DNA of 35,701 bases from Gemmatimonadales bacterium (GTDB lineage Bacteria > Gemmatimonadota > Gemmatimonadetes > Gemmatimonadales > GWC2-71-9): the NCBI GenBank assembly GCA_036279355.1, contig DASUJH010000032.1, positions 1-35,701 on the forward strand, in the 5' to 3' direction. The position numbers were made by a program, and so were the translations under genes. How positions within the stretch are numbered: position 1 is the first letter of the stretch; each line of letters begins with the position of its first letter. Below are positions 1-35,701 of this stretch, in pieces. Below the pieces are notes generated by a model that saw only the letters and a list, made by a program, of their open reading frames with translations, did not search any database and was not told where the DNA came from.

Positions 1-57
1 AACGGGGGCGGGGGCGGAGCCGACTGTCGGCTTGTCGGCGGAGTCCCCGCCCCCGTT
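1..57. repeat. Nested inverted repeat at the left window edge
   Basis: Bases 1-13 are the exact reverse complement of bases 45-57 (CCCCGCCCCCGTT), enclosing a second perfect inverted repeat, 18-24 with 26-32. RNA from either strand would fold into a strong GC stem with an inner hairpin. It overlaps the only usable start codon of pdxA, the TTG at 32. It could be a terminator of an upstream gene, a dispersed palindromic element or a translation-control structure. The left arm begins at base 1, so the element may extend beyond the window. Confidence 0.55.
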
Positions 58-1150
58 TGCGCCGCTCCCGCACGCGATCTCTTCAGGCCGCCCGTCCGCC
101 TGTCCGCCTGTCCGCCTCGCCGTCACCCTCGGCGATCCCCGCGGCATCGGACCGGAGATCGCCGCGAAGGCGTTGGCCGAGGCCATCGACGCGGAAATCG
201 TTGCGATCGGCGCGGAGGATCAGATCGCGGACGTGCCCGCGGCGCTGCGGATTTCGGTGGGCACGTGGGGGCTCGGCGCCGGGGAGCACGCGCCGCGCGG
301 TGGCGCCGCGGCCGATCGGCAGCGCGCCGTGCGGGCAGGGCAGCTCACGGGGCATGCGGTGGAGCGCGCGGTGCGGCTCGTGCAGGCCGGCGAAGTCGAT
401 GCGATCGTAACGGGGCCGGCCCAGAAGCACGCGCTCCACCTGGCCGGCTTTCCCTATCCCGGTCATACCGAGTGGCTGGCGCATCTCGCCGGGGATGTCG
501 ACGTGGCGATGATGCTCGCGGCGGAATCGCCGGCCGACGCGGGATCAGCGGGCGGGCAGCCCCGCGGTGCGGGGCCAGGCGCACTCGCCCGCGGCGCGCT
601 GCGCGTGGTACTCGTCACTACCCACGTGCCGCTCCGCGACGTGCCGGCGCTCGTCACCATGGACCGCGTCGTTCGCACGGGACGCATCACCGAGCGCGCG
701 CTGCACGAGCTGTGGGGCATCGCCGAGCCCCGGCTCGCCGTGTGCGCGCTCAATCCGCACGCCGGCGAGGCAGGGCTCTTCGGCGACGAGGACGAGCGCG
801 TGCTCCGCCCCGCGGCCAGGATGCTCGGCGCCGCCGGGCCGCTGCCGGCCGACACCGTCTTCGTGCGGGCGATGCGCGGCGAGTTCGACGCCGTGCTGGC
901 GCCGTATCACGACGTGGGGATGACGGCCATCAAGGTGGCCGCATTCGGCGAGGCGGTGAACGTGACGCTCGGGCTGCCATTCATCAGGACGTCACCCGAT
1001 CACGGCACCGCGTTCGACATCGCGGGCCAGGGCCGGGCCGATGCATCGAGCATGCGCGCGGCGCTCGAGCTGGCCGCCCGGCTCGCGCGGCGCCGCCGGG
1101 TTACTGCCGCTGGAGCCGCGCCATCAGCTCGAGATAGCACTCCAGCTTGA
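32..1150 (+). CDS. pdxA: 4-hydroxythreonine-4-phosphate dehydrogenase (PdxA)
   Basis: PdxA oxidises 4-phosphohydroxy-L-threonine with NAD in DXP-dependent vitamin B6 synthesis, as a cytosolic dimer with a divalent metal. The metal and substrate histidines sit in family motifs: GHTEWLA (His145), LNPHAGEAG (His243) and YHDVGMTAIK (His293), followed by RTSPDHGTAFDIAG. The core starts near residue 29 (RLAVTLGDPRGIGPEI). The start is unclear: only a TTG at 32 is available, the frame is open to the window edge, and codons 21-29 are made of an octamer repeat (93-116). A Gly/Ala-rich insert lies at about residues 165-188. The 3' end overlaps hisG on the other strand by 50 bp. Confidence 0.9.
   Translation: MSAESPPPFAPLPHAISSGRPSACPPVRLAVTLGDPRGIGPEIAAKALAEAIDAEIVAIGAEDQIADVPAALRISVGTWGLGAGEHAPRGGAAADRQRAVRAGQLTGHAVERAVRLVQAGEVDAIVTGPAQKHALHLAGFPYPGHTEWLAHLAGDVDVAMMLAAESPADAGSAGGQPRGAGPGALARGALRVVLVTTHVPLRDVPALVTMDRVVRTGRITERALHELWGIAEPRLAVCALNPHAGEAGLFGDEDERVLRPAARMLGAAGPLPADTVFVRAMRGEFDAVLAPYHDVGMTAIKVAAFGEAVNVTLGLPFIRTSPDHGTAFDIAGQGRADASSMRAALELAARLARRRRVTAAGAAPSARDSTPA
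93..116 (+). repeat. YGTCCGCC octamer array, 3 units
   Basis: There are three head-to-tail octamers, CGTCCGCC then TGTCCGCC twice, inside the N-terminal codons of pdxA and translated as part of a non-conserved leader. The same octamer, in either orientation, recurs at 5413-5468 and 5566-5597. Confidence 0.8.
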
Positions 1151-1724
1151 GCTTCTGGCTCGCGCGGTTGGCCACCAGCACGGCGCCCACCTCGAGAATC
1201 GTCTCCCGCTCCACCAGCCCGTTCGCCTTGAGCGTGGCCCCCGTGTCCACCAGATCGACGATCCAATGCGAGAGGTTGAGCAGCGGCGCGACCTCGACCG
1301 ACCCGCCGACGTGCACGATGTCGACCGGCCGCCCCAGCGCGTTGAAGTGCTCGCGCGCGAGCCGGGGATACTTGGTGGCAACGCGGGCCGTGGCACCGCC
1401 GGGCAGCGCCGGATACGGCGTTGCCGAGGGTGCCGCCACCACGAGACGGCAATAACCGAAGCCCAGCTCCAGCGGCTCCAGCACGTCCGCGGGCGTCTCG
1501 CGCAGCACGTCGGTGCCGGTGACGCCGAGGTCCGCGGCGCCGCTCTCGACGTACACCGGCACGTCGGCCGGTTTCACCACCAGAAACTCGATGTCGGGAT
1601 CGCTCGACGGAACGAGCAGCCGCCGGCCGGCGTCGGGCATCGGCTCGGCGCCGGCGCGGCGGAAGCGCTCGACCGACGGCTCGAGCAGCCGCCCCTTGGC
1701 GAGCGCGATGCGCAGGCGGCTCAC
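1101..1724 (-). CDS. hisG: ATP phosphoribosyltransferase catalytic subunit, short form (HisG)
   Basis: HisG catalyses the first step of histidine synthesis, joining ATP and PRPP to give phosphoribosyl-ATP. At 207 residues it is the short form (HisG-S), which lacks the C-terminal ACT-like regulatory domain and needs HisZ for activity. Visible family features are the N-terminal RIALAKGRL, the ESGAADLGVTGTDVL segment and the PRPP-binding-like LVDTGATLKANGL. The start is the GTG at 1724, which overlaps the hisZ stop in a GTGA, so the pair is translationally coupled. Its 3' end runs 50 bp into the end of convergent pdxA. Confidence 0.93.
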   Translation of the reverse strand: MSRLRIALAKGRLLEPSVERFRRAGAEPMPDAGRRLLVPSSDPDIEFLVVKPADVPVYVESGAADLGVTGTDVLRETPADVLEPLELGFGYCRLVVAAPSATPYPALPGGATARVATKYPRLAREHFNALGRPVDIVHVGGSVEVAPLLNLSHWIVDLVDTGATLKANGLVERETILEVGAVLVANRASQKLKLECYLELMARLQRQ

Positions 1725-2692
1725 GCGCCGAGCTCGGCCAGCACGTCGACGTCGAGAGCCAGACCGACGGCCGGCATCGGACGCCCGAAGCGACCCATCA
1801 GATCGTCGTAGCGGCCGCCCGCGCCCGCCGCCCGGCCCGCACCGGCCACGAACAGCTCGAAGTGGATGCCGGTGTAGTAGTCGAGCCCGCGCACTTCGCC
1901 CAGATCGTACACCAGGTGCGCGCGCTCGGCGGGATCGAGTGCGGCGTCGAGCGCGAGCAGATGCTCGAGCCCGCCGCGCGCGGCGGCAGGCGCCGAGCGA
2001 AGCGCGCGCTCGATCGCGTCGCGCCGGCCGATCACGAACGGCAGCTCGAGCAGCGCCTGTACCTCGGCGCCCGCGCCGCCGCGCGCCCCATCGAGCGCAC
2101 GCGCCAGGCTGCCGCGATCCTTCCGGTCGATCCACCGCCGCACGTCGGCGCGAAGCTGCTCGTCGAGCGCCGCGAGCCCGCCCGCCAGCACACCCGCGTG
2201 GCCCAGGTTGAGCTGGAACTCCGTCGGCCCCGCCGCCTCGGCGAGCGCCAGCGCCAGGCGCACGATCTCGACGTCGGCGGAGAGGTCGCCCTGGCCCAAC
2301 AGCTCGGCGCCCACTTGCAGCGTTTCGCGCGCCCGCCCGCCGCGCTCCGGCTCGTTGCGGTACACGGGTCCCGAATAGCAGAAGCGGAGCGGCCGCGCCG
2401 CGTCGGCGAACGTCGTCGCCGCCACGCGCGCGATGCTCGAGGTGAAATCGTAGCGCAGCGCCAGAATGCGCCCGTCTAGATCGACGAACCGGATGAGTCG
2501 CTCGGCCACGTCGGCCCCGCCGGCGCGGCGGAACACCTCCTCGTACTCGAAGGTCGGCGGGCTCGACTCCTCGTAGCCCGCCCTCTCGAGCACGCCCATC
2601 ATCGCGCGCTGCAAGGCGCGGCGACGCCGGACGGCGTCGCCCGTGAGGTCAACGGCCCCGGGCGGAATGGCGGCAAGCGATGCGCGCGGCAT
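1721..2692 (-). CDS. hisZ: ATP phosphoribosyltransferase regulatory subunit (HisZ)
   Basis: HisZ is a catalytically inactive histidyl-tRNA-synthetase paralogue that forms an octamer with HisG-S and carries its histidine feedback site. The 323-residue protein has the class II core, including RFVDLDGRILALRYDFTS, the RNEPERGGRARETLQVG motif 2 and GLDYYTGIHFELF. It ends after GAGGRYDDL and GLALDVD without the HisRS anticodon-binding domain, which separates it from HisS. The start is the ATG at 2692, where homology to the family begins. No clear ribosome-binding site is visible. It lies 53 bp after the CBS-protein gene and overlaps hisG by 4 bp. Confidence 0.9.
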   Translation of the reverse strand: MPRASLAAIPPGAVDLTGDAVRRRRALQRAMMGVLERAGYEESSPPTFEYEEVFRRAGGADVAERLIRFVDLDGRILALRYDFTSSIARVAATTFADAARPLRFCYSGPVYRNEPERGGRARETLQVGAELLGQGDLSADVEIVRLALALAEAAGPTEFQLNLGHAGVLAGGLAALDEQLRADVRRWIDRKDRGSLARALDGARGGAGAEVQALLELPFVIGRRDAIERALRSAPAAARGGLEHLLALDAALDPAERAHLVYDLGEVRGLDYYTGIHFELFVAGAGRAAGAGGRYDDLMGRFGRPMPAVGLALDVDVLAELGA

Positions 2693-2745
2693 GACGCGGG
2701 AAGATATCGGCGGCCGGTGCGCGCGGGAACGCCCGGCGCTCACGC

Positions 2746-4089
2746 TCAGCGCGGCCGCTCGGCGGTCTCTTCGGCGGGTTCGGGCTGGTTCTGGTGGACG
2801 CGGATGGTCCGCACGCGGCGGCCGTCCATCTCCGCGACCTCGAAGGTGAATCGGCCCGCGGCCACCCGATCGCCGGGGCGTGGCAAGCGGCCGAGCTGGC
2901 CGAACACGTAGCCGCCGAGCGTGGTGTAGTCGGCGTCGTCCAGCTCGGCGCCATACTCGGAGTTGAACTCGGTGATGGGCGTGGCGCCATCGAGCACGGG
3001 GCCGCCCACCACCGGCGTCGGGCGCTCCTGGCGGTCGTATTCGTCGAAGATGGGGCCCACGATCTCCTCCAGCAGGTCCTCCATCGTTACCAGTCCCGCC
3101 GTGCCGCCGTACTCGTCGAGCACCACCGCGAGGTGGGTCTTGAGGCGCTTCATGTCGGCCAGCACGTCCTCCACCTCGCGCGTCCCTGGCACGAAGAGCG
3201 GCGGACGCATGATGGTGCGGAGCTGTGCGCCCGGATGGGCGCGAAGGGCGCTCAGGATGTCCTTGGCGTGCACCACGCCCACGATCTCGTCCAGCGAGTC
3301 CTGATACACCGGGTACCGGCTCCGCCGCACCCGGGCCACCTCGTCGGCTGCCGCCTCCACCGGCGTCTCCGCCGCGAACGCCACCATCTGGGTGCGCGGC
3401 GTCATCACCTCCTGCGCCGTCTTCTCGCTGAACTCGAAGACGCCCTCGAGCAGCCTCGCGTCCTCCTGCAGGAGCTTGCCGCCCTCTTCGCTCTGCTCCA
3501 CCAACATCCGGATCTCGTCGGCCGAGTGGAGCCGCTCGGTCTCGCCGGGCGGGTTGATGCCGGCGAGGTTGAGCAGCCAGTTGGAGCTGCGCCGGAGCAG
3601 CGCGATGGGCCCGGCCATCACCCAGCCGAACGCGAGCAGCGGGCCGGCTGTCCACGACGCCACGATCTCGGGGTGCACCAGCGCGAACGCTTTCGGCACC
3701 AGCTCGCCCAGGATGATGGTGACGTAGGTGACGATGGCGAACGCGACGATGGTGGCGACCGAATGGAGTGCAATACCGGCCACCGCCGCCGGAAGCCCGC
3801 TGAACCACCCGCGGATGAGCGCCGCCACCGCCGGCTCGCCCACCCAGCCCAGGCCGAGCGAGGCGAGCGTGATGCCGAGCTGGGTGGCGGAAATCGAGCG
3901 GTCGAGCGATTGAATGGCCCGGCGGGCAAAGGTAGCTTTGCGATTTCCTGCGCGGATCATCTCGTCGAGCCGCGTCTTCCGCGAGCTCACGAGGGAGAAT
4001 TCGGTCGCCACGAAGTACGCGTTGGCGACGACCAGGAGCACGACCGCGACCAGGCCGAACGCCGTGGAGGCAGGTTCTGAGGGGTCCAT
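2746..4089 (-). CDS. CNNM/CBS-pair/CorC-HlyC membrane protein
   Basis: This 447-residue protein has the order DUF21/CNNM transmembrane domain (about residues 10-190, several helices, with GELVPKAFAL at the end), a CBS pair (about 215-335, with SRYPVYQDSLDEIVGVVH and LAVVLDEYGGTAGLVTMEDLLEEIVG) and a CorC_HlyC domain (about 355-435). Members are annotated as hemolysins but are thought to act in Mg2+/Co2+ efflux or transport regulation. The specific substrate cannot be read from the sequence. It is divergent from hisD across 46 bp and runs in the same direction as hisZ-hisG, though 53 bp apart from them. Confidence 0.9.
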   Translation of the reverse strand: MDPSEPASTAFGLVAVVLLVVANAYFVATEFSLVSSRKTRLDEMIRAGNRKATFARRAIQSLDRSISATQLGITLASLGLGWVGEPAVAALIRGWFSGLPAAVAGIALHSVATIVAFAIVTYVTIILGELVPKAFALVHPEIVASWTAGPLLAFGWVMAGPIALLRRSSNWLLNLAGINPPGETERLHSADEIRMLVEQSEEGGKLLQEDARLLEGVFEFSEKTAQEVMTPRTQMVAFAAETPVEAAADEVARVRRSRYPVYQDSLDEIVGVVHAKDILSALRAHPGAQLRTIMRPPLFVPGTREVEDVLADMKRLKTHLAVVLDEYGGTAGLVTMEDLLEEIVGPIFDEYDRQERPTPVVGGPVLDGATPITEFNSEYGAELDDADYTTLGGYVFGQLGRLPRPGDRVAAGRFTFEVAEMDGRRVRTIRVHQNQPEPAEETAERPR

Positions 4090-4135
4090 ACCGGGATAAG
4101 TCTAACAACGAGGCGATGTTACCGCGAGGGCCGGG

Positions 4136-5491
4136 ATGGAAACGGCAGGCGTGATCCGCCGGATCGCCCTGCCGCCGCTCGAGCGGCTCGCGCCGTTTCT
4201 CCCTCGTGCGGGCGGCGTCGACCCGGCCACGCGCGACCAGGTGGCGCGCATCCTCGACGACGTGCGCCTGCATGGCGACGCCGCCGTCCGCCGCTACACG
4301 TGCGATTTCGACCACCTCGATCTCGCCCCCGCCGAATGGGAGCTCGGGCTCGACGCGTGGCAGGCGGCGCTCGCCCGCATCCCCGCCGCGCTGCGCGACG
4401 CGCTGACTCTCGCCGCCGGCCGCGTGCGCGCCTATCACGAGCGGCAGCGCGATTCCGGCTTCACCATCACCGACCCCGACGGCACCGTCCTCGGCATGCG
4501 GGTGAGGCCCCTGGACCGCGTGGGCCTTTACGTGCCCGGCGGCAAGGCGTCGTATCCGAGCTCCGTCATCATGAACGCGGTGCCCGCCGCCGTGGCCGGC
4601 GTGGGGGAGATCGTCGCCGTGGTGCCGCCGGCCGGCGCCACCGACGCGGTGCTCGCGGCCTGCGCGCTCGCGGGAGTGACCCGAATCTTCCGGATCGGCG
4701 GCGCGCAGGCGGTGGCCGCGCTCGCGTTCGGCACGCGGACGGTGCCGCGCGTGGACAAGGTCGTCGGACCGGGCAATCGCTGGGTGGCCGAGGCCAAGCG
4801 TCAGCTCGCGGGACAGGTGGGCATCGACATGATCGCGGGCCCGACCGAGGTGCTCATCCTGGCCGATGACACCGCGCTGCCGGACCGTGTCGCCGCCGAC
4901 CTCATCGCGCAGGCCGAGCACGACGAGGATGCCAGCGCGTGGTGCGTCACCACCGATGCCGCGCTCGCCGGCGCGATTCCGGCGGCGCTCGAGCGGGCGC
5001 TGGCCGGCGCGCCACGGGAGGCGATCGCCCGGGCGTCGCTCGCGCGGAATGGCCTCGTCGTGCTCGTGCCTGGGCTTCGCGACGCCGTCGAGGTAGCTAA
5101 CCTCCGCGCGCCCGAGCATCTCGAGATCGTGGCCCGGGACGCCGAAGCCATCGCGTCCCAGGTGCGCCATGCCGGCGCCATTTTTCTCGGCGACGACACC
5201 CCCGAGCCCGTGGGCGACTACGTCGCCGGCCCGAGCCACGTGCTCCCCACCGCGGGTACCGCGCGCTACGCCTCGCCGCTCGGCGTGTACGATTTCGTGA
5301 AGCGCACGAGCATCATCCGCTACAGCCGGGCGCGACTGTGCAGCGACGCGGCGGCAATCGAGGCGCTCGCCGAGGCGGAGGGATTGGCGGGGCATGCGGA
5401 GGCGGTGCGGGGGCGGACGGGCGGACAGGCGGACAGGCGGACAGGCGGACAGGCGGGCGGGCGGACGGACGGAGAGGGGGAGGCGCGTTAG
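4136..5491 (+). CDS. hisD: Histidinol dehydrogenase (HisD) with a repeat-encoded tail
   Basis: HisD performs the last two oxidations of histidine synthesis, L-histidinol to L-histidine, using NAD and Zn. The zinc ligands are all present: Gln259 and His262 in AQAEHDE, Asp361 in GDYVAGPSHVLPT and His420. The catalytic Glu327-His328 pair is in RAPEHLE, and YVPGGKASYPSSV is typical. The start is the ATG at 4136 with GAGGG a few bases upstream. Residues from about 425 to 451 are not HisD-like. They are the translation of an octamer array (5413-5468) that extends the C-terminus as an Arg/Gly/Gln/Asp-rich tail. Confidence 0.95.
   Translation: METAGVIRRIALPPLERLAPFLPRAGGVDPATRDQVARILDDVRLHGDAAVRRYTCDFDHLDLAPAEWELGLDAWQAALARIPAALRDALTLAAGRVRAYHERQRDSGFTITDPDGTVLGMRVRPLDRVGLYVPGGKASYPSSVIMNAVPAAVAGVGEIVAVVPPAGATDAVLAACALAGVTRIFRIGGAQAVAALAFGTRTVPRVDKVVGPGNRWVAEAKRQLAGQVGIDMIAGPTEVLILADDTALPDRVAADLIAQAEHDEDASAWCVTTDAALAGAIPAALERALAGAPREAIARASLARNGLVVLVPGLRDAVEVANLRAPEHLEIVARDAEAIASQVRHAGAIFLGDDTPEPVGDYVAGPSHVLPTAGTARYASPLGVYDFVKRTSIIRYSRARLCSDAAAIEALAEAEGLAGHAEAVRGRTGGQADRRTGGQAGGRTDGEGEAR
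5413..5468 (+). repeat. GCGGACAG octamer array, 7 units, in the hisD tail
   Basis: There are seven contiguous octamers: GCGGACGG, four GCGGACAG, GCGGGCGG and GCGGACGG. They encode the tail of HisD. Because 8 is not a multiple of 3, the peptide period is 8 residues. The array is in inverted orientation relative to the one at 5566-5597, so a hisD-CDF transcript can fold the two arrays together around the hisD stop and the next start. Confidence 0.9.
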
Positions 5492-5500
5492 GTTTCGCCC

Positions 5501-6487
5501 ATGGACGCGACGCGACCGAACTGCACCCATTTTACCGCTGACCGCCTGCCCGCCGGAGGTCCGTTCGTCCGCCCGTCCGCCCGCCCGCCCGTCCGCCTCT
5601 TATGGTCCGTCCTGGCGCTCACCGGCGCGTTCATGATCGTCGAGGTGATCGGCGGCTGGTTGAGCGGCTCGCTCGCGCTCCTCGCCGACGCGGGGCACAT
5701 GCTCACCGATGTGGGGGCGCTCGGGCTCTCGCTCTTTGCGGCGCGCATCGCGCTCCGGCCGGCGGACGAGGCCAAGACCTACGGCTACCAACGCTGGGAG
5801 ATCATCGCCGCGTTGGTGAATGGCGCCGCGCTCGTCGCCATTACCGTATGGGTCGTGGTCGAGGCGGTGCGGCGGATCAGCAATCCCTCCCCGATCCGGC
5901 CGGGGCTCTTCCTCGCCGTGGCGGTGGCCGGGCTCATCGTCAACGTCGTGAGCCTCTCGCTCCTCCACGGCGCCCGCGAGGGCAACCTCAACACCCGCGG
6001 CGCCTACCTCCACATCCTGGGCGACGCGCTGGGCTCGGTGGGCGCCATCGTTGCGGCCGTCATCGTCTGGGCCACCGGCAACACCATCGCCGACCCGGTG
6101 CTCTCGATCGCGCTCGCGCTGCTCATCCTGGTCGGTGCGTGGCGGCTGGTGCGGGAGAGCACCGACGTGCTGCTCGAGGCGGTGCCGAAAGGCATCTCGC
6201 TGGGCGAGGTCGAGCGGTGCATGCGCGGCGTGGCCGGCGTCACCGCGGTGCACGACCTCCACGTCTGGACCGTCGCAAGCGGCATGGTCGCCATGAGCGG
6301 CCACGCCGTCGTTCCCGACCTCCGCACCCACCCGGGCGTGCTCGACGGCATTCAGGCCGAGATGGCGCGGCTCGGCATCGGGCACGTGACGGTGCAGTTG
6401 GAGGTGGAGGACGGGTGCGTGGAGCCGGTCGTGCCGCTCCGTCCCCATCACCCTGACGCGCAGGCCCACGCGCACCATCATCACTAG
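5501..6487 (+). CDS. Cation diffusion facilitator family exporter (CzcD/ZitB type)
   Basis: This is a proton-coupled inner-membrane exporter of Zn2+ or similar divalent cations. Six transmembrane helices can be drawn between about residues 34 and 215. The tetrahedral metal site is seen as ADAGHMLTD (Asp63, His66, Asp70) in helix 2 and [11 protein letters not shown] (His171, Asp175) in helix 5. A cytosolic ferredoxin-like domain follows, ending in a His-rich HAHHHH tail. Two His plus two Asp residues suggest Zn. The N-terminal 33 residues are not family-like and partly translate an octamer array (5566-5597). The ATG at 5501 lies 9 bp after hisD and lacks a convincing ribosome-binding site. Confidence 0.92.
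5566..5597 (+). repeat. CGTCCGCC octamer array, 4 units, in the CDF leader
   Basis: There are four units: CGTCCGCC twice, CGCCCGCC and CGTCCGCC, located in the first 33 codons of the CDF exporter. The array is the inverted partner of 5413-5468. Confidence 0.85.
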
Positions 6488-6522
6488 GATTTCGAGGGGG
6501 TTTCGAGGCCTCCCGCCGTCTC

Positions 6523-6551
6523 TTGCGGTGGGCAGAGGGCGGGTCTATATA
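6523..6551 (+). promoter_or_regulatory. Sigma70-type promoter of typA
   Basis: TTGCGG (6523-6528) and TATATA (6546-6551) are separated by exactly 17 bp, placing the transcription start near 6558. The ATG at 6551 overlaps the -10 box and so cannot start TypA from this promoter. The GTG at 6623 becomes the likely start. A weak hairpin (6512-6532, one G-U pair) just upstream may end the CDF transcript. Confidence 0.6.
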
Positions 6552-6622
6552 TGCCCCGCGGTGGCCCGGGCGGTCCGGGCTGCTCGCATCTTGGACCGCA
6601 CGGAGACGCGGAAGCCGAAGTC

Positions 6623-8467
6623 GTGATTCGCAATCTCGCCATCATCGCCCACGTTGACCATGGCAAGACCACGCTGGTCGACCAGATGCTCCGCCAGGCT
6701 GGTGCCTTCCGCGCCAACCAGCAGGTGGAGGAGCGCGTGATGGATTCCAACCCGCTGGAGCGGGAGCGGGGGATCACGATTCTGTCCAAGAACACCGCGG
6801 TGCACTGGGGCGGCGTCAAGATCAACATCGTCGACACTCCGGGCCATGCCGATTTCGGCGGCGAGGTGGAGCGCATCCTCCGGATGGTGGACGGCGTGCT
6901 CATCCTGGTCGACGCGGCCGAAGGTCCGATGCCGCAGACCCGGTTCGTCACTCGAAAGGCGCTCGCCTTGGGGCTCCGGCCCATCGTCGCCATCAACAAG
7001 ATCGATCGGGCCGACGCCGAGCCGCTCCGGGTGCACGACGAGGTACTCGGGCTCTTCATCGACCTCGAGGCCACCCACGAGCAGCTCGACGCCCCTTTCC
7101 TTTATACGTCGAGCCGCGCGGGGACGGCGACACCCGATCTGGCCCAGCCCGGCCAGGATCTCATGCCGCTCTTCCGGGCCATCGTGGACCACGTGCCGGC
7201 GCCCAGGGGCGATCCCGAGGGCCCGTTCCAGATGCTGGTCTCGACGCTCGATTTCTCCAGCTTTCTCGGACGAATCGCGATCGGCCGCATCGAACGTGGC
7301 CGGGTAAAGGTGGGCGACCAGGTGGCGCTGCTCCCGCTGGGCGAGCCGGGGCTCGCCGCCGACGAAGCGGCGGAGCGGAACCGGGTGACCAGGCTCTACA
7401 CATTCGACGGGCTCAATCGGGTGGAGATCGATCGCGCCGAGGCGGGCGACATCGTGGCGCTCGCGGGGTTCGACACGATCGAGATCGGGAAGACGTTTGC
7501 CGCGGTGGAGACGCCGGAGCGGCTCGAGGGCATCGCGGTGGAGGAGCCCACGATCTCGGTCGACCTCATCGTGAACAACAGCCCGTTCGCGGGGCGCGAG
7601 GGGAAGTACGTCACCAGCCGCCAGGTGCGCGACCGGCTCTACCGCGAGCTCGAGCGCAACGTGGCGCTCCGGGTCGAGCCGACCGAGAGCCCCGACACCC
7701 ACACCGTCTCCGGCCGCGGCGAGCTGCACCTCGGCATCATGATGGAGACGATGCGGCGCGAGGGGTACGAGTTCCAGGTCTCTCGTCCGCGAGTCATCAC
7801 CAGGACCGGCCCCGACGGCGAGCGGCTGGAGCCGTACGAGGAGCTGATGATCGATGTGCCGGAAGAGTACATGGGCGTCGTCATGGAGAAGCTGGGGCCT
7901 CGGCGCTCGGAGCTCACCGAGATGCGGAATCCGGGGCAGGGCGTCGTGCGGATGACGTTCCGGATTCCGGCGCGCGGGCTTTTCGGCTACCGCTCGGAGT
8001 TTCTGACGGACACGCGCGGCATGGGAACGATGCATCATCGGTTTCTCGATTACGGGCCGTGGGCGGGCCCGCTCGCCGGGCGGAAGCGCGGGGTGCTGGT
8101 GGCCGACCGCGAGGGCGTGGTGGTGGCGTACGCGCTGGGCAACCTGCAGGAGCGGGCGCAGATGTTCGTGTCGCCGGGAGACCACGTGTACGAGGGATTG
8201 ATCGCGGGCGAGAGCGCGCGCCTGGGCGACATGGACGTGAACGTGACGAAGGAAAAGAAGTTGACGAACATGCGGGCGTCGGGCTCCGACGACAACATCC
8301 TGCTCGAGCCGCCGCGCGAGATCACGCTCGAATACGCTCTCGAGTACATCGAGGAAGACGAGCTGATCGAAGTGACGCCGAAGGCCATCCGCCTGCGGAA
8401 GCGGGTGCTCGCGGCAAACGATCGCAGGAAGGCCGCCCGGGCCGCCCGGGTGGCGGACGCTTCGTAG
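6623..8467 (+). CDS. typA: Ribosome-associated GTPase TypA/BipA
   Basis: TypA/BipA is a translational GTPase of the EF-G/LepA group that binds 70S ribosomes and supports 50S assembly and stress or cold adaptation. From the GTG at 6623 the protein is 614 residues, the usual length. It has G1 AHVDHGKT (residues 9-16), [14 protein letters not shown] (switch/G2), DTPGHADF (G3) and NKIDR (G4), then domain II, EF-G-like domains III and V, and the BipA C-terminal domain ([21 protein letters not shown]). A longer frame from the ATG at 6551 adds 24 non-conserved residues and overlaps a promoter -10 box, so I reject it. Confidence 0.96.
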
Positions 8468-8501
8468 GCGGCACCCCCTCTCTCAGATGGCGGAGGACAT
8501 C

Positions 8502-8717
8502 ATGGTGGCCCGGGAACCCTTGTTGGAGGCCCTCGAGATGCGTCGCCGGTTCGACGAGGATGAGGACGAGATGGACGACGACGCCTTCGGCTTCGGCGAG
8601 GACGACGACGATCTGGATGAGGATGACGACGATCTGGACGAGGACGATGAAGATCTGGATGAGGAGGACCTGGACGACCTCGATGATCTCAGCGAGGAGG
8701 AAGAGGATTTGCGGTGA
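8502..8717 (+). CDS. Small acidic heptad-repeat protein, function unknown
   Basis: This is a 71-residue protein, mostly Asp and Glu. After a short amphipathic start (MVAREPLLEALEMRRRF) the centre repeats DDDLDED, DDDLDED, DEDLDEE with a Leu every seven residues, and the DNA shows matching 21-bp repeats. GGAGG five bases before the ATG at 8502 favours this start over the ATG at 8487. It lies 34 bp after typA and just before tRNA-Ile. No domain is recognised. A highly charged protein next to a translation GTPase could be an RNA or protein mimic, a metal binder or a chaperone, but none of this can be shown here. Confidence 0.6.
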   Translation: MVAREPLLEALEMRRRFDEDEDEMDDDAFGFGEDDDDLDEDDDDLDEDDEDLDEEDLDDLDDLSEEEEDLR

Positions 8718-8752
8718 CACGAGGCGGGACGGGCGGTGTCCCCTCTTCCGCC

Positions 8753-8782
8753 TTTACCGCCCTCACCGCGCGCGCATATCTT
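8753..8782 (+). promoter_or_regulatory. Putative promoter of tRNA-Ile
   Basis: TTTACC (8753-8758) and TATCTT (8777-8782) are 18 bp apart. The -10 ends 10 bp before the mature 5' end of the tRNA. The same -10 sequence is found before the short ORF at 14414. Confidence 0.4.
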
Positions 8783-8792
8783 GCGTGCACTG

Positions 8793-8866
<74 letters not shown>

Positions 8867-8890
8867 TCACAACACGGTCCGGCAACATCT

Positions 8891-8922
8891 CGCCCCGCTG
8901 ACACTTCGCTGTTGGCGGGGCG
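8891..8922 (+). terminator. Strong hairpin after tRNA-Ile
   Basis: CGCCCCGCTGACA (8891-8903) pairs with TGTTGGCGGGGCG (8910-8922) with two G-U pairs and a 6-nt loop. It starts 24 nt after the tRNA and is followed only by TTGTG, so it is a terminator or processing signal without a good U-tract. Confidence 0.5.
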
Positions 8923-8935
8923 TTGTGCAGGAGAT

Positions 8936-8982
8936 GCGGTAACAGCCGACGAGCGAGGGCGGTAACACGTTCGCCTGTTACC
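8936..8982. repeat. GGTAACA direct and inverted repeats
   Basis: GCGGTAACA occurs at 8936-8944 (followed by GCC) and 8959-8967. The second copy forms an inverted repeat, GGTAACA (8961-8967) and TGTTACC (8976-8982), with an 8-nt spacer. The cluster lies between the tRNA and the integrase remnant, where arm-type recombinase sites would be expected. Confidence 0.45.
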
Positions 8983-8998
8983 ACTCACCGCGACCGGC

Positions 8999-9140
8999 TC
9001 ACACCGCGAGCGCTTTGAGCCGATCGCCGAGCGCTTTCCGATGCTGCTCGACCCGATGCTCGACCACCCCGAGCGATGCCGCACCGCGCCCAGATGGCTG
9101 TACACGCGCTGGACCGCTACACCACGGTTGGCGTGCCCAT
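8999..9140 (-). pseudogene. Tyrosine recombinase/integrase C-terminal remnant (frameshifted)
   Basis: On the minus strand one frame reads GHANRGVAVQRVYSHLGAVR and then HRS. The adjacent frame continues as GVVEHRVEQHRKALGDRLKA and then LAV, ending in TGA at 8999. Joined, they match the end of a phage-type integrase: GHA-motif helix, the catalytic Tyr in a xYxHL context and a basic C-terminal helix. One missing base in the C run at 9067-9070 (four instead of five) accounts for the break. Upstream codons do not give the rest of the catalytic domain. It points toward the tRNA-Ile 3' end, the usual geometry of tRNA-integrating elements. A base-call error could explain the frameshift but not the missing N-terminus. 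Confidence 0.5.
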
Positions 9141-9509
9141 GAGTGCTGCGTGCTGCGGGACCCTTCATCGCTTCCGGGTCGCACCGCACACTGTGTCGCG
9201 ATGACTCCTCTCATGATGTCGCATCGGCCTCGATTGAACCGGTGGTGGTGTAGATTGCAGATGTCGCTCGAAGCCCAGTCGATTGCAACCGCGAGCCTAC
9301 AGGGACGAGTGGTGGCGGCCACGGAGCGACAAGAAGCAACTGGCGATGCAAGCGAAGGAAGTCACGGCGAGTGGGCAGATGCCGAGCGGTCCAACCTCTG
9401 TGGGCGGTCTGAGCGGGGGAACAGGGGAGCTGCACGGGTCGTGCGAGGAGCCCGGTACTGCTCTCCCGGACCGTGCGCGGATCATCACTCGAGCCCAACG
9501 GAGCACATC
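9141..9509. other. Non-coding or decayed stretch
   Basis: I see no convincing gene in this stretch. Reading frames are present on both strands but lack family-like composition or start signals. A short hairpin, GCACG/CGTGC, lies at 9432-9444. It fits decayed mobile DNA between the integrase remnant and the first intact island gene. Confidence 0.4.
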
Positions 9510-10163
9510 ATGGCCATCCGTCTGCAAGAGATTCACCCGTCGCTCGTGCACCTACCGATCTCGCTGTTACCCGTCGCCATCAGTGCGGACGCACTGGGGC
9601 GGGCCACCGGGAGCCGCTCACTCCTCGAAACCGGGCGGCAGACCATACAGGTGGCCGCAGCCGGGGCTGCTGTCTCCGCCGTCTCCGGCCTCATTGCGCA
9701 AGAGGAGGTAAACGTCCAGGGCGAGACCATGGACATGCTCATTACGCACCGCAACATCAACCTCGCGGCGACTGTCCTGACCGGCCTCATGGCCGTGTGG
9801 CGGAGAGGGCGCTACCGGCCCTCGGTTGCCTATCTCGGCGTCGGCTTCGCTGGCATTGCCGCGCTCATCTACTCGGCGTATCTGGGCGGCACGCTCGTGT
9901 ACAAGCACGGCGTTGGTGTGGAGCCCGCCGGCGGCCAGTACCGGAAGAACCCGCCCGAGTTCGGGGTGGCTGGGGAAACGGGAGCGTTCGTCAGGGGCGC
10001 GGCCACCGATCTCGTGCACGGCGTGAAGCATCTGGTGCAAGAGTTGGCGCAGGGGAAGATCGTGCCATGGCTCGCCGACGGCCGAGCCGCGCGACGGATC
10101 GAGGCTCCCCAGCGCGCCGAGCGTGCCGCTCCTGAACACACGGAGAGCGCGGCGACCACATGA
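9510..10163 (+). CDS. DUF2231 family membrane protein
   Basis: This 217-residue protein has the DUF2231 opening EIHPSLVHLPISLLP and four predicted transmembrane helices up to about residue 135. A soluble tail follows, rich in Ala, Arg and Glu. The conserved His residues in helices of this family suggest haem or electron-transfer roles, but none is established. The start is the ATG at 9510, preceded by GGAG with a 6-nt gap. An upstream open frame (from 9015) is not supported. It is the first intact gene after the tRNA/integrase boundary. A loosely similar small four-helix protein is at 30276. Confidence 0.8.
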   Translation: MAIRLQEIHPSLVHLPISLLPVAISADALGRATGSRSLLETGRQTIQVAAAGAAVSAVSGLIAQEEVNVQGETMDMLITHRNINLAATVLTGLMAVWRRGRYRPSVAYLGVGFAGIAALIYSAYLGGTLVYKHGVGVEPAGGQYRKNPPEFGVAGETGAFVRGAATDLVHGVKHLVQELAQGKIVPWLADGRAARRIEAPQRAERAAPEHTESAATT

Positions 10164-10236
10164 GACGCGTGCAGCGTCCGCGCCGCTGGCGTGATTGCCA
10201 ACCTTGAAGCGTCGCGCCGCCATGCTTGTCCTCCCT

Positions 10237-10266
10237 AGATAGTCGCTCATCAGATAGTCGCTCATC
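10237..10266. repeat. Perfect 15-bp tandem duplication
   Basis: AGATAGTCGCTCATC is repeated exactly twice, ending 2 bp before the alkA start codon. It may be a slippage product or a pair of binding sites controlling the glycosylase. Confidence 0.9.
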
Positions 10267-10268
10267 CG

Positions 10269-11255
10269 ATGTCGCGATTGCAGGGCCAGGCCCACTCGTC
10301 GCTCGCCGCGCCGCCAGCGTCCCGCTCCCGGCAAGAGCTGAGCGTCCTGGCGCCGTTCCGCCTCGATCTCACCGTGAGCGCACTCCGGCGGTTGCCGACG
10401 AACGTCGTCGATGTGCTCACGCCGGATGGCGAATATGTGCGCGCGTTCGCCGGCGCGCACGGCTCCCCGCGCGGTCCTGTGATCGCGCGCGTTTCACAGG
10501 CGCGGCCTGATGCGCTCACCGTGACGATCGAGAGCGACGCGCGCGATGCGCTGGAGGACGCGCGGGTGCTCGCACTGGTGCGGCGCACGCTCGGGGTCGA
10601 TCGCGATCTCGCACTCTTCGGCCGCTCCGCCGCGCGCGTGCCGTGGCTTAGTCCGTTGGCACGCCGCATGCGCGGCGTGAAGCCGCCGCGCTACCCCACG
10701 CTCTGGGAGGCGTTTGTCAATGCGATCGTTTTCCAGCAGGTGAGCCTACAAGCGGCCAGCACCATCGCGCGCCGACTGATCGTCACACTCGGCACTTCCA
10801 TCGAGACCGAGGGCACGCCGCTGTATCTGTTCCCGAGCGCCGAGCGCGTGCTGGGGACGGCGGACGACGTATTGCGCGCTATGGGGCTCAGCACCGGTAA
10901 GATCGCGACGCTCCGGCGCGCCGGTGAGGCGCTCACCTCGGGCGCGCTCGACGAAGGGATGCTGGAGGAGCGGGCGAGTCCCGACGCCGCAGCATTGCTC
11001 CGCCAGATCAAGGGCATCGGCCCGTGGACGGCGACGGTCATCCTGCTGCGGGGGCTCGGGCGGCTGGATGTCTTCCCGATGAACGACACCAGCGTGGCGC
11101 GCAACGCCGCGCTCGTCGCGGGCGGCGTGCCGCTCGATGTCACGACGATTCTCGAGACACTGGCGCCTCAGCAGGGCATGTTGTATTACCATTTGCTCCT
11201 TGCGCGGCTCGAAGCGCGCGGCGAAGTGGGCCGCGCGTCCGTCGCGTCGCGCTGA
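10269..11255 (+). CDS. DNA-3-methyladenine glycosylase II-like (AlkA family)
   Basis: This HhH-GPD base-excision glycosylase removes alkylated purines from DNA. The 328-residue protein has an N-terminal domain (about residues 25-120), the segment AFVNAIVFQQVSLQAAS (148-164), the helix-hairpin-helix IKGIGPWTATVILLRGLG (247-264) and then DVFPMNDTSVAR, where Asp273 is in the position of the catalytic Asp. Length and order fit AlkA rather than MutY or Nth, and there is no Fe-S cysteine cluster. The first 25 residues are low in conservation, so a slightly later start is possible. It converges with ctaG at 9 bp. Confidence 0.88.
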   Translation: MSRLQGQAHSSLAAPPASRSRQELSVLAPFRLDLTVSALRRLPTNVVDVLTPDGEYVRAFAGAHGSPRGPVIARVSQARPDALTVTIESDARDALEDARVLALVRRTLGVDRDLALFGRSAARVPWLSPLARRMRGVKPPRYPTLWEAFVNAIVFQQVSLQAASTIARRLIVTLGTSIETEGTPLYLFPSAERVLGTADDVLRAMGLSTGKIATLRRAGEALTSGALDEGMLEERASPDAAALLRQIKGIGPWTATVILLRGLGRLDVFPMNDTSVARNAALVAGGVPLDVTTILETLAPQQGMLYYHLLLARLEARGEVGRASVASR

Positions 11256-11264
11256 TGATCCTCG

Positions 11265-12125
11265 TCACATGGTATTCGAGACTCGAACCGACGGCCCGCC
11301 TGGTGGCATGCATTTCACGGACCCTGGAGCCGCGTCGGCGTCCGCTTCTTGACTCTGGGTGTCGCCTTCCCGTATCGCGAGTGCGGCGGCCAGCGCGAAA
11401 ACGACGGCTCCGGGGAACCACATGAGTGCGCCGGCCAGTCGCTGATCGGCGAGCGCGGACGACAGTGTCGCTCCGGGGATGTGCAGATACTGCGAGTAGA
11501 TCACGCTGCCGCGAAACATGATGACGGCGCCCAGGAGCGCGGACTGCGTCGCGCCTGCCAGCAGGTATCCCACGCGCGCGACGTTGCTGTGCAGCCGCCC
11601 GACAGCCGCCGGCGGCGCAAGGAGAGGCCACCAGTAGAGCAGGTAGCCGCCGACGAACCAGAGATGCTCGACCCCATGCACGATCGGGTTGGTGAGCGCG
11701 AGCCCGTAGAGTGGCGGTGCGTGCCAGGCCCAGAGCACCACCGTGGAGATCGCCCAGGCCAATGCCGGATGCGTGATGATGGCGAGCGGTCGCGACGGTG
11801 CCCGGCGCGGCCGCACGCTCTGCAGCAGGGGGAGCGCTCCCATGAGGAGGAGCGGAGCGACGATCCAGATGAGCAGATCATGCTCGATCATGTGCATGGA
11901 GAGCAGGCGCTCGTCGTTGGCGCCGATCGGCGACATGAGGGCAAACACGATGGCACCGAGCCCGCCCGTGAAGGCGGCGAGGAGTGCCCACGCGCGGCGC
12001 GTGCACCGTCTGCGCATCCCGCTGCCCACCCACACGGCAACGTAGCCCAGCTCGAGGAGAATGAGTGCGATGCCCAGCGGGGCTTCCCACTCCCACTCCC
12101 AGACGAAGGAAGCGGTGCCGGACAT
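11265..12125 (-). CDS. ctaG: CtaG-like cytochrome oxidase assembly/copper protein
   Basis: This 286-residue integral membrane protein (seven or so helices) is of the caa3_CtaG family, implicated in copper delivery or maturation of haem-copper oxidases. Typical features are the conserved SMHMIEHDLLIWIVAPLLLMG, WAWHAPPLY, GVEHLWFVGGYLLYWWPL and a late QYLHIPGA. The His-rich helices are the hallmark. The start is the ATG at 12125, 17 bp after subunit I. It is the last gene of the minus-strand operon subunit II - subunit I - ctaG, which supports a role in that enzyme's assembly. Confidence 0.88.
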   Translation of the reverse strand: MSGTASFVWEWEWEAPLGIALILLELGYVAVWVGSGMRRRCTRRAWALLAAFTGGLGAIVFALMSPIGANDERLLSMHMIEHDLLIWIVAPLLLMGALPLLQSVRPRRAPSRPLAIITHPALAWAISTVVLWAWHAPPLYGLALTNPIVHGVEHLWFVGGYLLYWWPLLAPPAAVGRLHSNVARVGYLLAGATQSALLGAVIMFRGSVIYSQYLHIPGATLSSALADQRLAGALMWFPGAVVFALAAALAIREGDTQSQEADADAAPGSVKCMPPGGPSVRVSNTM

Positions 12126-12142
12126 CACCGTCCCGCCGAAGG

Positions 12143-13666
12143 TCAGGACTCGAGGGTGGGGTCGTGCGTGCCGCGCCAGGCTGCCTTGAAGCGCGCCCCG
12201 ATATCCCAGCTCAGCCACGCGAGGCTCAGCGCGAGCAGCACGACGAACGGCACCGCGATGCGCGCGTATATCTGCCATTGTGCAAGGTGCACCGCGTAGC
12301 GGCGCGGCACACTGTTCGCGCCGGCCACGAAGAACATGAAGATGAACCCCGCGCCGCCAATCCCATACAGCCACGCCGCCATGCGGCTCGCCCGGGCGTC
12401 ACCTCGATTGCTGAGCGCTCGCACCAGATAGAAGAGATATCCCCATGCGAACGCGACGGCGCCGAGCAAGTAATAGGTATGGAAGTGCGCCGGCACCCAC
12501 ATGGTGTTGTGCATCACCTGGTTGACCGGGATCGTGGCGTCGAGCACCGCTCCCAAGCCGCCGAACACCCACCCCCATAGTCCGAGCGCCAGGAGGATCG
12601 GGGCGGCCGTCCAGCGTATGCCGGAGCGATAGATGAGGGCAAGCGCCCCGATGATGGTGACGATGAAAGATGGTAGAGCGACGGCGTAGGACGCGATCTC
12701 GGCCAAGAGCTGAAGGCCGATGGGTTGGGCGAAGTCCGCGTAGAGGTGGTGCGAGTAGTTGATCAGCATCAGGACGATGATGAGATCCCACGCGAACACG
12801 ACCGGCCACGTCGTCCGCCATGCGCGCCCGGTAAATGCCGGCAGCGCCGCATACACCAGCCCGGCCGTCACGTAAATGCTCAGATTCGCCATCGTGTGAC
12901 CGAAGAGCAGCACGGCGTTCTTGGCGAACAGCGCATTGACCGATCCCACGATGCCCGCCGCCTGCGCGAAGAGCGGGATCAGGTAGACGGCGCCGGCCGC
13001 CGCGGCCACGATCGAGTCGATCGAGATGACGGCGGCGATGAGCTCGGGCGGCCGCGGGAGCGCGTTCCGCTCGTCGCGTCCGCCGGAGAACAGATAGCGG
13101 AGCGCCAAGACCTTCGTCAGTCCGCCATGCGATCTGGCGAGCGCGTACAGCATGTGCGCGCTGAAGAGCAGCAGTCCGAGCGCAACGAAGAGATAGCCCG
13201 CGTACATGGCGAGGGCAGAGTCCATGGTCCACACGAAGCCGTGGGTGGGGAGTGGATAGAGGATTGTCCATCCAGCACCAAACCCTCCGACGAGTGTGGC
13301 GAGGTCGACGAAGCCGGTGCCCAGCAGGTAGACCACCAGCGCGATCCACAGCACGCGCGCACTCAACCGGGTCGTGGCGCTCACCGCCGCAGCAAGACCA
13401 CCCAACCCCGCGAGGAGTATCGAGGCGACCATGCCGGCTCCGTGCAGCGTCATGAGCCGATAGAACCACTCGGGGGGAATGACCATTAGGCCGCCCTGAT
13501 CGAGGCGCATGAGCAGTCCGAGCAGCCCCATCACCAGAAAGCCGCCGAGCCCCGCGACCATGTACGCCATCGAGGCGCGAAGCACCTCGCCATTGGCGCG
13601 GCGCGGAGCGAGCAGCGGCGTACCCGCTGTATACTCGTCCGCGAGGACTGCTCCCTGACCCCCCAC
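12143..13666 (-). CDS. Haem-copper oxidoreductase subunit I, B-type; likely NO reductase (NorS-like)
   Basis: This 507-residue multi-helix protein carries the haem-copper core. Low-spin haem ligand His75 is in MTLHGAGM and its partner His396 in VPAHFH. High-spin haem ligand His394 is in the same motif. The CuB-site histidines are His257 (FGHTMAN) and His306-His307 (NYSHHLYAD). In O2 reductases of A and B type the helix VI motif is HPxVY, whose Tyr is cross-linked to His. Here it is H-T-M-A-N, so Asn261 replaces Tyr. That loss is a mark of NO reductase-like members, and sNOR (NorSY of nitrifiers) is the closest architecture I can recall. The start is the GTG at 13666, 2 bp after the subunit II stop. 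The ATG at 13573 is an alternative. Confidence 0.88.
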   Translation of the reverse strand: MGGQGAVLADEYTAGTPLLAPRRANGEVLRASMAYMVAGLGGFLVMGLLGLLMRLDQGGLMVIPPEWFYRLMTLHGAGMVASILLAGLGGLAAAVSATTRLSARVLWIALVVYLLGTGFVDLATLVGGFGAGWTILYPLPTHGFVWTMDSALAMYAGYLFVALGLLLFSAHMLYALARSHGGLTKVLALRYLFSGGRDERNALPRPPELIAAVISIDSIVAAAAGAVYLIPLFAQAAGIVGSVNALFAKNAVLLFGHTMANLSIYVTAGLVYAALPAFTGRAWRTTWPVVFAWDLIIVLMLINYSHHLYADFAQPIGLQLLAEIASYAVALPSFIVTIIGALALIYRSGIRWTAAPILLALGLWGWVFGGLGAVLDATIPVNQVMHNTMWVPAHFHTYYLLGAVAFAWGYLFYLVRALSNRGDARASRMAAWLYGIGGAGFIFMFFVAGANSVPRRYAVHLAQWQIYARIAVPFVVLLALSLAWLSWDIGARFKAAWRGTHDPTLES

Positions 13667-13668
13667 GG

Positions 13669-14199
13669 TTACTGCTCCGCGACGGTGAAGGTGGTCGTCA
13701 TCATGTCGTGCGCGAGCCCGCAATATTCCAAGCAGCGCACGGTGTACGTCCCCGGCGCGGGAAACACGTAGACGAGGCGGTTGGTGTAGCCGGGCATGGC
13801 CTGCACTTGCGCGACCAGGCGACCTCGTGGGTCGTAGAGCCCGAAGTCGTGATTCACATCGCGCGCGCTGACAGCGAACTCGATGGGGACACCTTCTGGG
13901 ACCCGAGTGCGCGACAAGATCCAGCTCCATTGCGCCCCGGTGACCGCAACCGTGACCGGCGGCGGTCCGAGCTCCATGATGCGCGTCCCCTGATACGGGA
14001 GCCGACGCAGTGTCAGGATGAAGAGCACGATGGCGATGGCCGCGAAGCTCGTGAGCAGGACCAGCCGCACCCTGGCCTCCGACTTCTGGATGGTCTCGAC
14101 CGGCACCGCCCGCGGAGATCGAAGGAGCACCGTCGCCCAACCAGCTGTCCAGATGAGCCCCAAGGCGATCAGGACGGCGAGCACAACGTGTGGATTCAA
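13669..14199 (-). CDS. CuA-containing subunit II of the haem-copper enzyme (NorY/CoxB-like)
   Basis: This 176-residue protein has two N-terminal transmembrane helices (about residues 4-25 and 46-64) and a periplasmic cupredoxin domain. The binuclear CuA site is complete: His117 (DVNHDFG), Cys156, Glu158, Cys160, His164 and Met167 (CLEYCGLAHDMM). QWSW at 90-93 is the usual aromatic patch for electron entry. It takes electrons from a soluble cytochrome or cupredoxin and passes them to subunit I. The start is a TTG at 14199 that overlaps the preceding short ORF's stop as TTGA. A GTG five codons later is the alternative. Confidence 0.87.
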   Translation of the reverse strand: MNPHVVLAVLIALGLIWTAGWATVLLRSPRAVPVETIQKSEARVRLVLLTSFAAIAIVLFILTLRRLPYQGTRIMELGPPPVTVAVTGAQWSWILSRTRVPEGVPIEFAVSARDVNHDFGLYDPRGRLVAQVQAMPGYTNRLVYVFPAPGTYTVRCLEYCGLAHDMMTTTFTVAEQ

Positions 14200-14414
14200 A
14201 GCGTGGGCAGCTCCGCGCGATGTCGCGCTTCCGCTCGGTGTGCAATCATACCGCTGCGTGCCTCTGTGAGCGTGGCCGGGAGCCCAACAGGAGCTCGTCC
14301 TCGCCGGTGAACGGCTCTGCCGTCTCCACGCGTGAAGAGCGCCGCGGTGGCAGCGCCGATCTGTCTGAGACGATCCTGCATTGACAGGCCCTGCGCGACC
14401 AGTGGTCCAGACAT
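14196..14414 (-). CDS. Short leader ORF of the haem-copper operon, unknown function
   Basis: This 72-residue frame begins MSGPLVAQGLSMQDRLRQIG and has no recognised domain. Three things favour it: its TGA overlaps the TTG start of subunit II, a TATCTT box lies 5 nt before its ATG (a leaderless arrangement), and it is the only start-proximal frame of the operon. Its composition is rich in Arg and Ala with no membrane segment, so it could be a non-functional translated leader. Confidence 0.35.
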   Translation of the reverse strand: MSGPLVAQGLSMQDRLRQIGAATAALFTRGDGRAVHRRGRAPVGLPATLTEARSGMIAHRAEARHRAELPTL

Positions 14415-14419
14415 ACCGC

Positions 14420-14425
14420 AAGATA
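14420..14425 (-). promoter_or_regulatory. -10 box (TATCTT) of the haem-copper operon
   Basis: On the minus strand TATCTT is followed by 5 nt and then the ATG at 14414, so transcription would begin at or next to the start codon. No convincing -35 is seen. Confidence 0.35.
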
Positions 14426-14522
14426 GTGCCGAAGCGGGCGGGGGGGCGATTAAAAAGCTTCCTGGCCGCTACATGCTCCCTTCGCGATGAGCTCGCGATC
14501 TTCCCCCGGCATGATGGATTGA

Positions 14523-14700
14523 GAAGAACGCAGCATCGGCAACGAGATCCGGGTCGACGATCTCAAGATCGCCCAGGAGCGCGCAGATCACGTGGACATC
14601 ATCTTCAATGCGAGGCATCCGGGCGTGGCGGTGCCGCACTACCATATTATGGTGGGGTATGTGTCGCTGGCGGATGCAGCCAAGCTGGCCAGTCCGCTGG
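14523..14700 (+). pseudogene. Possible gene fragment with no start codon
   Basis: After a stop at 14520 a coherent-looking frame reads GNEIRVDDLKIAQERADHVD, continues with IFNARHPGVAVPHYHIMVGY, and then degenerates into Pro/Arg-rich sequence before the AhpD-like gene. There is no ATG, GTG or TTG at its beginning other than the GTG at 14592 in the middle of the coherent part. I do not recognise the family. It could be a truncated gene or chance. Confidence 0.25.
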
Positions 14701-14807
14701 GTGGTGCGCCAGAACGTGCACACGACAACCGCGTGCCACCCGCGGAACGACCATCATCCGCTCAGGATCCCCCAGCGTGCGGCGGATCCGATTCAAGGAG
14801 AAGGAAC

Positions 14808-15293
14808 ATGATGAGCTCTGACACCCACGGCACCTCCACCATTCCCGCGACCGGCGAGCAACAGGCAAGCCCGCCAGCGTCGACGCATGAGCTGCTCTAC
14901 CCGCAAGCGACTCGGGAGCTCGCCGAGCAGCGAGCCCGTCTGGCCCCCGGGCCGGCCAAGGCCTTTCGAGCCTTCAGCCAGAGCGTGTTCACCGAGGGCG
15001 CCCTTCCTACGAAGACGAAGCAGCTGATCGCGGTGGCCGTCGCTCACGTGACCCAGTGCCCGTACTGCATCCGCAGCCATACTGGCGCGGCACTCAGGCA
15101 TGGAGGCACGGCCGAGGAGATCATGGAAGCCATCTGGGTCGCCGCGGAGATGCGCGCTGGCGGCGCGTACGCGCATTCGGCTCTGGCGCTGGATGTGATC
15201 GCCCGCGAGCAGGCGAAGCATGCGGCCGACATCGAGAACTCTGCCGGCACGCGGGGAGCGGGCATCGCATCGAGCATGGAGGAGGCGGGATGA
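14808..15293 (+). CDS. AhpD-like/carboxymuconolactone decarboxylase family protein
   Basis: This 161-residue protein has the AhpD-type redox motif Cys84-Pro-Tyr-Cys87 followed by His91 (CPYCIRSHTGAA), with the family helix TKQLIAVAVAHVTQ before it and AEEIMEAIWVAAEMRAGGAYAHS after it. Such proteins are thiol peroxidase or disulfide-reductase-like enzymes. The true substrate is unknown. The start is the ATG at 14808 with AAGGAG seven bases upstream. The stop overlaps the start of the GAPDH gene as ATGA, so the two are co-translated. Confidence 0.88.
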   Translation: MMSSDTHGTSTIPATGEQQASPPASTHELLYPQATRELAEQRARLAPGPAKAFRAFSQSVFTEGALPTKTKQLIAVAVAHVTQCPYCIRSHTGAALRHGGTAEEIMEAIWVAAEMRAGGAYAHSALALDVIAREQAKHAADIENSAGTRGAGIASSMEEAG

Positions 15294-16306
15294 GCACCAA
15301 CGTCGCCATCAACGGTCTCGGGCGAATTGGCCGCGCGATCCTCAAGCTGGTGATGGATGAGCCGTCGCTCGAGCTGGTCGCCGTCAATGACCTGGTTGAT
15401 GTCGAGAATCTCGCCTACCTGCTTCGCTACGACACGGTATATGGGCGGTACGCGAAGTCCGTGGCGGTCGCTGGAGATGACCTGATCGTCGCCGGCCGCA
15501 CGGTGCGGACGCTACGGAGCCGCGACCCGCTGGATCTCCCCTGGCGGGAGCTGGGAGTCGAGCTCGTATTCGAGTGCACGGGCGCGCTGACGCGGCGTGA
15601 GGATCTCGAGAAGCACATCCGCGCGGGCGCGCGGACCGTTCTCCTGTCGGCGCCATCGAAGGGTGGCGAGGTAGAGACGGTTGTCCATGGCGCGAACGCG
15701 CCGGACGGCAATCTCGCCATGTTCTCCTGCGCGAGCTGCACGACGAACTGCATTACGCCGATCATCGAGGTCATCGGTCGGCGCATCGGGATCGAGAAGG
15801 CGGTGATGACGACCGTGCATGCCTATACCGCGTCGCAGTCGCTCGTCGATGGACCGGGCAAGGGCCTGCGTCGTGGTCGGGCCGCCGCGGCGAACCTCAT
15901 TCCGGCCACGACGGGTGCAGCGCGCGCGACGACGCGCGCGCTGCCGCAGTACGCGGGGCTCTTCGACGGCGTCGCGATCCGGGCGCCGCTTCCCGTCGGG
16001 TCTCTCGCGGACATCACATTCATGACCTCGCGCAAGACCACCGTCGAGGAGGTGAACGAGATCCTCACGGGAGAAGCGCAAACGGAGCGCTACGCCGGAG
16101 TGCTCGGGGTGTCGCACGATCCACTCGTGTCATCGGACGTCATTGGCGACCCGCGCGCGTCCATCGTCGACCTCGAGCTCACGAGGGTGGTCGGCGGGGA
16201 TCTGGTCAAGGTCATGAGCTGGTACGACAACGAGTGGGGCTACGCGAACCAGATGCTCCGCGAGGCGCTGTCGGTGACGGCGGCAACCGGCACGCATGCG
16301 CGGTAG
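15290..16306 (+). CDS. gap: Glyceraldehyde-3-phosphate dehydrogenase, type I
   Basis: This 338-residue GAPDH has NAD-binding INGLGRIGR (residues 7-15), catalytic Cys150 in SCASCTTNC, His177 in TVHAYT and the C-terminal WYDNEWGY. VNDLVD at 32-37 keeps the Asp that normally selects NAD over NADP. It is translationally coupled to the upstream AhpD-like gene rather than to pgk or tpi, so it is probably a second, context-specific GAPDH. The start is the ATG at 15290 with GGAGG just before it. Confidence 0.95.
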   Translation: MSTNVAINGLGRIGRAILKLVMDEPSLELVAVNDLVDVENLAYLLRYDTVYGRYAKSVAVAGDDLIVAGRTVRTLRSRDPLDLPWRELGVELVFECTGALTRREDLEKHIRAGARTVLLSAPSKGGEVETVVHGANAPDGNLAMFSCASCTTNCITPIIEVIGRRIGIEKAVMTTVHAYTASQSLVDGPGKGLRRGRAAAANLIPATTGAARATTRALPQYAGLFDGVAIRAPLPVGSLADITFMTSRKTTVEEVNEILTGEAQTERYAGVLGVSHDPLVSSDVIGDPRASIVDLELTRVVGGDLVKVMSWYDNEWGYANQMLREALSVTAATGTHAR

Positions 16307-16571
16307 CGGCCGGGCGCCCGGGCTGCGTGGAGGAGCGAGATCGCCCCATCCCGGATGCGCGCGTACGAGGCGCTCGACAACGACCAGCCGCGGGAACGAG
16401 CGTCGTCGGAAGGAGGAGCTGCAAGGGGGCGACGCGCATCCTGCGGCCAGACTGCCGGCGGCATGCAGCCCCGCGCATCCCGAAGCCTGGGGTGGCGAGA
16501 CCTCACGCCGCAGCAGCAGGGCGAGGCCGATGCGTGCGGCGCCCACTGCCCACCGATCACGGAGGAGCGAC
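16307..16571 (+). other. Intergenic spacer with a palindromic hairpin
   Basis: Right after the GAPDH stop, CCGGGCGCCCGG (16310-16321) is a perfect 12-bp palindrome and a candidate terminator without a U-tract. The rest shows no supportable gene. GGAGGAG at 16561-16567 is the ribosome-binding site of the next gene. Confidence 0.4.
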
Positions 16572-17057
16572 ATGGACCAAGAACGGATCGCCTACACTCG
16601 CGTCGCGTCGGATGGGATCCGCGCCATGCTACAGCTGGAGGAGTATGTGAAACAGAGTGGACTCGAGCCGGGGCTGCTCGACCTGGTGAGGACTCGAGTG
16701 TCCGAGATCAACCGATGTGCGTACTGCATCGACATGCACACGAAGGACGCCCGGGCTCGGGGCGAGACGGAGCAGCGGCTCTACGAGCTCCCCGCCTGGC
16801 GCGAGACCCCGTTCTACAGTGATCGCGAGCGCGCGGCCCTCGCATGGGCGGAAGCGGTGACGGTACTCTCACAGAATTCGATTCCGAACGAGCTCTTTCA
16901 GCAGGCCCGCGGCCAGTTCAGTGAGAAGGAGTTGGTGGATCTGACCCTTGCCATCATCGCCATCAACAGCTGGAACCGCCTTGCCGTGCCCTTCCGCACA
17001 GTGCCCGGGACCTACAACCCGGCGCGGCATCATGGGCAGCAGCCCGTGCACCTGTAA
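16572..17057 (+). CDS. AhpD-like alkylhydroperoxidase family protein
   Basis: This 161-residue carboxymuconolactone decarboxylase fold protein has the active-site motif Cys49-Ala-Tyr-Cys52 with His56 (NRCAYCIDMHTKDAR). It is followed by the subfamily features LPAWRETPFYSDRERAALAWAEAVT and LTLAIIAINSWNRLAVPFR. It belongs to a different subfamily from the protein at 14808. It probably reduces peroxides with a thiol partner. GGAGGAG lies five bases before the ATG at 16572. A 7-bp hairpin follows the gene. Confidence 0.9.
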   Translation: MDQERIAYTRVASDGIRAMLQLEEYVKQSGLEPGLLDLVRTRVSEINRCAYCIDMHTKDARARGETEQRLYELPAWRETPFYSDRERAALAWAEAVTVLSQNSIPNELFQQARGQFSEKELVDLTLAIIAINSWNRLAVPFRTVPGTYNPARHHGQQPVHL

Positions 17058-17076
17058 CCTGCGGTCGTATCCTGAA

Positions 17077-17095
17077 TGACGAGAAAGGCTCGTCA
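17077..17095 (+). terminator. Hairpin after the second AhpD-like gene
   Basis: TGACGAG and CTCGTCA flank a 5-nt AAAGG loop 19 bp after the stop codon. There is no U-run, so a Rho-independent role is uncertain. Confidence 0.35.
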
Positions 17096-17304
17096 GAGGA
17101 TCGCGGCAGGGGTCGCACCCGCAGCAGCCAGGATATGCCGAGCGTAGCGAACGGGCTCGGCGAGTGTGAGATGGAAGGGAACCCAAATGATGAGGATGAG
17201 GAGCCGGGTGGCGGCACGAGCCGTTCGATTGGCTGGTGCACGTGCCTCAGCGGCGCTTCCGCTAGCGTCAGTCTTCAACGGGACTCTCCAATTCTCTACC
17301 GAAT

Positions 17305-18522
17305 GTGACAAACGCCGCGCTCACCAGCTCCGGTGCGCTCGCCACGTCCGCCGAATCCGTGGCCACGCCGAAGCGCGCCCGCATCGCGTCCGTCGACATC
17401 GTGCGCGGCATCGCCATGATCCTGATGGCGCTCGATCACACGCGAGAGTACTTCGGCGCCGCGGGGATCAACCCGACCAACCTCGCGCAAACGACGGTCC
17501 CGCTCTTCTTCACCCGCTGGATCACCCATGTCTGCGCGCCGATCTTCTTTCTGCTGACCGGCACCGGCGCGTATCTATCGCTGCGCAGAAAGTCGGTGCC
17601 TCAGCTCTCACGATTTCTGGCGACGCGTGGGCTCTGGCTGATCTTCGTGGAAGTCGTGCTGCTCCGCTGTCTCGGATGGCAGTTCAACTTCGACTATCAA
17701 GTGACGCTGCTGTTCGTCCTGTGGGCGCTCGGCTGGGCGATGATTGCGCTGTCGGTTCTGGTCTATCTCCCCGTGTCGGTCGTCGCCGCCTTCGGCCTTC
17801 TGCTGATCGCGGGCCACAATCTGCTCGACTCCGTACAGTCCACCAATCCTCTGTGGGTCATCCTGCACGCGCCCGGATTCGTGGCGGCGGCGCCACCGCA
17901 CGTGGTCTTCGTCGCGTACCCGCTCGTCCCCTGGATCGGCGTGACCGCGGCGGGCTACGTGCTGGGCCAGGTGTACGCCTGGGCGCCCGAGCGGCGGAAG
18001 GCGTTTCTCTGGCGGGCGGGGCTCGCCGCCGTCGCCGCATTCGTCGTCCTCCGCGCCGTCAACGTGTACGGCGACCCCTCGCGCTGGGCCGGGCAGCGGT
18101 CCGCCATCTTCACCGCGCTCTCGTTCGTCAACACCACCAAGTACCCGCCGTCGTTGCTCTTTCTGCTGATGACGCTGGGTCCCGCCCTGCTCGCGCTCCG
18201 GGCATTCGACGGACACATGCCGAGATGGGCGCGGCCGGTCGACGTCATCGGCAAGGTGCCGATGTTCTACTTCGTGCTGCACGTGCCGCTCATCCACCTG
18301 CTCGCCGTGATCGCCTGCTACGCCCGCTACGGCGACGCGCACTGGATGTTCCAGTCGCCGGCCCTCGACCGCTACCCCATCACGCAGCCGCCGGGATGGG
18401 GGTTCTCGCTCCCGGTCGTGTACCTGATCTGGGTAGGTGTCGTGATCGCGCTGTATCCGCTGTGCCGCTGGTTCGCCGGGGTGAAGCAGCGGCGCAGCGA
18501 TCCCTGGCTGAGCTATTTCTGA
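17305..18522 (+). CDS. DUF1624/HGSNAT-like membrane acyltransferase
   Basis: This 405-residue polytopic protein (about ten helices) opens with RIASVDIVRGIAMILMALDHTREYF, the signature of the DUF1624 and heparan-alpha-glucosaminide N-acetyltransferase-like families. The conserved Asp-His pair in ALDHTREYF resembles that used for transmembrane acetyl transfer. Other typical parts are PIFFLLTGTGAYLS, YPLVPWIGVTAAGYVLG and FYFVLHVPLIHLLAV. Substrate and product are unknown. The start is the GTG at 17305, with no strong ribosome-binding site. It ends the run of intact island genes. Confidence 0.85.
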   Translation: MTNAALTSSGALATSAESVATPKRARIASVDIVRGIAMILMALDHTREYFGAAGINPTNLAQTTVPLFFTRWITHVCAPIFFLLTGTGAYLSLRRKSVPQLSRFLATRGLWLIFVEVVLLRCLGWQFNFDYQVTLLFVLWALGWAMIALSVLVYLPVSVVAAFGLLLIAGHNLLDSVQSTNPLWVILHAPGFVAAAPPHVVFVAYPLVPWIGVTAAGYVLGQVYAWAPERRKAFLWRAGLAAVAAFVVLRAVNVYGDPSRWAGQRSAIFTALSFVNTTKYPPSLLFLLMTLGPALLALRAFDGHMPRWARPVDVIGKVPMFYFVLHVPLIHLLAVIACYARYGDAHWMFQSPALDRYPITQPPGWGFSLPVVYLIWVGVVIALYPLCRWFAGVKQRRSDPWLSYF

Positions 18523-18621
18523 GCACCGCGATGCTCCTGGACGCGATACGGCCCCGACGGATGTTGCCGCGCGTATTGCTGCTGGGTGCCGCGGGAATTT
18601 CCTGTGTGGCCGTTGCAGCGT
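18523..18621. other. Short region without a supported gene
   Basis: A plus-strand frame from 18531 contains a lipobox-like VAVAAC, but it quickly loses sense and overlaps the Fic remnant antisense. I do not call it. Confidence 0.3.
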
Positions 18622-18789
18622 GCTCCCCAGCGCGCGACCGGCTGCCTCGCTCAGGCCCTGGAGCTCCGGGGCGAAGGCGAGCGGCGGCTTGGGCGGAAGC
18701 GGCGCCGGGATGAAGGCGGCGTATCCCTCGGGGCCGCGCTGCTGGGTGACCCAGCGGCCGGTGCGAGTGACTCTGGACGTGGGCGCCAT
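18622..18789 (-). pseudogene. Fic-family N-terminal domain remnant
   Basis: From the ATG at 18789 the minus strand reads TRTGRWVTQQRGPEGYAAFI, then PAPLPPKPPL and ELQGLSEAAGRALG. This matches the Fic_N region that precedes the Fic AMP-transferase domain. Similarity stops after about 56 codons near 18622. The HPFxxGNGR catalytic motif is absent from the window, so this is a 5' fragment of a lost gene. The AT-rich operator-like patch directly upstream is intact. A longer open frame to 17608 exists only because it is antisense to the membrane protein gene. Confidence 0.55.
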
Positions 18790-18791
18790 GT

Positions 18792-18839
18792 TTTGATAGA
18801 GGAAATCGTTATCAAACGATAATCGACTTGCCTTTGATA
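18792..18839. promoter_or_regulatory. AT-rich TTTGATA cluster, operator-like
   Basis: TTTGATA occurs at 18792-18798 and 18833-18839, and its reverse complement TATCAAA at 18810-18816. The latter two flank an imperfect dyad around TCGTTATCAAACGATAATCG. This is the most AT-rich patch in its surroundings and lies immediately upstream of the Fic remnant, and also within 80 bp of the peptidase gene start on the other strand. Confidence 0.45.
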
Positions 18840-18905
18840 CCAACCCGGCTTATCCAAAGTTCGCATGTCCGCCTGGCACCGATGGCCGCCGCCGCACGGC
18901 CGGCG

Positions 18906-18911
18906 TATACT
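18906..18911 (+). promoter_or_regulatory. -10 box (TATACT) of a leaderless promoter
   Basis: TATACT is separated by only 6 nt from the ATG at 18918, so the transcript would start at the A of the start codon. No clear -35 is seen. Confidence 0.5.
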
Positions 18912-18917
18912 CCCGCC

Positions 18918-20603
18918 ATGCCACTCCACATCCGCTCGGTCCTGATCCCCCTGCTGTTTCTCGCCACGCTCGGCGCCCCCGTCGCCGCGCAGGCCAACGC
19001 CCCCACTAAGCCCGGCGTCATGCCGACTCGCCTCACCCTTGGCGGCCCGCCGCCGCGGGTACGCACCGAGGGGGAGCTCGCCGCCTTTCTCGACGAGCTG
19101 GAGGCGCAGGAGCTGATGGTCTACGAAGCCGATGGTCTCGAGGCCTACTACCAGTGGAAAGGCGAGACCCGGCACTTTGCCGGGCCGTTCGCGCGCCTTG
19201 CCGCCGATCTGGTGAGCCGGCGCGACTACGCCGCGGTCATCGATCGCTGGCGCGGAAAGGTGAAGGACAGCACTCTCGCCCGCCGGCTCGAGCTGCACCA
19301 CCGCGACTTTCTCGTCTCGCGCGTCAACCCGGCGCTCTCCATCGCGCTCGTCGATCTTCAGACCGCCATCCAGGACACCGTCGAGCAGTTACGCTTCACG
19401 GTGAACGGCGCCCGGCTCACGCGCACTGCGCTCTCGGCGCTCGTCGACACGAGCGCCGACCGATCGCTCCGCGAAGCGGCGTACCGCGCGCTGCCCCAGG
19501 TTTCCGCACACACGCGGGCGCCGATCGTGCGCGCCCTCGGCCTTCTCGACCGGATCGGCCGGCAGGAGGGATTCGCCAACGGCGCCGAGGCCGGGCTCAA
19601 CAACTCGAGCCTCGAGCCGGTGCAGGTAATGCACGATCTCGAGGCGTTCGAGCAGGCGACCCGCCCCGGCTACCTCGCCATCCTCGACCGGGTGAAGCAG
19701 GATCTCGCCATCAATCGTGTCGAGCCATGGGACATCGACTACTGGCTGCACCGGCAGGAGGCCGCCGCCGGCGACCGCGCGTGGCCCAAGGACTCGGGAC
19801 TCGCGCGGCTGCACGACCTCATGCACGCGATGGGATTCGCGGTGGACAGCCTGCCGATCGACATCAAGGTGTGGGACGTCCCGACCGGCGGCATCACCTT
19901 TCCAATCCGCCCGCCGCTCGAAGCCCGGTTGCTCACCAATCCATTTCCGGGCTCGCAGTTCTACGAGACGCTGTTCCACGAGTACGGCCACGCGCTCAAC
20001 TTCACGCTCATGCGGCACGACCTCCCCGCCGCCTTCTTCCGGGGAGACGAAACGCCGCTTGGCGAGGGCCTGGCGGAGACGCTGGGCCATTTCGCCTACG
20101 ACCACCACTGGCTCGCGCGGGCCGGCGGTGTGTCGACCGCGGACGCCGCCCGGCTCGAGGCGGTGGGCAAAATGCAGTTGCTGCTCTGGCTCCGGCGCAC
20201 GATCGCGCTCAACGCCTCGGCCGAGATCACGCACTACCTGCATCCTGCCGAGGACCTGGATTCGCTCTATGCGGCCACGTACCGGCGCTACGTCGGCGTG
20301 GAGCTGCCCGCGGGTGACTACTTCGCCACGCGCGACATGTTCGCGACCGGGCCGCTTTACTTCCAGTCGTACCTCTACGCGAACATGATCGCGGCGCAGT
20401 TGCGCGAGGCGATGCGCGCGCAGTTCGGCGTGGAGGACCTGACCCGCGAGCCGCGGGTCGCGAAATGGCTCACCGAGAAGTTCTTTGCGCAGGGCGCCGC
20501 CGTTCCCTGGCCCGAAAAGATTCGGCAGGCCACCGGACACCCGCTCTCGACGGACGCGCTGGTGCGCTATCTCGCCGCGGCGGCGCCCACGACCGTACAG
20601 TAG
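18918..20603 (+). CDS. Secreted zinc metallopeptidase, M3/M2-like (gluzincin)
   Basis: This 561-residue protein begins with a Sec signal peptide (residues 1-25, MPLHIRSVLIPLLFLATLGA ending in AQA), so it is exported. A largely helical body is followed by the zinc motif HEYGH (354-358) and the third ligand Glu384 or Glu387 in GEGLAETLGHF, an M3 (oligopeptidase) or M2 (ACE-like) arrangement. Substrate is unknown. The ATG at 18918 is fixed by the signal peptide and by the TATACT box 6 nt upstream, and earlier in-frame ATGs would lie before the promoter. The downstream GNAT gene is 20 bp away. Confidence 0.85.
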   Translation: MPLHIRSVLIPLLFLATLGAPVAAQANAPTKPGVMPTRLTLGGPPPRVRTEGELAAFLDELEAQELMVYEADGLEAYYQWKGETRHFAGPFARLAADLVSRRDYAAVIDRWRGKVKDSTLARRLELHHRDFLVSRVNPALSIALVDLQTAIQDTVEQLRFTVNGARLTRTALSALVDTSADRSLREAAYRALPQVSAHTRAPIVRALGLLDRIGRQEGFANGAEAGLNNSSLEPVQVMHDLEAFEQATRPGYLAILDRVKQDLAINRVEPWDIDYWLHRQEAAAGDRAWPKDSGLARLHDLMHAMGFAVDSLPIDIKVWDVPTGGITFPIRPPLEARLLTNPFPGSQFYETLFHEYGHALNFTLMRHDLPAAFFRGDETPLGEGLAETLGHFAYDHHWLARAGGVSTADAARLEAVGKMQLLLWLRRTIALNASAEITHYLHPAEDLDSLYAATYRRYVGVELPAGDYFATRDMFATGPLYFQSYLYANMIAAQLREAMRAQFGVEDLTREPRVAKWLTEKFFAQGAAVPWPEKIRQATGHPLSTDALVRYLAAAAPTTVQ

Positions 20604-20623
20604 ACACCGACGGGAACCGCGGA

Positions 20624-21118
20624 ATGAGCGAACCGTCGGATCAAGACCAGATGGTGCTGATCCGCGAGGTGACCGCGCCGCGAGAGGTCGCGCAGGTACG
20701 CTCGCTCTTCGCCGAGTACGGCGCCTCGCTCGGGTTCAGTCTCTGCTTTCAGGGTTTCGAGCAGGAGATGGCGGCGCTGCCGGGGATGTACGCCGCGCCG
20801 AGCGGGCGCCTGCTGCTCGCCACGATCCGCGGCGCGCCGGCGGGGTGCGCCGGGATGCACCGGCTGGGTGATGCCGTTGCCGAGATGAAGCGCCTCTACG
20901 TGCGGCCCGCGTTTCGCGGGCAGGGGCTCGGCCGCAGCCTCGCTGAGCGAATCGTATCGGACGCACGAGGGGCGGGATACCGCAGCATCCGCCTCGACAC
21001 GGTCGTCGGCCCGATGGACGCCGCGATCGCGCTGTACCGCGAGCTCGGCTTCAGGGACATCGCGCCCTATCGCGCGAACCCGGTGCCGGGCGCGCTGCAC
21101 ATGGAGCTGGAACTGTAG
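20624..21118 (+). CDS. GNAT family N-acetyltransferase
   Basis: This 164-residue GCN5-related acetyltransferase has the acetyl-CoA pyrophosphate-binding loop RPAFRGQGLGRSLAERI in motif A, preceded by the AEMKRLYV strand and followed by IRLDTVVGPMDAAIALYRELGF. Substrate cannot be predicted. It lies 20 bp after the peptidase gene in the same direction, probably co-transcribed. It converges with the large minus-strand gene, only 9 bp from its stop. Confidence 0.9.
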   Translation: MSEPSDQDQMVLIREVTAPREVAQVRSLFAEYGASLGFSLCFQGFEQEMAALPGMYAAPSGRLLLATIRGAPAGCAGMHRLGDAVAEMKRLYVRPAFRGQGLGRSLAERIVSDARGAGYRSIRLDTVVGPMDAAIALYRELGFRDIAPYRANPVPGALHMELEL

Positions 21119-21127
21119 GGCGCAGAA

Positions 21128-24100
21128 TCACACTTGCGCGGGCGTGGAGTAGATGGCCGCCGACTCGCTCGGCGCCCCCGCCTCCACCTGCGCCGCCGCG
21201 CGCACCGCCCGGTGAACCGGGTCCGCCCCGATCGTCCCCACCAATTCGTCCAGATACGCGGGCGCGCTCACCCGCTCGAGCTCGGCCCGCGCGTGCGTGA
21301 GCCGCGCCGCGATGCCGAGCCGCGCCGCCTCCTCCCGATGACCGGCGCGCGCGAGGAACGCCGTGAGGCTCCCGACGTGCCGCTCCCAGAGCGCCACGTC
21401 CCGCGCCTGCTTCACGGCGAGACGCTCCCGGTACCAGTCGCTCACGAGCAACGACTCGCGGGTGAAGAGCGCGCGCACCTCGGGATGGTTCGCGTCCTTT
21501 CCTTGGTGGTGCCCGTGCGCCATGATCGTGAGCAGGACCTGGAGCGGCGGGCAGAGGTCGTCGATGGTGCCGTCGGCGACGTACTGCTCCGCCACCCGTT
21601 GCTGCGCCTCCACGACGTTGTCCACCCCATCGGCAAAGACCGCCGGGTCCTGGATCTCGGGCTTCAGGATCTCCTCGGTGAACACCGCGGTCGGATTGTC
21701 GAACACCCGCCCGAAGAAGTTGTGGACGAACCTCGCCGTGATCCGCCAGCCGAGCCGGCTCGCCAGCACCTTACGTCCCTCGAACTCGTAGTCCTCGAGG
21801 CGTTCGAGATGGCCCGCCTCGATGAGCTGCCTGGGGTCGCGCTCGTGGGGAAAGAGCCGGCACCAGATCTCGGGGACGAGCAGGCTGATGTCGTGGTCCA
21901 CCCGGTATCGCGGCCCGATCACGCCGGCGGCCGAGCTGAACCCGGCGTAGCCTGTGAGTAGCATCGCGACCAGCGCGTTGTTGAGGTCGGCGGTCGCGGC
22001 GAGCGCGTTGAACGGTCCCTTGGTGAGCGCGCCCTCCGACCCCGCGCCCGTCGTGCTGGGCGAGCGGCCGGTGAGCGAGCAGACGTAGTCCATGAACAGC
22101 TCGGGCAACTCCTGATAGTGGATCGGCCCGAACACGCACAGTGGGCGCACGCCCGCGTCCGGCGCGTGATTGCGCCGGCCCGAGAGCACACCGATAACCG
22201 GAAAGAGCACCGACTCGTGGAGCGGCAACCGCCGATGCAGGCGCGCGCCCATCTCCGCCACGTACCGGTCGCGCGGGCGGGCCACGTCGGGCCGCACTTG
22301 CAGGTAGCGCGGATTCTTGGTGGGCTTGCCGTCCACGATCCGCGGCTCGGCCGAGCAGATGGAGTAGCCACCGTCGGTGCGGGCGGCGTTCTTCGACACG
22401 TGGCTGCGCATCGGCTGGGTGAAGGCGTCGTGGACTGCCACGTCCTCCAGGATGAGCCGCTCGTCCGCCGCCGTCAGCGGCCGGAAGTTGGAGCAGAAGA
22501 GCCCCGGCCGCGCCATGTCGTCCTCGGTCTGCCGGTCGAGGCCGGGATGGATCGCGTCGTCGGGGCGCTGAAAGAGCCGCCACTCGCAGTTCTGCGCCAG
22601 CTTGAGGCTCGGATGATCGTCGTAGTGATACGAGAGCCCGACGAGGCGCCCCGCCGGCACCACGACCGAGGCGGTGATGTCGTCCTCCATCTGCACCTTG
22701 TTGGCGGCGACGAAGTCCTGCCGCAACTTGTAGGTGCGCCACGCGCCGCTCGCCTCGCGGCCGATGCGGAGGTAGTTGGCCACGAGCCGCCGTCCCTCGT
22801 ACTTGAGCTCGTGCCCCGGCGCGCCGTTGATGATGTCCACGCTGAAATGGCGCCGCCAGTCGCGGCCCCACTCCTGCCGGTAGAAGCGCTTGATCACGAA
22901 CACGAGCGCGCGCACGTGGTTCGGAATGGTCTCGAGCCACGCGTTGTACTCCGGGGTGAACTCGGCAGGATTGGGTGTGAGCAGCTTGATGACCGAGCCG
23001 AGCGAGCGCTCGGGTGAAAGGAGGCGGCGCGAGGAGCCGCGGGCGGCGCCGGCGCGCAACTCGGGCAGGAGCGCATCGTCGTAGTTCCGGTCGAAGATGG
23101 CCTGGACCTGCGCCATGTCGTCGTCGAAGCTGCTCACGTAAAACGAGCCCGGCAGCACCGCGTCGGTGAGGCTCTTGCTGATCTCCGACTTGCCACCGCC
23201 CGAGACAGTGCACGGCTTGTGACAAAACGCGCCCTCCGGCACCGCGCCGATGAGCCGCCAGCTCGGCGCGGCGCGGTGCTTCACCATGCGCACCTTGTAG
23301 CCGCTCGGATGGATGTAGACGCGCCCCGGCAGGAGCTTGAGATGCTGCTCCGTGCCGCCGCTCGTCCAGCGGACGTCCTGCCGATGGACGTCGATCTCCA
23401 TGTCCTCCGGCATGTAGTGGATTTCGGGATGCACCGCGTCGGTCGCGTAGCCCGACTCGTGTCGCACCGCGCGGTCGCCGAGCAGGGTGAGCACCTCCTC
23501 GTAGGTGTGGCCGGTGCTCACCATCCGCGCGAGATCGGGGACGAACCGGTCGCCCAGATTGAACGTGGCAAAGGCGAGCGCGCCGCCCGCATGCTCCTCC
23601 TCCGCGAGCCCGAACAGATTGGCGCTGTAGCCGATCTGGGTCTTCACTTCCTTCTTGCAGTAGCCGAAATAGTTGTCGGCCAGGATCGTCACCATCACGC
23701 CTTCCATGCCGCGCGAGGTGATCTTGAACGGCCGGCCATCGTTGTAGAGCTCGGCCTCGTCGGTCCAGCACATGCCGGCGGCACGCTCCGCATCGGTGGC
23801 ACGGCTCGCGTGCGGGAGGCCGAGATCGATCTTCCGGAGCCGGGTGAGATGGGGCGCCAGGATCACGCAGCCGCTGTGGCCGGTCCAGCCATCGACGTCG
23901 AGCGCTGCGTCGTTGGCCGGCAGGTACGGGTCGCCCGCATTGGCAAAGATGCTCTCGACGAAATCGAGGTTCGACACGAGGCCGCCGGGCACGAAGAAGC
24001 GGACCTCGGTGCGCTTTTCGGGTGAGACGTTGGGGACCGCGGGACAGACGAGCGGCCGGAGGAGCAGCGAGACCATGGTCTCGGCCGGCTCCGCCCAGTC

Positions 24101-24673
24101 GGCCGAAAAGGGAAGGCGGGTGAGGTGTGCCGGCGGGCGCAGCGCCTCTTTGAGCAGGCGCAGATACGCCACGAGCGGCACGCGCACCTTGTCCCCGGGA
24201 ATCGGCAGCCCGCCCTCGGCCACGTGGAAGACGCCCTGCGTGGTGCGCCGATCGTTGATCGGATTGTGGAGCACGCCATTGTCGAGGCGATAGCTCGAGA
24301 CCAGCTCGTTGTGCCACTCGTTTCCGTCGAGGGGCAGCGAGAGCTCGCGCGCGAGCCCGTACCGATCGAGGATCAGCGTTTCGGCGGGAAGGCGGATCGG
24401 ATCGGAAAACCCCGCGGCCGCGCGCAGCCAATCGATGTAGTCCTGGATGCGGCGGTCGGCGGGGCAGAGGTGCTCCGAGAGGAGCCGGGTCTGCTCGCGG
24501 TAGCGGGCAAAGAGATCGCCGGCCAGGTGAAGCGCGTCGGCGTCGCCTGCGTCCATTGGTACCTGGACGCCCATCGCCGCCAGCTTGAGCAGGATCGAGC
24601 GGATCGCGGTCCGCCGCTCCGGCAGCCACGGGGTGCCGTCGGGCCTGAGTCCCACCGAACGCTCGAGATCCAT
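21128..24673 (-). CDS. Large protein, candidate PPi-type phosphoenolpyruvate carboxykinase
   Basis: This is a 1181-residue (about 130 kDa) cytosolic protein with no signal or membrane segment. I propose the PPi-dependent PEPCK family known from Entamoeba and Propionibacterium, which interconverts PEP + CO2 + Pi and oxaloacetate + PPi. Supporting points are the family size, a P-loop-like SGGGKSEISKS (residues 491-501) after a conserved CHKPC, and a metal-site-like region, ITSRGMEGVMVTILADNYFG (318-337), then CKKEVKTQIGYSAN. It has little similarity to ATP- or GTP-PEPCK, as expected. This is recognition from memory, not an alignment. The start is the ATG at 24673 with AAGGAGG seven bases upstream. 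A 17-bp palindrome lies just before that site. Confidence 0.6.
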   Translation of the reverse strand: MDLERSVGLRPDGTPWLPERRTAIRSILLKLAAMGVQVPMDAGDADALHLAGDLFARYREQTRLLSEHLCPADRRIQDYIDWLRAAAGFSDPIRLPAETLILDRYGLARELSLPLDGNEWHNELVSSYRLDNGVLHNPINDRRTTQGVFHVAEGGLPIPGDKVRVPLVAYLRLLKEALRPPAHLTRLPFSADWAEPAETMVSLLLRPLVCPAVPNVSPEKRTEVRFFVPGGLVSNLDFVESIFANAGDPYLPANDAALDVDGWTGHSGCVILAPHLTRLRKIDLGLPHASRATDAERAAGMCWTDEAELYNDGRPFKITSRGMEGVMVTILADNYFGYCKKEVKTQIGYSANLFGLAEEEHAGGALAFATFNLGDRFVPDLARMVSTGHTYEEVLTLLGDRAVRHESGYATDAVHPEIHYMPEDMEIDVHRQDVRWTSGGTEQHLKLLPGRVYIHPSGYKVRMVKHRAAPSWRLIGAVPEGAFCHKPCTVSGGGKSEISKSLTDAVLPGSFYVSSFDDDMAQVQAIFDRNYDDALLPELRAGAARGSSRRLLSPERSLGSVIKLLTPNPAEFTPEYNAWLETIPNHVRALVFVIKRFYRQEWGRDWRRHFSVDIINGAPGHELKYEGRRLVANYLRIGREASGAWRTYKLRQDFVAANKVQMEDDITASVVVPAGRLVGLSYHYDDHPSLKLAQNCEWRLFQRPDDAIHPGLDRQTEDDMARPGLFCSNFRPLTAADERLILEDVAVHDAFTQPMRSHVSKNAARTDGGYSICSAEPRIVDGKPTKNPRYLQVRPDVARPRDRYVAEMGARLHRRLPLHESVLFPVIGVLSGRRNHAPDAGVRPLCVFGPIHYQELPELFMDYVCSLTGRSPSTTGAGSEGALTKGPFNALAATADLNNALVAMLLTGYAGFSSAAGVIGPRYRVDHDISLLVPEIWCRLFPHERDPRQLIEAGHLERLEDYEFEGRKVLASRLGWRITARFVHNFFGRVFDNPTAVFTEEILKPEIQDPAVFADGVDNVVEAQQRVAEQYVADGTIDDLCPPLQVLLTIMAHGHHQGKDANHPEVRALFTRESLLVSDWYRERLAVKQARDVALWERHVGSLTAFLARAGHREEAARLGIAARLTHARAELERVSAPAYLDELVGTIGADPVHRAVRAAAQVEAGAPSESAAIYSTPAQV

Positions 24674-24700
24674 TGTCGCGCCTCCTTGCCGCGAGTTCGT

Positions 24701-24717
24701 TTGATGCACTGCATCAA
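24701..24717. promoter_or_regulatory. Perfect 17-bp palindrome, putative operator
   Basis: TTGATGCACTGCATCAA has 8-bp arms around a single centre base. It lies 27 bp before the start codon of the large minus-strand gene, and its edge touches the putative -10 (GACATT, 24716-24721), so a bound dimer would block transcription. The shape suits a GntR- or LacI-type dimer. It is not an FNR box, whose TTGAT/ATCAA half-sites are 4 bp apart rather than 7. Confidence 0.6.
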
Positions 24718-24744
24718 TGTCTCCCGGATTTGCGCGTCCGTCAA
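24716..24744 (-). promoter_or_regulatory. Putative promoter of the PEPCK-like gene
   Basis: TTGACG (24739-24744, minus strand) is followed after 17 bp by GACATT (24716-24721). The -10 is a weak match, but the spacing and the overlapping palindrome make it credible. Confidence 0.4.
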
Positions 24745-24776
24745 ATCGCCGTGGAGATGGTGGGGGCACCAAACGC

Positions 24777-24814
24777 CGAACCCCGCTTCGACTTGGGGCA
24801 TCGAGCGGGGTTCG
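24777..24814 (-). other. 11-bp stem-loop upstream of the PEPCK-like gene
   Basis: CGAACCCCGCT (24777-24787) and AGCGGGGTTCG (24804-24814) pair perfectly around a 16-nt loop. It lies upstream of the putative promoter, so it would act on transcripts read through from the preceding gene. Confidence 0.5.
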
Positions 24815-24834
24815 CGAGTGGCGGGTGTCTGATG

Positions 24835-24857
24835 CCGCGGGGGCGCCTCCCCCGCGG
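24835..24857 (-). terminator. 9-bp GC hairpin after the small membrane protein gene
   Basis: CCGCGGGGG and CCCCCGCGG flank a 5-nt loop, 11 bp after the stop of the gene at 24869-25246. There is no U-tract. Confidence 0.5.
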
Positions 24858-24868
24858 TGTGCGGGCGT

Positions 24869-25246
24869 TCAGCGCCGCAACGAAATGGCCGCAACGGCAA
24901 GAAGGCTCACGCCGGTCACGGCGAGCAGGACGTCGCGGGCGGCCCGACGGCGAACAAACGTCGTCCCGTTGCGGGTGGCGGGAGCGGGTTGCAGGTGGGC
25001 GACGGCCGGCCCGCGCTGAGCTCGTTCGGGCGCCGCGATGCGCGGCGCGGCGGCGGCCGGACGCACCGGATCGTCCGGCGGCGCGGGCGTCGGGTCGCTG
25101 TCATGGACGTAGAGCCCTTCCAGCATGAGGCGGCGTTCGCGCGGACTCAGGGCGGGGTCGTGCAGGATGTCACCGACGATGGTGCTGGCGAGATCGGGTG
25201 TCCCGGTTTGCTGTTCCCACTGCAACGTGCTCGACATGTTCACCAC
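24869..25246 (-). CDS. Small tail-anchored protein, unknown
   Basis: This 125-residue protein has a short polar N-terminal part (SPRERRLMLEGLYVHDSD), a long Pro/Ala-rich linker (about residues 52-92) and one C-terminal transmembrane helix (about 104-122, VLLAVTGVSLLAVAAISL) ending in Arg-Arg. That gives a cytosolic domain anchored by its tail. No family is recognised. The start is a GTG at 25246 or the ATG at 25237. It is isolated between the ATPase and the PEPCK-like gene and is followed by a hairpin. Confidence 0.5.
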   Translation of the reverse strand: MVNMSSTLQWEQQTGTPDLASTIVGDILHDPALSPRERRLMLEGLYVHDSDPTPAPPDDPVRPAAAAPRIAAPERAQRGPAVAHLQPAPATRNGTTFVRRRAARDVLLAVTGVSLLAVAAISLRR

Positions 25247-25452
25247 TTAGGGTGTGGGTGCGCTGCTGTCGGTGAACGCCGGCGACGCGGCGCGGCGACC
25301 CGGGACGTGCCCGGGCCGGGATTCCGCCGAATGCGGCGATGGGTTCGGGAGCGGCGAAGGATAGCGAGCGGTACGCGGGGGGACCATACGTCGGGTGGGT
25401 GAGGCTATGTCTCGTGCGCGCGGGGGCGTGGCGGCAACGACCGCCGCGCACA
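25247..25452. other. Intergenic region with a CCCGGG inverted repeat
   Basis: CCCGGG at 25299-25304 and 25310-25315 surrounds ACGTG. No gene or clear promoter is seen. It could end the ATPase transcript. Confidence 0.35.
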
Positions 25453-27315
25453 TCACAAACGTGACGAGGCGGCCGCGGCGGCCGCCCGCGCGGGGGCCGC
25501 TGTCCGCAGTGCATTGAGGATGACGGCCACGTCGATCAACTCCTGCAGCAGTGCGCCCGCGGTGGGCGGGATGTCTCCGGCGGCCGCGAACCCCATTGCC
25601 ACGCCACTCAGGCCGAGGCCCACCCAGATGCTCTGACGCGCGATGCGCATTGTGCGGCGGCTGATCGCGATGGCCTCGGCGATGCGCGTGGGGTCGTCGG
25701 CGAGCACGACGGCATCGGCCGCTTCGGCCGTGATGCCGCCCCCGCCCGACGCGAGCGCGATGCCCACGGTCGCGGTGCTGAGCGCCGGCGCATCGTTGGT
25801 TCCGTCGCCCACCATGAGCACACGCTCGCCCGCCTTCACCAGCGCCTGCACGCGCGCGACCTTGTCCTCCGGAAGGAGGTCCCCTTCCGCCGCGTCCATA
25901 CCCACGGCGCGCGCTACGCTCTCGGCGTTTGCCTGGGAGTCGCCGGAGAGGAGCAGCGTGCGCCGTAGGCCGAGTCGGCGGAGCCGCGCGAAGAACTCCG
26001 GGAGCCCGGGGCGGACGGCATCGGCGTACTCGACGATCCCCGCGGCGCGCCCCTCGACCGCGACGTAGGCGCGGAGCCCGGCGCCGTCCGGATGCACGGC
26101 CGCGAGGTCCGGCTCCGCGCGCGGGTACCGCTTGGTGATGAAGGCCCAGCCTCCGACGGCGACCGCGCGCCCGTCCACCTCGCCCGCGATGCCCTGGCCG
26201 GGCGTCTCGACCACGGTGTGCGCATCCGCGAGCGAGATGCCGCCCGCCGTGGCGGCCTCCACCAGCGTGCGCGCCAGCAGGTGACTCGAGCCGTGCTCGA
26301 CCGGGGCGGCGAGCCGGAGGAGCTCGGGCTCGGTGAAGGGCGGTACTGCGATCACGCGCGCCACGCGCGGCCGCCCGATCGTGAGGGTGCCGGTCTTGTC
26401 GAACACGCCCACCGAGACGCCGCCGAGCTGCTCGAGCGCCGTGCCGTGGCGGAAGATTATTTGCCGACGGGCCGCCCGGTTGATCCCGCCCACCACCGCG
26501 ACGGGCGCCGCCAGGATGAGCGGACAGGGCGTCGCCACGACGAGCACGGCGAGCACCCGGATAGGGTCGTGCGAGGCGACGTACGCGAGCGCGCAGACGG
26601 CGAGCGTGAAGGGCGTGAACCAGACCGCGTAGCGGTCGGCCAGGCGCTGGAGCGGCGCCTTGCTCGCCTGCGCGCTCCGAACGAGATCCACGATGCGGGC
26701 GTACCGGCTCTCGCCCGCGGGCGCCAGGACCCGGAGCGTGAGCGGGCCCTCGAGGTTCAGCATTCCGCTCGAGAGCTGCGTTCCCGCTTCCGCGCTCCGC
26801 GGCAGCGGCTCGCCGGTGAGGCGTGAGGTATCCACATGCGACCGGCCGCCTACCACGACGCCGTCGCACGGTACCAGCTCGCCGGGGCGCACCAGGACCA
26901 GCTCGCCGGCGGCGATCGATTCGGCGGGCACATCCGCCGCGCCACTCGGCGTGACGCGGTGTGCGAGGCGGGGCGCGGCCTCCTCGAGCTGCCGCACCGC
27001 GTCCGAGGCGCGCCCCTGCGCGTAGCGCTCGAGCGCCTCGCCGCCGGTCTGCATCAACACGACGATGAGGCCCGGGAGCGGATCGCGCAGCGCCACCGCC
27101 GCCACGATCGCGAGCGTGGCCACGAGGTCCGCCGCGAAACGCCGGAGGAAGATGCCGCGCAGCGTGCCCCAGACGACCGGAGCGCCAGTCAGGAGGAGCC
27201 CCGCCATCCAGATCCGGGCCGTCCACGCCGGCGCGATGCCGAAGCGGGCCGCGAGGCCCGCGATGATGAATGCGAAGGGGGCCGCGGGGAGCGCGCCGCC
27301 CCACCCGCGGGTCAC
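25453..27315 (-). CDS. P1B-type heavy-metal transporting ATPase (TPCP class)
   Basis: This 620-residue P-type ATPase has phosphorylation Asp306 in DKTGT, actuator TGE (167-169), and hinge GDGTNDAPAL. The nucleotide domain has SSHLLAR in place of the usual SEHPLA. The membrane metal motif is TPCP (262-265), not CPC (Cu, Zn/Cd) or SPC (Co). TPCP members form the less understood P1B-5-like class linked to Ni or Fe. No N-terminal HMA domain and no C-terminal hemerythrin domain are present. The start is the GTG at 27315, overlapping the response-regulator stop as GTGA, so it is co-translated with the two-component system. Confidence 0.9.
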   Translation of the reverse strand: MTRGWGGALPAAPFAFIIAGLAARFGIAPAWTARIWMAGLLLTGAPVVWGTLRGIFLRRFAADLVATLAIVAAVALRDPLPGLIVVLMQTGGEALERYAQGRASDAVRQLEEAAPRLAHRVTPSGAADVPAESIAAGELVLVRPGELVPCDGVVVGGRSHVDTSRLTGEPLPRSAEAGTQLSSGMLNLEGPLTLRVLAPAGESRYARIVDLVRSAQASKAPLQRLADRYAVWFTPFTLAVCALAYVASHDPIRVLAVLVVATPCPLILAAPVAVVGGINRAARRQIIFRHGTALEQLGGVSVGVFDKTGTLTIGRPRVARVIAVPPFTEPELLRLAAPVEHGSSHLLARTLVEAATAGGISLADAHTVVETPGQGIAGEVDGRAVAVGGWAFITKRYPRAEPDLAAVHPDGAGLRAYVAVEGRAAGIVEYADAVRPGLPEFFARLRRLGLRRTLLLSGDSQANAESVARAVGMDAAEGDLLPEDKVARVQALVKAGERVLMVGDGTNDAPALSTATVGIALASGGGGITAEAADAVVLADDPTRIAEAIAISRRTMRIARQSIWVGLGLSGVAMGFAAAGDIPPTAGALLQELIDVAVILNALRTAAPARAAAAAASSRL

Positions 27316-28013
27316 GCGCCGGCCGCCTCCTCCGCCGGATCGGCTCCCCGGCGAAGACTGAAGCCCACACCGCGCACCGTCTGGATGAGGGGCTCGCCGG
27401 ACGTCGCCGAAAGCTTGCGCCGGAGATTGCCGACGTGGACGTCCACGACGTTGCTCTCGGGATCGAAGTGCATGTCCCACACCTTCTCGAGCAGCGTGGT
27501 GCGCCGCACGACCTCCTCCGGATGGAGCAGGAAGTGCTCGAGGAGCTGGAACTCCTTGGGTGTGAGGTCCAGCGGCTTGTCGCGCGCGGTGGCGCGGTGG
27601 CGCAGGCGGTCGAGGGTGACGGGACCGTAGCGGAGCACGTCGAGTCGCTCGGCGCCGCCGCGGCGGTGCAGCGCGCGAAGGCGGGCGAGCAGCTCGTCGA
27701 AGCGGAACGGCTTGGACAGGTAGTCGTCGGCGCCGGCATCGAGGCCGCGCACCACGTCCTCGGTCGCGTCGCGCGAGGTGAGCATGAGGATGGGGGTCCG
27801 GCGCCCCTCGCGCCGGAGCTCGGTGGCAACCTGGAAGCCATTCTTCTTGGGGAGGACGACGTCGAGCAGGATGACGTCGTATTCGTACACGTGCGCCAGC
27901 ATCGTCGCCTCGTCGCCGTCGGGCGCCACGTCGACGACGTGGCCTTCCTCCTTGAGGCCCTGCTCGATGAAGCCCGCGACCTTCCGGTCGTCCTCGACCA
28001 CGAGAACCTTCAT
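27312..28013 (-). CDS. OmpR/PhoB-type response regulator
   Basis: This 233-residue regulator has a receiver domain with acidic pair Glu7-Asp8-Asp9, phospho-acceptor Asp51 (LLDVVLP) and Lys101 (LSKPF). It is followed by a winged-helix DNA-binding domain (about residues 128-223, with LTPKEFQLLEHFL and VDVHVGNLRRKL). It resembles the CusR/heavy-metal branch. It lies between the sensor kinase and the metal ATPase, so the ATPase is a likely target, and its start is 57 bp after the kinase stop. The ATG at 28013 begins the canonical MKVLVVEDD. Confidence 0.95.
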   Translation of the reverse strand: MKVLVVEDDRKVAGFIEQGLKEEGHVVDVAPDGDEATMLAHVYEYDVILLDVVLPKKNGFQVATELRREGRRTPILMLTSRDATEDVVRGLDAGADDYLSKPFRFDELLARLRALHRRGGAERLDVLRYGPVTLDRLRHRATARDKPLDLTPKEFQLLEHFLLHPEEVVRRTTLLEKVWDMHFDPESNVVDVHVGNLRRKLSATSGEPLIQTVRGVGFSLRRGADPAEEAAGA

Positions 28014-28070
28014 GGGGCAAAACCTACCCGGGTCTCATGAATCTGGTCCGAAGCCCTCTTGAAGAACTCT

Positions 28071-29321
28071 TCATTCGCTCGCGCCCGCAGGCAGCTCGAG
28101 CACGAAGCAGCCGCCCCGTCCGGGCCGCGCGACGGCGCGGAGCTCGCCGCCGAGCAGCCGGGCCAGCCGGCGAGACAGCGGCAGGCCGAGCCCCACTCCA
28201 TGTCCCTCGTCGGTGGCCCTGGTGACGTAGATGTCGAAAATCCGCTCGACGTCGTCCGGCGCGATGCCGGCTCCCTGATCCTCGATGGAGAACACGATCA
28301 TGCCTCCGGCCGCGGCCGCGGAAATGCACACCTCGGTGGCTTCGGGCGCGTGGCGGATCGCATTACCGAGAATGTTCACCAGAATCTGCTCGAGCCGGCT
28401 GGCATCGGTGCGGCAGGTCGGAAGCTCCGGCGCGAACTCTGTTGCGAGCGTGGAGCGCCGCGCCTCGGCGGCCGGCGTGACGCGGCCGATGGCGCGCCGC
28501 ACGACGGCGGTGGGGTCCACCGCGCGGATCACCGGCCGCAACCGGTCCTCGTCCAGCCGGCTCAGGTCGAGCAGATCGTTGATGAGCTTCACCGCCTGCT
28601 CGGCCGAATCGAGCACCTCGAACGCGGCGGCGGGCACCGTCGTCGGGTCCTTCTTGCGCACCAGCATTTCGGCCCAGCCGTAGGTCGCGGCGAGCGCGTT
28701 CCGCAGCTCGTGGTTCACCATGGCGAAGAAGCGCTCCCGCAGCCGGTGGAGCTGCTGCACTTCCTCCAGCAGGCGCGCGCTGTCCTCGTGCAGCCGCGCG
28801 TTCTCCACGGCGGCCGCGATCTGCGCGGCGAGCAGCACGATGACGCGCTCGTCGTCGTCGGTGAACTCGCCGCCGCCCAGCTTCTCGGTGAGATAGAGAT
28901 TGCCGAAGATTCCCCGCCTTCCGACGATGGGCGCGCCGAGAAACGAGTGCATGGGCGGATGGTGGGGCGGAAATCCATAGGAGTCCGGATGCCGCGTGAG
29001 GTCGGGAAGCCGGATGACCCGCGCCTCGCGGATCACGAGACCCAGGATGCCGTGTCCCTTGGGCGGCGGCCCGATCAGGGCCCGCTCCTCCGGCGTGATG
29101 CCGTGGGTGGTGAAGCTCTCCAGCAGCCTGCCGTCGGGCGCCAGCACGCCGATGGCGGCGTACCGCGCGCCGATCACCTCGGCCGCGATGTTGACGGTCT
29201 GCTCCAGCACCCCGTGGAGCGAAAGCTCCGAGGCGAGGAGCGCGCCTGCGGCCACGAGCTTCTCGAGCCGTGCCCGCGCGGCGTCGGCGCTGATCGGTGC
29301 GTCGGGAGTTCTGGTGGGCAT
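28071..29321 (-). CDS. Soluble GAF-domain sensor histidine kinase, DevS-like sensor
   Basis: This 416-residue cytosolic kinase has no membrane helix. A GAF domain (about residues 28-178) contains GFPPHHPPMHSFLGAPI, very close to the segment of DosS/DevS that holds the proximal haem histidine. His120 and His121 are candidates here. The kinase core is HisKA with His204 (NHELRNAL) and HATPase_c with Asn320, DQGAGI (348-353) and GVGLGL (375-380). The output domain is therefore HisKA rather than the HisKA_3 of DevS. It heads the operon kinase - regulator - ATPase. A TAGAAT box ends 6 nt before the ATG at 29321. The divergent neighbour is a universal stress protein. Confidence 0.92.
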   Translation of the reverse strand: MPTRTPDAPISADAARARLEKLVAAGALLASELSLHGVLEQTVNIAAEVIGARYAAIGVLAPDGRLLESFTTHGITPEERALIGPPPKGHGILGLVIREARVIRLPDLTRHPDSYGFPPHHPPMHSFLGAPIVGRRGIFGNLYLTEKLGGGEFTDDDERVIVLLAAQIAAAVENARLHEDSARLLEEVQQLHRLRERFFAMVNHELRNALAATYGWAEMLVRKKDPTTVPAAAFEVLDSAEQAVKLINDLLDLSRLDEDRLRPVIRAVDPTAVVRRAIGRVTPAAEARRSTLATEFAPELPTCRTDASRLEQILVNILGNAIRHAPEATEVCISAAAAGGMIVFSIEDQGAGIAPDDVERIFDIYVTRATDEGHGVGLGLPLSRRLARLLGGELRAVARPGRGGCFVLELPAGASE

Positions 29322-29327
29322 GGGCCA

Positions 29328-29333
29328 ATTCTA
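29328..29333 (-). promoter_or_regulatory. -10 box (TAGAAT) of the kinase operon, leaderless
   Basis: On the minus strand TAGAAT is followed by TGGCCC and the ATG of the kinase, placing the start of transcription at the start codon. The 80-bp gap also serves the divergent stress-protein gene. Confidence 0.45.
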
Positions 29334-29401
29334 ATCGCTTTCATCGTTCCTTCATGTCCGCCTCGCGATGCTTCCATCGAACGCAGAATCGTGAGGTGGA
29401 A

Positions 29402-30226
29402 ATGGAGCTCGTAGTCGCCGCGGACGCGTCGGAGCCGAGCCGGGTCGCGATCCGGACGGCGCTCCGCTGGGGGGCGCGCGCGGGCGCGCGGACGACGATC
29501 CTCAGCGTGGGCGAGCCGCGCGCGACGCCGGCGCTCGCGGCAATCGGCGGGGCGGAAGCCGCCTTTGGCCGGAGCCTCGTGTCCGAAGGTATCGACCGCT
29601 GGCTGCAATCGGAGCTCGACCGCGAGCCAACGTGGGCGGCGCCGGCCTGCGCGGCCGCGGTGGGCGTCCCGAGCATCGAGATCGCGCGGTTCGCCGAGGA
29701 GGCGAAAGCCGATCTGCTGGTGCTCGGACGGAAGGAGCGCTCCGCGGCGACGCGCCTTCTCGTCGGCGACACCGCCGATGCCGTGGCCCGGCGGAGCACC
29801 GTCCCCTTCCTCTTCGTCCCGGGCCCGCTCGGCGTTCCCGAGCGGCTGCTCGTGGCGCTCGACGGGACCGAGCGCGGCTACCGGGTGTACCCGGCCGCCC
29901 GGCGGATCGCGGACGCGATCGGCGCCGCGCTGGACGTCGTCACGGTCGAGCCGGCCCGCGGCGACGAGCCGCCGGAGCTCGCCGCGTCGGTGCCGTCGGC
30001 CCGCAGCCTGAGCCTGGCAGAGTCATTGGGCGGCGACGGCGCCGCGCTCCGGATCCGCCGCGGTGCAGCGGTGCGCGAAATCCTCGCGGAAATCGACGCG
30101 ACCGGCGCGCGCACGTTGGTCGTCGGATATCGCCGGGGCGGGCCGCCGGGCGTGCTCGAGGCGGGGAGCGTCGCGCGCCAGCTTGCCCACCGCGCGCCAT
30201 GCGCGGTGCTCGGGATTCCGCTCTGA
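29402..30226 (+). CDS. Universal stress protein, tandem UspA domains
   Basis: This 274-residue protein has two Usp folds. The first (about residues 1-140) starts ELVVAADASEPSRVAIRTAL and ends VPFLFVPGP. The second (about 143-274) starts RLLVALDGTERGYRVYPAA and ends RQLAHRAPCAVLGIP. The ATP-binding Gly-rich loop is partly kept in the first (LVGDTADAVARRS). The start is the ATG at 29402 with GAGGTGGAA upstream, not the earlier ATG at 29297. It is divergent from the GAF kinase, recalling the DosR regulon of mycobacteria, which includes several Usp genes. Confidence 0.9.
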   Translation: MELVVAADASEPSRVAIRTALRWGARAGARTTILSVGEPRATPALAAIGGAEAAFGRSLVSEGIDRWLQSELDREPTWAAPACAAAVGVPSIEIARFAEEAKADLLVLGRKERSAATRLLVGDTADAVARRSTVPFLFVPGPLGVPERLLVALDGTERGYRVYPAARRIADAIGAALDVVTVEPARGDEPPELAASVPSARSLSLAESLGGDGAALRIRRGAAVREILAEIDATGARTLVVGYRRGGPPGVLEAGSVARQLAHRAPCAVLGIPL

Positions 30227-30275
30227 ACGCGGAGCCGGACTCCACAGCACCACTCACCGGGAGGATTCGCGCCGT

Positions 30276-30758
30276 ATGAACCTGGTCCACGTCCACCTCA
30301 TGCTGACCCACGTCCCCGTGCTCGGCGTGCTGTTCGGCACGCTCGTCCTGCTCGCCGCCGTCCCGCGTCGCAACGACACGCTCCGGCGGACGGCGCTGGT
30401 CGTCTTCGTGATCGCGGGCATTGCGGCGTGGGCGACGTACCTCACCGGCGAGCCGGCGGAGCACGCCGTCGAGCACGTGCCCGGCATCAGCGAGGCGATC
30501 ATCGATCGCCATGAAGATGCGGCGCTCGTCGCGACGATCGGGGCCACGATCCTCGGCCTCATCGCATTGGCCGGGCTGGTCCTTTATCGGGCCGGCAGGG
30601 CCATCGCGAACGGCTTTGCCGGCCTTTCACTCGTGGCCGGCATCGCCGTGACCGCCCTGATGATCTGGACCGCCAACCTCGGCGGGCAGATCAGGCACCC
30701 CGAGATCCGGTCGGGCGCGCAGGTCGTCGCGCCCGCCGACTCGCCCGACCGGGACTGA
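30276..30758 (+). CDS. Small four-helix membrane protein (DUF2231-like)
   Basis: This 160-residue protein has four predicted transmembrane helices. The first begins MNLVHVHLMLTHVPVLGVLF, with His residues spaced as in small b-type haem membrane proteins. A periplasmic or cytosolic segment rich in His and Glu (EHAVEHVPGISEAIIDRHED) follows helix 2. The family is related to DUF2231 in pattern only, and function is unknown. GGGAGGA ends 10 bp before the ATG at 30276. It lies between the Usp and nos genes and may share the Usp transcript. It converges with the next gene. Confidence 0.75.
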   Translation: MNLVHVHLMLTHVPVLGVLFGTLVLLAAVPRRNDTLRRTALVVFVIAGIAAWATYLTGEPAEHAVEHVPGISEAIIDRHEDAALVATIGATILGLIALAGLVLYRAGRAIANGFAGLSLVAGIAVTALMIWTANLGGQIRHPEIRSGAQVVAPADSPDRD

Positions 30759-30764
30759 CGCGCG

Positions 30765-30780
30765 GGCGGCCGCGGCCGCC
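30765..30780. terminator. Palindrome between convergent genes
   Basis: GGCGGCCGCGGCCGCC is a perfect 16-bp palindrome in the 33-bp gap between two convergent stop codons. A bidirectional terminator or pause hairpin is plausible, although there is no U-tract. Confidence 0.45.
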
Positions 30781-30791
30781 GCGCCGTCCGC

Positions 30792-31244
30792 CTACGGCCC
30801 CGGCCGCTCCTCCCGCGCGCGGGCGCCGGGCGAGCGGATCCGGGGCCAAAGGTTGTAGAAGAACACCGCAAGCCCCGCAATCTGGCCGATCCCGGCGAGC
30901 GCGACCGCCCAGCGCGCGCCCGCGCTGCCAACCGCTGTCCGCGTCACCTCGCCGAAGGCGCGCACCGCCGTGGACGCGGTCACGAGCCAGTAGGCCAACC
31001 CTGCGAGCTCGGGCCGGTAGCGCACGTCCTCCCGCGCCGGCCGCGGAAACATCCAGAGCGCCACCCCCATCACCATCATCAGCACGAACCCGACGAGCAG
31101 CAGGTGCGTGTGCGCGCTCACGAGATAGGGCGTCGGATACCGCCCGTAGAGCTCGCGGCGAACGATCATCCAGCCGCCGAGCAGGAGGCCCAGAAGGAGG
31201 AACACGATTGCGGTCTTGAGATAGCGGCGGACGAGCGGATTCAC
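30792..31244 (-). CDS. Small NorB/CcoN-like membrane protein (four helices)
   Basis: This protein of about 150 residues has four transmembrane helices. The second carries SAHTHLLLVGFVLMMVMGVALWMFPRP, which resembles the low-spin-haem helix of NorB and cbb3 subunit I. The catalytic half of those enzymes is absent, so it may be a b-haem protein or a structural relative. I favour the GTG at 31244, where similarity starts (NPLVRRYLKTAIVFLLLG) with GGGGAGG upstream. The ATG at 31304 adds 20 basic residues. A TATGAT box lies at 31325-31330. It is divergent from the cupredoxin-nos genes. Confidence 0.7.
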   Translation of the reverse strand: MNPLVRRYLKTAIVFLLLGLLLGGWMIVRRELYGRYPTPYLVSAHTHLLLVGFVLMMVMGVALWMFPRPAREDVRYRPELAGLAYWLVTASTAVRAFGEVTRTAVGSAGARWAVALAGIGQIAGLAVFFYNLWPRIRSPGARAREERPGP

Positions 31245-31324
31245 GGACGTTCCGAGCCTCCCCGGCCGGCGAGAAGTATGAAGAGACCTTCCTGCGCGCT
31301 TCATCGCCGTGTGTACCGGCGCGG

Positions 31325-31330
31325 ATCATA
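31325..31330 (-). promoter_or_regulatory. -10 box (TATGAT) of the NorB/CcoN-like gene
   Basis: TATGAT on the minus strand gives a transcription start near 31317. No good -35 and no FNR-type TTGAT-N4-ATCAA site were found in the intergenic region shared with the nos genes. Confidence 0.35.
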
Positions 31331-31385
31331 CTACCACCGTCCCGAGAAGCACGGAACGCGACGCGCACGCGAGAAAGGTCGAACG

Positions 31386-31826
31386 ATGATGCCCCTGCAC
31401 CGGTCCCGAGTCATCCCGATGACCCTGGCAGTCCTCGCCGCCTGCGGCGGTCAAAGGCCGGCGGACGCCCCATCCGACACGCCCGCCGCGCCGGCGGCGG
31501 CGGCAGAGCCGGCGGCGGTGCCCACCGGCAAGGTGATCGAGGTGAAGGCGATCAGCGACGACCAGGGAAACTACTTCTCGCCGAAAGAGATCGAAGCCCA
31601 TCCGGGCGACCTGCTCCGGTTCACGCTGGTGAGCGGCGTGCACAACGTGCACTTCGCGGCCGAGAAGAATCCGGGCGCCGAGGGGCTGCCCCCCGCGAGC
31701 GAGATGCTGCAGCTCCCCGGCCAGACGCTCGACATCCCCGTCAACCTGAAGCCTGGCGAGTACCACTTTCAATGCGACCCGCACGCGGCGCTCGGCATGA
31801 CGGGCGAGCTCGAGGTCGAGGACTGA
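31386..31826 (+). CDS. Lipoprotein cupredoxin (plastocyanin/azurin-like)
   Basis: This 146-residue protein has a lipoprotein signal with lipobox LAAC (Cys20), an Ala/Pro linker (22-46) and a type 1 copper cupredoxin domain. The ligands are His86 (VHNVHF), Cys130, His133 and Met138 (CDPHAALGM), the plastocyanin C-x2-H-x4-M spacing. It would be tethered to the outside of the membrane as an electron carrier. It lies 14 bp before nosZ on the same strand. The likely partner is NosZ, which is an inference from position. Confidence 0.88.
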   Translation: MMPLHRSRVIPMTLAVLAACGGQRPADAPSDTPAAPAAAAEPAAVPTGKVIEVKAISDDQGNYFSPKEIEAHPGDLLRFTLVSGVHNVHFAAEKNPGAEGLPPASEMLQLPGQTLDIPVNLKPGEYHFQCDPHAALGMTGELEVED

Positions 31827-31840
31827 AAGGAGAGCGTCGT

Positions 31841-33802
31841 ATGTCCCGCGTCGCAGGATTGACCGTTGCGCTCGCCGTGGCCGGTCTGGCCGGCTGCGGC
31901 GGCATCAAGCCGGTTCCCCCGGGTCAGCACGCCATGGCGACGGCCGACGTCCGGAACGCCGCTCTCGCCACGTACATCAAGCCGGGTGATCTGGACACCT
32001 ACTATCTGTTCTACTCCGGCGGCCACTCCGGCCAGGTGTACGTGGCGGGCGTGCCGTCGATGCGCCATATCGCCACGATTCCGGTGTTCGCTCCCTATCC
32101 GGGCACCGGGTATGGGTACGACGAAGAGAGCCGGCGGATGCTCGGCGGCTTCACCTGGGGCGACGTGCACCATCCGGCGCTCTCCAAGACCGACGGCGAC
32201 TACGACGGGCGCTGGCTCTTCGTCAACGACAACGCGAACAACCGGATCGCGCGGATCGACCTGCGCGACTTCAAGACCCGGCAGATCCTCGGGCCCATCC
32301 CGAACACGATGGGCAATCACGGCTCGTCCATGGTCACCAACAACACGGAGTACGTGCTGGTCGCGACCCGATTCTCGGTGCCGTGGGCCTCGGAGTACGC
32401 GCCGCTCGAGGAGTACGCGACGAAGTTCCATGGCGCGGTTACCGGCATCAGGATCGACCCGAAGGACGGCACGATGAGCGTCGGGTGGCAGATCATGACG
32501 CCGCCGTTCGACTGGGACCTGGGCGCCACGGGCAAGGGCGCCTCCGACGGGTGGGCGTTCTGGACGTCGTACAACTCCGAGCGCGCCACCGGCAAACTGG
32601 AGCAGACCGCATCCCGCAAGGATCGGGACTACATCGCCGTGGTGAACTGGAAGGCGGCGGAGCAGGCGATGCGGGCCGGCAAGACCGCCCCGGTGGTCGG
32701 CGTCCCGATGATCGACCCGGCCAAGGTGCCCGGAGTCATGTATCTGCTGCCCTGCGGGAAGAGCCCGCACGGCGTGGATGTGGATCCGAGCGGCGACTAC
32801 GTCATCTGCTCCGGCAAGCTCCAGCCCACGTCGACGGTCTTTTCGTTCGCCCGGATCCGGGACGCCATCGCCCGGCGGGAGTTCAGCGGCAACGAAGACG
32901 GCATTCCGGTGATCCGGTACGAGTCGGCGCTGATGCTGGAGGTGCCGGTGGGCCTCGGTCCGCTGCACACCCAGTTCGACGGGAAGGGCTACGCCTACAC
33001 GTCGCTCTACGTCGAGAGCGCGATCGCCAAGTGGAAGCTCCCGCCCTACGCCCCGGGCGTCGATCCAAAGTCGCTCGTGGTGGACAAGATTCCGGTGCAG
33101 TTCAACGTCGGACACCTGGTGGTGGCCGGCGGGGATACGCGGCACCCCCAGGGCACTTACCTCGTCGCGATGAACAAGATGTCGAGGGGACGGCACCTCA
33201 ACGTCGGGCCCTCGATTCCGGAGAGCTCGCAGCTCATCGACATCACCGGCGAAAAGATGACGATGATCTACGAGGCGTACACCGATCCCGAGCCGCACTT
33301 CGCGCAGCTGGTACGCCGCGAGGTCCTCAAGCCGATCGAGTTCTACCCGAAGGAGGAGAGCCGCGATCCCAACGCGGTCTGGCAGCCGAAGGACGCGAAG
33401 GTGACGCGGAACGCCGCCACGCACACCGTCGAGGGGAAGGTGTACGCGATCCGGAGCTTCTACGAGCCCAGCCGCATCCAGGTGCAGGAGGGCGACACCG
33501 TGATCCTCCACATCACCAATGCGGAGCAGGAGCGGGATGAGATCCACGGATTCGGCATCACCGCGTTCGACCGGAACGTCGTGGTGGACCCCGGCGAGAC
33601 CAAGACGGTGAAGCTCGTCGCGCGGAAGTCCGGGGTGTACCCCTATTACTGCACCAACTTCTGCTCGGCGCTGCACCAGGAGATGCAGGGCTACCTCGAG
33701 GTGGTGCCGGCGGGGCGGATGATGGCGCTCTACACCGGCAACCAGGGTGAGATGCACGCGGCACCGCCGCGGGACCTGGCGGTGCAGGAGGAGACGCAAT
33801 GA
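31841..33802 (+). CDS. nosZ: Nitrous oxide reductase, clade II, lipoprotein type (NosZ)
   Basis: NosZ reduces N2O to N2 outside the cytoplasmic membrane. The 653-residue protein has a seven-bladed propeller holding CuZ, with ligands His110-His111 (DVHHP), His160 (GNHG), His310 (SPHG), His376 (GPLHTQF), His425 (GHL) and probably His486. The C-terminal cupredoxin CuA domain has His569 (EIHGF), Cys604, Cys608, His612 and Met615 (CTNFCSALHQEM). The leader is a short Sec lipoprotein signal with Cys19 (AGLAGC), not a Tat RR motif, which marks clade II. AAAGGAGAG precedes the ATG at 31841. The stop overlaps the next gene as ATGA. Confidence 0.97.
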   Translation: MSRVAGLTVALAVAGLAGCGGIKPVPPGQHAMATADVRNAALATYIKPGDLDTYYLFYSGGHSGQVYVAGVPSMRHIATIPVFAPYPGTGYGYDEESRRMLGGFTWGDVHHPALSKTDGDYDGRWLFVNDNANNRIARIDLRDFKTRQILGPIPNTMGNHGSSMVTNNTEYVLVATRFSVPWASEYAPLEEYATKFHGAVTGIRIDPKDGTMSVGWQIMTPPFDWDLGATGKGASDGWAFWTSYNSERATGKLEQTASRKDRDYIAVVNWKAAEQAMRAGKTAPVVGVPMIDPAKVPGVMYLLPCGKSPHGVDVDPSGDYVICSGKLQPTSTVFSFARIRDAIARREFSGNEDGIPVIRYESALMLEVPVGLGPLHTQFDGKGYAYTSLYVESAIAKWKLPPYAPGVDPKSLVVDKIPVQFNVGHLVVAGGDTRHPQGTYLVAMNKMSRGRHLNVGPSIPESSQLIDITGEKMTMIYEAYTDPEPHFAQLVRREVLKPIEFYPKEESRDPNAVWQPKDAKVTRNAATHTVEGKVYAIRSFYEPSRIQVQEGDTVILHITNAEQERDEIHGFGITAFDRNVVVDPGETKTVKLVARKSGVYPYYCTNFCSALHQEMQGYLEVVPAGRMMALYTGNQGEMHAAPPRDLAVQEETQ

Positions 33803-34389
33803 CCCGGCTCGTGCGCGGCCGCCGCCGCCTGCTGCTCGTGACCGCCGCCATTATGACCGCGGCGGCGATCTTTCTCCCGCTCTGGGGGATGACGCTCGTG
33901 AGCACGCAGTACCCGGATGGTCTCCGGATGGTCGTGTACCCCGACCACATCCGGGGCGACATCACGGAGATCAACATGCTGAACCACTACATCGGCATGA
34001 CGCCGATCTCGGACGGCCTGTTCCTCGAGCTGAGGCTCCTGCCGATCGGCTTCGCGATCGTGGCCGCCGCGTGCGTGGCCGCGGCGTTCGTCCGGCGACT
34101 CTGGGCCGTGGTGCTTCCGCTCGCGCTCATGGCGGCGCTCGCCGGGTACGGGCTCTGGTCGATGACGTCGCGCCTCTACCAGTTCGGGCACGACCTCGAC
34201 CCGCGGGCCGCGATCCACATCGCGCCGTTCACTCCGCCCATGCTCGGCATGAACCAGATCGCCCAGTTCGCGAGCTACGCGTACTTCTCGTGGGGCACGT
34301 TCCTGCCCCTCGTGGCCGGCGCCCTCGTGACGCTGGTGCTGATGAGCGATGTGCGTGGCGCGGGGCCGCGCACCGGGAGCAAGACGTGA
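33799..34389 (+). CDS. nosB: NosB-like membrane protein of clade II nos clusters
   Basis: This 196-residue membrane protein has about four helices (residues 13-33, 72-93, 97-117 and 160-183). Between helices 1 and 2 is an external segment with YPDGLRMVVYP and INMLNHYIGMTPI. Its place between nosZ and nosD, with 4-bp overlaps on both sides, and its topology match NosB, a membrane protein of unknown function specific to clade II clusters. A second external segment contains a HIAPFTPPMLG sequence. It has no cofactor motif that I can name. Confidence 0.75.
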   Translation: MTRLVRGRRRLLLVTAAIMTAAAIFLPLWGMTLVSTQYPDGLRMVVYPDHIRGDITEINMLNHYIGMTPISDGLFLELRLLPIGFAIVAAACVAAAFVRRLWAVVLPLALMAALAGYGLWSMTSRLYQFGHDLDPRAAIHIAPFTPPMLGMNQIAQFASYAYFSWGTFLPLVAGALVTLVLMSDVRGAGPRTGSKT

Positions 34390-35651
34390 ACCCGCTCGCC
34401 GCGCTTGCCGCGCTCGCGCTCGCCGGCACCGGGGGCGACGCGCCCCGGATGCTGGTCGTGGGTCCCGGCGGATTCGCATCGGTGGGCGCGGCGCTCGGCG
34501 CGGCACGCCCCGGCGACACCGTCCGGGTGCGCGCCGGCCGCTATCGGGAACGGATCGTCATCACGCGGCCGGTGACCCTCCTCGGCGACCCCGGCGCCAT
34601 CCTCGACGGCGCGCGCTCGGGCACCGTGGTCACGATCAGTGCGGATTCGGTGACGATTGCCGGCTTTACCCTGCGGGGGAGCGGCCGCTCGCTCGATCGG
34701 GACGAGGCGGTGGTCAAGCTGGTGAAGGTGCGCGGCGCGACGGTGCGGGACAACATGATCGAAGATCCGTTGCACGGCATCTATCTGCTCGAGACCCACG
34801 GCTCCGAGATCGCACGCAATCGGATCACCGGGGCCGCGGACCTCGCCGAGTCCTCGCGCGGCAACGGAATCCACCTCTTCGGTTCGACCGGCAACCGCAT
34901 CACCGCGAACCACATCGCCGGAACGCGCGACGGGATCTACTTCTCCTTCGCGAGCGGCAATACGGTTGCCGGCAACGAGGTGACCGGCGTGCGCTACGGC
35001 CTGCACTACATGTACTCCGACGACAACGTGTTCGAGCGGAACACCTTTGCGCGGAACGCGGCCGGCGCCGCGATCATGTTCTCGAAGCGGATCACGTTCC
35101 GCGAGAACGTGTTCGCGCGGCACGTCGGCTACCGCGCCTACGGCATCCTGCTGCAGACGGCGGAGCAGGTGGTGGCGGAGCGGAATCGGATCGAGGGCAA
35201 CCTCACCGGGCTCTTCCTCGACGGCGCGACGCATGGGATCTTCCGGGAGAATCTCGTCGCGGGCAACGGCATCGGAGTGGACCTCCTGGCGAGCGCCGAG
35301 GGGAACACGTTCACCGGCAACGTATTCGCGGACAATCGCGTGGCCGTGCGCAAGGTGCTCGGCACGGGCGAGAACGCGTGGGCGCTCGACGGGCGCGGCA
35401 ATTTCTGGAGCGATCCCCGCGTATTCGACCTCGACCGCGACGGCGTCGGCGACCGGCCCTACCGCGCAGGCGACGCGTACGCGACGCTCGCCGCCGCGCG
35501 CCCGGCGCTCGATCTCTTTTCCGGCACGCTCGCGGCGCGCGCCCTCTCGTGGGCGGAGGACGCGTTTCCCGTGTTCGACGTGCCGCGGGTGGAGGATCCG
35601 CGCCCGCTGGTCCGGCGGCCGGCCGCGGCACCGGTGGAGGGCGCGCGATGA
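34386..35651 (+). CDS. nosD: Periplasmic copper-processing protein NosD
   Basis: NosD is needed for CuZ assembly and works with the NosFY ABC transporter. The 421-residue protein starts with a short export signal (residues 1-19). From about residue 60 it forms a CASH/parallel beta-helix of roughly 22-residue turns rich in Asn and Gly (DNMIEDPLHGIYLLETHGSE, NRITANHIAGTRDGIYF, NTVAGNEVTGVRYGLHY). The GTG at 34386 overlaps the nosB stop as GTGA. The next in-frame ATG (34449) would remove the signal. It overlaps nosF by 4 bp. Confidence 0.93.
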   Translation: MNPLAALAALALAGTGGDAPRMLVVGPGGFASVGAALGAARPGDTVRVRAGRYRERIVITRPVTLLGDPGAILDGARSGTVVTISADSVTIAGFTLRGSGRSLDRDEAVVKLVKVRGATVRDNMIEDPLHGIYLLETHGSEIARNRITGAADLAESSRGNGIHLFGSTGNRITANHIAGTRDGIYFSFASGNTVAGNEVTGVRYGLHYMYSDDNVFERNTFARNAAGAAIMFSKRITFRENVFARHVGYRAYGILLQTAEQVVAERNRIEGNLTGLFLDGATHGIFRENLVAGNGIGVDLLASAEGNTFTGNVFADNRVAVRKVLGTGENAWALDGRGNFWSDPRVFDLDRDGVGDRPYRAGDAYATLAAARPALDLFSGTLAARALSWAEDAFPVFDVPRVEDPRPLVRRPAAAPVEGAR

Positions 35652-35701
35652 TCGCGTACGAGCAATTCACCAAGCGCTTCGGCGCCGTCCTCGCGGCCGA
35701 T
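35648..35701 (+). CDS. nosF: NosF ABC-transporter ATPase, 5' end only
   Basis: Only the first 18 codons lie in the window (MIAYEQFTKRFGAVLAAD). They match the first strand and A-loop region of an ABC ATPase, as expected for nosF after nosD. The ATGA overlap with nosD supports co-translation. The Walker motifs are outside the window. Confidence 0.75.
   Translation, partial: MIAYEQFTKRFGAVLAAD

Follow-up and report, generated by a model that had tools for sequence, protein, structure and literature searches.

The window (the whole stretch of 35,701 nucleotides that was analysed, from a Gemmatimonadales bacterium) contains a compact minus-strand cluster in the order subunit II (14199–13669), subunit I (13666–12143) and CtaG (12125–11265). 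The features of the cluster and its context are:

12143..13666, minus strand: subunit I, catalytic haem-copper subunit; 507 aa, GTG start at 13666, 12 predicted TM helices
12884..12898, minus strand: helix VI motif HTMAN in subunit I; CuB ligand His257 and, at the position of the cross-linked Tyr, Asn261
13669..14199, minus strand: subunit II with the CuA site and two N-terminal helices; COX2 (PF00116)
11265..12125, minus strand: CtaG (Caa3_CtaG family), probable assembly factor, directly downstream; PF09678, E 1.5e-43
31772..33802, plus strand: clade II nosZ (N2O reductase), context; TIGR04246, 826 bits
to 35651: nosD-like gene after nosZ; NosD (PF05048)

The start codon of subunit II is uncertain, and TTG at 14199 was used. 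Subunit I matched COX1 in Pfam (PF00115, 147.5 bits). Neither subunit reached the cut-off of any NCBIfam oxidase model (69 vs. 671 bits). The automatic name carried by relatives is 'cbb3-type cytochrome c oxidase subunit I'. The AlphaFold2 model of subunit I had a mean pLDDT of 90 and 12 long helices; two rows from plasmid records were left out of the structure run.

The search for FNR/NNR-like boxes gave two hits with one mismatch each, which is the chance level, and none upstream of the cluster. Promoter and terminator scans did not exceed the shuffles. At 14592–17057 (plus strand), the window also holds a glyceraldehyde-3-phosphate-dehydrogenase-like gene between two genes of the carboxymuconolactone-decarboxylase family. 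A gene of the latter family was also seen near the enzyme of one relative (locus L021).

Active-site residues and their conservation

The first-pass annotation had described a haem-copper enzyme with Asn in place of the cross-linked Tyr, and its residue positions were exact: His75, His257, His306, His307, His394 and His396 were all found in subunit I, as was Asn261. The helix VI motif HTMAN, claimed to replace HPxVY, was located at 12884–12898. The full CuA site claimed for subunit II was present as well (His117, Cys156, Cys160, His164 and Met167).

Relatives occurred in 13 of the 395 genomes of the phylum that were searched (the window's own among these 13), and a scan of a genome collection gave 80 further loci from many phyla. 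Anchors came from two named plasmids, one of Thermomicrobium roseum and one of Ruegeria pomeroyi. The Asn family was aligned with A-type, ba3-type and eNOR-like enzymes. In the column of Tyr237 of the Thermus thermophilus ba3 oxidase, Asn was found in 94 of 94 family rows, a few of them nearly identical to each other. The 41 oxidases had Tyr there, and the eight eNOR-like rows from Chloroflexota had Gln. Because of this invariance, Asn261 is, as judged from the alignment, a real feature of the family and neither a chance mutation nor a sequencing error.

A second residue was equally conserved. Tyr265, one helical turn past Asn261 on helix VI, was invariant (94/94), at a position with Leu or Met in ba3 and Ala in eNOR-like enzymes. 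The K-type path was partly retained: ba3 Tyr248 corresponds to Tyr272 (94/94), Thr312 to Thr337 (Thr in 92/94) and Thr302 to Ser326 (Ser in 82/94). Tyr244 of the ba3 path was lost, with Ala268 in the window enzyme. By alignment, no Tyr is supplied from helix VII as in cbb3; residue 300, at what we take to be the place of the cbb3 Tyr (six residues before the helix VII His pair), is Met.

According to Table A4 of PMC8756737, Asn is the residue of sNOR and of CuA-NOR (bNOR), Gln that of eNOR, Asp that of gNOR and Glu that of cNOR/qNOR. The same table lists sNOR carriers with Asn, including Silicibacter. The window enzyme has neither the Glu of cNOR/qNOR nor the Asp of gNOR at the Tyr position; it has Asn261, together with a CuA subunit II. 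In one family member (locus L068), the CuB histidine of helix VI is replaced by Arg, with the Asn retained; an assembly error in this MAG is possible.

Tree placement and the link to CtaG

The careful tree was calculated with IQ-TREE after removal of the motif columns. The Asn family formed a single clade (100/100) on a long branch, with 1.8 changes per column to the others. The eNOR-like clade (100/99) was joined to the ba3 clade (100/98). A quick tree with more rows agreed. The careful tree put the window's subunit I outside the ba3 oxidases, which kept to their own clade, and apart from the eNOR-like enzymes.

The enzyme of R. pomeroyi DSS-3 (Silicibacter) fell inside the Asn family, in a different subclade from the window enzyme. 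Published lists give only the genus; the assignment of this particular gene as sNOR rests on its Asn and the adjacent genes. The window subclade (100/100) comprised Gemmatimonadota, Chloroflexota, Thermomicrobium, one Bacillota MAG and one Methanomicrobiales MAG. The two-helix hydrophobic N-terminal part of subunit II was found in 19 of the 21 subclade members scanned. The 'B-type' label of the first-pass annotation was not confirmed: the sequence search ranked ba3 first, but the best fold match was an A-type aa3 oxidase (Z 39) and the branch is long. The T. thermophilus ba3 oxidase was absent among the best 50 fold matches listed, though the folds may still be alike.

Other genomes of the phylum hold Asn-type enzymes from two more subclades (loci L013, L014, L016 and L017; L015 and L018). 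One of these two is the proteobacterial NorSY-like branch, and the phylum has at least three kinds of the enzyme. One Chloroflexota MAG (L024:2123–4367, minus strand) has an additional COX2 gene next to its Asn-type cluster, immediately upstream and on the other strand; behind this gene comes an ORF of the length expected for an oxidase subunit I.

CtaG lay directly 3' of subunit I in 16 of 16 subclade loci, and the copper protein SCO/SenC in none of them (0/16). In the rest of the Asn family, SCO/SenC was found in 39 of 66 loci and CtaG in 0 of 66. For this contrast, Fisher's test gave p 2e-17, a value uncorrected for kinship and obtained with some loci shortened by contig ends. CtaG had been read in the first-pass annotation as a pointer to NorSY. 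The counts contradict this: the NorSY branch and its relatives belong to these 66 loci, of which 39 have SCO/SenC and none has CtaG. Since CtaG is constant in the subclade and absent elsewhere in the family, it marks a separate subclade. The CtaG proteins retain an HM-x2-H motif and further histidines, which could, by their sequence, bind metal.

The remaining neighbours varied. Rrf2 regulators adjoined 12 of the 66 loci of the wider Asn family, and formate/nitrite transporters adjoined nine of these 66 and four of the 16 subclade loci (all four Thermomicrobium). Both kinds of neighbour agree with a connection to nitrogen oxides. No denitrification gene recurred in the subclade loci next to the three-gene core of subunit II, subunit I and CtaG.

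Denitrification genes in the host and its phylum

The host MAG is 97.5% complete. Its COX1-family matches were three A-type oxidases (HPEVY or HPWVY), the Asn enzyme and a half-length protein of 170 residues. All full-length haem-copper enzymes other than the window enzyme carry the Tyr. A NirK-like protein is encoded outside the window (G000 contig C9:11124–11912, locus L104); its top PDB match was a copper nitrite reductase (3wi9, 1.3e-60), and its copper-ligand motifs aligned, with a score below the NCBIfam cut-off. This low-scoring NirK-like type is the only one in many Gemmatimonadota genomes. No narG was found in the host genome, and for NirS there was only a weak, partial match.

The distance of 18 kb given for nosZ was accurate: the clade II NosZ starts 17.6 kb from the subunit II start. 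With the clade II model, whose cut-off is 625 bits, it scored 826. NosZ proteins of the phylum mostly reached about 870–960 bits, and a small group near 815–845 bits may be a separate subtype.

Across the 395 genomes sampled from the phylum, 132 had NosZ, 127 the NirK-like protein and 56 both. All seven Gemmatimonadota genomes with the window subclade had the NirK-like protein (p 3e-4 vs. 127/395, shared ancestry ignored). Six of the seven had NosZ, and the same fraction had both (6/7, p 4e-5 vs. 56/395, shared ancestry ignored). For the 13 genomes of the phylum with any Asn-type enzyme, the count for NosZ was 12 (p 1e-5, shared ancestry ignored). In the six remaining Gemmatimonadota genomes of the subclade, the COX1-family matches were A-type oxidases, one cbb3, the half-length protein and the Asn enzyme, and no cNOR/qNOR was found in the seven genomes. 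The association was weaker outside Gemmatimonadota, with NosZ and the NirK-like protein each in three of the seven genomes tested. NosZ matches in the loci of two relatives were discarded as weak cupredoxin cross-matches.

The 170-aa protein (window 30792–31304, minus strand; also at L195 and L197) matches COX1 over its first third alone (PF00115 positions 3–146), and its gene is oriented divergently from nosZ. Closely similar small proteins are encoded directly next to the NirK-like gene in two further Gemmatimonadota genomes (G154 contig C83, where nosZ is also present, and G313 contig C18). The 170-aa protein is possibly a small haem protein with a link to nirK/nosZ.

Interpretation and comparison with known systems

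The locus probably encodes an sNOR-type NO reductase with two subunits and a CuA site, from a CtaG-linked lineage. The sNOR type, put forward in the first-pass annotation, fits far better than an oxidase of the terminal kind: the Asn shows no variation in the family, and the clade stands apart from ba3 and eNOR-like enzymes with R. pomeroyi inside it. The genome evidence also argues for it. The NirK-like protein, NosZ and the lack of any other full-length Tyr-less haem-copper enzyme in the host, which leaves no other haem-copper NOR candidate, support a role in NO reduction. The window enzyme is most likely the otherwise missing step from NO to N2O in the denitrification of the host.

Electrons would enter the CuA site of subunit II from a periplasmic donor, probably a cytochrome c. 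Because of the ligand residues, they are expected to pass from CuA to the low-spin haem of subunit I (His75/His396) and on to the site formed by the high-spin haem (His394) and CuB (His257, His306 and His307). There, two NO would be joined and reduced to N2O. In oxidases, a cross-linked redox-active Tyr is the usual donor for O–O cleavage; a site without it would be suited to the two-electron reaction with NO. Protons would probably arrive by a reduced K-type path (Tyr265, Tyr272, Thr337 and Ser326) or from the periplasm, and Tyr265 may be part of this delivery. CtaG, whose association with the cluster was observed, would replace SCO/SenC as the linked assembly factor. Acting between the NirK-like protein and NosZ, the enzyme would close the route from nitrite via NO and N2O to N2.

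Alternatively, the enzyme may be an O2 reductase of high affinity that needs no cross-linked Tyr, perhaps relying on Tyr265, and that reduces NO only as a side reaction. We consider this unlikely. It agrees with the invariance of Tyr265 where ba3 has Leu or Met, with the retention of all six haem-copper histidines, with the lack of narG in the host and with the induction of the Nitrosomonas europaea sNOR by O2 limitation, for which the authors propose a high-affinity oxidase (PMC6967387). However, a Tyr able to cross-link is absent both at the usual place and at residue 300, the host already has three A-type oxidases and the association with the NirK-like protein and NosZ is strong in the phylum. 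Moreover, bNOR, which also bears Asn, is a characterised NO reductase (PMC11388526, PMC3475470). An ordinary terminal oxidase that lost its Tyr by chance or sequencing error is extremely improbable: the automatic names of the relatives would suit it, but it is refuted by the conservation of the Asn in 94 rows from many phyla, and the separate clade without motif columns and the unmet NCBIfam oxidase cut-offs also speak against it.

The enzyme could also reduce NO for protection from NO made by others and not for the host's own respiratory denitrification. The missing narG, the varying neighbour genes of the cluster and the many carriers outside the phylum that lack the NirK-like protein or NosZ would be consistent with this. 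It is nevertheless quite improbable given the Gemmatimonadota carriers, among which the NirK-like protein is constant and NosZ nearly so (7/7 and 6/7). A bolder and rather unlikely proposal sees in the CtaG-linked Asn clade a haem-copper NO reductase of a distinct kind, assembled by a route of its own. Tyr265, Tyr272, Thr337 and Ser326 would then form a rerouted proton (or radical) path, and through it NO reduction would conserve energy or the site could reduce O2 as well.

The sNOR family itself is a known, proposed NOR family; the window branch stands out by a different assembly gene and by its clear place in Gemmatimonadota denitrification. No published description or assay of the CtaG-linked branch was found in the literature searched, and the tree of the main 2024 survey of NOR diversity may already include members. 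Genomes with nir and nosZ and without nor have been reported, with 13% of Gemmatimonadota included (PMC12569097). Because all seven Gemmatimonadota carriers have the NirK-like protein and no detected cNOR/qNOR, the Asn enzyme is a direct candidate for this missing nor step, masked by its annotation as 'cytochrome c oxidase'. If true, this changes which organisms count as makers or consumers of N2O. The exchange of SCO for CtaG offers a natural test of how the CuA and CuB sites of NO reductases are assembled, and the invariant Tyr265 is a testable site for the question of NO versus O2 in sNOR.

Among known systems, sNOR (NorSY) was described for ammonia oxidizers and Silicibacter/Ruegeria pomeroyi (Hemp and Gennis 2008 and Stein 2007, cited in PMC8756737 and PMC3475470); according to the literature found, no sNOR has been purified and assayed so far (PMC11388526). 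The window enzyme shares with it the Asn for Tyr, the CuA subunit II, a common clade (100/100) and the core order subunit II – subunit I. It differs by an identity of about 36%, its own subclade (100/100), CtaG in place of SCO/SenC and the lack of an Rrf2 neighbour.

The type II CuA-NOR of Bacillus azotoformans and Geobacillus has Asn, a 12-helix subunit I and a two-helix subunit II (PMC3475470), and the window enzyme matches it in the Asn, the short 12-helix subunit I and the two N-terminal helices of subunit II, which speaks for the sNOR-type reading. By description, on which this comparison is based, the type II enzyme comes with SenC/SCO and a protein of 4–5 helices, whereas the window enzyme comes with CtaG. 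Asn for Tyr and a CuA subunit II are also shared with bNOR (qCuANOR type I, B. azotoformans), which has a 13-helix subunit I, a one-helix subunit II and a third peptide of 46 aa (PMC3475470). The two are told apart by architecture only (12 + two helices in the window enzyme vs. 13 + one). A bNOR reference was sought in plasmid searches, which returned ba3/bo3-type oxidases, a Thermus enzyme near nirS and others, none identified as bNOR.

Like eNOR, the window enzyme is a CuA-type NOR related to oxidases and lacks the Tyr; unlike eNOR, it has Asn and not Gln, and the eNOR-like clade is separate and joins the ba3 oxidases. The T. thermophilus ba3 oxidase was the top PDB match by single-protein sequence and has the same six histidines and CuA. 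It carries Tyr237 and Tyr244 where the window enzyme has Asn261 and Ala268, and the two belong to separate clades.
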